Source: Chloroflexota bacterium (GTDB lineage Bacteria; Chloroflexota; Anaerolineae; UBA2200; JACIWT01). From it: a stretch of 64,000 nt of DNA. Below the pieces are notes generated by a model, which saw only the letters and a list, made by a program, of their open reading frames with translations, searched no databases and was not told where the DNA came from. The stretch lies in NCBI GenBank assembly GCA_014360825.1, contig JACIWT010000011.1, positions 1-64,000 on the forward strand, given 5' to 3'. This document shows positions 1 through 64,000 of this stretch, in pieces. Position 1 is the stretch's first letter. Every line of letters starts with the position of its first letter. The translations under genes were made by a program, and so were the position numbers.

Positions 1-2534
1 CGCTCGGTCAGGATTTCCATCCAGTAGACCGCATTGGCGCCACCTGTGTTGACTCCTTCGCGGGCCTGATAGTCCGACCTGCCCAGCATTTTGCGCACGG
101 CGTTCAGGGCCTTGGGGCGGGCGGTGAGCCAGGCGCTGGTGGGGTCATCGGCGTTCACCGGCGCGGCCTCAAACCCCAGCCTGCGGGTCAGGGCCATGAC
201 CTCTTCCAGGGTGCTGTCGTAGTCCAGGCCCTTGCCCCGCGCCTTCTTCTGCCAGTAGGTGTAGGGCACCGGGTAGCGCGTGGGCTGGCCCTTCTGCACC
301 ACGAAGACGCTGGTGCGATTGGTCGCCCCTTCAAACACCTGCAGGCTGCTCAGGTCGTCCACGTGCAGCACCCGCAGGGGAATGCCCTCACCCCCGGCCC
401 CTCTCCCGCTAGCGGGAGAGGGGAGTGTGAAGCGGCGGAAGCCCTGGCCAGCGCCTGCGGTCTTCCACACGCTCTGGGTGATGACGAAGCCCAGTTTCCC
501 ACCCTCCTTCAGATAGCGGTCAATGGCTACATAAGCCATCAGCGTGGATATATCTTTCTTGCCCTTTCCCAGGATGGTGTCCATGCCCGAGTGGACAAAC
601 AATCCGTAATCCTGCCACAGAGGCGCGCTTTGTTCTCTGTATCCCTGGGGCAAACTCTCCCAGTTGATCCAGGGCGGATTGCCCACCACGTAGTCGAAGG
701 GTTCCAGGAAGAGGGGCATGAAGGCGTTCTTGAGCACCCGCGCCCAGATGCTATCCAGCCCCCGGCGGTGCAGATCCGTCAGCCGCCCGTAGAGTTCCGC
801 CAGCGCCGCCTCGCTTTCCGGATGGGCGGCCACGTCGGGCAGTTCCGCCCGGCAGCGCTGCAGGAAAGCCTCCGGGCTGAAGTCGCCCTTCACGTATTCC
901 TCCAGGATGGCGGTCAGGCGGTCCATCTCCGGGCGGGAGTCAATCACCTCGGGCACGGGGAGTTCCCCTACTGCGGTGTCCAAGATGCGCCGGTTGTAGT
1001 CCGTCAATTCGCGCCCCCTAGACGGGGTCAGGATGCTATCGGCCAGATAGATGGGGATTTCCACCTCGCGGCGGCGGTAGGGCAGGAGATCGGCGATGGC
1101 CAGCAGGTAGTTCACCCGCGCCGCCAGCACCGCCAGTGGGTTGAGGTCAATCCCCACTACGCTGTTCAGGATGATCTCCAGCGTGTCCGCTTCGGCCAGG
1201 CCGGCCTCCTGGCAGTTGGCTTTGAGGCCGCGGATGGCCAGCACCAGGAAGGTGCCGGAGCCGCAGGCGGGATCCAGCAGGCGCTTGTTGGGTGTGGGGA
1301 TGCGCTTGCCGGGTTTGGGTGGCAGGAAGAGCGGCTCGTTCAACTGGGTCAGGAGGCGCTCGGCCAGCCAGTCCGGGGTGTAGAACTCGCCCAGGTCGTG
1401 GCGGATCTCGCGCGGCAAAAGGTAGTGGTACAGTTTCTTGAGTAGGTCGCGGGCCGAGTGAGGGTCATCCTGCACGGTGGCGGGATTGTACTCCGCCAGG
1501 CGGCCCAGGGTATCGCGCAGCGCCTCCTCCACTTCATCGTCCCAGGCGCTCAGATACCAGGAGAAGAAATCGCCCTCCAGGAGGTTTTTCAGCCCCAGGG
1601 CGCGGAAGATGTCGCCTTCCTCCATCCCTTTCAGTTCGTGGCGTAACGCTTCGCCCTGGAGGTTGGCGATGGTGGTCAGCGGCGTGGTGCCGAGGGCCCC
1701 GCCGGCGTGCGCTTGTAGAACCAGCCGGGCGATGTTTTTGACCAGGAACGAGAAGTAGGTGTGGATGGCGAAGAACAGGCGCGGTGCGTCCACCTGGCCG
1801 GGCTTGAGCCCCATGCCCCGCGCGAACTCGTGCAACTCTCCCTTGTGCTTGAGTTTGCCTTCGGCGGCCTCGTAGCCGGCCACCTCGCCGAAGAAGAGGC
1901 GCCATTGGGCGTAGAGACTCGCGGGCAGGCCCTCGGCGTGGGCTTCCAGGGCATTGTAGAAGGCCCGCGTTACTCGCTGGCTGTAGATGTTCTGGCTGCC
2001 GAAGTCCTCCACCAGGTTGTCGGGGATCAGGGCGCGCCCCGAGGCCAAGGAAAAGAGGGAGCGCAGGAACCGCTCGGCCGAGGCGCGGTTGACCGCCAGC
2101 GGTTGTTCGGTGAGGTAGTGGCCCTCGTGGTAGCGGACGAAGATGACGTAGTGCCCGTCAATGACGGCACCCAACAGGCGGTCGCGGCCGTGGCGCTCTT
2201 TGCTCGCCAGTCCCGCGATGTAATCTTTGGTTTGCTGGACGGCGTGCCGGGTGTGGCCGTGGTCCAAGGAGTCGCGCAGGGAACCCGGCGGTTCGTACTC
2301 GATGACGAAGCGGTTGTACACGGCGTCGGCGCGCCCGGTGGCCAGGGTGTACTCCTGGCGGAAGGTTACGCTCACGCCCAGGTCGTCGGCAATGGCGGCG
2401 ATGGCGTTGTTCATGGCGTGCTCGAACTCAGCTTCGTTGCGGGCCTCCCGAGCCGCTGTCTGGATACGCTGCGCGAACTCCGGGCTCACCCGGCGAATGT
2501 ACTCGTATTGTTCGGTGATGGAACGTTCGCCCAT
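1..2534 (-). CDS. N6-adenine DNA methyltransferase / type IIG-like restriction-modification protein (3' end outside window)
   Basis: Open from ATG at 2534 (ribosome site GGAGGGG a few bases upstream) to the window edge, at least 844 codons. The translation has the class I SAM-binding motif LLDPACGSGTFL near residue 400 and the adenine-methylase catalytic motif NPPW near residue 600, so it should methylate adenine N6 in DNA. The first ~300 residues carry no motif I recognise; in family terms (Eco57I/BREX PglX-like enzymes) an N-terminal region of this size may hold nuclease or target-recognition functions. No other restriction or BREX gene is visible in the window, so the system type is undecided. 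Odd: a perfect 26-bp palindrome (398-423) sits in frame just after the catalytic region and encodes a low-complexity Pro/Gly-rich insert. Confidence 0.85.
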   Translation of the reverse strand, partial: MGERSITEQYEYIRRVSPEFAQRIQTAAREARNEAEFEHAMNNAIAAIADDLGVSVTFRQEYTLATGRADAVYNRFVIEYEPPGSLRDSLDHGHTRHAVQQTKDYIAGLASKERHGRDRLLGAVIDGHYVIFVRYHEGHYLTEQPLAVNRASAERFLRSLFSLASGRALIPDNLVEDFGSQNIYSQRVTRAFYNALEAHAEGLPASLYAQWRLFFGEVAGYEAAEGKLKHKGELHEFARGMGLKPGQVDAPRLFFAIHTYFSFLVKNIARLVLQAHAGGALGTTPLTTIANLQGEALRHELKGMEEGDIFRALGLKNLLEGDFFSWYLSAWDDEVEEALRDTLGRLAEYNPATVQDDPHSARDLLKKLYHYLLPREIRHDLGEFYTPDWLAERLLTQLNEPLFLPPKPGKRIPTPNKRLLDPACGSGTFLVLAIRGLKANCQEAGLAEADTLEIILNSVVGIDLNPLAVLAARVNYLLAIADLLPYRRREVEIPIYLADSILTPSRGRELTDYNRRILDTAVGELPVPEVIDSRPEMDRLTAILEEYVKGDFSPEAFLQRCRAELPDVAAHPESEAALAELYGRLTDLHRRGLDSIWARVLKNAFMPLFLEPFDYVVGNPPWINWESLPQGYREQSAPLWQDYGLFVHSGMDTILGKGKKDISTLMAYVAIDRYLKEGGKLGFVITQSVWKTAGAGQGFRRFTLPSPASGRGAGGEGIPLRVLHVDDLSSLQVFEGATNRTSVFVVQKGQPTRYPVPYTYWQKKARGKGLDYDSTLEEVMALTRRLGFEAAPVNADDPTSAWLTARPKALNAVRKMLGRSDYQAREGVNTGGANAVYWMEILTE
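398..423. repeat. Perfect 26-bp palindrome inserted in the methylase reading frame
   Basis: The sequence is its own reverse complement around the centre GCTAGC, with C4/G4 ends. It lies inside the methylase gene and is read there as part of a Pro/Ser/Gly/Arg-rich stretch (TLPSPASGRGAGGEG) of about 15 residues that interrupts otherwise normal sequence. It resembles the dispersed palindromic elements known from intergenic regions of many bacteria. Confidence 0.8.
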
Positions 2535-2558
2535 CGCCCCTCCATTGATAACCCTATG

Positions 2559-2587
2559 GTAGGGGCACGGCAATGCCGCGCCCCTAC
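2559..2587. repeat. Intergenic palindrome of the GTAGGGGC family, copy 1
   Basis: Imperfect palindrome with 14-nt arms (GTAGGGGCACGGCA and its complement, one mismatch). A related copy lies at 9530-9557. It sits between the methylase start and the YhhN gene end; the TAG within its arm is the stop codon of the YhhN gene. It may also act as a transcript-end hairpin. Confidence 0.75.
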
Positions 2588-3333
2588 GGTGCTACATACA
2601 ACGCACTGGCCGTGGAGAACACGATCAACGCCTGGCCCGCGATGTAGGTCAGCCACACCACATCGCCCACCAGAGTCCAGACGTTGCCCCGGAAAAGTTC
2701 GTTGCCCAGGATGGTGTCGGAGACCAGGAATAGGATCGCCCCCAAGGCCAGGGGGATGAAGCGTGGCTCCTGCACGGCCAGGGCCACGGCCAGTCCAACC
2801 ATTGCCGATAGGAGCAGGGCATAGCCCAGCGAGCCGTAATTCAGCACCGCCGGGGCCTGTGGGCCGCGGATCAGGGCCCACCAGGTGGCCAGGGCCACTA
2901 TGAAAAGCGCGGCCAGCGAGAGGATTCGCGCCCGCCCGTCGGTCAGCCCCAGCGCCCCACCCAATCGCAGGTAGGCGGCGATGTAGAAGATGTGCCCCAG
3001 GCCGAAGGCCACCATGCCGTAGATAACCCGCTCCGGCATGGGGATGATCTCGGCGGCCATAATCAGGTCGCCCAGGAAGCCGCAGGCCATGCCCACTACG
3101 ATGAGCGCGGTGTAGCCGGCCAGCGGCCTCACACCCGCGCCGGCCCGCCACCATATCACCGCGCACAACACGAGAATGAACGAGGAGGCCATGCGGTTGG
3201 GCAGCGGGATGCGGTTGGTGCGGGTCTCGTTGAGCGGCCCGAAGGCGAAGCCGAAGACGAGCAGCATCGCCCACGAGAATAGCAGCACGTACAGCAGCCC
3301 GCGATAGGGTTGAGGGATGAGGAATGGATACAT
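2584..3333 (-). CDS. YhhN/TMEM86-family membrane protein (lysoplasmalogenase-like)
   Basis: 249 residues, starting at ATG 3333 (MYPFLIPQ) with a strong ribosome site GGAGGTGACC; a longer reading frame upstream lacks one. Seven to eight hydrophobic segments span almost the whole protein, with the family's polar pair G-D-L-I near residue 85 and the V-S-D-T-I-L-G-N and V-Y-x-A-G-Q-like segments toward the C-terminus. Characterised relatives hydrolyse the vinyl-ether bond of lysoplasmalogens; in bacteria the role is mostly inferred. The stop codon lies inside a dispersed palindrome. Confidence 0.8.
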   Translation of the reverse strand: MYPFLIPQPYRGLLYVLLFSWAMLLVFGFAFGPLNETRTNRIPLPNRMASSFILVLCAVIWWRAGAGVRPLAGYTALIVVGMACGFLGDLIMAAEIIPMPERVIYGMVAFGLGHIFYIAAYLRLGGALGLTDGRARILSLAALFIVALATWWALIRGPQAPAVLNYGSLGYALLLSAMVGLAVALAVQEPRFIPLALGAILFLVSDTILGNELFRGNVWTLVGDVVWLTYIAGQALIVFSTASALYVAP

Positions 3334-3466
3334 GGTCACCTCCATTGGCCTGCGCTGGGCAGAGAGACTGCTTGTTAACACCTATTATAACGCAAGGCAT
3401 TGGTGGCCGCAAGTACGACGGGGGTTTGTTTGCTGCACCACTCAGGCGATTGAAATCGCCCCTGGA

Positions 3467-3518
3467 GGGCACATCCGTGCCATCCGTCCACCTGCGTGGA
3501 CGGGAACCTTCGGCGTCC
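3467..3518 (+). repeat. 52-nt direct repeat, unit A
   Basis: Begins GGGCACATCCGTGCCA, contains the palindrome CGTCCACCTGCGTGGACG and ends at GGCGTCC. It matches unit B (3593-3644) with two mismatches. Confidence 0.85.
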
Positions 3519-3592
3519 TATTGTTCTCCAGCAGTTGCACTGCCGGCAGTAGAAGCCAACTCGCGGCAGTGCAACTGCCGCTGAACAATGGG

Positions 3593-3644
3593 GGGCACAT
3601 CCGTGCCAGCCGTCCACCTGCGTGGACGGGAACCTTCAGCGTCC
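3593..3644 (+). repeat. 52-nt direct repeat, unit B
   Basis: Second copy of the unit at 3467-3518, two substitutions, same orientation, 126 bp apart start to start. Both contain GGGCACATCCGTGCC and CGTCCACCTGCGTGGACG, each able to form a hairpin. Confidence 0.85.
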
Positions 3645-3707
3645 CCGTAGGGGGACGCCCGGCCCACGGGGTCCTGGAGGCGCGGTTTCAACCGCCAGGT
3701 ATTGTTA

Positions 3708-5111
3708 CTACGGGCACCCGGCTTTGTAACACCAACTATGCACCTCTTCCCCCGCCGCATTCCACAATATTGCCTTATCCCCATCGTCATTCCAAACATA
3801 GCCCTTCATCCAGAAGAGGTCAGTTGGCGGGTTAGATGGTTGAGCGTCCGCCCCGCTGTGCACTCGCACCCAAGATAAAGCCTCCAGTACAAAATCTGGT
3901 GGGAAGGTATACCACTGGTCTCCCTCCACAGACTGGATTTTCCAATCCTTCATCACCTGCGCGAATGGCCCCTCGTTGTAGATCTCCACGTATTCATCCC
4001 GTCCCTTGTATACGAGGTCTATGATGCGCAGCACGCCGTAGGGGGTGGGGGTCATCGTCGGCGTGGCTGTGCGGGTGGGCGTGTGGGTGGGGGTGGAGGT
4101 GCGGGTGGCCGTTTGAGTCGGCGTGGGAGTGTGGGTTCGGGTCGGGGTGATGGTCGGGGTCGAGGTCTCAGTGGGCAGGGGCGTGGCCACGCGATCCACT
4201 TTGATCAGCAGCGGTAGCCAGAGCCGGGGTATCCGATCCGCGTGAACGGTGTAGGTGATGCCGGTGGTCGTTACCGTTACCGTGCCGTAGATATCCGTTC
4301 GGTAGATAGTCGCTCCTGTCGCCTGCAGCCGATCCAACACCTCTTGGTGGGGATGCCCATCCCGGTTCCCGGCTCCCACGGAGATGATGGCCACCGCCGG
4401 CCCTACTGCGGTCAGGAAAGGCTCGGTCGAAGAGGTGCGGCTGCCATGATGCGCCACCTTCAGGATCTCGGCGTCCAGCCGCAGTCCCGAGGCGAGCATC
4501 GCCGTCTCCCCGGCCGCCTCTACATCGCCGGTCAGGAGGAAATCCACCGCCCCGTAGGAAGCGCGCAGGACGATGGAGTTGTTGTTGGTGTCCGCAGTGA
4601 GGGCAGAGGGATGGAGAACCGTGGTGGTCATCGCCGTGCCCCAGGTGAGGATGTCGCCGGTCCGCGCGATCACTGTTGGGATTGCGCAGGCGGCGACCAG
4701 GTCGAAGAAGTCCTGACAGGCTCGGGTGTCACAGTCCTCTCCGTTATGTACCACCTGTTGCACCGGGAACGTTCTGAGGATAGCGCTCAGTCCACCCACG
4801 TGATCCTGGTGGGCATGGGTCAGCACCACTACCTCGACATCCGTGATGCCGCGGGTCATCAGATAGTCGGCGATGACCGTTCCAGCGCTGACGGGACCGC
4901 CATCCACGAGGATATCCCAACCGTCCGGGGTGCGGACCCAGATCGCATCCCCCTGACCCACGTCGAAGAAGGTAACCGATGCTGGCGGACCAACTTGGTG
5001 TGGTGCGTTAGGCGACTGGGTCGGCGGCGAGGCCAGGACCCGGCCCACAACCGCCCATAATAGGCCGGCGAATAGGGCCAGTAACAGAAGCCGCGCCCGT
5101 TTGCCGTTCAT
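3708..5111 (-). CDS. Secreted metallo-beta-lactamase-fold (ComEC C-domain-like) protein with Thr/Pro linker and lamin-tail domain
   Basis: About 467 residues. An N-terminal signal segment (LLLLALFAGLLWAVVG) is followed by an MBL domain with V-T-F-F-D-V-G-Q-G-D, the metal motif T-H-A-H-Q-D-H and later D-F-L-L-T-G-D-V-E and V-A-H-H-G-S, as in the hydrolase domain of ComEC. A stretch R-L-W-L-P-L-L-I-K follows, then ~45 residues of T-P-T repeats, then a C-terminal lamin-tail-like domain (IIDLVYKG…EYVEIYNEG). Known relatives are predicted extracellular nucleases; the substrate here is not shown. GTG 5114 or ATG 5111 could start it; GGAGGG lies 7-10 nt upstream. Secretion plus a lamin-tail domain suggests DNA or phosphoester hydrolysis outside the cell, which is inference. 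Confidence 0.8.
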   Translation of the reverse strand: MNGKRARLLLLALFAGLLWAVVGRVLASPPTQSPNAPHQVGPPASVTFFDVGQGDAIWVRTPDGWDILVDGGPVSAGTVIADYLMTRGITDVEVVVLTHAHQDHVGGLSAILRTFPVQQVVHNGEDCDTRACQDFFDLVAACAIPTVIARTGDILTWGTAMTTTVLHPSALTADTNNNSIVLRASYGAVDFLLTGDVEAAGETAMLASGLRLDAEILKVAHHGSRTSSTEPFLTAVGPAVAIISVGAGNRDGHPHQEVLDRLQATGATIYRTDIYGTVTVTTTGITYTVHADRIPRLWLPLLIKVDRVATPLPTETSTPTITPTRTHTPTPTQTATRTSTPTHTPTRTATPTMTPTPYGVLRIIDLVYKGRDEYVEIYNEGPFAQVMKDWKIQSVEGDQWYTFPPDFVLEALSWVRVHSGADAQPSNPPTDLFWMKGYVWNDDGDKAILWNAAGEEVHSWCYKAGCP

Positions 5112-5345
5112 CACGCTTTACCCTCCGGAGTCTGTGGGCCACGCTATACAATTCTCAGCCGATTTCTATGATGAACTGTTTCCTTATGCTTGGGCTGTAG
5201 TCTTCCTGGTCTTGGTTCTGACTAAGTTGTCTGGTGAAGGCTGGCCTACGGCTCTCAAGTCACCAGCACGCTATGTGAAACAGTTTCGAAGAAAAAGGAG
5301 CCGTCCCTTTTCTGGGAGCAGCCCCCGAACGAGCGTTGCAGCAAC

Positions 5346-7073
5346 TTATGTGGACCCTGGCTTCAGCAAGATCGGCAGCCACAACTTGAGGCGCTGGTAC
5401 GCGCCGAAATCTTTGAGCACTGTGACGCTGTCATCTCCGGTGTTGGAAACCATCACGTATTTGGTGACTGGGTTGGCGGCGATGCCCTGCCGGGGAGCCT
5501 GGCCGACGTTGAACGTGGCGACCCAATGGTTGATGTTGGCGTTGTACACATACACCTTATTGGTGGGGACCGTCGTCACCCAGACGTTGTTCGTGGCGGT
5601 GTCCACAGCAAGGGCGTAGAGGCCGTTGCCGATGTCAGGTGGGTCCACCAGGCGTTCCACGGTATCGGTGTTGCCGTCCATGATGATCAGTTTGCCGTAG
5701 GTGGAGGCGACGTAGACCTTATGAGACTGGGGTTGCACGCCGATGCCGTAGGGGCGCGGGGCGAAATTCGGGTCCAGCACGTTTTGGGCCAGGGGAATGG
5801 TCTTGACCAAGGTGTCCGTGTTGGCATTGATGACAGCGACGGTGCTACGATTGAAAGCGAATCCGCCGTAGTTGGACACATAGACCTTGTTTGCCGCCTC
5901 GTCCAACGCCAATCGCACCGGCTCGGTACCCACACTGATCTCTTTGATCACGCTAAGGGTGTTGCCATTGATGACCGTCACTGTACCACGCCCCGCATTG
6001 GCCACATAGACCTTATGGGTGGACGGGTTCACAATGATGCCCTGTGGCTGGCTCCCTGTCTCCAGGGCGATGGAATTGATGAAGTTCGGACCCGCGGTGT
6101 CGAAGACGGTGACCAAATCGGCGTCGGTGTTGGTAACGAAGAGGCGGCCGAGGCCGGGGTCCACCGCCAGTTCGTTGGGACTATGGTCCGCGCTGCCCCG
6201 GATACTGACGCGCCAGTTCTGGTTGCCATCAATGATGGCCAGGCTTTGGCTACCATTGTTGGCGACGTAGTATTTGTTCGTCGTCGTGTCCACCGCGACG
6301 CCGTAGGGTCGGAAGCCCACTGGCAATGTGTTCTCGACGTAGAATACGGGAGTGGGCGAGACAGTGGGCGTTGGGGTGATGGTGGGCGAGGGCTGGGTGG
6401 TGGGCGTCGGGGTGGGGCCAGAGCCTTCCAAGTCCATCCACACATCGTCAATGTAGGTGGTGCAAACGCCCTGGGCGTCTTCCACCAAGACCTCCACGAA
6501 GACCACGAGGCGGTCGGCCTGGGCGGTGGCGGTAACGCGCAGGAAACTCCATTCCTTGTCGCTCCAGTTCCAATCGCTCCACACCACCTGAATCGAATCG
6601 GGGTTGGCCACGCCACGGGGGTGGATGCCGATGCGCTTGGCCATCTTGTTGGGCTTCTGGGTGCCCGTCAGGCCATTCCAGGCGGTTTTGACCCATGCTT
6701 TGGCCCGATAGACCTCGCCAGCCTGGATGCGAACGCCAGGACCACCGCCCGGCAGGATGGTGGTGAGGGTGGTCTGGAAAATGCCTGCCCGGTAGGGGGT
6801 GCCTTCGCTCTCGATGGCCTGGGCGTACTGGCCGGCGAAAGCGTGGGTGGAGCGATAGAAGCGGGGAACAGGGCGATACTGGGCTCCCACATAGGGCACC
6901 CAGAACTCAGCGACCTCTCCATCGCCGTACATGTAATAAGAGCCCTCGAAATCCCCGTTCTGGACCAGGTTGATGCCTACCGGGGGGATTCCTTGGGCTG
7001 AAGTCGAGGTGTGCGCCTGAAGTAGTACCAGGCTCAGGGCGAGGAGAAGGATGGGGAACAGTCCTCTTTTCAT
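5346..7073 (-). CDS. Secreted YVTN beta-propeller protein
   Basis: 575 residues from ATG 7073, preceded by AAGGAGG; a longer frame to 7148 is less likely because the signal peptide MKRGLFPILLLALSLVLL begins here. Residues ~30-220 form a carbohydrate-binding-like domain (N-L-V-Q-N-G-D-F-E-G at its start, Y-I-D-D-V-W-M at its end, typical of such beta-sandwich modules). A short Thr/Pro linker follows, then a propeller of repeated blades with the pattern V-A-V-D, K-V-Y-V-A-N-x-G, V-T-V-I-N-G-N. The extreme C-terminus is L-K-L-W-L-P-I-L-L-K-P, the tail motif seen in several exported proteins of this window. No enzyme activity is evident; a surface binding or structural role is likely. Confidence 0.85.
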   Translation of the reverse strand: MKRGLFPILLLALSLVLLQAHTSTSAQGIPPVGINLVQNGDFEGSYYMYGDGEVAEFWVPYVGAQYRPVPRFYRSTHAFAGQYAQAIESEGTPYRAGIFQTTLTTILPGGGPGVRIQAGEVYRAKAWVKTAWNGLTGTQKPNKMAKRIGIHPRGVANPDSIQVVWSDWNWSDKEWSFLRVTATAQADRLVVFVEVLVEDAQGVCTTYIDDVWMDLEGSGPTPTPTTQPSPTITPTPTVSPTPVFYVENTLPVGFRPYGVAVDTTTNKYYVANNGSQSLAIIDGNQNWRVSIRGSADHSPNELAVDPGLGRLFVTNTDADLVTVFDTAGPNFINSIALETGSQPQGIIVNPSTHKVYVANAGRGTVTVINGNTLSVIKEISVGTEPVRLALDEAANKVYVSNYGGFAFNRSTVAVINANTDTLVKTIPLAQNVLDPNFAPRPYGIGVQPQSHKVYVASTYGKLIIMDGNTDTVERLVDPPDIGNGLYALAVDTATNNVWVTTVPTNKVYVYNANINHWVATFNVGQAPRQGIAANPVTKYVMVSNTGDDSVTVLKDFGAYQRLKLWLPILLKPGST

Positions 7074-7246
7074 GTCGTCTGTGCATCCTCCTTGTTTTGG
7101 ATTTCTGGCCCGGCCTGGCCCAGTGGGGATGGGGGAGCAGTTTGGCATAATGCGGGCGGGGCGGCCGGATTAGTGAGCATTGTAGCACGGTTGGGGCAGG
7201 CTGTCAACTGCACAGCCAGTGCCACTCGTTACTCGCTGGTATGCCT

Positions 7247-7275
7247 TTGCGTTTGGTGCATTTTCATGGTAAAAT
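7247..7275 (+). promoter_or_regulatory. Putative sigma70 promoter of tRNA-Arg(TCT)
   Basis: TTGCGT, 17-nt spacer, TAAAAT, ending 14 nt before the tRNA. Confidence 0.5.
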
Positions 7276-7289
7276 AAAAATAAAGATGA

Positions 7290-7362
7290 GCCCCTGTAGC
7301 TCAGTGGACAGAGCAGTGGCCTTCTAAGCCATGTGTCGTGCGTTCGAATCGCACCAGGGGTG
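7290..7362 (+). tRNA. tRNA-Arg (TCT)
   Basis: Full cloverleaf: acceptor GCCCCTG/CAGGGGT (G1-U72 wobble), D arm GCTC/GAGC, anticodon loop CTTCTAA giving TCT (codon AGA), T loop TTCGAAT. No encoded CCA. It shares its 3' part with an unused upstream extension of the following reading frame. Confidence 0.95.
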
Positions 7363-7445
7363 CTGAGATGCAGTTGACAGAGAGCACTTGCTTGCCGCCA
7401 AATGGTGCACCCTCATTCAGACCTTGGCGGCAAAGACGGAGCGAT

Positions 7446-9533
7446 ATGAGCGTTCGGTTCGCAGTCCGATGGATGATCGGGGTCCTTCTCCTCACCACCG
7501 CCTGTAGCAACATCCCCTTCTTGCGCCCTGCGCCCACACCCACTCCCGCGCCTACCCTCGAAAGCGCATTAGCCACCGCCAGCGACTTCCTTTCCGCCTG
7601 GGAGAGGTGGGACTACGAAGGCATGTATGATCTCCTCTCCCCCAGCGCGAAGGAGACTATCTCCCGCGAGCGCTTTGTCACCCGCTACCGTAACATCGCC
7701 CAGGAGGCTACTATCACCGCCGTCAAAACCCAGCGCGGGTCGGGCCAGGTGGACGGGGAGACGGCCACTGTCGCATTCCGCGTGCTTATGGAGACGCAAT
7801 TAGTGGGTCAGATTGTGCTCGACAACAGCCTGCATCTCTCCTGGCGCGACTGGCACTGGGATGTGGACTGGACCCCCGCTGCTATCTTCCCCACCTTGAG
7901 CGGGGATAACTTGGTCCATCTCTTCCGCAACACCCCTGCCAGAGGAAGCATCTACGACCGCGACGGTTTGCCCTTGGCTACGTTAGGCAAGAAACTGGCG
8001 ATCGGCGTAGTCCCCGGGCAGATCGAGGATGAGGCCCGCCTGGTAAACGAATTGGGCCGCATCTTTCGACTCACGCCAGACCAGGTGCGCGCCAAGTATG
8101 CCAGTGCTGGCCGGCCCGACTGGTTCATGCCCGTGGGCGAGTTGTGGCCTGAGCAATACGTGGTGGAGAGGGCGGTGCTCGATGGGTTAGCGGGCGTGGC
8201 GGTGCGGGAGTTGGACGTGCGCATCTACCCCAACGGCTCTTTGGCCGGACAAGTGATAGGCTATCTGGGCGAAATCCAGCCCGATGACTTGTCGGTGTTG
8301 GAGCCGAGGGGCTACCGCGCGGGCGACATCGTCGGCGCCGCAGGGCTGGAGCGTTCGGCAGAGGAGTATCTGGCTGGCGGGCACGGCGCGACGCTGGCTA
8401 TTATCTCGCCGGAGGGCCAGATCGTGAACATCATCGCCCAGCGCCAAGCCACGCCTTCCAGTTCGGTCTACACTACGCTGGATACGAAACTCCAGCGTGC
8501 AGCCGAGGCTGCCCTGGCCGGGCGCAACGGGGCCATTGTGGCCTTGGACCCTCAGACCGGCGATGTGCTGGCCATGGCCTCGAGCCCTGGCTACGACCCC
8601 GGCAACCTCACTGCTGGGCTCACGGCCGAGCAGTGGGCCGCGCTGCTCAACGACCCCAACCATCCCCTCCTCAATCGAGCCACCCTGGGCCTATATCCAC
8701 TGGGCTCGACTTTCAAGATTGTGACCATGGCTGCAGGCATGGAGGAATTGGGGCTGACGGCGGATTCACACTATTACTGTGCCGGGCAATGGGAACTGGG
8801 CGACGGCTGGCCGCGAGCCTGCTGGATCTGGGCCGAGGCCCACACTGGGCACGGCGACATCAACCTGTTCAACGGGCTGGTGCACTCCTGTAACACTGTC
8901 TTCTGGGAAGTGGGCAAGGCGCTCGACGCCCACGACCCGACGGCGCTGCCCCGTATGGCCCGCGCCTTCGGCCTGGGAGCGACTACCGGCATCCAATGGC
9001 TGGAAGAAGCGACTGGCTTGGTGCCCGACCCTGCCTGGGTGGATGCTAATACCCCACGCAGTTGGGCGGTGAGCGATGCGGTGAACTTGGCCATTGGGCA
9101 GGGGTACTTGCAGGTCACGCCATTGCAAGCAGCAAATTTGATCGCTGCAGTGGCCAACGGGGGGACGCTCTACACGCCGCGCTTGGTGCGTCGCATTGTT
9201 TCGCCGACGGGCGGCGAACAGATCTTCGAGCCACAGGTGATCCGTCAGTTGCCGGTGTCGCCAGGCAACCTGGAGGTGATTCGCCAGGCGCTGGTGGCTG
9301 TGGCGCAGCGGGGCACGGCACGGAATACCTTGGCGGGCTTCACCGTATCCACGGCGGGCAAGACGGGCACTGCCGAAGCGCCCCCGGGGGCAACTCACGC
9401 CTGGTTTCTTGGCTACGCCCCGGCCGAGAACCCGCAGATTGCGGTGGCCGTCGTGGTCGAGCACGGCGGCCAGGGCAACCTGGTAGCCGCCCCCATCTTC
9501 CGCCAAGTATTGGAGGCGTTCTTCGGGATGTAG
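7446..9533 (+). CDS. Class B penicillin-binding protein, lipoprotein with NTF2-like (MecA-N) domain
   Basis: 695 residues from ATG 7446 (GGAG upstream). The frame stays open back into the tRNA, but the signal peptide fixes the start. Lipobox L-T-T-A-C with Cys20 suggests a lipid anchor on the outer face of the membrane. Residues ~35-155 resemble the NTF2-like MecA-N domain; ~165-340 the PBP dimerisation domain (R-G-S-I-Y-D-R-D-G); then the transpeptidase with active-site S-T-F-K, H-S-C-N (SxN) and K-T-G-T-A. All three catalytic motifs are intact, so it should cross-link peptidoglycan. MecA-N PBPs include the low-affinity resistance enzymes of Gram-positives, but are common and not evidence of resistance. 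The stop codon is inside a dispersed palindrome. Confidence 0.93.
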   Translation: MSVRFAVRWMIGVLLLTTACSNIPFLRPAPTPTPAPTLESALATASDFLSAWERWDYEGMYDLLSPSAKETISRERFVTRYRNIAQEATITAVKTQRGSGQVDGETATVAFRVLMETQLVGQIVLDNSLHLSWRDWHWDVDWTPAAIFPTLSGDNLVHLFRNTPARGSIYDRDGLPLATLGKKLAIGVVPGQIEDEARLVNELGRIFRLTPDQVRAKYASAGRPDWFMPVGELWPEQYVVERAVLDGLAGVAVRELDVRIYPNGSLAGQVIGYLGEIQPDDLSVLEPRGYRAGDIVGAAGLERSAEEYLAGGHGATLAIISPEGQIVNIIAQRQATPSSSVYTTLDTKLQRAAEAALAGRNGAIVALDPQTGDVLAMASSPGYDPGNLTAGLTAEQWAALLNDPNHPLLNRATLGLYPLGSTFKIVTMAAGMEELGLTADSHYYCAGQWELGDGWPRACWIWAEAHTGHGDINLFNGLVHSCNTVFWEVGKALDAHDPTALPRMARAFGLGATTGIQWLEEATGLVPDPAWVDANTPRSWAVSDAVNLAIGQGYLQVTPLQAANLIAAVANGGTLYTPRLVRRIVSPTGGEQIFEPQVIRQLPVSPGNLEVIRQALVAVAQRGTARNTLAGFTVSTAGKTGTAEAPPGATHAWFLGYAPAENPQIAVAVVVEHGGQGNLVAAPIFRQVLEAFFGM

Positions 9534-9557
9534 GGGCGTCGCATGCTACGCCCCTAC
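9530..9557. repeat. Intergenic palindrome of the GTAGGGGC family, copy 2
   Basis: Arms GTAGGGGCGT and ACGCCCCTAC are exact complements with an 8-nt loop. Related to 2559-2587. The TAG of its left arm is the stop codon of the PBP gene. Confidence 0.8.
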
Positions 9558-9561
9558 GGGT

Positions 9562-9593
9562 TGCGACCAGCAAATCGCCGTCTGGAGACGGCT
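9562..9593 (-). repeat. 32-nt dispersed repeat, copy 1
   Basis: Reverse complement reads AGCCGTCTCCAGACGGCGAT, then TTGCTGGTCGCA. It matches 14565-14596 (opposite orientation) with three differences. It contains a small hairpin CCGTCTCCAGACGG. Confidence 0.75.
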
Positions 9594-9617
9594 ACATATA
9601 CGGAATTCGAAAAAGGG

Positions 9618-9646
9618 TTGGCGTGATTCAGAAGTGGACGTATAAT
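9618..9646 (+). promoter_or_regulatory. Putative promoter of hicBA
   Basis: TTGGCG, 17-nt spacer, perfect TATAAT, 63 nt before the hicB start. Confidence 0.55.
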
Positions 9647-9708
9647 ACAATATAGCGTAAATTCTCGAGTTTGTGTCATGGCGCTGATTGGAGGAAGGAG
9701 GTGGGAAG

Positions 9709-9927
9709 ATGGAAAAGTTCACCGCGGTTTTTGAACAAGAGGGAGAATGGTGGATTGGGTATGTGGAGGAATTGCCAGGTGCCAATACGCAAGGCCGAAC
9801 CTTGGAGGAAGCGCGCGAGAACCTGAAAGAGGCCGTGCGTCTCGTCATTGAGGCCAACCGAGAGTTAGCGCGCCGCGAAACTGCGGGCAAAGGTGTTGTG
9901 CGAGAAGAGTTGATGGTGCCTGTGTAA
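9709..9927 (+). CDS. hicB: HicB-type antitoxin
   Basis: 72 residues with the HicB partial RNase-H-like fold: F-T-A-V-F-E-Q-E-G-E-W-W-I-G-Y-V-E-E-L-P-G-A-N-T-Q-G-R-T; then T-L-E-E-A-R-E-N-L-K-E-A-V-R-L. ATG 9709 has a strong AGGAGGT 7 nt upstream; a TTG further up in frame is not needed. It should neutralise HicA and repress its own promoter. Its stop overlaps the hicA start by one base (TAATG), so the two are translationally coupled with antitoxin first. Confidence 0.9.
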   Translation: MEKFTAVFEQEGEWWIGYVEELPGANTQGRTLEEARENLKEAVRLVIEANRELARRETAGKGVVREELMVPV

Positions 9928-10112
9928 TGAAGCGCCGCGCCTTACTGAAGCATCTCAGACTGTACGGCTGTGAGTTGTTGCGCGAAGGTGAGAAGCATTC
10001 TGTGTATTGGAACCCAGCCAATAGAAGAACATCGTCGGTGCCACGACACACTGAGATTGTGGACAAACTTGCTCGTAAGATCTGCAAAGACCTCGGGATC
10101 CCGACACCCTAA
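9927..10112 (+). CDS. hicA: HicA-type mRNA interferase toxin
   Basis: 61 residues, the usual HicA length, a single double-stranded-RNA-binding-like fold: R-A-L-L-K-H-L-R-L-Y-G-C-E-L-L-R-E-G-E-K-H and P-R-H-T-E-I. The conserved catalytic histidine of the family corresponds to the H in E-K-H-S-V-Y. It cleaves mRNA in a translation-independent way in studied members. Start ATG overlaps the antitoxin stop. Confidence 0.9.
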   Translation: MKRRALLKHLRLYGCELLREGEKHSVYWNPANRRTSSVPRHTEIVDKLARKICKDLGIPTP

Positions 10113-10132
10113 GGATAGACTGCCGGAAACGA

Positions 10133-10352
10133 ATGCCTGTGAACCCCCACCGACTCATAACTCTCACCCTCCTCATCCTCCTTCTCGCCATCGGCTGCCA
10201 GGCCAGCCCTGGGCCGACCGCCCTTCCCATCACGCTCACCGCTCCGGCGCCAGGCCCTTTCCCCTCGCTGACCCCAGCGCCCCGGGCGGCACGCTCATCG
10301 TCGGCCTGGATGCCCCGGTAGATAGCCTCGACCCAGCGGCCGCCTATGGCGC
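10133..10352 (+). pseudogene. Truncated duplicate of the N-terminus of the solute-binding lipoprotein gene
   Basis: About 220 bp nearly identical to the first part of the gene at 11268 (lipoprotein signal ending L-L-L-A-I-G-C-Q-A-S-P-G-P, then the first mature residues). One C is missing in the run before GGGCGGCACG, which shifts the frame after about 46 codons. Similarity stops abruptly at 10352 (CGCCTATGGCGC). The fragment and the intact gene flank a second toxin-antitoxin pair, so this looks like the scar of a duplication or insertion. Confidence 0.85.
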
Positions 10353-10384
10353 AACTTTGATGCAGCGCGGAGCACGTACTCCAC

Positions 10385-10413
10385 TTGTCTAGGACAACCG
10401 GCTGCGCTATAAT
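10385..10413 (+). promoter_or_regulatory. Putative promoter with direct repeats, second toxin-antitoxin operon
   Basis: TTGTCT, 17-nt spacer, perfect TATAAT. The heptamer CCGGCTG occurs at 10398-10404 and 10414-10420, bracketing the -10 element, a plausible operator for antitoxin autoregulation. Confidence 0.55.
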
Positions 10414-10508
10414 CCGGCTGTATCTCCTATAAGGGCCTGCGGATGGGGCAAGGCACTTATCCTTAAGTGGCTGAATTTTGTTTGGCGGACTGGCGGAGGG
10501 ACAAAACG

Positions 10509-10757
10509 ATGACAAACGCGTTGACTTATTTGGAGAAACTAATGCGTGAGACACAAAAATCCGAGGCTGAGGTGATGACTTTGGCCTTCCAGACTGGCCT
10601 ACGGCAGTTATGGCGGGAGCGCATCTTGGGCCGCTACCTGCGCGGGGAGATCGCCCGTGATGAGGCCATCGAAGCCGTGGGCATTGATTGGGTGGAGTTA
10701 GCCGAACGCCAGCACAAAGCAATGATGGAGGACCTGGCGTGGGCACTGGGGAACTGA
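10509..10757 (+). CDS. Small UPF0175-like antitoxin candidate
   Basis: 82 residues from ATG 10509, with AGGG about ten bases upstream. Sequence is helical and charged: E-A-E-V-M-T-L-A-F-Q-T-G-L-R-Q-L-W-R-E-R, then G-E-I-A-R-D-E-A-I-E-A-V-G-I-D-W-V-E-L-A-E, the pattern of UPF0175/VapB-like antitoxins. Its 3' end overlaps the next gene by 19 nt, and the next gene is a DUF3368-type PIN-like protein, the usual partner of UPF0175. Function is inferred mainly from this pairing. Confidence 0.7.
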   Translation: MTNALTYLEKLMRETQKSEAEVMTLAFQTGLRQLWRERILGRYLRGEIARDEAIEAVGIDWVELAERQHKAMMEDLAWALGN

Positions 10758-11266
10758 GTATCGCTGTAGCAGACGCTGGCCCGCTCATCCACCTGACCGA
10801 GATCGGCTGCCTGCCGCTCTTGCGTATCTTCGATGCTTTGCACATCCCAGACGCAGTGTGGTCGGAGACTGTCGAACAGGATCGCGTTCCACGGGATGAT
10901 GTTCTAAAACTAAGCACTGTTCAGCGGCACACCTTGTCACAGTCAGAGGTCACGCGGTTCACACAGGAAAACAGTCTTGAGGATCTGCACGATGGCGAAC
11001 GCGAATGCCTTTATCTTTGCCAGCAGATAGGTGTCTCCATTCTGTTAACCGATGACCTGGCTGTACGGGATGCCGCCAAGCGTCTGAATCTGACAGCAGT
11101 AGGCTCCTTGGGTATCGTGGTCCGGGCTTACCGATTGGGACACATCTCACTGGCCGATGCAGAACAGCACATCACGGATCTCTACGACGTGAGCAGTCTT
11201 TTTGCCACACGGACGATTGTGGAACTGGCGATCGAACAACTGCGCAAGCACTCTGGTCAAGGCTGA
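10739..11266 (+). CDS. DUF3368 PIN-like nuclease toxin
   Basis: 175 residues from GTG 10739, GGAGG 8 nt upstream, overlapping the antitoxin end. Acidic residues of a PIN-type active site are visible: V-A-D-A-G-P-L-I at the N-terminus, D-G-E-R-E-C in the middle and L-L-T-D-D-L-A-V-R-D at ~110, followed by G-S-L-G-I-V-V-R-A-Y, typical of DUF3368. Expected to be an RNase toxin held by the upstream protein. It ends one base before the solute-binding gene starts. Confidence 0.8.
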   Translation: MGTGELSIAVADAGPLIHLTEIGCLPLLRIFDALHIPDAVWSETVEQDRVPRDDVLKLSTVQRHTLSQSEVTRFTQENSLEDLHDGERECLYLCQQIGVSILLTDDLAVRDAAKRLNLTAVGSLGIVVRAYRLGHISLADAEQHITDLYDVSSLFATRTIVELAIEQLRKHSGQG

Positions 11267-11267
11267 T

Positions 11268-13076
11268 GTGACACCTGTGAATCCCCGTCACTTGATCCTT
11301 CCCATCTTGCTCCTCGCCATCGGCTGCCAGGCCAGCCCTGGGCCGACCGCCCTTCCCATCACACCCACCGCTCCGGCGCCGGGGCCTTTCCCCTCGCTGA
11401 CCCCAGCGCCCCCGGGCGGCACGCTCATCGTCGGCCTGGATGCTGCAGTAGATAGCCTCGACCCAGCAGCCGCCTATGGTGCTGCCTCGCATATCGCCCG
11501 CTGCCTGTATGATACCCTGGTGGACGTGGACACCAAGGGGCGTATCCGGCCCGCACTGGCCACCTCCTGGGTGGTCTCACCCCAGGGCGATGCGTGGACC
11601 TTCACTATCCGCCCCGACGTGCACTTCCACGACGGCCATACCCTCACCGCCGCCGACGTGGCCCACACCTTCCGCCGGCTGACCGAGGACACCGAGCAGT
11701 ATGGCTGGCCCGACCCGTTCGCCATCATCCGCAGCGTGCGCGCCATCGGCGATTCAACGGTGGTCTTCACCCTCACCCGACCCTGTGCCTCCTTCGCCGA
11801 GATCCTGGCGGACCCGCGAGCGGGCATCGTCCCTGCGGACAGCGGGGATTCGCTGGCTGAGCACCCAGTTGGCACAGGACCCTTCCGCTTCGCCGGTTGG
11901 GTGCGAGATGACTACGTGCGCCTGGTGCGCAACGAGGACTATTACCAGGGGCCCGGCGTCCCAGCACTGGCTGAGGTGATCTTCCGCATCCTGCCAAATG
12001 CGGAGGTGCGAGCGAAGGAACTGGAGCGCGGGGCGATAGACGTAGCCCTGGCTATCGCGCCTGAGCGGGTGCCAACTTTAGCCCAAAACGGCTTCGTTAT
12101 CCGACCGGTGCCCCTGGGCGCGGTGGTCATGCTCGCCATAAACCATGCCCGACCGCCGTTCGACGACCCCCGTGTGCGCCAGGCCCTTTGCTATGCAGTA
12201 GACCGGGCCCTACTAGTCCGCGAGGCCGAGGGCGGCTACGGGTATCCGGTTGTCGGGCCGCTGCCACCGTCCAGCCCATTCTACCAGGACTTCGCTGCCC
12301 GCTATCCACCCGACCTCTGGAAAGCCAGGATGTTGCTGGCGGAGGCCCACGTCAATCTCAGGGTAAGCATCCTGGCGGCGCGGGCCTATCCTGCTCACGT
12401 CCGAGCAGCCCAGGTGGTAGCCTCACAACTGGGCCAGGTAGGTATCCAGGCCACCGTGCAGGAATTGGATTGGGCGACATTCTCCCGTCGAGTATTCGGC
12501 GACCGCGACTACGACCTGGCCCTGGTAGGTCACACGGCCCGCTTGGCCCCAGAGTCTATGCTTTGGCGCTACGCAAGCGACTCTCCGGACAATTATTCTG
12601 GGTACGGGAGTACCGATTACGATGCACTGGTCGCCAAGGCAGGGGCCCTGAATGACACCCTCGTGCGGGCTCAGGTCTATGAGGCCATGCAATCCCAACT
12701 ACTGGACGACGCTGTGGCTGTTTTCCTGTACGCCCCGGCTCAGGTGACGGCCCATCGCGCCACCGTGCTGGGCTTGGAGGCAGGCCCGGTGGACGGCTAC
12801 GACCTGCGAACGGTGCGATACGCCGAGCCACCCGCGCCCGAGACGCCCCCGCCTCCCATCACAGAGGTCCCATCGCCCTGGCCGACTAAAACGGAGGTTG
12901 CACCGCCAGTGCTAACGGAGACCATGCCACCGACGCCCCTCCCCACAGCGACAGCACCCGGATACCCTGTGGCGACGGGCACGATCACACCTGCCCTGCC
13001 CACCGCGCCCCCTGTACCGGGCGGCTATCCCGCCCCCGAGACGCCAGCCTACCCGCCGCCCTCGTCCGGGCAATGA
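11268..13076 (+). CDS. Peptide/nickel-type ABC solute-binding lipoprotein (SBP_bac_5)
   Basis: 602 residues from GTG 11268 (GTG 11277 is also possible). Lipobox L-A-I-G-C anchors it outside the membrane. After a Pro/Thr spacer come the family motifs G-G-T-L-I-V-G, D-S-L-D-P-A, Y-D-T-L-V-D, A-L-A-T-S-W and F-T-I-R-P-D-V-H-F-H-D-G, then D-D-P-R-V-R-Q-A-L-C-Y-A-V-D-R. The last ~85 residues are unusually Pro/Thr-rich, ending G-Q, a C-terminal stalk not normal for this family. No permease or ATPase genes follow, so it may use a transporter elsewhere or have a non-transport role. Its 5' end is duplicated at 10133-10352. Confidence 0.88.
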   Translation: MTPVNPRHLILPILLLAIGCQASPGPTALPITPTAPAPGPFPSLTPAPPGGTLIVGLDAAVDSLDPAAAYGAASHIARCLYDTLVDVDTKGRIRPALATSWVVSPQGDAWTFTIRPDVHFHDGHTLTAADVAHTFRRLTEDTEQYGWPDPFAIIRSVRAIGDSTVVFTLTRPCASFAEILADPRAGIVPADSGDSLAEHPVGTGPFRFAGWVRDDYVRLVRNEDYYQGPGVPALAEVIFRILPNAEVRAKELERGAIDVALAIAPERVPTLAQNGFVIRPVPLGAVVMLAINHARPPFDDPRVRQALCYAVDRALLVREAEGGYGYPVVGPLPPSSPFYQDFAARYPPDLWKARMLLAEAHVNLRVSILAARAYPAHVRAAQVVASQLGQVGIQATVQELDWATFSRRVFGDRDYDLALVGHTARLAPESMLWRYASDSPDNYSGYGSTDYDALVAKAGALNDTLVRAQVYEAMQSQLLDDAVAVFLYAPAQVTAHRATVLGLEAGPVDGYDLRTVRYAEPPAPETPPPPITEVPSPWPTKTEVAPPVLTETMPPTPLPTATAPGYPVATGTITPALPTAPPVPGGYPAPETPAYPPPSSGQ

Positions 13077-13093
13077 GCAAGGGGAAAGTAACC

Positions 13094-14257
13094 ATGAGCG
13101 AACAACAGCCAGTAACCGATATCCCGGGCATTGACCCCGACCGCCAGCGAGTGGCGCAGGAATACGCGCGTCTCCGCTATCGCTTGTTGGCCCTCGACCT
13201 GGCATTGAGCGCGGCCTATGTCCTCCTTTGGCTGTTCAGTGGCCTCTCGGTGGCGGTGCGCGAGCGGCTGGCAACTCTGTCTCAGTGGCCTCTATTCGTA
13301 GTGGCTGGATACACCATCGTCTTCTTTGCCGCCTATGGGCTCCTTCTGGCACCGCTGGGTTATTACAGTGGCTTTGTGCTGCCCCACCGCTATGGCCTCT
13401 CCACCCAGACCCGGCGTGGCTGGATCGTGGATATGGTCAAAAGCAGTGCCCTCGGTGGGGCCATGACCCTGCTGGTGATGGAAGTCCTGTACGCTTTGCT
13501 GCGGATGGCGCCTGAGACCTGGTGGCTTTATATGGCCGCTTTCCTGCTCTTCGTGCAGGTCGTCCTGGCGACGCTGGCCCCCATACTCATCATGCCCATC
13601 TTCTGGAAACTGCGCCCCTTGGCCGACGAGGTTCTGGCTGAGCGGCTGGAGAACTTAGCCCGTCGGGCGGGACAGAGGGTGCGCGGCGTCTTCGTGATGG
13701 ATATGAGCACCCGCACGCGAGCGGCCAACGCCATGCTGATGGGACTCTTCGGCACCCGCCGCATCGTGCTGGGGGATACCTTGCTAGACCAATACACTCC
13801 CGATGAGATCGAGACCATCCTGGCCCACGAGTTGGCCCACCATGTGCACCATGACATCGGATGGAGCATCGTGTTGGACGTATTTCATACGATTATCGTC
13901 TTGTATTTGAGCCACCTGACCCTTCGTTGGGGGCTGGCGCGAGCGGGATTCGCTGCGCCGGGCGACGTGGCAGCATTCCCCATCCTGGCGGCAGTACTGG
14001 GTGGCTTCAGCGTCCTCACCACGCCGCTGACCAACGCCTACTCGCGCTGGCGGGAGAGCCTGGCGGACGGCTATGCACTAGTGATGACCGGCAACGCCAA
14101 TGCCTTCATCTCCAGCGAGGTGAAATTGGTGAACCAGAACCTGGCTGTCCTTTGGCCAGAGGCTTGGGTTGAAGCCTTGCTGTACACCCATCCTGCGCCC
14201 GGACGGCGTATCACGCGGGCGATGGCATTTCAGAGAGAGAAAGAGGGCACGCAATGA
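13094..14257 (+). CDS. M48-family (Ste24/CAAX prenyl protease-like) membrane metalloprotease
   Basis: 387 residues from ATG 13094 with AAGGGG upstream; ATG 13073 overlaps the previous stop but has no ribosome site. Four to five membrane segments precede the zinc motif in I-L-A-H-E-L-A-H-H-V, with the third ligand likely in the W-R-E-S-L-A-D region ~70 residues on, as in Ste24. It should cleave membrane-associated proteins. The stop overlaps the next start (ATGA). Confidence 0.88.
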   Translation: MSEQQPVTDIPGIDPDRQRVAQEYARLRYRLLALDLALSAAYVLLWLFSGLSVAVRERLATLSQWPLFVVAGYTIVFFAAYGLLLAPLGYYSGFVLPHRYGLSTQTRRGWIVDMVKSSALGGAMTLLVMEVLYALLRMAPETWWLYMAAFLLFVQVVLATLAPILIMPIFWKLRPLADEVLAERLENLARRAGQRVRGVFVMDMSTRTRAANAMLMGLFGTRRIVLGDTLLDQYTPDEIETILAHELAHHVHHDIGWSIVLDVFHTIIVLYLSHLTLRWGLARAGFAAPGDVAAFPILAAVLGGFSVLTTPLTNAYSRWRESLADGYALVMTGNANAFISSEVKLVNQNLAVLWPEAWVEALLYTHPAPGRRITRAMAFQREKEGTQ

Positions 14258-14553
14258 TCAGACCCGATGGCACATTCGATTTCCTCACCGAACTGATGAC
14301 GGTCGTGGAGGACTTCTTGGCCGAATACGAGCGCTGCGAAGGCCCATTCCGCAACTCATTGGAGAAAGGGCTGGTAATCTCCTACGTCCTGGGTACTATG
14401 CGCCAGGACCTCGATGCTCTCTGGGAGGCGCTGGAAAGAGCACCCGTTTTCAGGGGCGTCTCACCGCGTCGGGCTTACGAGGAGTACGGTGAGGCAGGAG
14501 AGCCAGGGCCTGACCTCCTGGCGGCCATCCGCGAACGCGGTTGGGTGGAATAA
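14254..14553 (+). CDS. Small acidic protein of unknown function, coupled to the M48 protease
   Basis: 99 residues, ATG overlapping the protease stop (ATGA), so translation is probably coupled. Largely helical and acidic: F-L-T-E-L-M-T-V-V-E-D-F-L-A-E-Y-E and L-E-K-G-L-V-I-S-Y-V-L-G-T-M-R-Q-D-L. No membrane segment, no cysteine pair beyond one Cys. I do not recognise the family; a cytoplasmic partner of the protease is possible. Confidence 0.7.
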   Translation: MIRPDGTFDFLTELMTVVEDFLAEYERCEGPFRNSLEKGLVISYVLGTMRQDLDALWEALERAPVFRGVSPRRAYEEYGEAGEPGPDLLAAIRERGWVE

Positions 14554-14564
14554 TTCCGCGTGGG

Positions 14565-14596
14565 AGCCGTCTCCAGATGGCGATCCGCTGGTCGCA
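14565..14596 (+). repeat. 32-nt dispersed repeat, copy 2
   Basis: Begins AGCCGTCTCCAGATGGCGAT; matches 9562-9593 in the opposite orientation with three differences. It lies between convergent genes. Confidence 0.75.
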
Positions 14597-14687
14597 GTCT
14601 GGAGATTACCCCCACTTAGGACAACTACAAGTTGTTCCGGTGGCGAGGCAAAAGGGACGGTCCGATACCTGCCCTTGATTCGTGCTT

Positions 14688-15401
14688 CTACCCCTCTTCT
14701 GGTTCATAGAGCGCTGGGCCGACAGGCACGCCTACCTTGGGCAAGCCAATCAAGAGCGGCGTGCCCACCACTGCTGCCCCTAAGGCGAAGGTCAGGCGTT
14801 CCACTGGAGCAATGAAAACCAGGGTGGCCCACAGTGCGCGAGGCAATTTGAACAGGTTCAGCGCTAACAGGTTCCCGACCGTCTGAGAAACCACGATGCC
14901 GGTCAGGGTAGTCAGGAACACCGCCACAAACAGCCGGGTGGGATTGGTACTGGATAGCCAGCCTTTGAAAACCGTCGCCAATAAACCTATGGCCACCACC
15001 CCCAGCAGGTAAACTGTGGGCATGAACCAGGCCTGACGCCCCAACGGAAAGAGATACCAGGCCAAGCCCAAGACGATGATCGCTACCAGTGGGACCAGCC
15101 ATTGCCTGCGCATAGCGAAGCCAGCGGCGATCGCGCCCGCCGTGGGTACGAGGAAAGTGGGCGGTCCGGCCCAGAAGGTGTTCGGGGCGAGCAGTCCCCC
15201 GATGATGGAGCCGATGGCAGCACAGAGCCCCCCGGCTAGTGGCCCGAAAAACACACCTGACAACGAGACCAGCGCCGAAGCGATGCTGAATGAGCCACCC
15301 GTCCCCAATATGGGGAAGGATGGCAGAAGGCTGGCCGCCGCGAGTACCGCTGCCCACACTGCAATGACAGCCATGTGGACCGGCATAGATTTCCTCGACA
15401 T
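14688..15401 (-). CDS. ECF transporter substrate-binding (S) component
   Basis: 237 residues from ATG 15401 with GGAGGAATGA upstream. Six to seven hydrophobic segments, with the S-component features G-G-S-F-S-I-A-S-A-L-V-S-L-S-G-V-F-F-G-P-L-A-G-G-L and a small-residue-rich helix A-I-G-S-I-I-G-G-L. It would bind the transported vitamin or precursor in the membrane and dock to EcfT. It is the last gene of the operon with EcfT, two ATPases, a hydantoinase and an M20 hydrolase; the sequence alone does not name the substrate. Confidence 0.8.
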   Translation of the reverse strand: MSRKSMPVHMAVIAVWAAVLAAASLLPSFPILGTGGSFSIASALVSLSGVFFGPLAGGLCAAIGSIIGGLLAPNTFWAGPPTFLVPTAGAIAAGFAMRRQWLVPLVAIIVLGLAWYLFPLGRQAWFMPTVYLLGVVAIGLLATVFKGWLSSTNPTRLFVAVFLTTLTGIVVSQTVGNLLALNLFKLPRALWATLVFIAPVERLTFALGAAVVGTPLLIGLPKVGVPVGPALYEPEEG

Positions 15402-15402
15402 T

Positions 15403-16629
15403 TCATTCCTCCTGAGTAGTATGCGTGAGTGCAAGCACCGATTTTGTTATCTCCGAATCCGCCCGCTCGAGCAGGTAATGACGCGCTGCCTCGACTAAAA
15501 GGGCGGTGGCAAACGGGATGGCATCCTCATCAATGTCGAAGTGTGACGTGTGGGTCTGGCGTGGCACACCGTCTTTCGGACGCGCTCCAACGAGGAAGTA
15601 CACGCCTGGTACGTGGCGGGCCAACAAACCAAAATCCTCAGAGACGGGGCTGGGCTTTTCTGGCAACACGTGGAGTCCCAACACCTGTCCCGCCACGCGC
15701 CGGATCAATTCTGTCAAAGCAACGTCATTGACGGTGGCCGGATGACCACCGGAGATGCGCAACTCGTAATCTCCACCCTGACAACGGGTCAGTTCACAGG
15801 CTTCCCGCAATCCGTCCAGTATTTGCTGGCGCACCTGGGGGTTGAAACTGCGAATAGTGCCAGTCAACACGACGTGGTCGGCCAAGATATTGGATTTGCG
15901 CCCTCCCGAGATGGTGCCCACTGTGATCACGCCCACTTCCATAGGATCAATGCGCCGCGCCATAATGCTCTGGATCGCATTGACCACCTGGGCAGCCAGC
16001 ACGATAGCGTCAATGCCGCGGTGCGGGTAAGCCCCATGACAAGCCTGGCCGAGGATAGCGAGTTCAAAAGTATCGGTGGCGGCCAGGATTGGCCCTGGCG
16101 AGACCAGCATCGTCCCCACAGGCGTATCACCCACCATATGCGCGGCCATCACTGCATCTACGCCCTCCATAACACCTGCCTCCAGGAGGCGTTGCGCTCC
16201 GCTTCGCCCTTCGTCGTCCACGGTCTCTTCGGCAGGCTGGAAGATCAGGCGCACTCGTCCAGGCAAATCCATTTCTCGTAGCAGGGATGCTGCACCCAAC
16301 AATGCCGCCACGTGGGCATCGTGGCCACAAGCATGCATCACCCCAGGGACCTCAGAGGCGTAGGAGACGGTGTTTCGTTCCTGTATCGGTAGCGCATCCA
16401 TGTCGGCTCGCAAGGCCACCGTAGGCCCCTCACCAGCCCCCACCTCGGCCACCACGCCTGTCCCGCCTACACCCATCTTGGGCGTGGTGCCCAAGACGGC
16501 AAGTTCGTCGGCCACGAGGCGCGCAGTCTCTACCTCCTGGAAGCCCAACTCTGGGTGGCGGTGGATACGCCGCCGAACGGAGACCAGGTGGTCTTGCAGT
16601 TGTTTAGCCTTTTCCAGTGTGGGGTGCAC
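15403..16629 (-). CDS. M20D-family amidohydrolase (N-acyl/N-carbamoyl amino acid hydrolase-like)
   Basis: About 408 residues. GTG 16629 has AGGAG at proper distance; GTG 16647 is an alternative and would extend further into the ATPase gene. Motifs: R-R-x-I-H-R-H-P-E-L-G-F, A-L-R-A-D-M-D-A-L-P-I, M-H-A-C-G-H-D-A-H, Q-P-A-E-E and near the end H-T-S-H-F-D-I-D-E, giving the metal-binding Cys, His and Glu set of the hippurate-hydrolase/IAA-amino-acid-hydrolase group. It removes an acyl or carbamoyl group from nitrogen. Sitting with a hydantoinase, it could act on the ring-opened carbamoyl product (inference). Confidence 0.87.
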   Translation of the reverse strand: MHPTLEKAKQLQDHLVSVRRRIHRHPELGFQEVETARLVADELAVLGTTPKMGVGGTGVVAEVGAGEGPTVALRADMDALPIQERNTVSYASEVPGVMHACGHDAHVAALLGAASLLREMDLPGRVRLIFQPAEETVDDEGRSGAQRLLEAGVMEGVDAVMAAHMVGDTPVGTMLVSPGPILAATDTFELAILGQACHGAYPHRGIDAIVLAAQVVNAIQSIMARRIDPMEVGVITVGTISGGRKSNILADHVVLTGTIRSFNPQVRQQILDGLREACELTRCQGGDYELRISGGHPATVNDVALTELIRRVAGQVLGLHVLPEKPSPVSEDFGLLARHVPGVYFLVGARPKDGVPRQTHTSHFDIDEDAIPFATALLVEAARHYLLERADSEITKSVLALTHTTQEE

Positions 16630-17503
16630 AGTAGTGACTCCTATCACCTTCTCTTCTGGCGAGAATACGTTCGCCCATTTCCCTGACGGTTAGCACGTCG
16701 CGTGGAAACCCCCATTTCTCAGGCATGGCCTGGGCCAGTTGCGTGATTTGTGGCGGCATCAAATGGGTGCGCTGAAGGAGGTGAGGTTGGGCGAAGACGC
16801 GCCGAGTGCTGTCATCTAAGATGATCTCCCCCTGGCACATGACAATCGTGCGCGGGGCGTATTCAGCCACGAGAGCCATATAATGCGTGACCATGACGAT
16901 GGTGTGCCCAGCTTTGTTCAGGGTGCGAGCGATCTCCATGATCTGGTGGCAACCGCGATCGTCCTGGCCGGTTGTGGGTTCGTCCAAAAGAATGATCCGC
17001 GGTCGCATGGCCAGCACTGCAGCGATGACCACTTTAGCGCGGTCACCCTTGCATAGTGCGGGGGGGAACTCCCGTCGCTGTTGCTCCAGACCCACCAAGG
17101 CGATAGCCTCATCCGTGCGTGCCCTCACCTCTTCTGCGCTCAGCCCCAGGTTGGTTGGACCAAAGGCTACCTCTTTCTCCACCGTTTCAGCGAACAGTTG
17201 CTGGTCGGGGTTCTGCAGGACGAGTCCGGCCCGGGTCGCCAATTCGGCCACGGTAGCGTCGCGGGTGTCCAGCCCTTGCACGAGAACGCGTCCGCGCGTG
17301 GGAGTAAGCAGGCCGAGGATGTTCTTGAGCAGGGTGGTTTTGCCTGCACCGTTCTGGCCGATAATAGCCACGAACTCTCCTGGCTCAATGCTCAGGCTGA
17401 CGTCGCGCAGGGCGACAGTGCCATGCGGCTGATAGACGTAATCCAAATGCTCCACCAAGATATCAGGAGTGGGAGCCACTTTCACCTCGTGATGGATAGT
17501 CAT
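16604..17503 (-). CDS. ECF transporter ATPase subunit with variant signature motif
   Basis: 299 residues. Walker A G-Q-N-G-A-G-K-T-T, Q-loop N-P-D-Q-Q-L-F, Walker B I-I-L-L-D-E-P-T-T-G-Q-D and H-loop V-T-H are all present, but the ABC signature normally LSGGQ reads L-C-K-G-D-R. Similar S-K-G-D-R variants are, as far as I recall, found in one ATPase of some paired ECF systems, so this is likely functional as half of a heterodimer. The 5' end overlaps the partner ATPase by 41 nt. Confidence 0.88.
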   Translation of the reverse strand: MTIHHEVKVAPTPDILVEHLDYVYQPHGTVALRDVSLSIEPGEFVAIIGQNGAGKTTLLKNILGLLTPTRGRVLVQGLDTRDATVAELATRAGLVLQNPDQQLFAETVEKEVAFGPTNLGLSAEEVRARTDEAIALVGLEQQRREFPPALCKGDRAKVVIAAVLAMRPRIILLDEPTTGQDDRGCHQIMEIARTLNKAGHTIVMVTHYMALVAEYAPRTIVMCQGEIILDDSTRRVFAQPHLLQRTHLMPPQITQLAQAMPEKWGFPRDVLTVREMGERILARREGDRSHYCAPHTGKG

Positions 17504-18425
17504 CAGCGTTAGGTGAATACAGCATAGGTGCAGCGGTAAGGCTCAACTCTTCCCCCAGCACAGCGATAGCCTCCGGCACAGTAACCGGGAACCTGGCCAA
17601 GGGTGCGCCGTGCTGGGCCAAATGCATTGCCAACTGCGATACTTGGGGCAAGCGTAACATCGCCTGAGCGTTCAATGTTGCGTCGGAGAATATTGCTGCT
17701 GGCGGGCCCTCTGCGATGAGTTCTCCCCGGTGTAAGACAAAAACGCGATCGGCAAACTCAGCCACTTCCTCCGCCCGGTCGGTGGCCATCACGACGGTCA
17801 TGCCGTGTTGCCGGTTCAAGGCTTTCGTCACCGAGAAAATCTCATAACTGCCCACGGGGTCCAATTGCGAAGTGGCTTCGTCGAGCACTAACACTTCAGG
17901 CCGCATAGCCAAGGCAGCCGCAATGGCTAACCGTTGTTTCTCTCCGCCGGAGAGGGTGCTGGGCAGGCGATTTTCATAGCCCTCCAGCCGCACCACACGC
18001 AAGGCCCAGACAACACGTTGCAAGATCTCATCCCGCGGCAGACCCAGGTTCTCCGGACCAAATGCCACCTCGTGAAGCACGGTGGTGGTGAAAAGTTGCG
18101 TCTCTGGGTCCTCCAAGACGATGCCCACTCGCTGTGCCAGTTCTGGAACGCCGACTTGCTGCGTGTCGAACCCGCAAATGATGACAGAGCCACTCATTCG
18201 CCCTCCGCGGGAGTTAGGGAGGACACCGTTGAGTGTCTGGCAGAAGGTGCTCTTGCCAGCGCCGTTCTCGCCCAGAATGGCGACGAATTCCCCGCGATAG
18301 ATGGTCAGCGTCAGATCGCGCAAGGCGTAGTCTTTGCCCCGCGGGTAGCGATACGATAGATTACGCACGATGATAACAGGCTCCCGGTCGTTCACGCTTT
18401 CTCCGATATTCGCCTCATAAGGCAA
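17463..18425 (-). CDS. ECF transporter ATPase subunit, canonical
   Basis: 320 residues with Walker A G-E-N-G-A-G-K-S-T, Q-loop D-P-E-T-Q-L-F, canonical signature L-S-G-G-E-K-Q-R, Walker B V-L-V-L-D-E-A-T-S-Q-L-D and the switch region V-V-M-A-T-D instead of the usual His (T-H) pattern. With the partner ATPase that has an intact His but variant signature, this gives an asymmetric pair of ATP sites. It overlaps EcfT upstream by 11 nt and the partner downstream by 41 nt. Confidence 0.9.
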   Translation of the reverse strand: MPYEANIGESVNDREPVIIVRNLSYRYPRGKDYALRDLTLTIYRGEFVAILGENGAGKSTFCQTLNGVLPNSRGGRMSGSVIICGFDTQQVGVPELAQRVGIVLEDPETQLFTTTVLHEVAFGPENLGLPRDEILQRVVWALRVVRLEGYENRLPSTLSGGEKQRLAIAAALAMRPEVLVLDEATSQLDPVGSYEIFSVTKALNRQHGMTVVMATDRAEEVAEFADRVFVLHRGELIAEGPPAAIFSDATLNAQAMLRLPQVSQLAMHLAQHGAPLARFPVTVPEAIAVLGEELSLTAAPMLYSPNADDYPSRGESGSHS

Positions 18426-19218
18426 AATTCAGCGCCAGGATGCCAAGGCCATAGATGATGAGCATGATCAGGAAAATCCAATCCCAAGTGGTCATACGGA
18501 TATCTTGGATGTAGGTGCGATTGCGCCACGCGCCGAAAGCGCGTGCATCCATAGCCACGGACATCAGTTGGGCCCGGCGCATAGCCCCAATGACCAGCGG
18601 AATGACCAATGGCGGGTAGGCGAGAATCTTCTGTAACATATTGCCTTTCTCAAACACGGTTAGGGCACGTAGCCGTTGGGCATCCATAATCGTGCGAGCC
18701 TCGTCGCGCAGGACAGGGACCAGGTTCAGTGCGGTGGTGATAGTGTAGGCGAGTTGGTAGGGTAGGCCCAGACGCACTAAACCCAAGACCAGGGAGTGTA
18801 TCGGTGTAGTCAGAGTCACCAGTGGCAGGAGGGAGACCATAGCCAGGAGACGGGTAGCAAGCAGGAGCCCAAAGAGGATGCCCTCGCGCGTGAGGATACC
18901 CAGGCCACCGAAAAGGGGCACCCAGCGAGGGATTAGCGGACCAAAGTAGGCAGTAACGCCGGGGTAAAGGAACGCCTGCACGATCAAGAGGAAGGCAAGG
19001 AACCCGACCATAACCCGGTAGTAACCGTAAAGAACGCGCAGCGGCAAGCCCGCCCCTACCCAGATGAAGAATATCGTAACCAGGACGGTGGAAGCCGACC
19101 ACAGATTGTTTGTCGCAAAAATCACTGCCGTGAAAATCGCCAGGAATGCGAGTTTGACTCGTGGGTCGATGCGGTGAAGGAAACTCTCACCTGCCTGATA
19201 TTGCACAGCCACACTCAT
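18415..19218 (-). CDS. ecfT: ECF transporter transmembrane (T) component
   Basis: 267 residues from ATG 19218, which overlaps the hydantoinase stop (ATGA); the longer frame upstream is not real. The protein begins S-V-A-V-Q-Y-Q-A-G-E-S-F-L-H-R-I-D-P-R-V-K-L, the standard EcfT start, has five to six membrane helices and the coupling-helix motifs D-A-Q-R-L-R-A and A-M-D-A-R-A-F-G-A, which link to the ATPases. Confidence 0.92.
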   Translation of the reverse strand: MSVAVQYQAGESFLHRIDPRVKLAFLAIFTAVIFATNNLWSASTVLVTIFFIWVGAGLPLRVLYGYYRVMVGFLAFLLIVQAFLYPGVTAYFGPLIPRWVPLFGGLGILTREGILFGLLLATRLLAMVSLLPLVTLTTPIHSLVLGLVRLGLPYQLAYTITTALNLVPVLRDEARTIMDAQRLRALTVFEKGNMLQKILAYPPLVIPLVIGAMRRAQLMSVAMDARAFGAWRNRTYIQDIRMTTWDWIFLIMLIIYGLGILALNFAL

Positions 19219-20585
19219 AGTACCGGTCTCTTCCGGGCCACAAACCGCCCCCAACCGCTCTGACCGACGAATTCGCCCTTTTGGACAACGACCCTTCCCC
19301 TTGAGAGCACTGTGTCCGGATAACCGCGCAGCCGCAGGCCCTCGTATGGGCAATAATCCACGTGTTGGTGCAGTGTCTGGTAGGAGAGCGTTACCTCGCG
19401 CTGCGGGTCGAAGATCACCAGGTCCGCATCGGCGCCGATAGCGATGCTGCCCTTCTGTGGTGCCAGGCCGAAAATGCGCGCCGGGGCGGTGCAACAAACC
19501 TCTACCCACCGCTGGAGGGAGAGACGACCTGCCCCCACTCCGAACGTGTAGAGAAGTGCCAGCCGTGTTTCTACACCGGGAATACCCCCGGGAATGCGCG
19601 AGAAGTCGTGGCGGCCCAGTTCCTTCTGTCCGACAAAGAAGAATGGGCAGTGGTCAGTCGCTACCACTTGGAGCACCCCATAGCGCAGTGCGTTCCACAA
19701 CGCCTCCTGGTCAGCCGCCGAGCGGGGCGGTGGCGACATCACGAATTTAGCGCCCTCGAAGTCGGGGCGGTCGTATTCGTCTGCGGTCAGGAGGAGGTAC
19801 TGCGGACAAGTTTCACCGTAAGCAGCCTGTCCCCGGGTCTGAGCACGTTCGACAACGGCAAGTGCCTCTTTGCAGGAAACATGAACGATGTACAGCGGTG
19901 TAGCGGTGAGGGCTGCAAGAGCCAGGACGCGGCCGGTGGCCTCGCCTTCCATCAAGGCTGGGCGGGTGAGAGGGTGGTAGCGGGGTTCGGTGTGCCCTTG
20001 GCGGCGGAAGCGCTCCACGAGGTATGCAATGGCGGCGTGATTTTCGGCGTGGACGATTGGCAGTGCGCCGTGTTGACCCAAGGCAGCGAGCACTCGCAGG
20101 AGTTGCTCATCTCGCAGCCGCAGGCCCTCGTAGGCCATGTACAGTTTGAAGGTGGTGCAACCCGCGTCTACGACCGCGGGTATCTCGGCCAGAGTCTCCT
20201 TGTCATCGTTGGCCAGCGTCATGTGCAGTCCATAGTCAATGGCCACGCGATCGTCGGCTTCGGCGCGGCGTGCCGCCAGAGCCTCCAAGAGGGACTGGCC
20301 ACCCTTCGCCTCCACGAAGTCCACAATGGTCGTCGTGCCTCCGCAGGCAGCAGCGATGGTGCCAGTGGCGAAATCATCACTGGACACCGTGCCTGCGACG
20401 GGCAATTGCATGTGCACGTGGGGATCAATCGCCCCTGGGATGAGGTATTTGCCAGTCGCATCGAGGATGTTTTCACCGCGAAGGTCGTGTCCGATGGCAG
20501 CGATGCGTTCGCCGACGATGCCCACATCGGCCTGGTAGGTTTCCGCCGCGGTGACAATGGTGCTGCCTTTGATGACCGTGTCCAA
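19215..20585 (-). CDS. Dihydropyrimidinase / D-hydantoinase family cyclic amidohydrolase
   Basis: 456 residues. The start is TTG at 20585 with AGGAG 8 nt upstream. Binuclear metal ligands are complete: H56 and H58 in D-P-H-V-H, carbamylated Lys147 in T-T-F-K-L-Y-M-A-Y, H179 in V-H-A-E-N, H235 in V-H-V-S-C, D311 in A-T-D-H-C-P-F. The enzyme opens cyclic ureides (dihydropyrimidines, hydantoins) to carbamoyl acids. It is first in the operon and is followed at once by the ECF transporter and M20 hydrolase, suggesting uptake and stepwise hydrolysis of one imported ring compound. Confidence 0.9.
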   Translation of the reverse strand: MDTVIKGSTIVTAAETYQADVGIVGERIAAIGHDLRGENILDATGKYLIPGAIDPHVHMQLPVAGTVSSDDFATGTIAAACGGTTTIVDFVEAKGGQSLLEALAARRAEADDRVAIDYGLHMTLANDDKETLAEIPAVVDAGCTTFKLYMAYEGLRLRDEQLLRVLAALGQHGALPIVHAENHAAIAYLVERFRRQGHTEPRYHPLTRPALMEGEATGRVLALAALTATPLYIVHVSCKEALAVVERAQTRGQAAYGETCPQYLLLTADEYDRPDFEGAKFVMSPPPRSAADQEALWNALRYGVLQVVATDHCPFFFVGQKELGRHDFSRIPGGIPGVETRLALLYTFGVGAGRLSLQRWVEVCCTAPARIFGLAPQKGSIAIGADADLVIFDPQREVTLSYQTLHQHVDYCPYEGLRLRGYPDTVLSRGRVVVQKGEFVGQSGWGRFVARKRPVL

Positions 20586-20744
20586 CGCTACACTCCTGTG
20601 CGTAGTATGGTCTTACCGCTGAGGCACCGAGTTCGCAGAGTTTCATCAATCTCTCTGCGACCTCAGCGTCTCCGCGGTTTTCATAAGCGCGCTTATTGTA
20701 CAATAGTTGCGCAGAAGGGCGAAATGTGCGTGGAAACGCGCGGT

Positions 20745-20773
20745 TTGACACCCTGGCGGTTTGCCCCTATAAT
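20745..20773 (+). promoter_or_regulatory. Consensus sigma70 promoter of tRNA-Lys
   Basis: Perfect TTGACA, 17-nt spacer, perfect TATAAT, 23 nt before the tRNA. Confidence 0.85.
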
Positions 20774-20796
20774 TGTGGCTGGTCATTATAGAATGT

Positions 20797-20869
20797 GGGC
20801 CGCTAGCTCAACTGGCAGAGCAACTGACTCTTAATCAGTGGGTTACAGGTTCGAGTCCTGTGCGGCTCA
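20797..20869 (+). tRNA. tRNA-Lys (CTT)
   Basis: Acceptor GGGCCGC/GCGGCTC, D arm GCTC/GAGC, anticodon loop CTCTTAA giving CTT (codon AAG), T stem ACAGG/CCTGT. No encoded CCA. A phage-type integrase fragment lies 70 nt downstream. Confidence 0.95.
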
Positions 20870-20939
20870 TAAATACACGATATGTGGTATTTCTTTTCCC
20901 GCTCCCTACTACCCATGGTGGTAAGAAGGGAGCGTTGCT

Positions 20940-21386
20940 ATGTGGGCGCCGAAAAAAGACCAACTGATTCGGCTAGTTTCCAGCAGCAGTTTGGGCATTG
21001 ATGTAGCCGCGTTTCTGCTAGATCGGAAAGCGCGGGGGCTGTCTCCCCGGACTATCCAATATTACGGAGACGAACTGCACCACCTACGAGATTTGCTTGC
21101 AGACGCGGGGATTAGTGAGATCCTGGGTCTGACTTCTCACCACCTGCGAAACTATCCCCTGTACCTGGGCCGTACTCGCAATCCTGGCGGGGTGCATGCC
21201 GCCTATCGGGCGGTTAGGGCTTTTCTCAGCTGGCGGGAGATTGAAACCGAGCCGGACGGCTGGGTCAACCCCATACGCAAGGTGAGGCCGCCAAAGGTCC
21301 CGCAAATGCTGTTAGAGCCGCTTTACTCCTGTTACGTGATCCGCAGGGTGATAACGATCCCGTTCGCCACGTACAATTACCACTGA
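20940..21386 (+). pseudogene. Truncated tyrosine recombinase (integrase N-terminal domain only)
   Basis: 148 codons. Residues ~15-110 match the core-binding SAM-like domain of XerC/phage integrases: F-L-L-D-R-K-A-R-G-L-S-P-R-T-I-Q-Y-Y, L-R-N-Y-P-L-Y-L, H-A-A-Y-R-A-V-R-A-F-L-S-W, then N-P-I-R-K-V-R-P-P-K-V-P. The catalytic domain (R-H-R-Y) is absent and the tail after ~125 is unrelated. Its position between tRNA genes suggests a decayed integrative element. Confidence 0.8.
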
Positions 21387-21388
21387 GT

Positions 21389-21418
21389 TTGACAGAAGCG
21401 CCCCGCGTGGAGTATACT
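21389..21418 (+). promoter_or_regulatory. Putative promoter of the tRNA-Ser/Ser/Arg cluster
   Basis: TTGACA, 18-nt spacer, TATACT, 7 nt before the first tRNA-Ser. Confidence 0.7.
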
Positions 21419-21425
21419 ATGCGCT

Positions 21426-21511
<86 letters not shown>

Positions 21512-21540
21512 AGCGGTTCACTTTCACAGCCGCACAGCGT

Positions 21541-21631
21541 GGGGAGGTGCCGGAGTGGTCGATCGGGGCCGCCTGCTAAGTGGTTGTAGGGCCAATAAGC
21601 TCTACCCAGGGTTCGAATCCCTGCCTCCCCG
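21541..21631 (+). tRNA. tRNA-Ser (GCT)
   Basis: Class II tRNA of 91 nt: acceptor GGGGAGG/CCTCCCC, anticodon loop CTGCTAA giving GCT, long variable arm, T loop TTCGAAT. Confidence 0.93.
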
Positions 21632-21639
21632 CTGGGTGC

Positions 21640-21712
21640 GCCCGTGTAGCTCAGGGGATAGAGCGCAGCGCTGCGGACGCTGAGGTCACAGGTTCGAGTC
21701 CTGCCACGGGTG
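21640..21712 (+). tRNA. tRNA-Arg (GCG)
   Basis: Acceptor GCCCGTG/CACGGGT (G1-U72), D arm GCTC/GAGC, anticodon stem CAGCG/CGCTG with loop CTGCGGA giving GCG (codon CGC). Most bacteria read this box with ACG modified to inosine, so a G34 version is worth noting. Confidence 0.92.
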
Positions 21713-21745
21713 CCTGAGGGTGCAATTGGCTTGAGCCAAGTCAGA

Positions 21746-21773
21746 GGGGGCTCTGTTTCAGGGAGCCCCTTTT
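21746..21773 (+). terminator. Rho-independent terminator after the tRNA cluster
   Basis: GGGGGCTC, 9-nt loop, GAGCCCC followed by TTTT, 34 nt past tRNA-Arg(GCG). Confidence 0.85.
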
Positions 21774-21930
21774 GACGTGAAAGGCTTTCCAATCAGGCTG
21801 GGCAAGTCATTGAACCTCCAATGCTCGGCAAATATGTATATGATGGAATGCTCAGATTATCAGCCCCTGCAGGGCTGAAGCGGCCTGCCGGTAACAGGGG
21901 GCAGTTTATGGTGTGCCCCCAGGAGGGTTT

Positions 21931-23817
21931 ATGAGAAGGACAGGGTGCGGTTTCACACACAAGGTTCTCCTTGTGTTCGCGCTCGCCCTGACCGCGCTTA
22001 TCCCCGCCGGCTGTGGCCTGACCGCCGACAAAAGTGATTTTGCAGGCCCCGATTGGAGCCGGGGAAAGTTGCTGGGGAAGGCCACTATCAATAACCGCCC
22101 TGGTATTGCCTGGCATCCCGAGGACAGATGCGCCATTCTCACCTGGCTGACGAGGACGGAGGGTCAGTGGCACTTCCAGTTCGTCCGCATCAACGACGAA
22201 GGCCAGGTTGCCAGTTCCCGAACTCTGGCTTTAGCCCCCCATCAACCCAGTCACCCCAAACTTTTGCCCGACAGTCAAGGCGGTTTCCACCTCTTCTGGC
22301 TGGACCGCGAGAGAGAAGGCCGTCCAGGGGTTTATCACGCTCGCATCACCGCGGAAGGGGAGATCCTGTCCGGGCCACAGAGGCTTTCGGATGCGGAAAG
22401 TGAGATCACCGGCTATTCCGTTGCCGAAGCAATGGTCGGGGTTCTGGACATATTCTGGTCGGATGTTGCTGCAAGTATTCCGGGGCTTTATCACGCTCGC
22501 ATAGGGACTTCGGGTGAGATGCTGCTGGCCCCGCGCGCTCTTGGCGCTGACGGAGAGCACCCCGCCTGCGCTGCGGACGCGAACGGGATCGTCCACTTAA
22601 CCTGGCATAAGACTGGAACCGAGGGGGGAGAAGAGGTCTTCTATGCCACCTTTGATCCGCAAAACCTTCATTTCGGTGAATCCAGCCTGATCGCCGCGTT
22701 TCCTGGTGGCACTGGGGTGATCCTCTACCCACCGGAGATCGGGCTCGACTCCGGGCACGTGTACATCTTCTGGTCGCAAGAGCGCAGGGCAGGAGGGTTA
22801 ACACCAGGCACTGCACAGACGTATTGCGCAATCTTCCCTATCGGCAACCCAAGTGTATATAAAGTGGTTGCTCTGGAGATTCCGGGGTCAGCACGACCGG
22901 AGTACGTGCCCGTTAGCGGTGCTTTCAATTATCAGCATCTCGGCTATTACCGCGAGGTCTCCGGAGAGATTGGCGTGGATGAGGAATTCATCCGCATCAT
23001 TAGAGCGCCCGGATGTGAACGGCTTCCTTACGGATATGTGGTCCCATACCACATGACTGTTGAGTACACGTACATGCCCTGCCCCATTCCGGGCCAGCGG
23101 GAAGAGGTAGGGATAGTGGTCAGCAGCATGATGGCCCTGTCTGAACACGCTGAAGGTCTGGTGCAGATCGCCTTTGTGGTGCTGAAAGATGGCCGGTGGA
23201 AGGGCCTGGAAGTGGCGGGCGTAACTCGCTCGTCTTCTATGCGTCCGTTTGCAGTTACAGATGACCAGGGTGCCATTCATCTCGCCTGGCTGGACGCCGC
23301 TGGATTCGGAGTGTACGATGTGTACTACGCCAGCACTTCCCCCTCGGTGAAGAGTGCGCTAAATCGCATCACAGTCGAGGATATTATCACTTCCCTGGCG
23401 GGAAGGATCTGGGGCGCTGTAGCCGCGTTCTCTTTCTTCCCCATGCTGATCCTATGGCTGCTTCTGCCCTCTGTCTGGCTGGTCCTTTTCTACTTCTCCC
23501 AACCGGACAGCGACTTGCGGATCAAGAGCGGATGGGTCGGCCTGACCGTTGCCATATCACTCTATCTTCTATCCAAGTTGTTCGCGGTTCCGGCGTTTCT
23601 GAGATATGCCCCGCTCCTGGATGTTGTGGGGCCACAATTTGAGGACCTGATCGTCTTCGGCTTTCCCCTTCTGATCGCCGCCATCAGCCTGTTGGCGATG
23701 GGGGTCTACATCCGGCGCTCCGAACGCAAAGCGGTTCTGGTCGCCTTTGTCATATTTGCGGCGACCGACTCCATAATCTCGCTCGTGCTCTACGTACCCA
23801 GAGCCGTTGGCATATAG
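21931..23817 (+). CDS. Lipoprotein with propeller-like ectodomain and C-terminal membrane helices, unknown function
   Basis: 628 residues from ATG 21931 (AGGAGGG upstream). Lipobox-like L-I-P-A-G-C. Residues ~40-480 contain repeated blade-like segments (G-G-F-H-L-F-W-L-D, G-V-L-D-I-F-W-S-D, G-I-V-H-L-T-W-H, G-A-I-H-L-A-W-L-D), the pattern of BNR/sialidase-like propellers. About four membrane helices fill residues 490-620, so the protein is anchored at both ends. I do not recognise a named family; a surface sensor or binding protein is possible. No partner genes adjoin it. Confidence 0.75.
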   Translation: MRRTGCGFTHKVLLVFALALTALIPAGCGLTADKSDFAGPDWSRGKLLGKATINNRPGIAWHPEDRCAILTWLTRTEGQWHFQFVRINDEGQVASSRTLALAPHQPSHPKLLPDSQGGFHLFWLDREREGRPGVYHARITAEGEILSGPQRLSDAESEITGYSVAEAMVGVLDIFWSDVAASIPGLYHARIGTSGEMLLAPRALGADGEHPACAADANGIVHLTWHKTGTEGGEEVFYATFDPQNLHFGESSLIAAFPGGTGVILYPPEIGLDSGHVYIFWSQERRAGGLTPGTAQTYCAIFPIGNPSVYKVVALEIPGSARPEYVPVSGAFNYQHLGYYREVSGEIGVDEEFIRIIRAPGCERLPYGYVVPYHMTVEYTYMPCPIPGQREEVGIVVSSMMALSEHAEGLVQIAFVVLKDGRWKGLEVAGVTRSSSMRPFAVTDDQGAIHLAWLDAAGFGVYDVYYASTSPSVKSALNRITVEDIITSLAGRIWGAVAAFSFFPMLILWLLLPSVWLVLFYFSQPDSDLRIKSGWVGLTVAISLYLLSKLFAVPAFLRYAPLLDVVGPQFEDLIVFGFPLLIAAISLLAMGVYIRRSERKAVLVAFVIFAATDSIISLVLYVPRAVGI

Positions 23818-23854
23818 CAACTGGCTAATGGTGAGATCTTCCCATTCGGGGCAA

Positions 23855-24163
23855 TCAATGCCGGATGTGCGCGAGAGTGCCTTCGCTCAGTATGTAGGCC
23901 AAAACTGCAATAAATAGAGCCGCGACGAGCATAAACAGGCCGAAGCAAAGCTGCATCAACCCTTTTGTGATTTTGTCCATGCCGTCCGCTGTCTTCTCTG
24001 TCCCTTTTGTCACCAAAAGCAATACCGTTACCACCATAGCCACGAGTCCTACTGCCGCGAGCAGTCGTGAACTGGTGATCGGGTCAAAGAGGGCCAGGAA
24101 ACTCTGGAACAGGGCATCCACGACTCCCCCCTTTCTGATTGGTCTGTAACTGGCTTCTACCAA
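23855..24163 (-). CDS. Small two-helix membrane protein of unknown function
   Basis: Up to 102 residues; the first candidate start is a TTG at 24163, and GTG 24121 behind GGGGGGAG would give 88. Two hydrophobic helices (L-L-A-A-V-G-L-V-A-M-V-V-T-V-L-L-L-V and L-C-F-G-L-F-M-L-V-A-A-L-F-I-A-V-L-A-Y) are joined by a short loop with T-K-G-T-E-K-T-A-D-G-M-D-K. No recognised family. Confidence 0.6.
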   Translation of the reverse strand: MVEASYRPIRKGGVVDALFQSFLALFDPITSSRLLAAVGLVAMVVTVLLLVTKGTEKTADGMDKITKGLMQLCFGLFMLVAALFIAVLAYILSEGTLAHIRH

Positions 24164-24237
24164 TGAGGTGTCCGAAGCCGGTTATCAGGCCGCTCCTTCC
24201 ACATACGCAGGTCGCGAGTGACCCATCCCATCTCTCT

Positions 24238-24254
24238 TGTTATATAGTATAACA
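24238..24254. promoter_or_regulatory. 17-bp palindrome between divergent genes, operator candidate
   Basis: TGTTATA-TAG-TATAACA, perfect arms, 35 nt upstream of the GntR promoter. Confidence 0.5.
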
Positions 24255-24288
24255 CAGGTTTTGGAAGATGTCAACGCTCGCGCAGCAA

Positions 24289-24317
24289 TTGACAACTTTC
24301 GGCATAAATGGTATAAT
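24289..24317 (+). promoter_or_regulatory. Consensus sigma70 promoter of the GntR-led operon
   Basis: Perfect TTGACA, 17-nt spacer, perfect TATAAT, 28 nt before the regulator start. Confidence 0.85.
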
Positions 24318-24326
24318 GTATATACA
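24317..24326. promoter_or_regulatory. Putative GntR operator overlapping the -10 element
   Basis: TGTATATACA is a perfect palindrome of the GT-N-AC type bound by HutC-group GntR proteins; it begins on the last base of the -10, so binding would block the promoter and give autorepression. Confidence 0.55.
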
Positions 24327-24345
24327 AAATCTCTGGAGATGTGCG

Positions 24346-25110
24346 GTGTCCATCAATATTGACCGCGCTAGCCCGATCCCACTCTACTATCAGATCCGCG
24401 AGCAATTGCGCGAGCAGATCGCGGAGGGCATCCTCAAACCTGGCGATGCCCTGCCAACCGAGGAGCAGATCTGCACCGAGTGTGGGGTCTCGCGTATGAC
24501 GGCACGCCTGGCTCTCACACAGCTGGCGAATGAGGGGTTGGTTGTGCGCCGTCAAGGCAAGGGCACGTTCGTCGCCGCTCCGAAGGCCGTCTTCACGGGA
24601 GAGCGGTTCCCGCTGCTCAGTTACACCGAGATCCTGCAGCGGCTGGGTCTCAGAGCAGGGGCTCATATCCGTAGCCAGGAGGTGGTACCCGCGTCGCCGG
24701 GAGTGGCACGGCAATTGCAACTTGCAGTCGGTGAGCCGGTTGTCAAGATCGTGCGCCTGCGGTTAGCGGATGGAGAGCCAATGTCTTTAGAGACCTCCTT
24801 CTATCCCCATCACCGCTTCCCCACATTGGCTGAACAGGACCTGACCAACCACAGCATCTACCGCCTCTTAGAAAAAGAATACCATATCGTGCCCGCATAC
24901 GCCGTGGAGACGACCGAACTATCGGTCTCCAGCGCTTACGAGGCGGAAGCGTTGGGGATCCGTGAAGGTGTGCCCATTGTTCTGTGCACTCGCCTCAGTT
25001 TCGACGCCGAAGAAAAGCCAATTGAGTTCACGCACACCGCTCACCGTGGCGACAGATTCCGTTCCGTTGTTCGCCTTTCGCGCCAACAGTTAGGTGAAAC
25101 GCTATTGTAG
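24346..25110 (+). CDS. GntR/HutC-family transcriptional repressor
   Basis: 254 residues from GTG 24346, with GGAGA nine bases upstream; the longer frame would begin upstream of the promoter. The N-terminal winged helix has the GntR signature I-P-L-Y-Y-Q-I-R-E-Q-L-R-E-Q-I, L-P-T-E-E-Q-I-C, G-V-S-R-M-T-A-R and R-R-Q-G-K-G-T-F-V. Residues ~90-250 are the UTRA ligand-binding domain (L-E-T-S-F-Y-P, F-T-H-T-A-H-R-G-D-R). It probably responds to a sugar phosphate or acid and controls the five genes downstream. Confidence 0.92.
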   Translation: MSINIDRASPIPLYYQIREQLREQIAEGILKPGDALPTEEQICTECGVSRMTARLALTQLANEGLVVRRQGKGTFVAAPKAVFTGERFPLLSYTEILQRLGLRAGAHIRSQEVVPASPGVARQLQLAVGEPVVKIVRLRLADGEPMSLETSFYPHHRFPTLAEQDLTNHSIYRLLEKEYHIVPAYAVETTELSVSSAYEAEALGIREGVPIVLCTRLSFDAEEKPIEFTHTAHRGDRFRSVVRLSRQQLGETLL

Positions 25111-25136
25111 AATATTCTTAGAAAAAGGAGGATCCA

Positions 25137-25526
25137 ATGCCCGCATTTGAGTCTAAGGAAGCCCTGGAGAAAGTCCTGGCGAAGTTGGCCGAGTTGGTTC
25201 AAAGCGACCCGGCTTTCATCACCGCCAGCAAAGGCCAGACCCTCACTATTGGGTATGAGTTCCCCGATCTGGAGGTCTCCTTCTACACCAATTTCCTGAA
25301 CGGCAAAGTGGAGGCAGGACTGGGTGAACCGCCTGAGGAGCCTATGATTCAACTGACTATGGACAGCGATGTCCTCGATGATGTCTTCACCGGCAAGGTG
25401 GCCGCGGCCAAGGCTGCGATGAAAGGCGATCTGGCATTCTCGGGCAATGTGATGGCCGCCATGCGCCTGCAGGGGCTAATGGCTGATTTCACACGCCTTT
25501 ATCAGCAGGCGAAGAGCAGTGCGTAA
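25137..25526 (+). CDS. SCP2 sterol-transfer-family protein
   Basis: 129 residues, AAAGGAGG upstream. The SCP2 fold is indicated by the N-terminal helix, the strand D-L-E-V-S-F-Y-T and the helix F-T-G-K-V-A-A-A-K-A-A-M-K-G-D-L-A-F-S-G, typical of bacterial stand-alone SCP2 proteins, which may bind hydrophobic ligands. Its role in a sugar-type operon is unclear. The 3' end overlaps the dehydrogenase gene by 8 nt. Confidence 0.82.
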   Translation: MPAFESKEALEKVLAKLAELVQSDPAFITASKGQTLTIGYEFPDLEVSFYTNFLNGKVEAGLGEPPEEPMIQLTMDSDVLDDVFTGKVAAAKAAMKGDLAFSGNVMAAMRLQGLMADFTRLYQQAKSSA

Positions 25527-26532
25527 GCGGCTGAATATCCTGATCACTGCCCAATTCGACGAAGAGGGCCTGGAGACCCTGCGTCGCTACGGCGAGGTAA
25601 CCTACAGTTGTTTCGGCGATGAGTCGCGCGTATTGGCGGGGCAGAAACTGGTGCAGGCCCTTCAAGGCGTACACATCCTGGTTACCGAGGTGGATCAGGT
25701 CAAGAGATATGTCTTGGCCAAGACCCCCGATCTAAAGGTCATCGCCAGTTGTCGGGGTGACCCGGTCAACATTGACGTGGCCGCAGCGACGGAGCGGGGC
25801 ATTCCAGTGCTGCGGGCCCCTGGCCGCAATGCCGATGCTGTGGCAGACCTGACGTTGCTTTTCATGCTCGCCCTCCTACGTCATTTCTTGCCCGTGGCCG
25901 CTATCCTGCGCCAGCCTGGCGACGGCATGGAGAAGTTGGCCCGCGCCTTTTTCGAGTACAAAGGTGTCGAACTGTGGGAGAAGACCGTGGGGCTGATCGG
26001 GTTGGGCGCTGTTGGACAGCGGGTAGCGAAACGGCTACAAGCCTTTGGGGCGCATGTGGTGGCTTACGACCCCTACGTCCCCGCCCACCAGGCTCACCAA
26101 ATCGGCGTCTCTCTCGTAAGCCTCGACGCCCTATTGGCCACGTCCGACATCGTCAGCCTGCACACGGTGGTCACCGACGAAACGGCCGGCATGTTCGGCG
26201 AGCGGGAGTTCCGCCTGATGAAAAAAGGCGCGTATTTTGTCAATACTGCCCGCGCTGCTTTGACCGATGAGGGGGCGCTCTATCGTGCGTTGCGCGACGG
26301 GCATCTGGCGGGCGCAGCACTAGATGTGTTCGCCGACGAGCCACCGTCACCTAATCACCCGCTGCTCACTCTGCCAAACGTGATCGCCACACCGCACATC
26401 GGTGGCAACACGCGTGAAGTGGTGATTCATCAGACGCGATTGGTTGTCGCCGATTTGGTGCGTCTATTTGAGGGCCAGCGACCGGAGAACATTGTCAATC
26501 CCGAGGTGTTGGAGCACTTCCGCTGGCCATAG
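25519..26532 (+). CDS. D-isomer-specific 2-hydroxyacid dehydrogenase
   Basis: 337 residues from GTG 25519. NAD-binding motif G-L-I-G-L-G-A-V-G at ~155, the N-T-A-R-A-A (catalytic Arg region), D-V-F-A-D-E-P (Glu) and T-P-H-I-G-G (catalytic His) are intact, as in phosphoglycerate-dehydrogenase relatives. It should interconvert a 2-hydroxyacid and a 2-oxoacid with NAD(P)H. Translation is coupled to the SCP2 gene. Confidence 0.9.
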   Translation: MRKRLNILITAQFDEEGLETLRRYGEVTYSCFGDESRVLAGQKLVQALQGVHILVTEVDQVKRYVLAKTPDLKVIASCRGDPVNIDVAAATERGIPVLRAPGRNADAVADLTLLFMLALLRHFLPVAAILRQPGDGMEKLARAFFEYKGVELWEKTVGLIGLGAVGQRVAKRLQAFGAHVVAYDPYVPAHQAHQIGVSLVSLDALLATSDIVSLHTVVTDETAGMFGEREFRLMKKGAYFVNTARAALTDEGALYRALRDGHLAGAALDVFADEPPSPNHPLLTLPNVIATPHIGGNTREVVIHQTRLVVADLVRLFEGQRPENIVNPEVLEHFRWP

Positions 26533-26563
26533 TGCAGTCGCACTTCCCAATGGAGGAATGGAT

Positions 26564-28069
26564 GTGAAACGCGATTGTGTCGTGGCGCTCGATGCTGGTA
26601 GCGGCTCAGGTCGCACTGTGATCCTGGATCTGGAAGGAAATCTGCTTGGCGCAGCGGCCGAGGAGTGGACTTTCCACGTGCCCGCCGATGAACCCTTCGG
26701 TTCGGAGTTCGATCCGGGTGAGATGTGGACCACATTGGCGCGGACCACTCGACGGGCGTTGTCGCGAGCAGGAATAGCGCCGGATTTGGTATGCGCCATT
26801 AGTGCCACCAGCCAACGTGATGGCGTCGTTTTCCTCGACGCGCAGGGTAAAGAAGTTCATTGTAGCACAAACCGCGACGCCCGCGGAGTATTACACGCTG
26901 AAGAGATCGCCAGGCAATTTGGGGAATTGATTTACCGCACCTGCGGGCGTTGGCCGCTCGGACTGGATGCCGCGGCGCGGCTGTGGTGGTTCCGCATTCA
27001 CCGCCCAGAGGTGTATGCACGCATAGCCAGGATCCAGATGATCAGCGATTGGCTGATCTACCGGCTGTGCGGTTGCACCTATTCGGAGCCAACCAATGCC
27101 AGCTCCTCGCTGCTCTTCGATGTCAGTCGCTGCCAGTGGTCGGAGGAGTTAGTCCGAGCGTTGGACTTCGCAACGGAGATCTGCCCCCCGTGCGCTTCCC
27201 CCGGCACAGTGGCGGGCACGCTGACCCCGCAAGCCGCCAAAGCCCTTAGCCTGCCAGTTGGCATTCCGGTTGCAATCGGGGCAGGCGATTCACAGGCTGC
27301 TTGTCTGGGCTGTGCTGCTTTCGACGACGGCACCACAACGGTCATCGCTGGGACCACTTTGCCCGTACAGATGGTGCTTTCCGCACCCGTCTTCGATGCA
27401 CTCCACCGCGTGCACACTGGAGCCTATGTCGTGCCAGACCACTGGGTTCTGGAGAGCAATGGCGGCATAGCAGGGGCCGCCTACCGTTGGTTCTCAGAAA
27501 CGTTCGCCCCTTCCGAGGCGGGTGGTCCAGACTTCGAGCGGCTGGAGCGCGAGGCAGCCACCGCCACCGCTGGTGGTGTGATGGCTGTGCTGGGACCGCA
27601 GGTGGCCGACTTCAGTTCACTGCCGTTCCCGCCGCCCTCGCTGTTCGTATTCCCCTTCGTCGGAGCGCTTGAGAGGCCCCTCACCCGGGGGATGTTCGCC
27701 CGCGCCGTCCTGGAGAACGTGGCCTACGCCACACGCGGCAACGTAGAGCAATTGGAGGAGATCAGCGGCAGGGTGGCTCTAAGTCTGAATCTGTGCGGGG
27801 GGCTGACACATTCGGCCACCTTGGTGCAAATCGTCGCCGATGTATGCAATCGCCCGGTGCGCGTGCCCCTGGTGCGCGAGGCCAGTAGCGTCGGAGCGGC
27901 CATCTGCGCCGCCGTGGGCGCGGGCGCGTTCCCAGATTTACGATCGGCTGCGCAGGCAATGGTCCACTGGGAGCCGCTGGTCGAGCCGGATCCGTCTTCT
28001 GCACGCCGCTACCGCGGCCTCTACCGGAAGTGGTTGGGATTGTTCGAGAAGGCACGCGGTTTACAGTAG
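26564..28069 (+). CDS. FGGY-family carbohydrate kinase
   Basis: 501 residues. GTG 26564 lies 7 nt after GGAGG, better spaced than ATG 26558. N-terminal phosphate loop V-V-A-L-D-A-G-S-G-S-G-R, then A-I-S-A-T-S-Q-R-D-G, central G-A-G-D-S-Q-A-A-C-L-G and the C-terminal L-C-G-G-L-T-H-S ATP site are present. It phosphorylates a sugar or polyol, substrate unknown. Next to a class II aldolase and a hydroxyacid dehydrogenase it likely feeds a kinase-then-aldolase pathway. Confidence 0.9.
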   Translation: MKRDCVVALDAGSGSGRTVILDLEGNLLGAAAEEWTFHVPADEPFGSEFDPGEMWTTLARTTRRALSRAGIAPDLVCAISATSQRDGVVFLDAQGKEVHCSTNRDARGVLHAEEIARQFGELIYRTCGRWPLGLDAAARLWWFRIHRPEVYARIARIQMISDWLIYRLCGCTYSEPTNASSSLLFDVSRCQWSEELVRALDFATEICPPCASPGTVAGTLTPQAAKALSLPVGIPVAIGAGDSQAACLGCAAFDDGTTTVIAGTTLPVQMVLSAPVFDALHRVHTGAYVVPDHWVLESNGGIAGAAYRWFSETFAPSEAGGPDFERLEREAATATAGGVMAVLGPQVADFSSLPFPPPSLFVFPFVGALERPLTRGMFARAVLENVAYATRGNVEQLEEISGRVALSLNLCGGLTHSATLVQIVADVCNRPVRVPLVREASSVGAAICAAVGAGAFPDLRSAAQAMVHWEPLVEPDPSSARRYRGLYRKWLGLFEKARGLQ

Positions 28070-28118
28070 CCAGTCAGAAATCCGCCTTCGATGCAAAGAT
28101 TTCTGGAGGAGATAGAGT

Positions 28119-28754
28119 ATGTCATCAGAAGAAGAATTGCGTCTGGAGATCGTGTCTATCCTCGAAGAACTGTTCGCTGCGCAATTGATCACTCCTACCG
28201 GTGGCAACCTCTCAGTGCGCATCACCGATGAAGAAGACGCTTTTCTCGTCACGCCGACTATGCTCTACAAGGGCGGGCTGAAGCCAGAGGACATCGTCAA
28301 AGTCAACAGCGCGGGCAAGCCTGCGAACCGCCGGCAGCGACCATCCGTCGAGACGCCTATGCATTTGGCGATCTACGCTGCGCGCTCCGACGTGGAGGGG
28401 ATCATCCACAGCCATGCTCCGCTGAGCACTGCGCTGGGACTAGTAGGCGGCAAGATCCCGGCCATCACGGTGGACGCTGCGCCGTTCATTCATACCCAAA
28501 TCGTTCCCTACGGATTGCCCGGCACACCCAAGTTAATTCAGAACGTGGTGCAGGCGTTGGAGCACAGCCCGGCGGTGCTGCTCCAGTGCCACGGTCTACT
28601 CACCGTTGGTTGGACTTTGCGCCAGGCAGCAAACCGAGCCTTGGCCCTGGAAGAGGTCGTTCGCATCTTGTTGGCCTGTCGTCTGTTTGGGCAAGAACCG
28701 GCTACCCTGCCGCAGGAGGCGCTTGCCTTCTTGCAAGCGGCAGGCGTGGCCTGA
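28119..28754 (+). CDS. Class II aldolase/adducin family protein
   Basis: 211 residues, GGAGGA upstream. Features of the L-fuculose-phosphate aldolase fold: T-P-T-G-G-N-L-S-V-R, the zinc ligands in I-H-S-H-A-P and the later L-L-Q-C-H-G-L-L-T histidine, and the acidic catalytic residue position in V-E-T-P-M-H. It would cleave the phosphorylated ketose made by the neighbouring kinase, or act as an epimerase. A second, diverged class II aldolase is at 34116-34715. Confidence 0.88.
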   Translation: MSSEEELRLEIVSILEELFAAQLITPTGGNLSVRITDEEDAFLVTPTMLYKGGLKPEDIVKVNSAGKPANRRQRPSVETPMHLAIYAARSDVEGIIHSHAPLSTALGLVGGKIPAITVDAAPFIHTQIVPYGLPGTPKLIQNVVQALEHSPAVLLQCHGLLTVGWTLRQAANRALALEEVVRILLACRLFGQEPATLPQEALAFLQAAGVA

Positions 28755-28774
28755 GCTGAGGGAGAAGATGAACA

Positions 28775-30733
28775 ATGCCGAATGGCTACCGGGGAAAAGT
28801 CCTCTTCGTTGATCTTTCTACTGGCCGTATAGAGGCGGAGACCTTGCCCGAAGACGTCTATCGTCACTATCTGGGTGGCTATGGCCTGGGCGCGTACATA
28901 CTTTACGAACGAATGCCTCGTGGAGCCGACCCACTCGGGCCGGACAATATCCTGGGGTTCCTGCCCGGGCTTCTCACTGGCAGCGGAGCGCTTTTCAGCG
29001 GGCGCTATATGGTTGTGGGCAAGTCGCCATTGACTGGGGGATGGGGCGATGCCAACTGCGGTGGACATTTCGGCCCAGCCCTGCGCGGCACAGGCTATGA
29101 TGGGGTTTTCATCAGGGGTGCTGCGGAACATCCTGTGTACCTCTACGTGGATGCAGAGCGTGTGGAACTGCGCGACGCAGGAGAACTCTGGGGCCTGGAC
29201 TCTGCTCAGACCCGGGAGACGATTCGCCAAGCCACTTCGCCCGATGTGCAGGTGGCGTGCATCGGCCCAGCGGGCGAGCAAGGCTCGCTCCTGGCAGCCA
29301 TTGTCACGGATGGTGAGCGGATCGCGGCCCGCTGTGGCCTGGGTGCGGTGATGGGAGCCAAGCGGCTGAAAGCCGTCGCCGTGCGTGGCAAGGGGCACCC
29401 TCCTCTGGCCGACCCTCAGGCGTTTGGGAAAGCAAACGCAGTGTACCGCCGTCTGTTCCAGAGCCGTCCATCGCGCTGGGCCTCTCTTATCCCGGGCTTC
29501 CTCGCCCGCTTTCTGCCCCTCCTCCGCCGCCTCCGCGCCAGACTCAGTGGCGGACCGGTCCAGATGGTGATTGACTCCTATCGCCGCTACGGCACGGCAG
29601 CAGGGACCGCAGCCCTGGTCGAACTCGGTGACACACCGGTGCGCAATTGGACCGGCATCGGTTTCCGTGATTTCCCCCTCCCGCTCTCCGAACGGTTGAG
29701 CGATGAGGCGGTCATCCGCGACAAGATCAAGCCGTACGCCTGCCACTCCTGCCCGGTGGCTTGCGGCGGGATCATCCGTCTCCCCGATGGCACGACCGGC
29801 CGCAAGCCAGAATATGAGACCTTGGCCGCATTGGGCCCGTTGGTGATGAACAGCGATCTGCGGGTGGTGGAGCAATGCAACCAACTCTGCAACCTGGCAG
29901 GGCTGGACACTATCTCCGTGGGTGTGGCCATCGCCTTCGCTATGGAGTGCTACGAAAAGGGATGGCTGCCGCAAGAATTGGCCACTGAACTGCCTTTGCG
30001 CTGGGGCGATGGGGAAGCGCTCGTCGAACTGGTGCGCCGCATCGCACGGCGGGAGCCAGGCCTGGGGGAATGGCTGGCCGACGGGGTGCGACGGGCAGCG
30101 GAGCGCCTAGGGCCGGAGGCTCAAGCAGCCGCTATGCACGCTGGCGGACAGGAATTGGCAATGCACCGCGGCCTCTATGAGCCGAATGTGGCCTTGGGCT
30201 ACCAGGTGGACCCTGCTCCCGGACGGCATACCTCGACCCTTTCTGGCATCGCCGGGGGACCGGCATTCGCTCCCTACTTTGCGTTGCAGGGGTGCAAGCC
30301 CGCTGCTCGCTACGACTACGCGGCCAAAGGCAAGACGATGGCGATCGTCATCTCGGTGCTGCGGGCCTTCGATTCCCTAGGATTATGTCACTTCGCGCTG
30401 ATGATGGGATCCCCGCCCTTTCTGGAATGGCTGAACGCCGCCACCGGCTGGGGATTCGACGAGGCGGAGTTCTTCCGCGCCGGCAAGCGCATCCAGGTGC
30501 TACGTCACGTTTTCAACGCCCGCGAGGGATTGCCAGCCCAGTTCCCTCTTCCAGCCCGCGAGCGGGGCGAACCACCGCAGGAGATAGGGCCGGTGGCGGG
30601 CATAATACTGGATATGGAGGCAATGGCCAGGGGTTATTTTGAGGCCATGGGCATCGATCCGGCGACGGGCTGGCCGCTGTCGGAGATGGTGAAGGAGATT
30701 GATATTGACAGGGAGATATCAAGCAAATTATAA
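28775..30733 (+). CDS. Aldehyde:ferredoxin oxidoreductase (tungsten/molybdenum bis-pterin enzyme)
   Basis: 652 residues. N-terminal domain with Y-x-G-K-V-L-F-V-D-L-S-T-G and the pterin-binding G-K-S-P-L-T-G-G-W-G-D-A-N-C-G-G-H-F-G. The 4Fe-4S cluster ligands are C323, C326 and C330 (Y-A-C-H-S-C-P-V-A-C) plus C538 in L-D/S-L-G-L-C. It oxidises aldehydes to acids and reduces ferredoxin, an oxygen-sensitive reaction of anaerobes. As the last gene of the operon it may oxidise the aldehyde released by the aldolase. Confidence 0.93.
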   Translation: MPNGYRGKVLFVDLSTGRIEAETLPEDVYRHYLGGYGLGAYILYERMPRGADPLGPDNILGFLPGLLTGSGALFSGRYMVVGKSPLTGGWGDANCGGHFGPALRGTGYDGVFIRGAAEHPVYLYVDAERVELRDAGELWGLDSAQTRETIRQATSPDVQVACIGPAGEQGSLLAAIVTDGERIAARCGLGAVMGAKRLKAVAVRGKGHPPLADPQAFGKANAVYRRLFQSRPSRWASLIPGFLARFLPLLRRLRARLSGGPVQMVIDSYRRYGTAAGTAALVELGDTPVRNWTGIGFRDFPLPLSERLSDEAVIRDKIKPYACHSCPVACGGIIRLPDGTTGRKPEYETLAALGPLVMNSDLRVVEQCNQLCNLAGLDTISVGVAIAFAMECYEKGWLPQELATELPLRWGDGEALVELVRRIARREPGLGEWLADGVRRAAERLGPEAQAAAMHAGGQELAMHRGLYEPNVALGYQVDPAPGRHTSTLSGIAGGPAFAPYFALQGCKPAARYDYAAKGKTMAIVISVLRAFDSLGLCHFALMMGSPPFLEWLNAATGWGFDEAEFFRAGKRIQVLRHVFNAREGLPAQFPLPARERGEPPQEIGPVAGIILDMEAMARGYFEAMGIDPATGWPLSEMVKEIDIDREISSKL

Positions 30734-30812
30734 TTATTAAACAGCAGCTCAAGAGGTCCGAACAAGTACAACTATAGTGTGCAAAAGGATGACGCGCACA
30801 GAGGAGGATAGC

Positions 30813-32897
30813 GTGAGTGAGGTACGACTACGATCACACTTAGACAGTCGTTCCCGTAGTATTCTCATGCTACTCCTGCAGTCTGAGATGCCATTGACTG
30901 CATCTGACATCGCGTCTCGGCTCAGCATGACCCCACGTACGGTGCGCTACAGACTTCGTGTTGCCGAAAAATGGTTGCAGAGTAGAGGCGCTCGCTTAGT
31001 AGCGAAACCCGGCTGGGGAACCCTAATTGATGCCCCTCGTCAGACCAAGAAACGTCTCATTAGAGAATTAAGCGGCCTGACTGGTTATGCCCCTCTATTG
31101 TCACGCACTGAGCGATTACATGTTCTTACCTTATACCTCTTGACTAGTAATCTGCCGTTGCTGGCCCAGCAAATGGCGTGCGAATTGAGCGTCTCGCGCA
31201 GCACTGTTTTGAAAGACCTGGACAGTGTTGCGAAATGGCTTCGGAAGTACGATCTCTCTCTGGTCAGGAGACCAAATTTTGGCTTCACGGTGAGCGGACG
31301 GGAGAAAGATTTTCAGGAAGCAATCGTGAACCTCTTGCTTGAGAGTATAGGGGAGGCCTTTTTACTGCCTTCATGCACAGGCTCTAAGGCGACCCAGTCG
31401 GCACTAACATGGAGTAACGCTGGTATTCAACATTATGCACGTGCGTTCCTCGACAATCTAGATTTGAGGCATTCTAGGTTATTAGTTGCACTGGCGGCAA
31501 CCGATATTGATATGCGATTTACAGACAGAGCGTATATTGTCACTGTATTGCATCTCGCTATTCTAATGCAACGAGCTCGGCAGGGACGACACTTAGACGT
31601 TTCCCCCGAATTTATAGAACAAGTGAAGAAACGGCAGGAGTTCCTTGTGGCAAAGAAAGTGGCCGAAAGGGTCAAAGACTACACGGGTGTCTCACTTACC
31701 GAGTCAGATGTCGCTTACATTGCAATGCGGTTCTTGGGTGCCGAGAGAGCACAAGGCGTAGGTACTACCGCTGGGAAAAAAGCAGAGAACGAGGGGATTG
31801 CACCAGAGGTACCTACCATCGTTCGCACTATACTGGAGAGGGTTTCTTTTTCTTTGCACCCCTGTCTGCTGGTTGATCAAGAGTTGATTCACAACTTGGT
31901 GGCCGATCTGACATGGTTGCTAGAGCACCTGCGATATGACATGCCTATCAGAAACCCCCTATTGATGAACATTCGAAGACAGTATCCCCGTATCTATCAA
32001 GTTGCTTGGGAAAGTTGCACATTTCTTGGTGACAGGCTGAGAAAGCCAGTGCCAATGGAGGTCGTCGGCTACATTACTATGCACCTTGCAGCCGCAATGG
32101 AACGGTTACGTGTCCCTAGGCGGGCGAATCGACGGGTTTTAATCGTTTGTCATGCAGGTATCGCTACGGCCTCGCTGCTGGAGTCCAGAATACAAGCGGA
32201 GTTTCCCCAGGTCGAGATTGTGGGGGTGGTATCAGCCTCGGAAGTAGAGAAATCACCTGACTTGAGCGAGATAGACGCAATAATCTCCACCGTACCAGTG
32301 GAGGTCAGAGACCTCCCTACTATAGTGGTCAATCCTCTTTTGAACGATGAAAGTATAGCTAAACTCAGGGCGTTTCTAAGCAAAGAAGATGCCCCGATCG
32401 CTTCAAGAAAGCAGGCTGTGCTCTACAAAACGAATGAGCCCTCCTTGCCGCATCTCCTCACTGCTGATACAATTAGGCTTAAGATACCCGTTCATAGCTG
32501 GCCAGAAGTGGTTTCCCGAGCGGGTAAATTGCTGCTTGACATTGGAGCGATAGAAGCCAGCTACATCCAGGCAATGAAAGACATGATACTGCAATATGGT
32601 CCTTACATGGTCGCTTGGCCAGGGATCGCTCTGCTTCACGCGCTTCCCGAGAATGGAGTCAAGCAGGTATGCATGAGTCTGGTAACGTTGCGAGAACCGG
32701 TCGCCTTTGGGCATCCTAACCACGATCCGGTCGATATAGCCATTGCTCTGGGCGCTGTAGACAACTACTCACACCTGAAGGCGTTAGGACAACTACAGCA
32801 ACTTTTGGAAACCCAGGAAGCCGTAGATAAGATCCATAATGCAGTCGACGTGTACCAGGTCGTAGATCTGATATCTAATTCGTTTTTTAATGAATGA
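30813..32897 (+). CDS. PRD-containing PTS transcriptional activator (MtlR/LicR-like) with EIIB- and EIIA-like domains
   Basis: 694 residues from GTG 30813 with GAGGAGGAT just upstream. Two N-terminal winged-helix domains (L-T-A-S-D-I-A-S-R-L-S-M-T-P-R-T-V-R and Q-Q-M-A-C-E-L-S-V-S-R-S-T-V) show it binds DNA rather than RNA. Two PRD domains follow (~185-430; M-H-L-A-A-A-M-E-R in the second), then an EIIB-like domain with phospho-cysteine I-V-C-H-A-G-I-A-T-A, then an EIIA-like domain with I-A-L-L-H-A-L-P-E. Its activity should follow PTS phosphorylation. It converges on the PTS/RuBisCO-like operon, its likely target. Confidence 0.9.
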   Translation: MSEVRLRSHLDSRSRSILMLLLQSEMPLTASDIASRLSMTPRTVRYRLRVAEKWLQSRGARLVAKPGWGTLIDAPRQTKKRLIRELSGLTGYAPLLSRTERLHVLTLYLLTSNLPLLAQQMACELSVSRSTVLKDLDSVAKWLRKYDLSLVRRPNFGFTVSGREKDFQEAIVNLLLESIGEAFLLPSCTGSKATQSALTWSNAGIQHYARAFLDNLDLRHSRLLVALAATDIDMRFTDRAYIVTVLHLAILMQRARQGRHLDVSPEFIEQVKKRQEFLVAKKVAERVKDYTGVSLTESDVAYIAMRFLGAERAQGVGTTAGKKAENEGIAPEVPTIVRTILERVSFSLHPCLLVDQELIHNLVADLTWLLEHLRYDMPIRNPLLMNIRRQYPRIYQVAWESCTFLGDRLRKPVPMEVVGYITMHLAAAMERLRVPRRANRRVLIVCHAGIATASLLESRIQAEFPQVEIVGVVSASEVEKSPDLSEIDAIISTVPVEVRDLPTIVVNPLLNDESIAKLRAFLSKEDAPIASRKQAVLYKTNEPSLPHLLTADTIRLKIPVHSWPEVVSRAGKLLLDIGAIEASYIQAMKDMILQYGPYMVAWPGIALLHALPENGVKQVCMSLVTLREPVAFGHPNHDPVDIAIALGAVDNYSHLKALGQLQQLLETQEAVDKIHNAVDVYQVVDLISNSFFNE

Positions 32898-32983
32898 CCA
32901 ACAACAGGAAGGGGAAGCACTTATGTGCCCGTGGTTTGCCGGTTTCGCTCAGGACGGCTATTGAATCCCCACTAGGGGATGCG

Positions 32984-33448
32984 CTATGTCTGAATTTTCT
33001 GCTGCTGAGAGTGTTCCCGGATGTCTCGAATCCATTTCTCCATGCCCTGCCTTGACTTGATCGCGTAAAGCCATCTCAGGCTGTACTGGGCATCTTTGCG
33101 CAAATCCGTCAAATATTCACCGTATTCTGCTTCCAGCCATTGTACCCACCCTGGCTTGATCCAAACCGGGGGATACTTGCCAAATGTAAATGCAACATAA
33201 ATAAGGAATCCTGTCCAGACCATGCAGAGGGGCCAACCTAGAACTCTTAGCAACACCTGACGGTTGCCGTAACCTATAAGCAGAATCCCAACCGGCATAA
33301 AGGTATAGACAAGTTGAGATTGAGGTCTCCAATACCAGTTTTTGTAAACACCCAAACGGGCTAGTATGCCAAGCCCCAGGAACGCGCAACCAAGCAAAGA
33401 GATCATGGCATCACTAACCAACGTATCCAGAAGCCGCGTAGTTGTCAT
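32984..33448 (-). CDS. Small membrane protein of unknown function, end of the PTS operon
   Basis: 154 residues from ATG 33448 (AAGGAGACGAGG upstream). Three hydrophobic segments in the first ~100 residues (S-L-L-G-C-A-F-L-G-L-G-I-L-A, Y-T-F-M-P-V-G-I-L-L-I-G-Y, W-P-L-C-M-V-W-T-G-F-L-I-Y-V-A-F), then a charged cytoplasmic-type tail with W-L-E-A-E-Y-G-E-Y-L. Not recognised; gene order suggests a link to the PTS operon. Confidence 0.65.
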   Translation of the reverse strand: MTTTRLLDTLVSDAMISLLGCAFLGLGILARLGVYKNWYWRPQSQLVYTFMPVGILLIGYGNRQVLLRVLGWPLCMVWTGFLIYVAFTFGKYPPVWIKPGWVQWLEAEYGEYLTDLRKDAQYSLRWLYAIKSRQGMEKWIRDIREHSQQQKIQT

Positions 33449-33518
33449 CCTCGTCTCCTTCAATTTCGTTGTGACGAGGTTAGAAAAATCCAATTGGTAG
33501 GCAACCGCCCCCCGTCCA

Positions 33519-33746
33519 TTAAGGGCGGTTTTTGAACTTCTTCTCTTGTTCTTTGAAGAAATCCTCCAAGGGGCATTTCTCAGTGTTAAGACAGATTTTG
33601 GATTCAGTCTTGCTTAGATGCCTGTTAACGCGTCTGCATACGATATAAGGCCCGAACTTGGGTATCAAGCGGTATTCACACTCTTTCATAAAAGTTTCGC
33701 TCACTCTCGCGCAAGATCCACAAACTTGGAGCAAGGACATACACAC
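33519..33746 (-). CDS. Small cysteine-rich protein, unknown
   Basis: 75 residues with Cys at C-G-S-C, K-E-C, I-V-C and C-L-N-T-E-K-C, a spacing that could bind a metal. No clear ribosome site for the GTG/ATG starts at 33746/33740. It lies between the EIIB and membrane protein genes on the same strand. It may be a real small gene or chance. Confidence 0.4.
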   Translation of the reverse strand: MCMSLLQVCGSCARVSETFMKECEYRLIPKFGPYIVCRRVNRHLSKTESKICLNTEKCPLEDFFKEQEKKFKNRP

Positions 33747-33800
33747 ATAGAGAAGAAAGGAAACTTTCCGCTAGGTTTCCCCAGGTCGCATAGTTGGATG

Positions 33801-34088
33801 CTAGTCTTCCATCGCTTTGAGACAGTCCAATATCTGCTGCTTGACAGGTCCAGTATTGGTGTTGGTCACAAATGGGACCCCATTGAACACCGGGCACCCC
33901 GGATCGGGAACGGGCGTTGTTGAAATAACGATGTCTGGCTTGTAATTTGGCAACTCATTTATCTTACACTTGATAAATTCCGCTCTGATGCCTTCGTTCG
34001 TCAGCCACTCTTTCACACGATTGGTAACAATCGTAGAGGTAGCTATGTTCGCTCCGCAACAGATAGCGATTGAATATTTCTTCTTCAC
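33801..34088 (-). CDS. PTS galactitol-type EIIB component
   Basis: 95 residues, the usual length of a free EIIB. GTG start at 34088 behind AAAGGAG. The phosphorylation loop is I-A-I-C-C-G-A-N-I-A-T-S-T near residue 10, with two adjacent cysteines, one being the phosphocysteine. It passes phosphate from EIIA to the sugar carried by the EIIC at 34929. Confidence 0.9.
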   Translation of the reverse strand: MKKKYSIAICCGANIATSTIVTNRVKEWLTNEGIRAEFIKCKINELPNYKPDIVISTTPVPDPGCPVFNGVPFVTNTNTGPVKQQILDCLKAMED

Positions 34089-34115
34089 GTGACCGCTCCT
34101 TTCCGTTTTCCCACG

Positions 34116-34715
34116 TTAATGCTGAGGTAGCGTCGTCACACTTCCCATAGCCTGCGCGTAGAAGACGATCTGTGCCGCCTTTTCTAGAGTGAGGACGTTC
34201 TTAACGGCGAGTTCGATGGTTTGTCCTGCAACCAACACCCCGTGGTTCTTCAGCAACACAGCATTTGCTTGCCCGAGCACCCTGCCTATGTTTTGTGCAA
34301 GGAGTTCAGTTCCCAAGGGTGCATACTCGGCACAAGGGACCGCGCCACCCAGTGTTTCCATGATTTCCAGAGCATACGGAATAGGCATCCCTGCTACTGC
34401 GAATGCTGTCGCGAAAGGGCTGTGCGAGTGGATGACACATTGCACATCAGGACGTAAGTTGTAAATGATCTTGTGCATTGGCACACCGGAGGACGGTTTG
34501 AGCTCACCGCGGATAACTTTTCCCTCGAAGTCCACAACTACAAGCATCTCTGGCGTTACTTGTCCAGCCTTAACACCCGCCGGGGTAATCAGCATCTGAT
34601 CTGAATTGGGCAAACGCACACTCAGATTACCATCACGCTCGAGCAAACCGTGTTCGAGCAGTTCTCTCCCAGCCTTGGTCAATCTTTCTCTCAACTCTCT
34701 TTCTTTTTCATCCAT
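34116..34715 (-). CDS. Class II aldolase (L-fuculose/ribulose-phosphate aldolase-like) of the PTS operon
   Basis: 199 residues, GGAGGGGG upstream. Motifs L-E-R-D-G-N-L-S-V-R, T-P-A-G-V, I-H-S-H-S-P (zinc), A-P-L-G-T and L-L-K-N-H-G-V-L-V (zinc) are intact, closer to the classic L-fuculose-1-phosphate aldolase pattern than the copy at 28119. It likely cleaves the sugar phosphate produced after PTS uptake and oxidation. Confidence 0.9.
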   Translation of the reverse strand: MDEKERELRERLTKAGRELLEHGLLERDGNLSVRLPNSDQMLITPAGVKAGQVTPEMLVVVDFEGKVIRGELKPSSGVPMHKIIYNLRPDVQCVIHSHSPFATAFAVAGMPIPYALEIMETLGGAVPCAEYAPLGTELLAQNIGRVLGQANAVLLKNHGVLVAGQTIELAVKNVLTLEKAAQIVFYAQAMGSVTTLPQH

Positions 34716-34750
34716 AATACCCCCTCCAAGTCAGTCATTCTACAACTTGC

Positions 34751-34776
34751 AAGGGGCCAAACACACAAGGCCCCTT
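34751..34776 (-). promoter_or_regulatory. 5'-UTR hairpin upstream of the aldolase gene
   Basis: AAGGGGCC and GGCCCCTT, perfect 8-bp stem with a 10-nt loop, between the internal promoter (34836-34864) and the aldolase. No U-tract follows, so an attenuator, RNA-processing site or mRNA stabiliser is more likely than a terminator. Confidence 0.5.
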
Positions 34777-34835
34777 ACAGGCATCTCTCCATCTTCCAAA
34801 CAGGCAAGTATGACAAATTCACTTACTAACCAATT

Positions 34836-34864
34836 ATTATATCCAGACCATGGGGAACTGTCAA
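34836..34864 (-). promoter_or_regulatory. Perfect sigma70 promoter inside the PTS operon
   Basis: On the minus strand TTGACA (34859-34864), 17-nt spacer, TATAAT (34836-34841). It would drive the aldolase, EIIB and the two small genes separately from the upstream part. Confidence 0.8.
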
Positions 34865-34916
34865 AGCCCGCCCGTGCTAAGGGCTCGTAGGCGGTCTCAC
34901 GTCCCCCATGGTCTGG
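34843..34916. promoter_or_regulatory. Inverted repeat pair with one arm in the promoter spacer, operator candidate
   Basis: CCAGACCATGGGG at 34843-34855 and its exact complement at 34904-34916, 48 nt apart. The first arm fills most of the -35/-10 spacer of the promoter at 34836-34864. A shorter nested stem AGCCC/GGGCT lies between the arms. Confidence 0.65.
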
Positions 34917-34928
34917 TGTGACCATGCT

Positions 34929-36311
34929 CTACTTTTCAGCCTCCATATCAATTGCGGCGCAGCGAGCAGGTTCGTCCCGCACCCACCACCAGATCAGGAA
35001 GTAAGTAGCCAAGATAAAGATGCCCACGAGGAGCTGCCACATAGCCCCCTTTCCTACCAACGGCTGCATGATCAGGACCAGCACCCAAGGGAAGAATTGT
35101 CTGCCGGCTAGCATATCAGTGGCCAACATGCCCTCGGGTAGTTTGGCCCCAATCAGCTTGAACCCTTCGTGCGCGTATTCGGCAACTATTGTGGTCCCGT
35201 ACAGAATGACGGCCATGATAAAGAGACCGCCGATCAGAGTGCGGACCACATTCCCCTTGGAAGGAGCTACCGCCCAACAGATGGGGAAGAAAATGGATGC
35301 CAGCATAGAGTAAGGCAGAGTCCCATTCCCAGGTAGGATTATCGCCAGCAGCAAAGTGATGGGCACCAAGAAATAAGACACAGCGAGAGTGGTGGGGTGA
35401 CCCACGATCAGCGCCGCATCCATGCCAATATAGATCTCACGGCCAGGGAAACGCTGGGTAACATAGTCGCGGATGCCATCTGCCAAGGGGATCAGCCCCT
35501 CTACAATTAGGCTGATCACTCTGGGCATGATGATCAGACCAGCGGCCATAGTCACACCCAGTTTCAAGATTCCCTGCAAGTTGTACCTAGCCAGAGCACC
35601 AATGACGATGCCCATAATCAAACCAATAACCGAGGGTTCGCCGAATACGCCGAAGCGCTTCGCAAGATCCTCTGGGGTTGCCTTCCAGTCCCTGACACCT
35701 GGGATCTTATCCAACACCTTATTGATAGCGTAGACATAAGGCGCCCAAGCAATCGTGCCAGAATGCGCGAGTGTGATGCCAGGGATGTTAAAAGTTTGAG
35801 GGTCGGCACACGCCGGGTAAGCCCAGTCAGCCAACTTGTAAGTAACGTAAGCAGTCAAAACGGCAATGGCGAGGGAAAGCGGAACATTCTGGGTCAACAG
35901 GTAAGGGACTGCAGCAGCAAAAGCAAAGTGCCAGTAATTCCAGATGTCAATGTGGAAAGTCTTGGTAAGGTTAAGGGCTAACATAATGAGGTTCACTACT
36001 AGAATTAGGGGTATGATAAACATCGAGGTAGGAACCGCCCAGGTCATTGCCGCGAGGCCGCCGATATCCAGGGCCTTGAATTGTAAGTGCAAGTTATCTA
36101 CCATGGCCTTGGCCGCAGGCCCCATACTTCCTGTGATTAGTGAGACGATAGTACTGATGCCGATCAAACCCATCCCGGTCATGAGACCAGCCTTGAATGA
36201 TCGGCCAAATCCCTGGCGCATAACAAGGCCAAAGACGGTGATCACAATGGGCATCATCACTGGAGCCCCTGCATCCAGTAGCCATTTTACGACAGTTCTT
36301 ACCGCTTCCAT
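34929..36311 (-). CDS. PTS galactitol-family EIIC permease
   Basis: 460 residues, GGAGGG upstream, about ten to twelve membrane helices. Family landmarks: D-A-G-A-P-V-M-M-P-I, the N-L-T-K-T segment, T-L-A-H-S-G-T-I and the P-G-R-E-I-Y-I-G-M-D-A-A-L-I-V-G-H-P-T-T loop typical of GatC/SgcC proteins. It imports and phosphorylates an alditol or similar sugar with the EIIA (38865) and EIIB (33801) of the same operon. The natural substrate is not shown by the sequence. Confidence 0.92.
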   Translation of the reverse strand: MEAVRTVVKWLLDAGAPVMMPIVITVFGLVMRQGFGRSFKAGLMTGMGLIGISTIVSLITGSMGPAAKAMVDNLHLQFKALDIGGLAAMTWAVPTSMFIIPLILVVNLIMLALNLTKTFHIDIWNYWHFAFAAAVPYLLTQNVPLSLAIAVLTAYVTYKLADWAYPACADPQTFNIPGITLAHSGTIAWAPYVYAINKVLDKIPGVRDWKATPEDLAKRFGVFGEPSVIGLIMGIVIGALARYNLQGILKLGVTMAAGLIIMPRVISLIVEGLIPLADGIRDYVTQRFPGREIYIGMDAALIVGHPTTLAVSYFLVPITLLLAIILPGNGTLPYSMLASIFFPICWAVAPSKGNVVRTLIGGLFIMAVILYGTTIVAEYAHEGFKLIGAKLPEGMLATDMLAGRQFFPWVLVLIMQPLVGKGAMWQLLVGIFILATYFLIWWWVRDEPARCAAIDMEAEK

Positions 36312-36356
36312 CGATCTACCCTCCTCTCAAATTGTAGAAATCGTCTTGCCAAAAAT

Positions 36357-36374
36357 CAAATAACCCGTTATTTG
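36357..36374. promoter_or_regulatory. 18-bp perfect palindrome upstream of the EIIC gene
   Basis: CAAATAAC-CC-GTTATTTG. On the transcribed strand a run of T follows, so it could be a weak terminator/attenuator or a protein-binding site. It overlaps the end of a five-codon leader frame. Confidence 0.55.
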
Positions 36375-36385
36375 TCGAATTGCAT
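36368..36385 (-). other. Five-codon leader reading frame with complete Shine-Dalgarno
   Basis: ATG-Q-F-D-K-TAA, directly overlapped by an 11-nt full anti-16S complement (AAGGAGGTGAT at 36384-36394). It ends in the palindrome at 36357-36374, 57 nt before EIIC. It might load ribosomes for EIIC or act in attenuation; too short to be sure it is translated. Confidence 0.35.
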
Positions 36386-36420
36386 CACCTCCTTACACAA
36401 CGCCAAAAGCTCGGTTTTGC

Positions 36421-37479
36421 TTATGACATGATCAATCCCACTTTCATTGCTTCCGGTGTCCCATGGATGCGGAAAGCCCTATCAATCTCCTCAAAAGGTA
36501 GCACTGGCCGGCGAATCTTAGATACTTGAACTCGACCACTGTTGATCAACTCGAGCGCGCGCTTGAAGTACTTAGGGCTGTAGCTGCGCGTGCCGGTCAG
36601 ATGAATCTCTCGATAGTGAATCGTATTAGGTTCTACGGTGATTCTCAAGTCCTCAGGATAAGTGCCAGCATAAATATTGACAATGGAGTATACGCCGGCC
36701 ATCTGTAAAGCTTGTTCTGTCGCAGCAGCTTGAGCACTGCCGCCCACAGTGACTATAACCACGTCCGCGCCGCGCCCGGATGGGCCCGGCGCCCATTTCG
36801 TCCAATGCCTGACCGCTTCGATGGGATCGGTCTTCGAAGCATTTATCACTATGTCAGCACCCATCTCCTTGGCTATATCACACCGACTTTGGATCAAATC
36901 AATGCCCATCACCTGGGCACCTAATAGATGGCATACCTGCACATGCATACAGCCCATAGGCCCAAGCCCTATCACAACCACCTTCTTACCTAGAGTGACT
37001 TTACTTCTCTCCTGGTCAGCCCTGAATATGCTCGCTAGTGGCTCCGTGACCGAAGCATCGCCGAACGATGTCCCCTCCGGGATCTCCAAAACAGAACTCT
37101 CTTTTACCACGGCGTACTCACCAAATCCGCCGTGATTATTCTGTAAGTTCTCGCAGTGAGAGTATAGAAACTCCCGGCAGTTCTCACACTGAAAGCACGG
37201 CGTCCACGACTGGGGTACAACGCGCATGCCCGGTTTAATTCTCTTCACATTTTTGCCCACTGCTTCAACAATACCAGCATACTCATGGCCTGGGTGCTGG
37301 GGTTTGTCAGGAGGAGGAGCTTTAACTAGCCCACGGAAGATTCTCAAATCGCTGGGGCAAACAGACGCTTCTTTCACGCGAATCAACACTTCGTCATCCT
37401 TAGGGACAATCATTGGTAGTTCTACAATTCGCACATCCCCCTCGCCGTATACTAGAGCACGTCGAAAGGTTTTGCCCAT
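36421..37479 (-). CDS. Zinc-dependent medium-chain alcohol/polyol dehydrogenase
   Basis: 352 residues. Catalytic zinc site V-C-P-S-D and H-P-G-H-E-Y-A-G, structural zinc cysteines C-F-Q-C-E-N-C-x7-C (one ligand-spaced set), and NAD-binding V-V-V-I-G-L-G-P-M-G. Of the sorbitol/threonine dehydrogenase type. It probably oxidises the phosphorylated polyol delivered by the PTS, as galactitol-1-phosphate dehydrogenase does in the gat operon. Confidence 0.9.
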   Translation of the reverse strand: MGKTFRRALVYGEGDVRIVELPMIVPKDDEVLIRVKEASVCPSDLRIFRGLVKAPPPDKPQHPGHEYAGIVEAVGKNVKRIKPGMRVVPQSWTPCFQCENCREFLYSHCENLQNNHGGFGEYAVVKESSVLEIPEGTSFGDASVTEPLASIFRADQERSKVTLGKKVVVIGLGPMGCMHVQVCHLLGAQVMGIDLIQSRCDIAKEMGADIVINASKTDPIEAVRHWTKWAPGPSGRGADVVIVTVGGSAQAAATEQALQMAGVYSIVNIYAGTYPEDLRITVEPNTIHYREIHLTGTRSYSPKYFKRALELINSGRVQVSKIRRPVLPFEEIDRAFRIHGTPEAMKVGLIMS

Positions 37480-37515
37480 GACAAATCTCTTCCTCTCCGT
37501 GGTTGGGACTAGTCT

Positions 37516-38799
37516 TTAGTATCGCTTCGTTGCAGGCCTCTTATAGATGCCCCATAGTGCAACTGCTTCGCCCAGTTCTTTATGTTCTTTAGCCGCTTCC
37601 TCGAGCGGAATATCAGACATGACAGCATCAATTGCTTGCCGAAGCGCTTTGACTCCCGCCGCAGACCCGGAGGGATGGCCATGCACCGCCCCCCCCCCCC
37701 CCACCATGACATCCAGACCGTAACTCTCAATGACAGTGGGTACTAAGCCTGGTACGGCCGAGGAAAGAATGAATATGCGTTCTATGCCCGGTATAGGCGC
37801 CTGCAGAATGTGCTTGCTTCGAATTGTTGGGGCAAAGGCTCCACCCTCTCCCCACTTTCCCCAGGTACCACCTGATAGAGCCACATCCGCACCAGCGAAC
37901 CTAGCGAGCTTGTTCCACACCATAGGGCTTATGCCAGTGTAGCCTGACATACCACAAGGATGGAACAGCAGTGGCACATTGATATTGGGATCTTCGGCAA
38001 CAGCTCTGAGCATCTCGATGCCAGAGATGAAGTTGACCATCAATGCATTGGCGCCATGCTCAACTGCCCATTTGGCTTTCTCAAGTTGCTTGCGAACCGT
38101 ATCTGTCGTGCTAATAAAATAGAGCACTTTCTTGCCCGTTTCCTCTTCGGCTCGCTTCAGAGCAGCCATGACCTCCATAAGCCGCTCCCTGAAACTACAG
38201 TTGTAGGTTTCACTAATCATTTCGTCGTCTTTGATAGTGTCTACACCGGCCACAGCAACCTCATAACAAAGATTGCCAATTTGTTTAGGCGTCAGTCCGA
38301 CTTTTGGTTTGATCATGCAGTTTACAAGAGGGCGTTGGGGGACTTCAAGCAATTTGCGTATCCCAGAAACCCCGAACTTCGGGCCAGGAAGTTGCTTGAC
38401 GAAGGCGGCAGGCAGGTCTATATCTAATAGTTTAATTTCCCCTGGCATGCCCAAGATATTCCCGCCAATCCCAGTCAGCATAGCAGCAGTGCTACCTAAA
38501 TACCCTGTGGGCCCGCGCATGGGAAATGCCAGCCGTACGACAGCAGCCTGCCAACCCTCGTGTTGGCTTTCAACGGGATAATAGCCAACAACCCGGGCGC
38601 TGAGCGCCTCTCTCACTTGCGGCGTCTCGCCCGGAAAGTCAATCCATCCCCCCGTCGAGGCTTCGAGTGCCATATAACCCACAACCTCTAAGTGCTCGTA
38701 CGCTTCCTGTTCAAAATAATAGGTAGCTATTATATAATCTTCTGGAGTGATACCCTCCATGGTGTTTTCAAAGATATTCGGGTCATATAGCGTTTTCAT
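37516..38799 (-). CDS. RuBisCO-like protein (RuBisCO large-subunit superfamily, form IV-type)
   Basis: 427 residues from ATG 38799; AAGGAGG lies upstream inside a longer GTG frame. The catalytic barrel signature is clear: M-I-K-P-K-V-G-L (K164), the metal-site segment T-I-K-D-D-E with carbamylatable K190, D192 and E193, L-L-F-H-P-C-G with H280, G-G-T-W-G-K-W-G (K315 at the loop-6 lysine position) and the phosphate-binding V-G-G-G-G-A-V-H-G-H-P-S-G. So most enolisation residues are kept while the sequence is not a CO2-fixing RuBisCO. Characterised relatives act in methionine salvage or in apiose/isoapionate-phosphate breakdown. In a PTS-dehydrogenase-aldolase operon an enolase, isomerase or decarboxylase step on a sugar phosphate is likely. 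Confidence 0.92.
   Translation of the reverse strand: MKTLYDPNIFENTMEGITPEDYIIATYYFEQEAYEHLEVVGYMALEASTGGWIDFPGETPQVREALSARVVGYYPVESQHEGWQAAVVRLAFPMRGPTGYLGSTAAMLTGIGGNILGMPGEIKLLDIDLPAAFVKQLPGPKFGVSGIRKLLEVPQRPLVNCMIKPKVGLTPKQIGNLCYEVAVAGVDTIKDDEMISETYNCSFRERLMEVMAALKRAEEETGKKVLYFISTTDTVRKQLEKAKWAVEHGANALMVNFISGIEMLRAVAEDPNINVPLLFHPCGMSGYTGISPMVWNKLARFAGADVALSGGTWGKWGEGGAFAPTIRSKHILQAPIPGIERIFILSSAVPGLVPTVIESYGLDVMVGGGGAVHGHPSGSAAGVKALRQAIDAVMSDIPLEEAAKEHKELGEAVALWGIYKRPATKRY
37689..37702 (-). repeat. 14-nt homopolymer (G14 on the coding strand) in the RuBisCO-like gene
   Basis: Encodes the four glycines of the phosphate-binding loop with GGG codons only. A change of one base would shift the frame and truncate the last ~60 residues. 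Confidence 0.9.
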
Positions 38800-38864
38800 T
38801 AAGGTAGTTTCCTCCTTTCTGCTCACAGCAACTCGAGAAGGAAAAGGTGTGCGGAATTCCGTTC

Positions 38865-39344
38865 TTATTCTCCTTTCCCCAAGGCTTTTTCGAGCTCCAT
38901 GACCAAAGCCCGGCGCTCTGTCGTCGACAGGACCCTCTCAAGAAAGTGCGTGCACCCTAAAAGTGTAGACAATTTCTGCAACCAGGTTACTTGCATATCC
39001 GGGTCATTCAAGGCAAATAAGAATACGAGCCGGACCGGAAGTTCATTTTCGGGATTACCCATCTCTCGGAACGCGACGGGCTCTTTGAGAGTAGCGACTG
39101 CAAGTGCAGACCGCTTACAGTACTTCGCATCCTCATGGGGTATAGCCACCGGAATGGCACTAGGCAAACCTGTAGGGAACTTACACTCTCTTTCTAACAC
39201 GGCCTCAACAAATCCGTCAGTAACATAGCCTTTTTTCACTAAACTTCCCGCCATTTTCCCAATCACTTCCTCCCTGTTTCTGGCCTCAAGATCAATAAAG
39301 ACCAAGTCCTCCTCAATCATCACTTCACGTCCATCAGGCATCAT
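38865..39344 (-). CDS. PTS EIIA component (fructose/galactitol type)
   Basis: 159 residues. The phosphorylated histidine is H70 in A-I-P-V-A-I-P-H-E-D-A, followed by A-L-A-V-A-T-L-K-E-P-V-A-F, both standard for EIIA-fructose/galactitol domains. GAAGGTGA precedes the ATG. First gene of the minus-strand PTS operon; its upstream region should hold the main promoter. Confidence 0.9.
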   Translation of the reverse strand: MMPDGREVMIEEDLVFIDLEARNREEVIGKMAGSLVKKGYVTDGFVEAVLERECKFPTGLPSAIPVAIPHEDAKYCKRSALAVATLKEPVAFREMGNPENELPVRLVFLFALNDPDMQVTWLQKLSTLLGCTHFLERVLSTTERRALVMELEKALGKGE

Positions 39345-39832
39345 TCACCTTCGGTCCAAAAGAGTTAATTAGGACTTCCAGGAAAAAAACGTAATCACAA
39401 TCGCTGCGATGTTTTTTCCCACTTACAGGTTGGTAGTCGCTCAGAATTTATCAATACCGTCTGCTAGTTCTGAGTAAATGAAAGACAAGTTATTCTATAC
39501 TAAAGGATACCACAAAAACGCCAGTCGGTTAAGCCTAAATCTACTGTTTTTGCGCGCAAGGGGTTGTTACAAAACTATACTAATTCCGGCAAACTCAGTG
39601 CGCCCACCGTGGACGGTGGGCGCACCTTGAGCGGCTTGGTAGCCCCTCTGTCTGCCACGCTATACCGCACCCGGGTGTGCCAATCGAGCGGCATGGTTTA
39701 CGCGCCGTCGCAATCCAAACGCCCTTTGTGTAAACCATGGACTTGCTGGCGTTGCGTAAGGCAGTGGAGTGGTACCGTAGCCACGGATACGCACCATAAA
39801 GACGCGGATCAGGCTCGCGGAGGCATCCGCCA
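39345..39832. other. Gene-free region upstream of the PTS operon
   Basis: 488 bp with no credible gene. Contains an inverted repeat CTCAGAA-N21-TTCTGAG (39440-39474), a possible activator site; a palindrome TTGCGCGCAA (39550-39559); a strong hairpin at 39598-39625; and a change back to GC-rich sequence at about 39.6 kb. A 20-codon frame at 39737 is too short to support. Confidence 0.6.
39598..39625. repeat. Strong 13-bp hairpin
   Basis: GTGCGCCCACCGT-GG-ACGGTGGGCGCAC, perfect arms, two-base loop. It lies at the edge between the AT-richer PTS block and GC-rich sequence. No poly-T on either side. Confidence 0.7.
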
Positions 39833-40372
39833 TCACAACTTCCTGGCATAGAACAGGGCAATGTCCCCGCTGGGGTAATAATCGTCGTTGAACCCGCAGA
39901 AGGTGAAGCCGTGCTTCTGGTAGAACTGGATGGCTGGGTCGTTTTTAGTCTGCGCCTCGGCAGTTACCATCCGCAGCCGCTGGCCTGAGGCCCACTCCAG
40001 CGCCCGATTGAGCAGCGTGGAACCAATCCCCCGCCGCCGCCAGGCTTTATCCACCACCAAGTGATGGATCCACGCTGTCTTGTTCCATCCAATAGTCATC
40101 AGAGTGATGAAGCCGCGCACCGCCTGGCGGTCTGTGGCCACCAGGAAGCACTCTCGGCGGCGGAAATCTCCCAGAAGATCGCTGGAATCTCGAGGGTAGG
40201 CCACATCCATCGGCCAGGGTAGCCGGACGCGGACGAACGTGATCTCCAACTGTCCCTCCACCTCGCCCAAGCGCATCTGCCAGACGTGTTCGGTCTCACC
40301 AGAAGCATCGAGAGAGGCACAGTCTTCCAGATCCTTCAACACAGCGTTGCGGATAAACAGTTCGGAATTCAT
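39833..40372 (-). CDS. GNAT-family N-acetyltransferase
   Basis: 179 residues from ATG 40372, 5 nt after the DUF58 stop; the longer frame is unnecessary. Acetyl-CoA motif V-V-D-K-A-W-R-R-R-G-I-G-S-T-L-L and Y-Q-K-H-G-F near the end are typical. Substrate unknown. Likely co-transcribed with the DUF58 gene. Confidence 0.88.
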   Translation of the reverse strand: MNSELFIRNAVLKDLEDCASLDASGETEHVWQMRLGEVEGQLEITFVRVRLPWPMDVAYPRDSSDLLGDFRRRECFLVATDRQAVRGFITLMTIGWNKTAWIHHLVVDKAWRRRGIGSTLLNRALEWASGQRLRMVTAEAQTKNDPAIQFYQKHGFTFCGFNDDYYPSGDIALFYARKL

Positions 40373-40377
40373 AGCGC

Positions 40378-41667
40378 CTATACCCCTTCCCACCAGGCGC
40401 GCTGACTCAGCACGACCCTCAGATCGTCTCCTTGACGAACCCGATAGGCGGGGAGCCCATTCTGCGCAAGGACGGCGAGAAGCGGCTCTGTGCCCACTGG
40501 TCCACCGAAACTCTCGGGATCGATCACAACGGCCACCCCGCGGATGTCTCGCCGGCTGAGATCTCGCAAGACCTCGACCCACTCCACTTCAGCGGAGGGC
40601 GTAATGGCCACGACAGAGGTATTTCGTCCCAGCATAGCCCCTTCTGCTGACAAGATAGTAGCCAGTGGGATGGTACCTTGGGCGCGAGTAACGGCTAACA
40701 TCTCCAGGATCTTGCTCAACTGCCGCTCCCCTCGGTCGGCAGGGAGCACTTGGCGCTGTTGCGCATAGGCCACCAGCCCTACTGCCCGGTTCTCTGAGAG
40801 GAAGTGTTTGGCAAGGGACGCCGCAATGGTGACGGTATATTCTTCGGTGGTAGGGTCCATCAGCGAAGTCGGTTTCTTCGCCAGCAGCGCGGGTTCGGGT
40901 ACCTCGATCTCTTCGGTGACCAAGCCGAAGTGCACGCGGCTCTGCATATCTACGAAGAGCCACACATCTGCAGTGGGGTCTAGTTCGAACTCTTTGACGA
41001 TGAGGCGTCCGGTGCGTGCTGTGGAGGGCCAGTGAATGCGGTGGAAACTATCCCCGGGGTAGTAATCGCGCACACCGGCGACATTGGTAGTCACATAGTG
41101 GGTGCGGCGACGCATCGTCCCGCCCCCGGGCAAATCGCCGATTGGTATGGCAAAGCGGGGCAAGTCTACCGTCGCGGGGTAAACGACGATGGTAGAAGTG
41201 TCGCTCAGTTCGCGCCGCCGCTCAAACAGGCCAAAGGGATCGCCGCTGATGATGGTGAGGGGCCCGAGGATGAAGCGGCCCCGTCGCCGGCAAAAGGTCC
41301 TCACTGTCCAGCCGCGTCGCTGCCGCGAGCCCAGAGAAGCGATGACCCGGCTGGTGTGATGATGGGGCAAGGTGGAGTGGTCGCGTACCTCCAGCCAGAG
41401 TTTGGGCAGAAAGGTGGCATTGTGCACCACGAAGCGCTCTTCCACCACTCCGCCCACCTGCGTGTGCTCTGCGTGGGTCTGGCGAATGATCTCCACGCCG
41501 TTCACATTGACCCAAGTCCAGAAGTACGAGAGCACAAAAAGGATGATGAACAGATAAGAGATACTAAACCAGATGCGCTGGCCAACCGGCGACATGCTCG
41601 ACCGGGCGGCGAGGCCCAGGAGCAACGCCAGCCCCAGTATAGCCAGCGCGACCCAACTCCTTCTCAC
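40378..41667 (-). CDS. DUF58-domain membrane protein
   Basis: 429 residues from GTG 41667. Two N-terminal membrane segments, then a beta-rich part and the DUF58 signature Y-Y-P-G-D-S-F-H-R-I-H-W-P-S-T-A-R-T-G-R with L-I-V-K-E-F-E. DUF58 proteins have a von Willebrand A-like fold and normally neighbour a MoxR ATPase and transglutaminase; neither is here. Role probably in envelope-protein assembly, not proven. Confidence 0.88.
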   Translation of the reverse strand: MRRSWVALAILGLALLLGLAARSSMSPVGQRIWFSISYLFIILFVLSYFWTWVNVNGVEIIRQTHAEHTQVGGVVEERFVVHNATFLPKLWLEVRDHSTLPHHHTSRVIASLGSRQRRGWTVRTFCRRRGRFILGPLTIISGDPFGLFERRRELSDTSTIVVYPATVDLPRFAIPIGDLPGGGTMRRRTHYVTTNVAGVRDYYPGDSFHRIHWPSTARTGRLIVKEFELDPTADVWLFVDMQSRVHFGLVTEEIEVPEPALLAKKPTSLMDPTTEEYTVTIAASLAKHFLSENRAVGLVAYAQQRQVLPADRGERQLSKILEMLAVTRAQGTIPLATILSAEGAMLGRNTSVVAITPSAEVEWVEVLRDLSRRDIRGVAVVIDPESFGGPVGTEPLLAVLAQNGLPAYRVRQGDDLRVVLSQRAWWEGV

Positions 41668-41700
41668 CGCGATTTCACCCTATTCTGCAGGGCGGAGGCT

Positions 41701-41994
41701 TTACCCTGATGGATACGGCCCGACGGTCGGGGTGGGTTGAGGGCCGGGGTATGGTCCTTCCGTGGGCGGTGGAAGTGGGGTTTGTGGGGTTTCGGGTGTG
41801 GCAGTCATAATGCGAATTGGGCCTGTGGGCGGCGGGGGCACTGTATCCGTCGCCAGGACAACGGGCGTGTGAGTAGCCTGCGGTTCTGGGGTCACGCGCT
41901 CGATCCTGCAACCCGCTGCGATGATCAGGATCAAGCCGAGCGCCAAGGCCGCTAAGAGCAAACGCCTGGGGTGGGCGTGGTCTCGGTGCGCCAT
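41701..41994 (-). CDS. Small Pro/Thr-rich lipoprotein
   Basis: 97 residues with AAGGAGG 10 nt upstream. A signal helix L-L-L-A-A-L-A-L-G-L-I-L-I-I-A-A-G-C gives a lipobox Cys29; the rest is a disordered Pro/Thr stretch ending G-P-Y-P-S-G. No folded domain. Similar in character to the tail of the solute-binding protein at 11268. Confidence 0.75.
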   Translation of the reverse strand: MAHRDHAHPRRLLLAALALGLILIIAAGCRIERVTPEPQATHTPVVLATDTVPPPPTGPIRIMTATPETPQTPLPPPTEGPYPGPQPTPTVGPYPSG

Positions 41995-42130
41995 GATGAA
42001 ATGTCCTCCTTCGGTTCAGGTAACAGCGCCCTGAGGCTGGCGCTGTGCGGTTTACAGGTTCAAGTATAACACGCCCGACCTCAAATGCCAAAAAACGCAG
42101 CGTTCATGTTAGCGCAACGAATCGCGGGCC

Positions 42131-42937
42131 TTATGTCTCGTCTGCACCTTCTGGAAAAACTTCCCTCACGCTCTCCGATTTGCGGGCGAAGACCAAGTAG
42201 CCGGTGTGGGCCACCATCCGATCGACAGGGCGCAGGCGGGTGGGGACAGGCTTGTACGAACGCAGCAGGATCTCGCAGACCTCGATATCCATAAACTCCT
42301 TGCGCCCCAATACATCTATCAGTTCGCTCACCTGATTGGCTGTGGGCACGATGGCACCGAAGAAACCGCCGTCCGAGAGCGCCTCGCGGGCCTGATCCAG
42401 GTAGAGCCAGGGTGTGCGCACATCCAAAAACACAGCGTCCGCATCGCGCTCGTCGAAGCCGGTGGCGATGTCGCGCTGTTTGATCTCCACCACGTCTGCC
42501 AGCCCCACATTGGCCAGGTTCTTGGCCGCCAGACGGCACATGTCCTCGCGGGACTCGTAGGTATAAACCCGCCCGTCGGGGCGCACGGCATGGGCCAGCA
42601 CCATAGTCAGCGCGCCGCTACCCGTCCCACCCTCCACAACGCGGCTGCCAGGTCCCACGTTCAGTTTCAACAGGATGTAGCCCGCCTCTTTGGGATAGAC
42701 GATCTGCGAGGCGCGCTTGATGTCCATCACCAGGTCGTGGATGGAGGGCCGCAGGGCCACGTAGGGGTAGCCCAAGTGAGTCTGGCGCACCTGGCCCAGG
42801 GGCGCGCCGATCAGGTCGTCGTGGGCGATGATGCCGCGGTGGGTGTGGAGCAATTGCCCTCGCTCCAGCCGGACGATGAAACGCTTGCCGTCTTTGGCTA
42901 GGATCAGGAGAAGATCGCTTTCGCGGGCCAGGGCCAT
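42131..42937 (-). CDS. trmI: tRNA (adenine-58-N1)-methyltransferase
   Basis: 268 residues from ATG 42937 with GGAG 5 nt upstream; a GTG four codons earlier is less likely. The family's N-terminal domain (H-T-H-R-G-I-I-x-H-D-D-L-I-G) is followed by I-Y-P-K-E-A-G-Y-I, SAM motif V-V-E-G-G-T-G-S-G-A-L-T and D-A-V-F-L-D-V-R-T-P-W. It makes m1A58 in the T loop of tRNA, important for stability especially in thermophiles. Confidence 0.92.
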   Translation of the reverse strand: MALARESDLLLILAKDGKRFIVRLERGQLLHTHRGIIAHDDLIGAPLGQVRQTHLGYPYVALRPSIHDLVMDIKRASQIVYPKEAGYILLKLNVGPGSRVVEGGTGSGALTMVLAHAVRPDGRVYTYESREDMCRLAAKNLANVGLADVVEIKQRDIATGFDERDADAVFLDVRTPWLYLDQAREALSDGGFFGAIVPTANQVSELIDVLGRKEFMDIEVCEILLRSYKPVPTRLRPVDRMVAHTGYLVFARKSESVREVFPEGADET

Positions 42938-43056
42938 GGTGTTCTCCACAGGGCTGACACTACAGTGCCAGCCAGTCCTCCAAATGGAAATGGGGTGCGA
43001 ACGGGTTCACGAAAAGTATAAGCCGAAATCATGGAATTGCAATAACCGGCCAGAGC

Positions 43057-46000
43057 TCACCTCCCACTGAGAGAGAAAGAAAGGGTGAGAACCAAAGAAC
43101 TTTCCTCCCCTCCCTGGCACGTCCAGACTTCGCTTGCGCCGGAGGTCTGGTAGGCAGTGATCTGGAGGGTCAGCCCTGTGCGGGTGCCACACCAGGAGCG
43201 CGCGTTATAGGTGTACATGCCGGGAGCCAGGTTCCAGTAATGCGTGCCGGGACTGAAACTGCGCGCCCCCAGGCCGATGATCTCCAATGTCAGCACACCA
43301 CCCGTCTCGTTGTTAATCTGCCAGGTGCCGCGGTTGGGCGGGAGCGACTTCAGGTCGCTCCAGGGGCTGGTGCAGCCATGACCCGTTGCCCGCACGCGGT
43401 AGAAATAGGTGGCCAGAGGATTGCGCCCTGCGAGAGCGACACTGGTGGCCGGCCCCGAGTACACCTGCGCCGGGCTAGTAAAGGGCACGTGGTCGTCCTC
43501 TTCGAGGGTATAGGTCTCGGCGTTCAGGTCGGCGCTCCACGAGACAGTGTAGTTGCCATCTCCCTCGGGGTCGCTGATCTCGTTCAGGGTCGGCTTGGCC
43601 GGACAGCCGGGCACGTACACTGAGCGAATGTTGCTCCAGGCACTGTTGCCGTAGGCGTTCTCGGCCCGGACGCGGTAGTAATAAGTAACTCCCAGCGGGC
43701 GGTCCGTCAACTCGACGCTGGTATCGGGGCCGTTGTAAACAACGTGGGGCGAGGAGAAGGCACTGTTATCGTCCTCTTGGAGGTGGTATGAGGTGGCCCA
43801 TGCCGCAGTTGTCCAGGAGACGGTGTAGCGGTTGTCGCCGTCGGCGTTATCAATGGGGTTCAACATAGGCGTGGCAGGCAGGGGCGGATAATACTTCAGG
43901 ACGATGGGCATGTACAGGTTGCCGTACCAGTTAGGCAGCGTCGGCGTAGGTGTTATGGTAGGGGCCGAGCGGATCAGGATGGCGTTCACCATAGCCTGGC
44001 CGATGACAGGCGGAAAGTCAATGTTCAACTGCCCGTCGCTCACCGTTGCCAGCAACTGGCGAGCGTAGGCGGTCTTGTTCCCAGCCAGGGCGAAGATGTC
44101 CATGTAACGCAGGATGGTCTGACCCTCCACGCGCACATCAAACACGCGCTGGTGCATCTCGGTGATGGTCAATTCGGCGAAGCGCAGTTCGATCAGATAG
44201 TTGCCGTTGGGCAGATCAAAGGCATAGCCCGACATCCCGACGCGTTGGGTCTGATAGAGGGGGTCTTCCTCGGTCAGGGTGATGGGTTCGGTAGTGGAGA
44301 CTGACCCGCCACCGATAAAACCCCAACTGCCGGGTGCATAGGGTTGATCGGCCAGCCAGGTGAGGCCATTGGGAGCAGTGTAGGCCGGGCCACCGCAGTT
44401 ATAGGCCCGTTCGTCGCCAGTCGGAGGTAGTGGGGGTGTCACTGTAGGAGTGGGCGTCGGCGTGACCAAAGTGAACGGCGCACCCAGATAGAGCCGCCCC
44501 CTGCCGAACACGTTATCCTTGCCCGGTGCGCCCAGGTCTTTGGCATTGTCCTCCAAGCACTGGCGGACGTAAGTCATGGGGCGGGTTGGGTTAGCGCCCC
44601 TCACCAGCGCCGCTGCGCCCGCCACATGCGGGCAGGCCGCAGAAGTGCCGACGAAGCCGTTGTACCCATAGCGGTTGGTGGAGACGCCACTGTAGGCGGC
44701 AATGTCCGGCTTGATCAGGCCACTTCGGGTGGGCCCACGGGAACTGAAGGGCTCGCTGGTGGCCGGATTGGAGACAGGCACTGCCCCGACGGTGAAGGAA
44801 GCAGGTGCATCAGCGGGCACGATCAGGCTGCTTCGCGCGGTGACGTGTTCCAGAATCCGGCCCGTGGGGTTGAACAAGAACAGGTCGAAGTTGGGATTAC
44901 GAGAACTATGCACTCTCCACACCGCCACGTGATAACGGCCCGACGCTGGGGCAGTGATGGTGATCTCTTCCCAAGGCTGGTGGCCGGGGTCGCCGTTCTG
45001 GCTATTGGTGGATGAGGCCACGAGCACTCGCTCCCCACTGCCAGTTTGTCGGTAGAGGTATAGGTCATAGTCATTCCCTGCCCCGCCCCAAGGATCATCC
45101 CAGCGCAAGAAAAGGTATATAGGCTCGCCGACGGAGGCGTCGAACTCGTTGGTCTCATCGCCCATGGCCCAGTTCAGCCAACCGTTGCCCTCGGGGTCGC
45201 TCCAGATCAGGTCGTAGTGGCGCTGCGCATAGTTGCCGGCGGAGTTCACCCATAGTATGCCCGCATTGGTGGCTCGGGCAACTGCGTCGCAGATGAGACC
45301 AGTGCCATCGCCAGATCCACCGCGGGGTAGGCCGGCGGAATGGGAAATGATGCTCACTCCCTGGGCGATGAGCCAGTCCACGGCGTTCAAGAAGAAAACG
45401 TCGGAGTCATAGTTCACCAGATAGAGCGACGCCTGGGGGGCCATATCGTGGACGATCTCGGCGCAGGCAGTGCCGTGGTCCTCACCGCCGCCACCGATAT
45501 CACCGCTGGAAGTGAAGGAGCGAACGGTTACGGTAGGTGGGAGTTCAGTGCCCAACAAGCCCTGGTAGCCGGTGAAACCCACGTCGAGAACGGCGATTTT
45601 CACCCCGCTGCCTTTGTGGCCGGCAGTATGCCAGGCGTTGGCATTGGAGAGGGCCACGCCCTCGCTGGTGATGGCGTTGACCACCGGGCGCGCTGGGGGG
45701 CGGACGTACTGCACACCCGGCAGATCTGCCAGTTCGGCGAGTGCTGATAGGGGAACGGACATTTGTACTAGATTGTCGTATGTGGCCTGAACGGTTGCGC
45801 CGAGGGGAGCCTTTGCGGTGATGGCATCCATCGCGTCGAGGTCAGTTTCCACAACCACCTCGACCGTAGCATCTCGCAACACTAAACCCGACTGGGCGGC
45901 GAGGGCTCTTGCGCCAGGCAAGCCCTGGCGGGAGTAAGCATCAGCCAGGGCTACCAGGGACGACGCCAGGCGAGGGTGTTTGGCAGGCGAGACAGGGGGT

Positions 46001-46110
46001 GGTGGAAGAGGATGCCCAGATGGAAGTGGCGAGGCAGCGGAGAGGGTCGCTGCCACGGTAAGTGCCAACGCCAAGGATAACGCAATGCGGCTGAACACAG
46101 ACAGACGCAC
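43057..46110 (-). CDS. Large secreted subtilisin-like (S8) protease with malectin-like and fibronectin III domains
   Basis: 1017 residues from GTG 46110, GGAGG 7 nt upstream; it begins directly with a signal peptide. Catalytic D176 (A-V-L-D-V), H212 (E-D-H-G-T-A), oxyanion N293 (S-A-G-N) and S490 (G-T-S-A-A-C-P-H-V-A-G) are all present. A beta-sandwich insert lies between N293 and S490. After a Thr/Pro linker comes a malectin-like domain (~580-720: Y-N-C-G-G-P-A-Y, F-D-V-R-V-E-G), then the motif N-L-Y-M-P-I-V-L-K, two FN3-like repeats (each W-S/T-x-E-D-D and Y-Y-R-V-R-A) and a final beta domain. Extracellular proteolysis of proteins is expected. Confidence 0.92.
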   Translation of the reverse strand: MRLSVFSRIALSLALALTVAATLSAASPLPSGHPLPPPPVSPAKHPRLASSLVALADAYSRQGLPGARALAAQSGLVLRDATVEVVVETDLDAMDAITAKAPLGATVQATYDNLVQMSVPLSALAELADLPGVQYVRPPARPVVNAITSEGVALSNANAWHTAGHKGSGVKIAVLDVGFTGYQGLLGTELPPTVTVRSFTSSGDIGGGGEDHGTACAEIVHDMAPQASLYLVNYDSDVFFLNAVDWLIAQGVSIISHSAGLPRGGSGDGTGLICDAVARATNAGILWVNSAGNYAQRHYDLIWSDPEGNGWLNWAMGDETNEFDASVGEPIYLFLRWDDPWGGAGNDYDLYLYRQTGSGERVLVASSTNSQNGDPGHQPWEEITITAPASGRYHVAVWRVHSSRNPNFDLFLFNPTGRILEHVTARSSLIVPADAPASFTVGAVPVSNPATSEPFSSRGPTRSGLIKPDIAAYSGVSTNRYGYNGFVGTSAACPHVAGAAALVRGANPTRPMTYVRQCLEDNAKDLGAPGKDNVFGRGRLYLGAPFTLVTPTPTPTVTPPLPPTGDERAYNCGGPAYTAPNGLTWLADQPYAPGSWGFIGGGSVSTTEPITLTEEDPLYQTQRVGMSGYAFDLPNGNYLIELRFAELTITEMHQRVFDVRVEGQTILRYMDIFALAGNKTAYARQLLATVSDGQLNIDFPPVIGQAMVNAILIRSAPTITPTPTLPNWYGNLYMPIVLKYYPPLPATPMLNPIDNADGDNRYTVSWTTAAWATSYHLQEDDNSAFSSPHVVYNGPDTSVELTDRPLGVTYYYRVRAENAYGNSAWSNIRSVYVPGCPAKPTLNEISDPEGDGNYTVSWSADLNAETYTLEEDDHVPFTSPAQVYSGPATSVALAGRNPLATYFYRVRATGHGCTSPWSDLKSLPPNRGTWQINNETGGVLTLEIIGLGARSFSPGTHYWNLAPGMYTYNARSWCGTRTGLTLQITAYQTSGASEVWTCQGGEESSLVLTLSFSLSGR

Positions 46111-46256
46111 GGGCTTCCCTCCAGGGGTGTTCAATGGGGATTTTAGCACAGGGAACGGGGGCTGTCAACGAATTGGGTAATGGAGAAAAGGTAGGCTGTC
46201 GCGGTATTCCACGGTTTGTCAGCCGCCTTCGCCCAATCGCAAACCTGGCCACAGTT

Positions 46257-48206
46257 TCACGACCTTCGCCAAGCCATTATCGGGAAATACAGCCGGTATG
46301 GTCTACCCCAACGAGCGATCATCCCTGTTGTGATGTCCAAATACTGGCGGGCGTAATTCTCGCTGGGCTCGATGTGGGTGTTGCTCCGGAAATCGTTCCA
46401 CGAGTTGATCACCAGCCAATCTGCTGCGCTGGCAAGCGCTGCCTCGTAGCACAGCGTGTAAGTAGCGCCATTCAGCCGAGGCCGATATTGGCCCGGGTAA
46501 CCAATGCGCCGCTGGTCACTGCCCGGAGACAGGGTCGCCACCCACAGACGTGCAGGCCTCCTCGGCGCCACAGCCGAATTGGCCCGTACTCCCACCATCC
46601 ATCGCTGATTTGCCGACGGCAGCGTATGATAAAGATAGACCGCCTCTTGCATAAGTCCATCGAAGGCAGTCAATATATCTGGGTTGGTGCTATCGGCGAT
46701 ATAGAGTGCTCCGCGGCCTTCGGTCCACAACTGCTCGAAGATATAATCCCATAAGGCAGGCGAGACCTTGTCCGCTGCACTGACCCATACTACCGGTAAC
46801 CCGCCCAGGCGATAATAGGCAGGGTGGCCACCGTAGTTATCGAGTAGATAGCGCAAGTCGCTGGTCACACCAGCAATGTTGACCTGGCCCGAAGCGTTAG
46901 ATTGACCCGCCAGCGATACACTCACGTAGAACCCCTGTCGTTCGGCTTCGGTTAGGAGGAGGGGCAAAACGGAATCGGCTCCATTTCCTGGGGACCAATT
47001 GGCCAACACGAAACCGTCTAGGAACGCCGCTTTGGCCTGAGCCACGTGTCGGGCAATAGCATCAGGGTCGCTGGAGATATAGCGTGACGCGGGGCGATCA
47101 ACGTAGATCTCGCTGTCCCAATCGGCGAGGCGCTGATAATCCGCGTGATAGGTGGCCCAGGTCAGGCGAGGCACATCGCGCCGTGCTTCATCCAGGGATA
47201 CTGGCCCAGAAGCCAATAGCAACTCGCCTGCAACTTCCAGAATTCGTGGAGTGGTATTCGATACCTCTATCTCACCCACGAGGACAGGTTGGTCTCCGTT
47301 GTAGTTGAACACTGCCACGCGGGTGGTTCCGCCGTTACCCTGCTCTATCTGCCACTCCACGGTGCCGGTGATGCTTACATTGCTGAACACGGCATCTACC
47401 ACTGCTGTCTGCTCTGGGTTGGCGGTAGTCCGTGCATTAGGCCCGCTTTGGTAGAGGATATGGCCGGAGGTTGTGGCCCCTGACCCGTTCACAGACACCA
47501 AGTACACCGCCAGGATCTTCGCCCCCTGTACCAGCGTGACTGAGGCCCAGGTGGAGGTGCTGTGTACTTCCACTCGCGTGCGCACCACGCCTTCAGGGAA
47601 CTGCGGCCCGGGGGGAACTGGATCAGCGCGACCCCTTGTGGCGCGAAGGTCGTCCAAATCGGCCTGCACGGGTCCGCCGATCACCAAGTCGGCACTGTTC
47701 ACGGTGAAGGTGGTGCTGGAAGCAGTGTGGATAGTGGCAACACAATTTTCCTGAGGTCCGTTGCCATTGGCGATGCAGGCGGTGACGTCGCCGCCAGACG
47801 ATTGCTCGACGGCGAAGGTAACGGTCGTGCCGGCAAAGGACTGAATGAGCATCAGAGCGCGGACGGAAGCCGTTACCGTTTCCATTGTGCCATTACTGGC
47901 AAGGGCTAAGCCAACGCCACTGCTCTCATCCACGAGCACGTCGGCGTCACCGCTCCAGTTGAGCACAATGACGGCAGCCACCGTTGCGCCGGATTGGAGA
48001 CGAAGCCAAGCAGATGACGTGCCGGTGGCAGTCAGGTCAAGCAAGGAGAAGTAATAGAAATCTGCCTCAGCATGAATAGGCTCTGCACTTGCAACGGTGC
48101 AACGAGTTCCAGCGGGGCTTAGGCAGGGGGCAAACCATAGCAGAGACAGGGCTATGGCCAGGGCGAGCGCGAATTTGAGAGTGCTTAAACGACAGCGTGT
48201 GGACAT
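46257..48206 (-). CDS. Secreted protein with GH99/GH71-like catalytic domain
   Basis: 649 residues with a signal peptide (L-A-L-A-I-A-L-S-L-L-W-F-A). Residues ~45-320 are two beta-rich repeats rich in Ser/Thr/Gly. From ~345 the sequence has a TIM-barrel-like pattern (W-A-T-Y-H-A-D-Y, F-V-L-A-N-W-S, G-G-L-P-V-V-W-V) ending N-S-W-N-D-F-R-S-N-T-H-I-E-P-S, the hallmark of GH99-type endo-mannosidase and WbsX-like domains. It may cut mannose-type polysaccharides. The C-terminus is Y-R-L-Y-F-P-I-M-A-W-R-R-S, a variant of the exported-protein tail motif. Confidence 0.8.
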   Translation of the reverse strand: MSTRCRLSTLKFALALAIALSLLWFAPCLSPAGTRCTVASAEPIHAEADFYYFSLLDLTATGTSSAWLRLQSGATVAAVIVLNWSGDADVLVDESSGVGLALASNGTMETVTASVRALMLIQSFAGTTVTFAVEQSSGGDVTACIANGNGPQENCVATIHTASSTTFTVNSADLVIGGPVQADLDDLRATRGRADPVPPGPQFPEGVVRTRVEVHSTSTWASVTLVQGAKILAVYLVSVNGSGATTSGHILYQSGPNARTTANPEQTAVVDAVFSNVSITGTVEWQIEQGNGGTTRVAVFNYNGDQPVLVGEIEVSNTTPRILEVAGELLLASGPVSLDEARRDVPRLTWATYHADYQRLADWDSEIYVDRPASRYISSDPDAIARHVAQAKAAFLDGFVLANWSPGNGADSVLPLLLTEAERQGFYVSVSLAGQSNASGQVNIAGVTSDLRYLLDNYGGHPAYYRLGGLPVVWVSAADKVSPALWDYIFEQLWTEGRGALYIADSTNPDILTAFDGLMQEAVYLYHTLPSANQRWMVGVRANSAVAPRRPARLWVATLSPGSDQRRIGYPGQYRPRLNGATYTLCYEAALASAADWLVINSWNDFRSNTHIEPSENYARQYLDITTGMIARWGRPYRLYFPIMAWRRS

Positions 48207-48252
48207 TTCACTCCCCAGGCTATGCCCTCACGTAGAGGTGAGGTACAAATTT

Positions 48253-48281
48253 ATTATAGCACAGTTACAAAAAAGATACAA
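48253..48281 (-). promoter_or_regulatory. Putative promoter of the GH99-like gene
   Basis: Minus strand TTGTAT, 17-nt spacer, perfect TATAAT, 47 nt before the start codon. The leader holds a hairpin CCTCA…TGAGG. Confidence 0.65.
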
Positions 48282-48379
48282 ATCGTCTACATCATGCACC
48301 TGAGTGGAACTTCCTTGCTCTGTACTGCCTCGGTATTCCATCGGCAAATCACCAAAAGATGGGAAACCAGCGAGGACAT

Positions 48380-48408
48380 TTGACATCCCCGCCCTCATGG
48401 GGTACAAT
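48380..48408 (+). promoter_or_regulatory. Putative promoter of the pro-region/papain-like protease pair
   Basis: Perfect TTGACA, 17-nt spacer, TACAAT, 52 nt before the 95-residue gene. Confidence 0.75.
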
Positions 48409-48459
48409 GGATAATGTGGAAGACCAAGCGAGGAGATAGAGCAGTCAAGGGGTGAAGGT

Positions 48460-48747
48460 ATGAACCTGAAAACGGGCAAAAGACTTGCCAACGTGAGTTG
48501 GCTCTCCATAGATCAGAAAAGAAAACTTGCCGAAATCTCCATCACCACGGTTCCGGAATTCATCGCCCTGGCGCATTTCGACTCCCGCAATCTGGCGCGT
48601 TATCTGGGCATCAAAACCCGCGAGTTACGAACCTTGAAGAAGGAGGCTACCGCCGAGATCCCAGAGTCGCAACTCAGCCGCATCCTAAAAGCGCCGAAGG
48701 AGGAGTTTGTCACCGGCGCGCTGCCGCCTACCAAAGCAGACCGTTAG
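48460..48747 (+). CDS. Stand-alone homologue of the neighbouring protease's pro-region
   Basis: 95 residues, no signal peptide. It aligns with the first ~95 residues of the next gene: L-S-I-D-Q-K-R-K-L-A-E-I-S-I-T-T-V against L-S-P-D-Q-I-R-A-L-E-A-L-S-I-T-R-V, a middle helical part, then E-E-F-V-T-G-A-L-P-P against E-E-Y-A-M-G-A-L-P-P. The helical region looks like a helix-hairpin-helix/SAM-type fold. It ends five residues after G-A-L-P-P. It could be an inhibitor, chaperone, or substrate of the protease; no family recognised. Confidence 0.75.
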   Translation: MNLKTGKRLANVSWLSIDQKRKLAEISITTVPEFIALAHFDSRNLARYLGIKTRELRTLKKEATAEIPESQLSRILKAPKEEFVTGALPPTKADR

Positions 48748-48781
48748 TCCAACACAACCGTCCCAGAAAGGAGCATTGAGC

Positions 48782-49840
48782 GTGGTCAAAGAGATCGGAA
48801 CCCCATTGAGCCAGACAGACTTGAGTCCAGATCAAATTCGGGCACTAGAGGCGCTTTCCATCACCCGGGTCGAGGAGTTGCTCGGCCTGCCTCCCTATTA
48901 TCTAAACAAATTAGCACCCTATATCCCAGATTTTGCCAAAGTGAAGAAGTGGGTGAGTGCACAAACCCCTCCGCAGATGGAAGTCGCCGCAGAGACAGGC
49001 ACCGAAGCCGCAGAGGTGGACCTTGCAGCCGAGGAATATGCGATGGGTGCGCTGCCGCCTCGACGCCAACTGGCTCACATGGAAGCCCAGTTCTTCATCC
49101 CGGAGCAGCCGAATGCTGCTCTGGCCGAAGCGCAGGGCGAACGGGCAGTGAATTTGGTAGCCCATTTTCCACCCGTACGGGATCAGGGGCGCCGCGGCAC
49201 TTGTGTGGCCTACGCGGTGGTCGCGATGCGCGAGTACGCTTACAAACTCAAGAACGGCGAGGAAGTCGCCCTTTCAGAGCAGTTCCTTTACTGGTTGTGC
49301 AAGGAGAACGATAACCGCCCGCGGTCCCATGGCACTTTCGCCATGATCGCCGTGCCCATCGCGGTGCGATTCGGAATATGTTTGGCCACCACCTGGCCTT
49401 ATAACCCTGAACCTATGGAAGACAACGAAGGCCAGGGGCCACCGCCAGAGGGGGCAATGGAAGAGGCCTCGCGATACAAGGTTCGGCAGGGGCTTGTCTT
49501 AGACCCGCGTTCGGTGGAGGACATCCAGGAGCGGCTGGAGAACGGTTATCCAGTGGCGGTCAGCATTCCCGCCTACAGGAGTTGGTTGCTGAACCCCGTG
49601 GTGCGGCGCACTGGCAACATCCAGATGCCCGTCCCTGGGACGCGGGCCAGTGGTGGTCATGCTGTGCTCATCGTGGGGTTTGGCGCAGACCCGGAATTTG
49701 CCGGCGGCGGTTATTTTATCGTGCGCAATAGTTGGGGGACGCGCTGGGGCGTGGAAAGCCCCTTCGGCGTCGGCTATGGGACGCTCCCCTACAACTATAT
49801 CCGCTACTACGGCTGGGAGGCTTTCAGCTGTAACGACTGA
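48782..49840 (+). CDS. Papain-like (C1A) cysteine protease with novel-looking N-terminal domain
   Basis: 352 residues from GTG 48782, AGGAG 8 nt upstream. Catalytic set complete: Q134 in V-R-D-Q-G, C140 in R-R-G-T-C-V-A-Y-A, H292 in S-G-G-H-A-V-L-I-V-G, N315 in V-R-N-S-W-G-T-R-W-G. Residues 1-92 form a helical pro-like domain ending G-A-L-P-P, homologous to the upstream 95-residue protein. No signal peptide or membrane segment, so it is probably cytoplasmic, unusual for C1A enzymes. Probably one transcript with the gene upstream. Confidence 0.9.
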   Translation: MVKEIGTPLSQTDLSPDQIRALEALSITRVEELLGLPPYYLNKLAPYIPDFAKVKKWVSAQTPPQMEVAAETGTEAAEVDLAAEEYAMGALPPRRQLAHMEAQFFIPEQPNAALAEAQGERAVNLVAHFPPVRDQGRRGTCVAYAVVAMREYAYKLKNGEEVALSEQFLYWLCKENDNRPRSHGTFAMIAVPIAVRFGICLATTWPYNPEPMEDNEGQGPPPEGAMEEASRYKVRQGLVLDPRSVEDIQERLENGYPVAVSIPAYRSWLLNPVVRRTGNIQMPVPGTRASGGHAVLIVGFGADPEFAGGGYFIVRNSWGTRWGVESPFGVGYGTLPYNYIRYYGWEAFSCND

Positions 49841-49907
49841 GGAAAGGGCTCTGCTCCTCCTACTCGCGCAGTGCAAGAGATACCGCCAGAAATCGGTAGA
49901 TGGGCGC

Positions 49908-50153
49908 TTAGGTTGATGGACCTCTGGTCAAGACCTGCCCAACGACGAATGCCAGCACGAACCAAATAACGATATTCAGCACCAGATTGACCCAATTCAC
50001 CGTCCAGTCTGCACCTGGGTAGACAACGCGAGTCAACCAGGTGAAAGGCAGGCCGCGGTTCGTCGCCCCTAATAAGTGGCGCACATCGAACAGGCCAGTG
50101 AACAGTGTGATCACTGCGCTGATTCCCAAAGCGATGACTGCTTTTCTCAGCAT
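49908..50153 (-). CDS. Small two-helix membrane protein, coupled to the DUF89 gene
   Basis: 81 residues; ATG 50153 overlaps the end of the DUF89 gene by 7 nt. Two hydrophobic segments (V-I-A-L-G-I-S-A-V-I-T-L-F-T-G-L-F and L-V-L-N-I-V-I-W-F-V-L-A-F-V-V-G). Not recognised. Confidence 0.7.
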   Translation of the reverse strand: MLRKAVIALGISAVITLFTGLFDVRHLLGATNRGLPFTWLTRVVYPGADWTVNWVNLVLNIVIWFVLAFVVGQVLTRGPST

Positions 50154-51445
50154 TGCTTACCCTCCGTTTGCTTTTGGGGCTCCACCAACTGGATAAGCCC
50201 ACGTTGCCCATTTACCATCCAATTTGGATCCTCTTCAAATAATCGGTTCACTCGCTCCGGGGTTAAGTCCAGTATCACTTCCGCTTTCATCGTGCGCAGG
50301 GACAGGAAAGGAGCGGGGAAATAGGCCGCCACCTCGGATAGACGCGTGGTGCAGGGCCAATGCCGGTCGCCCACCAGCCGGCGATAGTTGAGATCCCCCT
50401 TGAGCACAACGAGATCAGCCTGCCCCAGTTCCTGCCGTAGCGATGGCCACAGCGCAGGATAGCAGAACGGACTGGTCCAGAACCAGTGGTCCAACAAGCA
50501 CACACGTCCAGCAGCAATGTAATCCTGCACGGCCGCCGTCAGCGCTTGCACTGCAGTGCTCTCCGCCCCGGCCAGGAATTCCAGCGCCTCATACACGTCG
50601 GCCACCATCGCATCGGAGATGTAAAACGGCTGTGCCTTCAGGTGGAACGCCACCTCGTGCACTCCCGCGCGGTGTATCAAGGCATCGGCCAGGGCCAGGT
50701 CATAGAGTAGCTCCAGACCGGCGTTATCGGCGATAATGTCCACCCGCCGATGTCGGCCACCCGATAGGGTAGCGACAGCACGGGGCGTGTCGTCAATCAG
50801 CAAGTTCTGGCGTTCGCGAACGATGTCCGGCACCCCTTTGGCTCGCTCGGCCACAGCCCGGTAACTTAGGTCCGCGCGGTTGCTCCACAGGTTGTAGTGC
50901 AGGAGGGCGGTAAGGGCGTCGGCGCGGTCCAGGCTGGCCAACGACTCATAGACTGGTGTGAATTGAGTGATGGCCCCACTGGGTTCGGTGTAATGAGCGC
51001 GTTTAATGACCGCGTAAGGATCGAAACCCTGCCAAGGCCCTGGCTGAAAGTACCCCGTGGCCTCCAGAATGCGCCGGTGCAGGTAAGCCTCGGCGAAATA
51101 CCAAGGCAATTCAAACCAACTTTTGCCCCGATGGGGAGTCCAGGCCCAGTCCCAGAGAGCGCGATCGGGAGCATCTTCTGTGAGCGGGCGGACGGGATGC
51201 CGGCCTGTGATCTCCCGTTCAATGGCCAGTATGCGGCGAGCAATGGAGGAGGGGAAGGCATTGTGGGCCACCACGTCGCGGATGAGGCGGGGGATACGCT
51301 GGCGCACGGTATCATAGGCAAAGGAACCCAATTCCGCAATCAGGAGAGGCGGTGGAAGTGTGGGGTCATCGGAGCCCACTAAGCAGTTGAGTTCTTCTAT
51401 AGTGGGGTAGCGCCTGGCATCCTCGAGAACTCTCTGGAGTGACAT
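50147..51445 (-). CDS. DUF89/ARMT1-family damage-control phosphatase
   Basis: 432 residues from ATG 51445; the longer frame runs through tRNA-His and is not real. Metal-binding and catalytic motifs I-A-D-N-A-G-L-E-L-L-Y-D and L-K-G-D-L-N-Y-R-R-L-V-G-D-R-H-W match the family. Members remove phosphate from damaged or excess sugar and nucleotide phosphates, such as fructose-1-phosphate. The stop overlaps the small membrane protein gene. Confidence 0.9.
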   Translation of the reverse strand: MSLQRVLEDARRYPTIEELNCLVGSDDPTLPPPLLIAELGSFAYDTVRQRIPRLIRDVVAHNAFPSSIARRILAIEREITGRHPVRPLTEDAPDRALWDWAWTPHRGKSWFELPWYFAEAYLHRRILEATGYFQPGPWQGFDPYAVIKRAHYTEPSGAITQFTPVYESLASLDRADALTALLHYNLWSNRADLSYRAVAERAKGVPDIVRERQNLLIDDTPRAVATLSGGRHRRVDIIADNAGLELLYDLALADALIHRAGVHEVAFHLKAQPFYISDAMVADVYEALEFLAGAESTAVQALTAAVQDYIAAGRVCLLDHWFWTSPFCYPALWPSLRQELGQADLVVLKGDLNYRRLVGDRHWPCTTRLSEVAAYFPAPFLSLRTMKAEVILDLTPERVNRLFEEDPNWMVNGQRGLIQLVEPQKQTEGKQC

Positions 51446-51545
51446 GGTAGGTGGGATTCTACCATAGGTGAGGGTAGATGTCAATGATTCGCGGTGCCAC
51501 ATAAATGGCCTGCGCCCGTATAGGCGGGGCAGGCCAATCAATTGG

Positions 51546-51619
51546 GGTGAGCGGAGGGATTCGAACCCTCGATCGCCTGGGCCACAACCAGGAGCCTTAA
51601 CCGCTCGGCTACGCTCACC
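51546..51619 (-). tRNA. tRNA-His (GTG)
   Basis: Minus strand GGTGAGCG-TA start shows the extra G(-1) pairing with C73, specific to tRNA-His. Anticodon stem CCTGG/CCAGG with loop TTGTGGC giving GTG, T loop TTCGAAT. No encoded CCA. Confidence 0.95.
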
Positions 51620-51697
51620 ATTTCTCAAAAGATATTATAGCGCAAAATGGCAAAGGTGCAAAACGCCCAAAAGCCTTCGTGCGGGCAACGGCGAAGA

Positions 51698-52411
51698 TCA
51701 CCCATCACCAAGCAAGGCCTGAAACCGCCCAGCATCCTCCCACATAGATACATTGTTGAAGAGAACGTAGGCATCGCCAGCAGCCCGACTCCACTGGGCT
51801 AGTTGGGCCAGATCATCGTCGGTATAACGGTAGCGGTACCCTGCACGCCCGTGAAGGCGAAAGTAGGCTGGTCGACCGTGCAAACAGGGACGGACAAAAG
51901 GGTCGGTGGCGTGGAGAAGATCCAGTTCCTGGCAGAGGGCGCGCACTATCTCGTCGGACCAGTCGCCGCGCGGCTCCCAGGCCAGAGCAAACCCAGCGCG
52001 GTCAATGCGCCGAAAGAAGGCTCGTAGGTCGGCGACGTGTTCGTCGGTGGGGGTGAAGCGGGCGGGACACTGGAAGAGGACCACATCGGCTCGTAGCGCC
52101 CGGGCGATCTCCAAGGTGTGCTCCCAAGCGGCGTCCACCTCGGGCGTTGGCCGGAAAAAGCCGTATCGGCTGGCTTGGTCGACTGGTACTTGTACACCAG
52201 CCTTGCGATAGGTGGGGCTGGACGGGTCATGGGTGATCAGTTGCCAAGCCTTGATGGTGAAGCGGAAGTCGGATGGCACTTCCTCTCGCCAGCGCTGGGC
52301 AGTCGCCGCCTGGGGAGGTTTGTAGAATGTCTGCTGTATTTCTACCAGCCCGAAGCGCTCGACATAGCGAGCCCGTGCCGCAGCCCATCCGCAACAGCCA
52401 ACCAAGATCAT
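51698..52411 (-). CDS. DUF72 (YecE-like) protein
   Basis: 237 residues. Starts I-L-V-G-C-C-G-W, then V-E-I-Q-Q-T-F-Y, F-R-F-T-I-K-A-W, F-Q-C-P, W-E-P-R-G and A-Y-F-R-L-H-G, with a final Y-V-L-F-N-N, the conserved strands of the DUF72 TIM-like barrel. Biochemical role unknown; relatives are common in bacteria and archaea. Confidence 0.9.
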   Translation of the reverse strand: MILVGCCGWAAARARYVERFGLVEIQQTFYKPPQAATAQRWREEVPSDFRFTIKAWQLITHDPSSPTYRKAGVQVPVDQASRYGFFRPTPEVDAAWEHTLEIARALRADVVLFQCPARFTPTDEHVADLRAFFRRIDRAGFALAWEPRGDWSDEIVRALCQELDLLHATDPFVRPCLHGRPAYFRLHGRAGYRYRYTDDDLAQLAQWSRAAGDAYVLFNNVSMWEDAGRFQALLGDG

Positions 52412-52476
52412 CCATCAACTCCGGTGAAAATTATACCACAGGAGCCACTGATCCCGCAGCCGTAACAACTGACCTT

Positions 52477-52998
52477 TTATTTCTTCAAACCCTCCAACAT
52501 CGAGCGGGGCGGGAAAAAGATGGCATCGCGGTCGCAGGTGGCGGCACAAGCGTTGCAACCTACCATGCAGTTGAAGGGTTCGGCGACCACTACCTTATCT
52601 TGGGCTTCGTTCCAAGCATATACGCCGAAGGAACAGAACTTCAGGCATTTGCCACAGCCATCGCACTGCTCTTCATGGATGACGGGATACCAAGGGACTT
52701 GTTCGCGGGGTATGCCGCGCCAAGGTTTGTATTGAGGAGCGGCTCTCTCGCCCTCCCCTTTCCTGCAGAATGCGTTGTACTCCCGTAGCAATGCCTCGGC
52801 GTATTCATTCTCTGCGGCAGCAGGGATGTAGTTGTGCTTTCGAGCCAGGGTAAGCAGTTCGCTTTTGAGATCATCGGTTGGCACACGGCCGGAATCCCGC
52901 AGGCTCTTGAAAATGTCGGTTAGCCCGGTCATTCCGACTACCATGTGGCCAACCCGAATTTGCCGATAATCCGATGAGTTTGTCATCTCCGATTTCAC
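52477..52998 (-). CDS. Two-cluster ferredoxin with helical N-terminal extension
   Basis: 173 residues. C-terminal half carries C-D-G-C-G-K-C-L-K-F-C and C-M-V-G-C-N-A-C-A-A-T-C, two 4Fe-4S sites. Before them is I-P-R-E-Q-V-P-W-Y-P-V-I, a signature shared with the ferredoxins at 57284 and 58097. The N-terminal ~85 residues are helical and unique to this copy. It may start at GTG 52998 or ATG 52986. It closes the redox operon and probably passes electrons among its members. Confidence 0.85.
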   Translation of the reverse strand: MKSEMTNSSDYRQIRVGHMVVGMTGLTDIFKSLRDSGRVPTDDLKSELLTLARKHNYIPAAAENEYAEALLREYNAFCRKGEGERAAPQYKPWRGIPREQVPWYPVIHEEQCDGCGKCLKFCSFGVYAWNEAQDKVVVAEPFNCMVGCNACAATCDRDAIFFPPRSMLEGLKK

Positions 52999-53029
52999 TC
53001 TAAGTTAATAGTGTATTTTGCCTGGCCTA

Positions 53030-53563
53030 TCATGACGATGGCATCTCCCCAAAGAGTTCGGCCAGTTTATGAAGTGATTGGCGATATTTCTCTGTATACA
53101 GCGGTGGGCACTGATTCAGGTGGGCTTGCCCGGCGACCAGTTTCAGAGCAAAGACGAAACAGGTGGGCTGCCCACAGGCCTTGCAATTCTCACCGGGCAG
53201 CAAGCGGTACACATCTAAAGCCTTGGGTGGCTCCCGTCGCTCGTAGCGGGGTTCAATCTCTCCTCGCTTCTCCCAGGTGCGGTTCACCATCTCCACTAAG
53301 CGGTCCACCACGGCTCGGGCCTCTTCGCGGTCCTCCAGATTGCTGACCGCGATCTGACGCGGCCGGATGGAGACTGCGCGTCCGCCCATACGCCAGGTGA
53401 GTATTTGCGCCTTGTGATCGTAGATCGCGCCTTTGAGGGTTGCATTCAAATAGGGCAAGACCTCCGCAATGTCCACAGATAGGTCTGCGAAGGCACTCCA
53501 TCGCTCACTACCCGGATCACAAGGCGGGGACGTGACTGTTAACTCATAGCCTTCGATCAACAT
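53030..53563 (-). CDS. Fe-S protein with corrinoid-iron-sulfur-protein-type cluster motif
   Basis: 177 residues. Near residue 125 the motif N-C-K-A-C-G-Q-P-T-C followed by a Cys 17 positions later (C-x2-C-x4-C-x16-C) is the 4Fe-4S binding pattern of the CFeSP large subunit and related Fes domains. The N-terminal ~110 residues are an alpha/beta domain with no clear family. Cytoplasmic; a likely electron carrier in the operon. Confidence 0.82.
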   Translation of the reverse strand: MLIEGYELTVTSPPCDPGSERWSAFADLSVDIAEVLPYLNATLKGAIYDHKAQILTWRMGGRAVSIRPRQIAVSNLEDREEARAVVDRLVEMVNRTWEKRGEIEPRYERREPPKALDVYRLLPGENCKACGQPTCFVFALKLVAGQAHLNQCPPLYTEKYRQSLHKLAELFGEMPSS

Positions 53564-53631
53564 ATGAAATACCTCTCAGTTCTTACACAGCGGGCTGCAA
53601 GCAGCGACGCTCGACATCAGTCACCCTCCGA

Positions 53632-54441
53632 TCATCTGGATTTCCGGGAACGCCACAGAACGATCATCAGCAAGACCACGATACTCAGCCCGAGAGGCAA
53701 AAAGAACCCTTCTGCCAAGGTTGCCGTTTGCCCGATTGTCTCGGTCGGCGCGTGTGAAGGCCCTGGTATTGGGGTGGATGTAAATTCTGCCGTAGGAGGT
53801 GCAGTTTTGGTCTGAGTAGGCATTGCTGTTATCACGCCCAGGCTCGGTATCCTGGTTGGCACACTCGTAACCGACATTGTAACCGTGGGAGTAATAGTAG
53901 GCGTTTTGGTAGGTGCTGTCGTGGCGGTAGCAGTAGCGGTGTTGGTAGCCGTTACAGTCCAGGTTTCCGGTGGCGTCATCGTCGTCGTGCTCGACGGTGC
54001 CTTCGCCGGCGGCAACTTGGTAGCCGTGGGATGCACCGATGTTCTCGTTGGCGACACCGTCTTGGTAGGCGAAGGGACATCGGTCGGCGGTGCTTGGGTG
54101 GCCGTAGGAAGAGCCAGCGATGGCGTAGGCGATGCTGCCGTGGTGGGCGAGAGCGTTTCCGTCGGTGGCACCTCGGTAGCAGTGGGAGAGGCAGGTGGTT
54201 CCGTTGGCGAGACTAACAGTGTGGGCGAAGGAATCTCGGTGGCTGTTGGCTCGGGTGTGGCAGTCGGCGCGCACGGCGTCGGGATAGCAGTCGGTCACTG
54301 TCCCGGTGGTTGTGCTCTCGTCCCCACGGTTCCACCACAATATAGCCCCATTGCACATACTGCCAAGGCTAGGACGCGACATATTTCCAAAACCCCCTTC
54401 CGAGGGGTCATTCGCTGCCGTTTTCCGAGTTCCGCTGTCAT
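53632..54441 (-). CDS. Exported Thr/Pro-stalk protein with C-terminal membrane anchor, interrupted by an in-frame TGA
   Basis: 270 codons from ATG 54441 (TAGGAA upstream). Codons 1-48 give a signal-type hydrophobic segment (V-L-A-L-A-V-C-A-M-G-L-Y-C-G-G). Codon 49 is TGA (54295-54297). The same frame then continues as P-T-A-I-P-T-P and ~170 residues of Thr/Pro/Ser stalk, ending F-F-L-P-L-G-L-S-I-V-V-L-L-M-I-V-L-W-R-S-R-K-S-R, a membrane anchor. No good start lies just after the TGA. It could be a nonsense mutation, readthrough, or recoding; the gene directly upstream has an in-frame TGA too. Confidence 0.7.
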
Positions 54442-54451
54442 AGCGCGATTC

Positions 54452-55261
54452 CTACGAGGCGCTGCCCTTCATCACAACCGGCAGACAAACCACGAAGCGA
54501 GGTGGCGCTTCAAACGCCATCGTTGCCTGATAGACTTCCTTCTGTGCTCCCACAGGATCTTGTACGAAGGCGATAGCCTCGACCAAACTACGATCCTCGG
54601 CGGATACTGGTTCTGACAAAGCCGAGTACGTGTTGCGCAGTCCCGGCACTAGACTACCGGCAGGAAGGGGGCCAATGACCTGTAGGGCGTAGAAGGGGGT
54701 CATAGCCACCTTGCGCTGCGTATATATGGCGAAGAAAACCTGGGCATTTTCGATCGTGGAGGAACACGTAGGTGTAATGATCACAGAAAGGGCCAACTGG
54801 TTGCCTTCCCAGGTCCGTGTAGCAGCTATATCCATAGGGCTGGGCCTGCTGAGTTCGGCTTCTATCAGCGGGCGATAGGCCGCGTAATAGTCAGGCTGGT
54901 AACCCGTGATGTGACCAGAAAATCCATCCACCATCACGTTAGGCCAGTCAAATGATCCAGCATAGTAGGCCAATCGTGACTGCCCCAACTGGTAATTGAA
55001 AGCCAGATCATACTCCAAGATCAACAATTGTTGGCGCGAATATTCCGCTCCCAGACGTTCCACCGCCCGACCCGCGGACGGACTCGGACAGGGCCCTCAA
55101 GTAGTGTACCAACAGAAGTGCTCGAACAGCACAGCGCGTGGGCTGTCGGCTTTCACTTCAGAAGCCAAGGCAAACAGAGCCACAAGGATGAGCACTGATA
55201 TCCAAAACACGACTTGCTTGGGTCTATGTATTTCTATTTCACGCTCGTATTCGTGACTCAC
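54452..55261 (-). CDS. Secreted thioredoxin-fold protein, candidate selenoprotein (U-G-P-C)
   Basis: 270 codons from GTG 55261 to TAG 54452, with one in-frame TGA as codon 55 (55097-55099). Read through, the protein has a membrane/signal segment (residues 17-34), then A-V-L-F-E-H-F-C-W-Y-T-T-U-G-P-C-P, the normal start of an Omp28/thioredoxin-like domain, with TGA exactly where the first Cys of C-G-P-C belongs. Frame, spacing and composition continue unbroken for 215 residues (L-A-Y-Y-A-G-S-F-D-W-P, V-D-G). A 7-bp hairpin follows the TGA. It ends R-F-V-V-C-L-P-V-V-M-K-G-S-A-S, the exported-protein tail. It sits 15 nt after the CcdA/thioredoxin gene, its likely reductant. The alternative is a recent nonsense mutation, with translation restarting at GTG 55063. 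Confidence 0.72.
55063..55081 (-). promoter_or_regulatory. Candidate bacterial SECIS hairpin
   Basis: CCGTCCG, loop CGGGT, CGGGCGG: a continuous 7-bp stem (one G-U) whose G-rich five-base loop begins 23 nt after the TGA. Bacterial SECIS elements sit within the coding region just after UGA with a G (and often GGU) in the apical loop, which this fits. Confidence 0.55.
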
Positions 55262-55276
55262 GTCACACTCTTTTAC

Positions 55277-57193
55277 TTAAAGCAGACTACTGAAAAGCCA
55301 AACGGCCAGTGCAGCAAAGAGGATGGCGGTGAGCAATTTGACGGGGGCCACGTGCTGCTCCAGGAAAGATCCCAATTGCCGCGACGTAGTGCCGTAAAAG
55401 GCGAGCAAGAAAACTATCACCAATGGCGCAATAAACATTAAATTATACAGCACCAAGTACAAGACTCCGTAAGCACGTAACTCCGCCACGCCAGCCACAA
55501 AGATGATAGTGGGCAAATACACCTGGCCAGTGCAGGCCAACTCCAATAACGAGACGACGACACCCGTTCCCAATGCTCCCCACACAAAACCGCTCAATCG
55601 CGATTGGGTGCGGATGGTATGGTGTATCTGCTGGTGAACGCGTTTGGGCAGCCGCAGACGCATTTCTTCCGGGCGGCCGCGCCGAGCCTGGATGAAATCA
55701 TAGGCGCTGAGTATAGCGAAAGCAGCACATAAGAGTGCCGTCGCCAAGTAGACCAGGCGGGACAGAATGCTCAAGAAGGCCAGCGAGGTGATGAATTTCA
55801 ATGCTCCCAGACCGACTAGTAGGTAGGTGAGGAACACGCCCAGGGTGAAAGCCGCACCCACCAGTATGATATCGCGCCCTTTGCGTCCGATAAAAGCCAG
55901 GTAGGAGATGAAGAAGACGATGGTTGTGAAAGCGCAGGGGTTCACACCGTCCAGCAACCCTGCCCCAATGACGGTGAGCACCCCCAACGATCGGAAGCGC
56001 CGGATAATGCTCTCGGTGGAGGCGTTGGGATCGAAATCGCGCCAGATCGGGTCCGCACCTGTGGCCACATAACGTGCCAACAGCGATTCTATCTCTCGAG
56101 CATTTACGTCTTGGCCAACTAAGGCATCCTTCCCCACGAAAACAGCCGGCGCAGTCAGCCGCTTCTCTTCGGGAACGGCAGTGGCTTCGCCGAGCCATTC
56201 GAGCAGCGCAGCCTCAGCCCGGGCATCGAAGGACACTACCACCAGTTGGGGATATCGAGTTTTCAGAAATCTTAGATCTAGTTCTGCCCGGTCACATTCC
56301 TGACAACCCGGCTGGTAGAAATAGGCGAGGTAGATAAGAGGCAACCCTGCGCTTTCGCTGGAACCGCACCACCGACACCCCTCTTCGGGCAGCCGTTCGA
56401 AACGCTCCTCGACTCGCGACGGGGTCTCAGTAACCGTCTCTATTTCATCTGGAGTCGGCAATGGGGCACCCCCGGACTCAAGATACTGCGACACCAGGAA
56501 AGGCAGCCTCTCTCTGATCTCTGCTTCCCCGATCAGCGCGTGTTTGCCGATGAAAACTTCCGGCATAGAGGGCTTTTTGACGCCGTATGCTTCCTCCAAT
56601 GCGCGGATCAAGCGGTAGTTCTCCACCGATGTCTCGACATCGTGCTCCATCACTGCCAATCGCGCGCCGTACTGGCTTTGGAGGACGCCGATCACCTCCT
56701 CGCGGATAACCGCACACTCCGGACACTTCCTGCTGTAAAAGAAGCGCAGGTGCACAATGGATTCAGGCTGGGCAGTCGGAGTGGCAACTGGGGACGCGGT
56801 AGGGTCGGGGAAATCCGTGCCCCCTGCTTCGAAATAGGCAGCGATCACCTGGCCGGCCCGGGCGCGAATATCCTCTTCGCCAAGCAGAACCGTATCGCCC
56901 ACGAACATCTCAGGGATCGTGGCTATATCCGGGGTCACACCGTAGATGGCTTCCAGCGCCAGCAGTTGCGAATAGACTTCAGGGTCGGAAATCTCCAACA
57001 GTTTGATTGCAAGCCGGTCTCCATACTCCATTTGAAGTTGCGGCACAATCTCTTGCAAGACGCGTTGGCAGTGAGGACAGTCTTCAGCGTAGAAAAGAAG
57101 CGCCCGCACAACCGGCTCGTCAGCCAATACAGAGTTGCAGAAAACAAGCCCCGCTATCGCGAGAACGATCACACCAGTTGCCACACGATTCAT
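55277..57193 (-). CDS. Three thioredoxin-like domains fused to a CcdA/DsbD-type transmembrane electron carrier
   Basis: 638 residues. Signal segment, then three small thioredoxin-like domains with active-site pairs C39-P-H-C42, C-P-E-C (~167) and C-Q-E-C (~300), each followed by the P-E-M/V-F-V/I-G-x-x-x-L-G/I pattern. The first two domains are linked by short Thr/Pro stretches. From ~410 a CcdA domain of six helices carries G-V-N-P-C-A-F-T-T and the second conserved Cys in L-A-C-T-G-Q-V-Y-L-P. It should move electrons from a cytoplasmic dithiol across the membrane to the outer thioredoxin domains and on to the U-G-P-C protein encoded next. Confidence 0.92.
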   Translation of the reverse strand: MNRVATGVIVLAIAGLVFCNSVLADEPVVRALLFYAEDCPHCQRVLQEIVPQLQMEYGDRLAIKLLEISDPEVYSQLLALEAIYGVTPDIATIPEMFVGDTVLLGEEDIRARAGQVIAAYFEAGGTDFPDPTASPVATPTAQPESIVHLRFFYSRKCPECAVIREEVIGVLQSQYGARLAVMEHDVETSVENYRLIRALEEAYGVKKPSMPEVFIGKHALIGEAEIRERLPFLVSQYLESGGAPLPTPDEIETVTETPSRVEERFERLPEEGCRWCGSSESAGLPLIYLAYFYQPGCQECDRAELDLRFLKTRYPQLVVVSFDARAEAALLEWLGEATAVPEEKRLTAPAVFVGKDALVGQDVNAREIESLLARYVATGADPIWRDFDPNASTESIIRRFRSLGVLTVIGAGLLDGVNPCAFTTIVFFISYLAFIGRKGRDIILVGAAFTLGVFLTYLLVGLGALKFITSLAFLSILSRLVYLATALLCAAFAILSAYDFIQARRGRPEEMRLRLPKRVHQQIHHTIRTQSRLSGFVWGALGTGVVVSLLELACTGQVYLPTIIFVAGVAELRAYGVLYLVLYNLMFIAPLVIVFLLAFYGTTSRQLGSFLEQHVAPVKLLTAILFAALAVWLFSSLL

Positions 57194-57283
57194 TTGAGGT
57201 TCATCTTCCTGTTCCCGTATCTACCGTTTGCCGCTGGAGCCAGGCATACACCAACGAATGGCTTGTCCGTGCTCCAAGCACTT

Positions 57284-57571
57284 TTACGCACCAGAATGAT
57301 CAGCCGAGACCTCCTGCGCTGCTGCGCGCATGGCGGCCACCAATTCCTCTTTGGTCGGGAAGTGGATGGCACCAGCCTCGCACAGGTTGGCGCAGGCGCT
57401 ACATCCCACTACACAGTTGTACGGGTTGGTAACAAGGGGATGACTTTCATCATCATCCCATTCGAAGACGCCATTTCCGCAGAAGTTAAAGCATTCTTGG
57501 CACCCGACACATACTTCGTAGTCAATGGTCGGATACCAAGGGATTTTCTCTCTCGGGATTCTCGAACTCAT
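57284..57571 (-). CDS. Small two-cluster ferredoxin
   Basis: 95 residues. I-P-R-E-K-I-P-W-Y-P-T-I then C-V-G-C-Q-E-C-F-N-F-C and C-V-V-G-C-S-A-C-A-N-L-C, two 4Fe-4S clusters. Shares the I-P-R-x3-P-W-Y-P-x-I start with the ferredoxins at 52477 and 58097. GGAGG upstream. Cytoplasmic electron carrier of the operon. Confidence 0.9.
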   Translation of the reverse strand: MSSRIPREKIPWYPTIDYEVCVGCQECFNFCGNGVFEWDDDESHPLVTNPYNCVVGCSACANLCEAGAIHFPTKEELVAAMRAAAQEVSADHSGA

Positions 57572-57670
57572 GACAGTATTAACCTCCAGGTTGATTGCTG
57601 TTTTGTGCGCCTGGCGGGCTTTGTATTCCCACCAGGCGCAGTTGCTTAGAACTTGGTAGTGCTTGTGGAC

Positions 57671-58036
57671 CTATTTCTCGGTCAGTTTCTCAATAGTCTC
57701 CGCCACTTTTTTCATTGCATCCTCAGTGGACATATTGCGGAGATCGAGGGAGACTACCTGTTTGTCGAAGTCACCACCCATTTCTGCGAAGACGTCTTTG
57801 AACATCTTACGCTGCATCTTGGGGTCGCAGGCTCCGACAACATAGGTTATCCCCGGCTTAGCGTAATCGCGCCAGAACCGGTCGCCATCATCCACGCAGA
57901 GTTGTGGGTGAACGATGGCATACTCCACACCCAACTCTGTACGCACGTAGTTGATCAGCCTCCAGAGATCCAGTTTGGAGAACCCAGGGCACTCTCCCGT
58001 GCAAATGCACATTACGAATCTCGGTTTCTCGCTCAT
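57671..58036 (-). CDS. HdrA N-terminal-domain-like protein
   Basis: 121 residues, GGAGGAAAAA upstream. Resembles the N-terminal domain of heterodisulfide reductase subunit A: V-M-C-I-C-T-G-E-C-P-G at the start, H-P-Q-L-C-V-D-D in the middle and Y-V-V-G-A-C-D-P-K-M-Q-R-K-M-F at ~85. Four to five cysteines could hold a cluster. The flavin domain of full HdrA is absent, so it is probably a small Fe-S or thiol partner acting with the flanking ferredoxins. Confidence 0.78.
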   Translation of the reverse strand: MSEKPRFVMCICTGECPGFSKLDLWRLINYVRTELGVEYAIVHPQLCVDDGDRFWRDYAKPGITYVVGACDPKMQRKMFKDVFAEMGGDFDKQVVSLDLRNMSTEDAMKKVAETIEKLTEK

Positions 58037-58096
58037 TGCGTTTTTCCTCCTTCCTTGAGTTGTTTTATTGCAATCGAGATAGTGATTCTTTGGCTT

Positions 58097-58390
58097 CTAC
58101 TGAGGAGGATATTCTCCCCGCAGTTCTTTGATGACTGCTTTGACCGATGCTTTGTCTGGGAATGAGATAGCATTGGCATCGCACACGAATTGGCAGCTCT
58201 GGCAGTATACCTCGCAGTTGTACGGGTTGGCTACCGATACACTCGGTGAACCCCCATCCAACACGTACACATCGTGTTTGCAGTGCATCACACAAGCGCT
58301 GCACCCTTTCACGCAAGCGTCTGGATCTATGCGCGGATACCAGGGAATCAGTGCTCGTGGTATACCCAGGTAGCGTTTGTCTTGCTGCAT
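58097..58390 (-). CDS. Small ferredoxin, third paralogue
   Basis: 97 residues: I-P-R-A-L-I-P-W-Y-P-R-I, then C-V-K-G-C-S-A-C-V-M-H-C (first site with an extra residue) and C-E-V-Y-C-Q-S-C-Q-F-V-C. First structural gene after the regulator. Two 4Fe-4S clusters are likely, the first with altered spacing. Confidence 0.88.
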   Translation of the reverse strand: MQQDKRYLGIPRALIPWYPRIDPDACVKGCSACVMHCKHDVYVLDGGSPSVSVANPYNCEVYCQSCQFVCDANAISFPDKASVKAVIKELRGEYPPQ

Positions 58391-58430
58391 TGTTGTCCAG
58401 GTCCTTTCTATTGTTAAGGTGTATTTTGAA

Positions 58431-58808
58431 CTACAGATGAGACCGTTCCGCCCGGCACTCAGGACAGGAGCAATTCAGCTCTGCACGCGCGGGTAGTCTG
58501 ATTTGCAGTAGAGACTCCTCACCGGACGCGGTAGCCAGGCGAAGGCGAACCTCGCGCAATACCCGCACAATGTCCGTGTCCGCCAGATGGTAGTAGACGT
58601 AGAGGCCCACCTTCCTATCGGCGACCAGTCCTGCCTCTTTTAGGATAGCCAGTTGCTGTGAGACATAGGCCTGGCGCTGTTGCAGAACAGCCACAAGATG
58701 GCAGACGCAAGCCTCGCCTTGGGTCAGTATGTCTAGGATCTGCAGACGCACTGGATGCGCCAGAGCGCTGTAGAATCGCGCCTCTCGGTCAAACACCTCT
58801 TGTGTCAT
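58431..58808 (-). CDS. ArsR-family transcriptional repressor
   Basis: 125 residues from ATG 58808; a TTG eight codons upstream overlaps the operator. Winged helix with A-L-A-H-P-V-R-L-Q-I-L-D-I-L, C-V-C-H-L-V, Q-A-Y-V-S-Q-Q-L-A-I-L-K-E-A-G-L-V and Y-H-L-A-D. Cys pair C-V-C in the helix before the recognition helix is the arsenic/metal type position, and extra Cys lie in N-C-S-C-P-E-C at the tail. It probably senses a thiophilic metal(loid) or a redox signal and represses this operon. Confidence 0.9.
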   Translation of the reverse strand: MTQEVFDREARFYSALAHPVRLQILDILTQGEACVCHLVAVLQQRQAYVSQQLAILKEAGLVADRKVGLYVYYHLADTDIVRVLREVRLRLATASGEESLLQIRLPARAELNCSCPECRAERSHL

Positions 58809-58824
58809 ATTCTGCCCCAGACTG

Positions 58825-58842
58825 TATTCCAAATATGGAATA
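58825..58842. promoter_or_regulatory. Putative ArsR operator
   Basis: TATTCCA-AATA-TGGAATA, perfect 7-nt arms, placed directly after the -10 element, where binding would block transcription. Confidence 0.7.
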
Positions 58843-58844
58843 TA

Positions 58845-58873
58845 CTTATAGCATAGTTTCGCTGAGATGTCAA
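58845..58873 (-). promoter_or_regulatory. Promoter of the ArsR/ferredoxin/thioredoxin operon
   Basis: Minus strand perfect TTGACA (58868-58873), 17-nt spacer, TATAAG (58845-58850), 37 nt before the ArsR start. Confidence 0.8.
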
Positions 58874-59043
58874 ACTTGGGGTGAGCATGTTTGCGCCTGA
58901 TGATAGGGGCAAGAGGGTCTCAAGACGTATTACTGAAAGCAAGATGGTGGCTCTCTGGGAAACCAAGCAGATGCCACCATCTCAACGAACTGCTTATCCA
59001 CTTCGCGATCCGCACGGTGACGAGGCAAAATTATCCTCGGCGC

Positions 59044-60600
59044 TCATCCCTCCCGTTCTACCCGCGTCGTTACGGCGTGCATTAGATCCTTCAACCCTGG
59101 ATAAGTAGCAACATATTTATGGAAATAGAAGTCGTAGACTTCCTCCAAGTCCGGATTGGGTTCTACTCGGCGTGTGACCCGCACCATCCGTTCCGCTGCC
59201 TCTTGTAAATCACGATATTGGCCCGAGCCAACTGCAGCACAGATAGCCGAACCCAAGGTCGTGGCCTCTTGTACCTCCGTCAAACTAATGGGCAGTTGGC
59301 AGACATCCGCGTGAATCTGCATCCACAGGGAACTCTTGGTTCCGCCCCCGCAGGCGATCATTTCCGTCACCCGCAAACCAGCCTTGGCCATATCCTCCAA
59401 GATGTGCCGAGTGCCATAGGCAGTGCCCTCGTAGATGGCCCGAAACAGATGTCCCACACTGTGTTTCAGGCTCAGGCCCCAGATAACACCTCGCGCCAAG
59501 GGGTCGCGCAGAGGTGAGCGGTTGCCCTGCCAGTAGTCCAAGAGAACTAAGCCCTCAGCGCCTGGGCACACTGCCGCAGCCTTCTCATCTAGAATCTCAT
59601 AGACGCTTATCCCCCTTTTCTGTGCCTCTACCTGCTCTTGGTAGGCGAAGTTATCGGCAAACCATTTAACAATGGACCCCGTGGAGACCTGACCTCCCTC
59701 CAGAATCCAGAGCCCAGGGATCACAGCATCTGGGTATGGTCCCCAGGCCATAGACCCGAAGACTCCTTCCTGGCTCACGGCCAAGTGGCAGGTGGAAGAG
59801 CCCATGATGAGCGCCAACCGACCCGGCTGGACGACATTTAAGCCGATCATCCCAGCATAAGCGTCTATGCAGCCTTCAATGACCGGAGTGCCAGGGACGA
59901 GGCCCAATTCCGCAGCCACTTCTGGCAACAGCGGACCAACTGGCGCTCCCACTGGCAGTACATCCGGCGGCCACTTGGCGGGCAGGTCGTCCAAGCCCAC
60001 ATCGGCCAGCAACTTCTGCGACCAGCCACCCTCCGGACGGGCGTAGTTCCACTTGCACGTCACGTTGTTGATCGAGGCTACCCAGCGCCCAGTCAGTTTG
60101 TAAGTCAGCCAGTCCAGGCTCTCCACAATCTTGTCTGCCTCGCGGTAGATCTCAGGTTCGTTCTCTTTTATCCACAGCGCTTTGGGCAACATCCATTCTG
60201 GCGATTCGATGTTGCCCACGTATTTGAGAATGGGGTCACCGCTGGCAGTCACCCGCTCGGCTTGGTCGTGAGCCCGCACATCCATCCAGAGGAGAGCCCG
60301 CCGCAGAGGGTTACCGTCTTTGTCCACTGGGAGCATGGTGCAGGAGGTATTGTCGAGGCTCAGCCCCACAATTTCCTCGGTGGGCACTCCGCTTTCGGCC
60401 AGACACTCCCGCACAGTGGCCACAGTTGCCTCCCACCAATCCCATGGCTCCTGCTCCGCCCAGCCAGGCTTGGGATGGTACACCGGATACTCACGGGTGG
60501 CGAAGACCAACGGCCTGCCCTCCAAATCAAAGAGCCCAGAACGCAGACTCTGAGTGCCAGAGTCAATCCCTAAAACGTACGGGGGCCTGTGAGCGACCAT
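59044..60600 (-). CDS. FGGY-family carbohydrate kinase (xylulokinase/ribulokinase-like)
   Basis: 518 residues from ATG 60600, GGAGGG upstream. Motifs V-L-G-I-D-S-G-T-Q-S-L-R (phosphate loop), W-M-D-V-R-A, G-C-I-D-A-Y-A-G-M (catalytic Asp), M-G-S-S-T-C-H and A-C-G-G-G-T-K-S (ATP). The N-terminus suits a D-ribulokinase or xylulokinase-type enzyme, but substrate cannot be fixed. With the isomerase next to it, it likely phosphorylates the ketose made there. Confidence 0.9.
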   Translation of the reverse strand: MVAHRPPYVLGIDSGTQSLRSGLFDLEGRPLVFATREYPVYHPKPGWAEQEPWDWWEATVATVRECLAESGVPTEEIVGLSLDNTSCTMLPVDKDGNPLRRALLWMDVRAHDQAERVTASGDPILKYVGNIESPEWMLPKALWIKENEPEIYREADKIVESLDWLTYKLTGRWVASINNVTCKWNYARPEGGWSQKLLADVGLDDLPAKWPPDVLPVGAPVGPLLPEVAAELGLVPGTPVIEGCIDAYAGMIGLNVVQPGRLALIMGSSTCHLAVSQEGVFGSMAWGPYPDAVIPGLWILEGGQVSTGSIVKWFADNFAYQEQVEAQKRGISVYEILDEKAAAVCPGAEGLVLLDYWQGNRSPLRDPLARGVIWGLSLKHSVGHLFRAIYEGTAYGTRHILEDMAKAGLRVTEMIACGGGTKSSLWMQIHADVCQLPISLTEVQEATTLGSAICAAVGSGQYRDLQEAAERMVRVTRRVEPNPDLEEVYDFYFHKYVATYPGLKDLMHAVTTRVEREG

Positions 60601-60690
60601 CCCCTCACCCTCCTTCGCTGACTGTGCAGAAGTCAACGTTTTTCTCTCCCATGCGCTCGTATCCGCGTTGGACCCGCAGGGCAGCGAGGT

Positions 60691-62115
60691 TCAGTCTCGA
60701 CCAAAGACCTTGGCCTCTATCCCCAGCAGATCGCAGACCATTACCAATTCATCAACCCAGTCGCCGTAGATAGCGTGGATGTGGTTGGAGGCGTACGTAG
60801 ATAAAAACTCCTCACCAGTGCATCGGAACTTGGCAAAAGCATGGGGCCATTCGTAAGTGGTCTGCTTCATTAGGGCTTGGTTCTTCTCTTCGTCGAAGCG
60901 GAGGAACTCCCCGCGAATAATGGCCATCCAATATCGCCCGTCCAAGCGTGTCAGACGGGCGAATGTGGCCTCACCTGGCGCTGTCAGATGGTGCACTGAG
61001 GCCCCACCAGCGGGAAAGTAGAGTTCGCTCTCCGGCATGAAGTGCACGTGGGGCATATTATCGGCGGGATCGAAACTCCGGCCAGCAAAATAGGTGGCGT
61101 GCTCACCAGAGTTCACCAGATCGAAGATGCCCAGATCTTCGTGGTAATGCCGTACGTCAGCGAAGAGGGCCGGGGTACCCGAGAGGTGTTTCATGATCTC
61201 CATGGTGAGCGCCGCATCGGTATCAGCCTCGGTGGCACAGACAATGATATCTTTGGGCCCATCCCAATCGTAGGGATCATTGAGAAAGGCCTCGGTGACA
61301 TCCATCGTGCAAAAGTTGTTGGTCAATTCTGGCTGCGCTTTGATGCCACAGAAGTCGAGTCTCCACTCATCGATCAGGCGACGAACGGCATAATAACTGC
61401 GGACCTGGCGCCCCAGCGTCTCCCGAGTGAGTTGCTTGCCATCGTAATGGACATTGCCCCAACGCTCTAACCAGCGGATAGCCTTATCCACTTTGGACTG
61501 GGGTACCTCATCGGCCAAACGCACGATCTCCCACTGGTCGATATGTTCGATGTCGATCCCAAATTGCTTCATCCATTGGTCTGTATTGGACACGGCGGTG
61601 TACATTCCCATAGGACGGCCCCCGAAGAGGCCATAGGTTTCACCTTTGATCCTCTTCACTGCTGCCCCAGCCGCTACAAAGGTTTTCACCCGTTTGTACA
61701 CTTCATCATCCTCGATTTCACCCCAGGTTCGATAGTACTTTACCCCAATTTGGTTAAGCGCACCGGCAGCAGCCAACATGCCCACCAAGCCGGGGTACTG
61801 GGGATTCACGTTGGAGAACAGAAGGATAGGTTGGGGCACGAAGCGGGAGGCAATGGCCGGCAGATGGGGGAAAGCCCATACCGCGAAGTTGAAGATGGTG
61901 ACGTCGCAGCATTCCTGAGTCAATCTGGTTCCTTCCCGCTTGGCAACTTCGTTATTCCAGACGATCTCCTCACCAGCGACGACCTCGTATCCATCCGCCT
62001 CCAATCGCTTCCTGAGGCGCTCCTGAAACCCCATATTCATTTCGATCAGTTGGTTATGGACAAATTCCCGTCCATCCGAGAACGTGAGAACGCCTACTCT
62101 GGCTTTGCTACTCAT
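60691..62115 (-). CDS. L-fucose/L-arabinose isomerase-superfamily protein
   Basis: 474 residues from ATG 62115, AGGAGGTGG upstream. N-terminal V-G-V-L-T-F-S-D-G-R, F-N-F-A-V-W-A-F-P-H-L-P, G-L-F-G-G-R-P-M-G-M-Y, then C-T-M-D-V-T-E-A (metal Glu region), C-A-T-E-A-D-T-D and H-I-H-A-I-Y-G near the C-terminus, as in fucose isomerase-like proteins. Converts an aldose to a ketose with Mn2+. Substrate unknown. Confidence 0.88.
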   Translation of the reverse strand: MSSKARVGVLTFSDGREFVHNQLIEMNMGFQERLRKRLEADGYEVVAGEEIVWNNEVAKREGTRLTQECCDVTIFNFAVWAFPHLPAIASRFVPQPILLFSNVNPQYPGLVGMLAAAGALNQIGVKYYRTWGEIEDDEVYKRVKTFVAAGAAVKRIKGETYGLFGGRPMGMYTAVSNTDQWMKQFGIDIEHIDQWEIVRLADEVPQSKVDKAIRWLERWGNVHYDGKQLTRETLGRQVRSYYAVRRLIDEWRLDFCGIKAQPELTNNFCTMDVTEAFLNDPYDWDGPKDIIVCATEADTDAALTMEIMKHLSGTPALFADVRHYHEDLGIFDLVNSGEHATYFAGRSFDPADNMPHVHFMPESELYFPAGGASVHHLTAPGEATFARLTRLDGRYWMAIIRGEFLRFDEEKNQALMKQTTYEWPHAFAKFRCTGEEFLSTYASNHIHAIYGDWVDELVMVCDLLGIEAKVFGRD

Positions 62116-62192
62116 GTCCACCTCCTGGAGATTATCTAGTGAGTTTAAGAATATTGGGTGTTGGGATAACGAAACCACCGGTTCTTACGCTG

Positions 62193-64000
62193 CTAGGTTT
62201 CTAAGTCGACCCTGAGAGTTGCGCTGGCTCTGAGAGTGAGGCCCTGGTGAAAGGCTAGATGTACTTCTCTGTTCTTTTCGTGCCACTTTGCTTCCAATGG
62301 AGCATTGTCCAAGGTTACCGCTACCGAACGGATGGGGGCGGTCAGGCAACGATAAAAAGTCAGGGTACCCAAGTCCAGTAGTCCATAGGCTAAATGCAGC
62401 ACCTGGCATTGCCGGTCCCCCTCCAGTCGCTGTGCGAAGTAGCCCCAACCATTGGCCGTAACGAAGAAGGCTCGGTGATCTTCTGGACTCAGGCGAGGAG
62501 CAAATGCCAACGCCTTGGCCATGGCATCATAGTGATAGCCTGAGGCAGCCTCCAAGAGTGCCCAACTGCTCATGGGGCGCACATAGTGATCGCCACACTC
62601 TACTTCATTCCACGGACTGCGTCGTGTGCCGTCGTAACGGGCACGCACCCCCCGAATGATTGTCAGCGCTTCTTCGACCATACCTTCCCACAAGAGGAGG
62701 GCCGCTACTTCATACTCGATCCCAGTCCAGACCTCATCGCTATACAATATGGGCACCGCTGGCCTCCCTCCCCGTGGCCACGTGCAGTTCAGCAATCCCG
62801 CATCGCCCTCGTCAGCAAACATGCGAGGCTGTTGTCGAAATCCGATGAAGTTCCTCCGCCAGTTGTAGCGCATGATAGATTGCAAAGTGGCACGGATATG
62901 CTCTCGCGGCAGAAGATACCCTAGATCGAGAAGATGTGCCCACCATTGGCCGAACAACTGGTCAGAGTGGCAGCCTTGACCATACTGATACTTGGGGTGT
63001 TTCCGTAGATCTACATCCTGGATGTAGTATTCCCCGTTCCAAAGCAAGAGATCCAGCAGTTCCCGACCTCGCTCGAAGCGCTCGCGATAGTGGTCTGCCA
63101 TCTCTTGCTCTCCCTGCACACGGGCCATCTCCTCAGCGCTTCGCAACGCAGCCAGATAGAGAGTGCCGATGAAACTGTTGGCTCCATGGAGAGAGATGTC
63201 GTAAGTGTTAGGTTGCTCGCCTTTGATTACGCCATCACCGTCAGTGTCGTGATCATCCATCAGATGAGTCATCAAGCGTTTCACAGCGGGCCATAAACGA
63301 TCGAACCAAGCACGACTGGCTCCATGGCGCACTTCCCGATAGACCTTGAGCACTGTGCCCAGTTCGCCGTCTACGGCATGGTTGTCAGGCCCACCGATCT
63401 TTAACCCCCAAGGTCGTGGCAAATCAAGGGGCAGCGGTGTGCGATGAGGAATAACTCCCTCGGGGCTCATCTGTACCAGGAGATCCACTTCGCGCATGCC
63501 ACGTTCCAGTACCGGGAATAGCCTCGCCAGAGAGTGGGCATAGTTCCAGACATGGGTGCAGTTCAGTGGACAACAGCCGCCGGTGTGCCCTTCTCGCGTG
63601 CTTGCGCCGCGGCATCCCTCAAATCCGTAAAAGTAACCATCCTCGGCCCAGAAGCAAGTTGGCGACCGCGGTACGGAGAGAGGCGCAGAGACAGCATCGA
63701 GCAAGACCGGGGGAAGAGTGCTTTCGAACAACATTTCTCGAAAGAGGCGTGTGATGTTGGTGAGACGTTCTACATGTCCATGCACATATTCGACCACAGC
63801 TAGCGCGTTGTCAAAGCGATGGCTGTAGTGATTGCCAATGCGGTAACGGTGCTCGTCAGTTGGCACCCCCAAAAAGGTCTGATCCCAATCCACATAGCGA
63901 TTGGGGAAGTGCCAACACAAGAGGAACGTAACCGTAAGCCTCTCTGCAGGCGCTAATGTAAATGGCACGACCAGAGCAGCGTTCCAAGTACGTCCAACAG
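62193..64000 (-). CDS. GH116-type glycosidase (glucosylceramidase-like), 5' part outside window
   Basis: At least 602 residues, still open at the window end (T-W-N-A-A-L-V-V-P-F-T-L-A-P-A-E-R). The C-terminal (alpha/alpha)6 catalytic domain shows C-T-H-V-W-N-Y-A-H-S-L-A-R-L-F-P, D-x-D-T-D-G-D-G-V-I, Q-P-N-T-Y-D, D-E-V-W-T-G-I-E-Y and W-N-E-V-E-C-G-D-H-Y-V-R-P, all GH116 landmarks. It releases glucose or xylose from beta-linked glycosides. Adjacent isomerase and kinase would process the freed sugar. Confidence 0.9.
   Translation of the reverse strand, partial: VGRTWNAALVVPFTLAPAERLTVTFLLCWHFPNRYVDWDQTFLGVPTDEHRYRIGNHYSHRFDNALAVVEYVHGHVERLTNITRLFREMLFESTLPPVLLDAVSAPLSVPRSPTCFWAEDGYFYGFEGCRGASTREGHTGGCCPLNCTHVWNYAHSLARLFPVLERGMREVDLLVQMSPEGVIPHRTPLPLDLPRPWGLKIGGPDNHAVDGELGTVLKVYREVRHGASRAWFDRLWPAVKRLMTHLMDDHDTDGDGVIKGEQPNTYDISLHGANSFIGTLYLAALRSAEEMARVQGEQEMADHYRERFERGRELLDLLLWNGEYYIQDVDLRKHPKYQYGQGCHSDQLFGQWWAHLLDLGYLLPREHIRATLQSIMRYNWRRNFIGFRQQPRMFADEGDAGLLNCTWPRGGRPAVPILYSDEVWTGIEYEVAALLLWEGMVEEALTIIRGVRARYDGTRRSPWNEVECGDHYVRPMSSWALLEAASGYHYDAMAKALAFAPRLSPEDHRAFFVTANGWGYFAQRLEGDRQCQVLHLAYGLLDLGTLTFYRCLTAPIRSVAVTLDNAPLEAKWHEKNREVHLAFHQGLTLRASATLRVDLET

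Follow-up and report, generated by a model that had tools for sequence, protein, structure and literature searches.

A probable exported selenoprotein with a thioredoxin fold and a U-G-P-C active site in a Chloroflexota bacterium

The 64,000-nt stretch of DNA analyzed here (the window), from an uncultured Chloroflexota bacterium of the Anaerolineae type, very probably carries a genuine selenoprotein gene, to which we assign a probability of roughly 0.93. The UGA at 55099-55097 would be read as selenocysteine (Sec) by means of SelB, tRNA-Sec and a hairpin, and the product would be an exported, membrane-anchored protein resembling HBP35 and Omp28. The first-pass annotation had proposed a candidate selenoprotein with TGA at the position of the nucleophile, and this was supported by the Sec genes of the genome, the conserved hairpin, and the TGA or Cys in the same column of the relatives. 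The features are collected in Table 1.

Table 1. Positions of the selenoprotein gene, its parts and the surrounding genes in the window
Feature	Position	Strand	Remarks
ArsR/SmtB-type regulator	58431..58832	-	Head of the gene run
Ferredoxin-like protein	58097..58390	-	
121-aa Cys-containing protein	57671..58036	-	Between ferredoxin genes; without family
Two-cluster ferredoxin	57284..57571	-	
Upstream neighbor	55277..57193	-	Three thioredoxin/glutaredoxin-like domains (CPHC, CPEC, CQEC) and a multi-helix membrane domain
Selenoprotein CDS	54452..55261	-	269 aa; UGA as Sec55; open frame
N-terminal hydrophobic helix	55163..55222	-	Residues 14-33; signal or membrane anchor; from model and sequence
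Thioredoxin-fold domain	54851..55132	-	Residues 44-137; Sec55 at start of helix 1; conserved Pro107
In-frame TGA (Sec55)	55097..55099	-	Attacking position of the U-G-P-C motif
TGT (Cys58)	55088..55090	-	Resolving Cys of U-G-P-C; from sequence
SECIS-like hairpin	55063..55081	-	CCGTCCG-CGGGT-CGGGCGG; 7 bp, 5-nt loop (CGGGU); starts 15-16 nt past UGA
C-terminal beta-sandwich (Ig-like)	54560..54835	-	Residues 143-234; from model
Thr/Pro-rich protein	53632-54171	-	Directly past the selenoprotein gene; C-terminal hydrophobic segment; without family
Fe-S (PF04060) protein	53030..53563	-	Downstream
Ferredoxin-domain protein	52477..52998	-	Downstream

The frame extends exactly from GTG 55261, which sits 15-16 nt past the stop of the upstream gene, to TAG 54454-54452. 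As the earlier reading held, the TGA was its sole internal stop. The context of this codon on the minus strand is FEHFCWYTT-(TGA)-GPCPSPSAGRAVERL. As in other bacterial selenoproteins, the UGA falls at a redox site at which homologs have Cys. In the relatives, the protein is conserved as one unit on either side of the UGA, and the position of Cys58 is taken by Ser in some of them (UGIS, UDNS).

In this G+C-rich window, frames interrupted in this way are not rare in themselves: 24 stops, 10 of them TGA, divide open frames of at least 55 and at least 200 codons. The case for a selenoprotein therefore rests on conservation and machinery. It stands above chance because the TGA and the hairpin are conserved in relatives and the Sec machinery is present in the genome.

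The source genome is a 2.9-Mb draft of 64 contigs, 98% complete with 1.6% contamination. A search for Sec genes located all four components in it. SelB scored above the family cut-off, SelA and SelD matched at 585 and 375 bits, respectively, and ARAGORN found a tRNA-Sec with the anticodon TCA (UCA) about 5 kb from selB. The SelD gene contains an in-frame TGA of its own (...AGUAAKRGP...), which points independently to Sec as the reading of UGA in this genome.

These results bear on the idea that a suppressor reads the TGA, or that the whole genome uses TGA for Trp or some other residue; nothing was found in favor of it. TGA terminates 22 of the 43 open frames of at least 250 codons in the window, in agreement with the earlier remark that it is an ordinary stop elsewhere. 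Together with SelB, the tRNA-Sec with its UCA anticodon, and the use of Cys rather than Trp as the substitute in relatives, this makes such recoding the least probable of the alternatives.

Relatives were collected from 396 genomes of the class by protein search, from 400 genomes of the phylum by profile search, and from named genome contigs by a scan. TGA was found in the Sec55 column of 20 genes from 17 genomes of Chloroflexota and Acidobacteria, the window gene included, and it was the only stop common to the relatives. The active-site motifs of these genes were UGPC, UGIS, UGMC, UDNS, UGIC, UWHC, UGYC, UGVC, UTIC, USGC, USYC and UPIC. Named carriers include the Anaerolineae MAGs S016_13 and CSSed162cmA_203, and the Acidobacteria type is represented by two MAGs (L087, and L093 of the Thermoanaerobaculaceae). 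Three genomes (G319, G037 and G405) have tandem pairs of TGA genes, side by side.

The remaining four relatives have Cys in this column: G218 (CGFS), G330 (CGFC), G684 (CGNS) and L094 (CGHC). Sec thus occupies 20 of the 24 rows, a proportion that is no census, since the sampling began from a Sec query. One hit, L028, was discarded as a false match in which the active-site region is absent. No relative was found in the plasmid and phage collections.

The distribution of the machinery was also compared. Of the 17 TGA genomes, 15 had a SelA that scored above the cut-off. The other two were G224 (82% complete; SelB, tRNA-Sec and SelD present) and the genome of L095 (2.0-Mb draft), and G096 (81% complete) missed only a tRNA-Sec over the cut-off; all three are incomplete drafts. 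Two of the Cys forms come from genomes of one family that group on the tree, G218 and G330, and in these none of SelA, SelB, tRNA-Sec and SelD was found over the cut-off. SelA is present in the other two Cys-form genomes, G684 and that of L094. The closest relatives by sequence score, in G060 and G139, have Cys and Ser, respectively, at the site, and both genomes have Sec genes. Therefore, the presence of the machinery does not force the use of Sec. The Ser-bearing remote relative in G139 is fused to an apparent ABC-transporter permease.

Maximum-likelihood trees separated an Anaerolineae/Acidobacteria branch from a branch of the window protein and Omp28-like forms (support 100/98-99). Sec occurred in both branches, with Cys nested in places. 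The Cys gene of G684 (L056/L086) has a TGC codon and has retained a SECIS-like hairpin (p = 0.007) in a genome with SelA. It looks like a recent Sec-to-Cys change.

The recurrence of the TGA speaks against two further explanations. A mistake in sequencing or assembly that put TGA in place of TGC, TGT or TGG would fit with the draft state of the source genome and its 64 contigs. However, 19 further genes have TGA at this codon, and they come from 16 genomes that were assembled independently, several of them closed in one contig; we regard an error as very improbable. A pseudogene with a recent nonsense mutation would be in line with the Cys at the site in some relatives. On the other hand, the 269 codons contain no second stop, the one TGA coincides with the catalytic residue, the genome has the Sec machinery, and deep relatives have TGA in the same column. 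This leaves a pseudogene very improbable as well.

The first-pass annotation had also described a 7-bp hairpin 3' of the TGA. The hairpin was present, and a bSECIS-like hairpin was conserved in the relatives. In ten indel-free relatives, nucleotides 13-19 after the TGA pair with nucleotides 23-29 around a GUC-type loop. Synonymous recodings that kept the protein and the codon usage served as shuffled controls. In the ten relatives, 61 of the 70 pairs were formed, compared with 47.5 (sd 2.35) in the shuffles, of which 0 in 2000 reached 61, and the covariation was 0.330, compared with 0.192 in the shuffles and at most 0.181 when the register was slid; kinship of the sequences (e.g., G391 and G319) inflates these pairing and covariation figures somewhat. 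Four pairs had changes on both sides, a number equaled in 0-2 of 500 shuffles.

In the Omp28-like branch (G405, G430, G559, G614 and G626), a stem of 6-7 bp lay 2 nt nearer to the TGA (p = 0.002-0.033 each). In the Cys genomes without the machinery, G218 and G330, the hairpin was not above chance (p = 0.17-0.59).

For the window gene alone, the folding energy was not significant against synonymous shuffles (p = 0.43), and fixed-register pairing was adopted as the test in its place. The result was modest, with p = 0.005 for the named register and p = 0.029 for the best of all allowed bSECIS-like hairpins. A 6-nt insertion (two extra codons) shifts the hairpin in this gene and leaves only four pairs in the homologous register; the SECIS evidence is for this reason weaker here than in the relatives. 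A SECIS hairpin immediately downstream of the UGA is thus strongly supported for the family and modestly for the window gene by itself.

The fold was examined with an AlphaFold2 model built on an alignment of ten relatives (pLDDT 73.8, pTM 0.69); single-sequence prediction gave a pLDDT of 36. In the model, the elements follow the thioredoxin order: beta 44-50, helix 61-73, beta 79-85, helix 90-98, betas 108-119 and helix 125-137. Sec55 precedes the first helix of this domain, and Pro107 precedes strand 108-111. The beta-alpha-beta order, the active site ahead of helix 1 and the conserved Pro are those of a thioredoxin fold. Sequence profiles gave thioredoxin matches around the active site (best E = 6.6e-6), and the C-terminal domain of the relatives matched DUF11, DUF7507 and CARDB weakly. 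The best Foldseek match in the PDB was HBP35 of P. gingivalis (5y1a; E = 2.7e-8, TMq 0.58), and the Omp28 domain (2r2c) was also matched (E = 2.2e-4).

The model is also relevant to the possibility that the TGA is a true stop separating two proteins, the second starting from GTG 55063. A 203-aa ORF from this GTG does exist. Nevertheless, the Cys relatives are one continuous protein, and the strand encoded before the TGA is needed for the thioredoxin fold, so that two separate products seem most improbable. The 203-aa C-terminal part, used as a query of the genome collection, found no relative.

Similar tails are found in several secreted proteins, at 54455-54490 and 46257-46290 on the minus strand and in the homologs L029, L056 and L067 (VCLPVVMKGSAS, YFPIMAWRRS, IYLPVVGRK and VYLPLLNRS). 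These common tails may serve as a C-terminal signal for sorting or anchoring.

The selenoprotein gene lies in a same-strand run with the features of a redox operon, with the ArsR-type regulator first and several ferredoxins included. The membrane domain of the upstream neighbor has conserved Cys in NPC and ELACTGQ, and this protein is a candidate electron conduit, with a putative role as electron donor. Assignment of its membrane domain to CcdA/DsbD was not confirmed: PF02683 and PF13386 were not matched, and Pfam and hhalign gave no support. A weak ArsG-type match (E = 0.013) was seen. A second copy of this protein is encoded in the same genome (G000:C16:27750-29378; 66% identity over the last 396 residues).

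A tight partnership between this neighbor and the selenoprotein was also rejected, since the neighbor is common without the selenoprotein; its homologs occurred in 188 of the 396 genomes of the class, compared with about 12 for the selenoprotein. In G614, which holds a distant relative, the gene immediately downstream of the selenoprotein gene encodes a true CcdA (PF02683, 1e-21), and G626 has this pair as well. The gene context, including these CcdA genes, suggests that electrons may be delivered across the membrane.

With the adjacent hairpin as the signal, SelB and tRNA-Sec would decode the UGA as Sec and yield an exported, membrane-anchored protein whose thioredoxin fold, with its U-G-P-C active site, precedes an Ig-like domain. 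Outside the membrane, the Sec selenolate may attack disulfides or another oxidized substrate, and Cys58 would resolve the mixed selenylsulfide. Cytosolic electrons could reach the Sec protein through the three-thioredoxin membrane neighbor, which the ferredoxins of the gene run perhaps feed. The most likely function is that of an extracytoplasmic Sec thiol-disulfide oxidoreductase. A broader proposal, which we consider doubtful as a whole, is that a family without an entry in Pfam, NCBIfam or the 2026 catalog, with Sec prevailing across two phyla, here forms the outer end of a path from ferredoxin to the exterior via the three-thioredoxin membrane protein, as a selenium-dependent extracytoplasmic reductase system.

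Because standard annotation ends the gene at the UGA, each genome that carries it has the protein either missing or given a wrong start. Chloroflexota and Acidobacteria, about whose thiol chemistry outside the cell little is known, would gain an exported Sec enzyme. The Sec-dominant set, in which Cys has replaced Sec at a few places in the tree, also offers a dated series for Sec-to-Cys exchange, of which G684 is an example.

Selenoproteins that combine UxxC with a thioredoxin fold form a large and established group (PMC13188914). The window protein resembles SaoT and the other thioredoxin-like bacterial selenoproteins tabulated there in its UxxC, its fold and its Sec from UGA, but none of their NCBIfam models matches it. 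Of the catalogued selenoprotein families, the nearest is NF045500 (hypothetical protein GOS_C, Omp28-related), which was first reported from ocean metagenomes without function (PMC2398784) and is listed among many UxxC selenoproteins in a 2026 review (PMC13188914). The window protein shares UxxC in a thioredoxin fold with it, and the distant members L060, L061 and L067 match the model, although at no more than 39.6 bits against a cut-off of 200. The window protein itself gave no match to NF045500 at E <= 0.1, far from the 200 bits of membership.

The relation to Omp28 (PF11551/NF033782; PDB 2r2c) proposed earlier held only as a distant one. One domain matches structurally, distant relatives match the models below cut-off (L061 at 24 bits to PF11551, for which the gathering score is 34.9), and both these relatives and the modeled fold point toward Omp28/HBP35. 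On the other hand, the window protein matched no Pfam or NCBIfam model, PF11551 at its gathering score and NF033782 included. A literature search for Omp28 selenoproteins found no paper. HBP35 (5y1a) is alike in its overall predicted fold, with a thioredoxin domain and a C-terminal domain, and differs in having Cys in place of Sec and in its 14% identity; Por-system sorting and hemin binding are features of its own. The thioredoxin activity of HBP35 requires both active-site Cys (PMC2907840), and the window protein probably works like thioredoxin and HBP35. The selenoprotein family is very probably real and previously uncatalogued, and is a new family-level member of the UxxC thioredoxin-fold selenoproteins.
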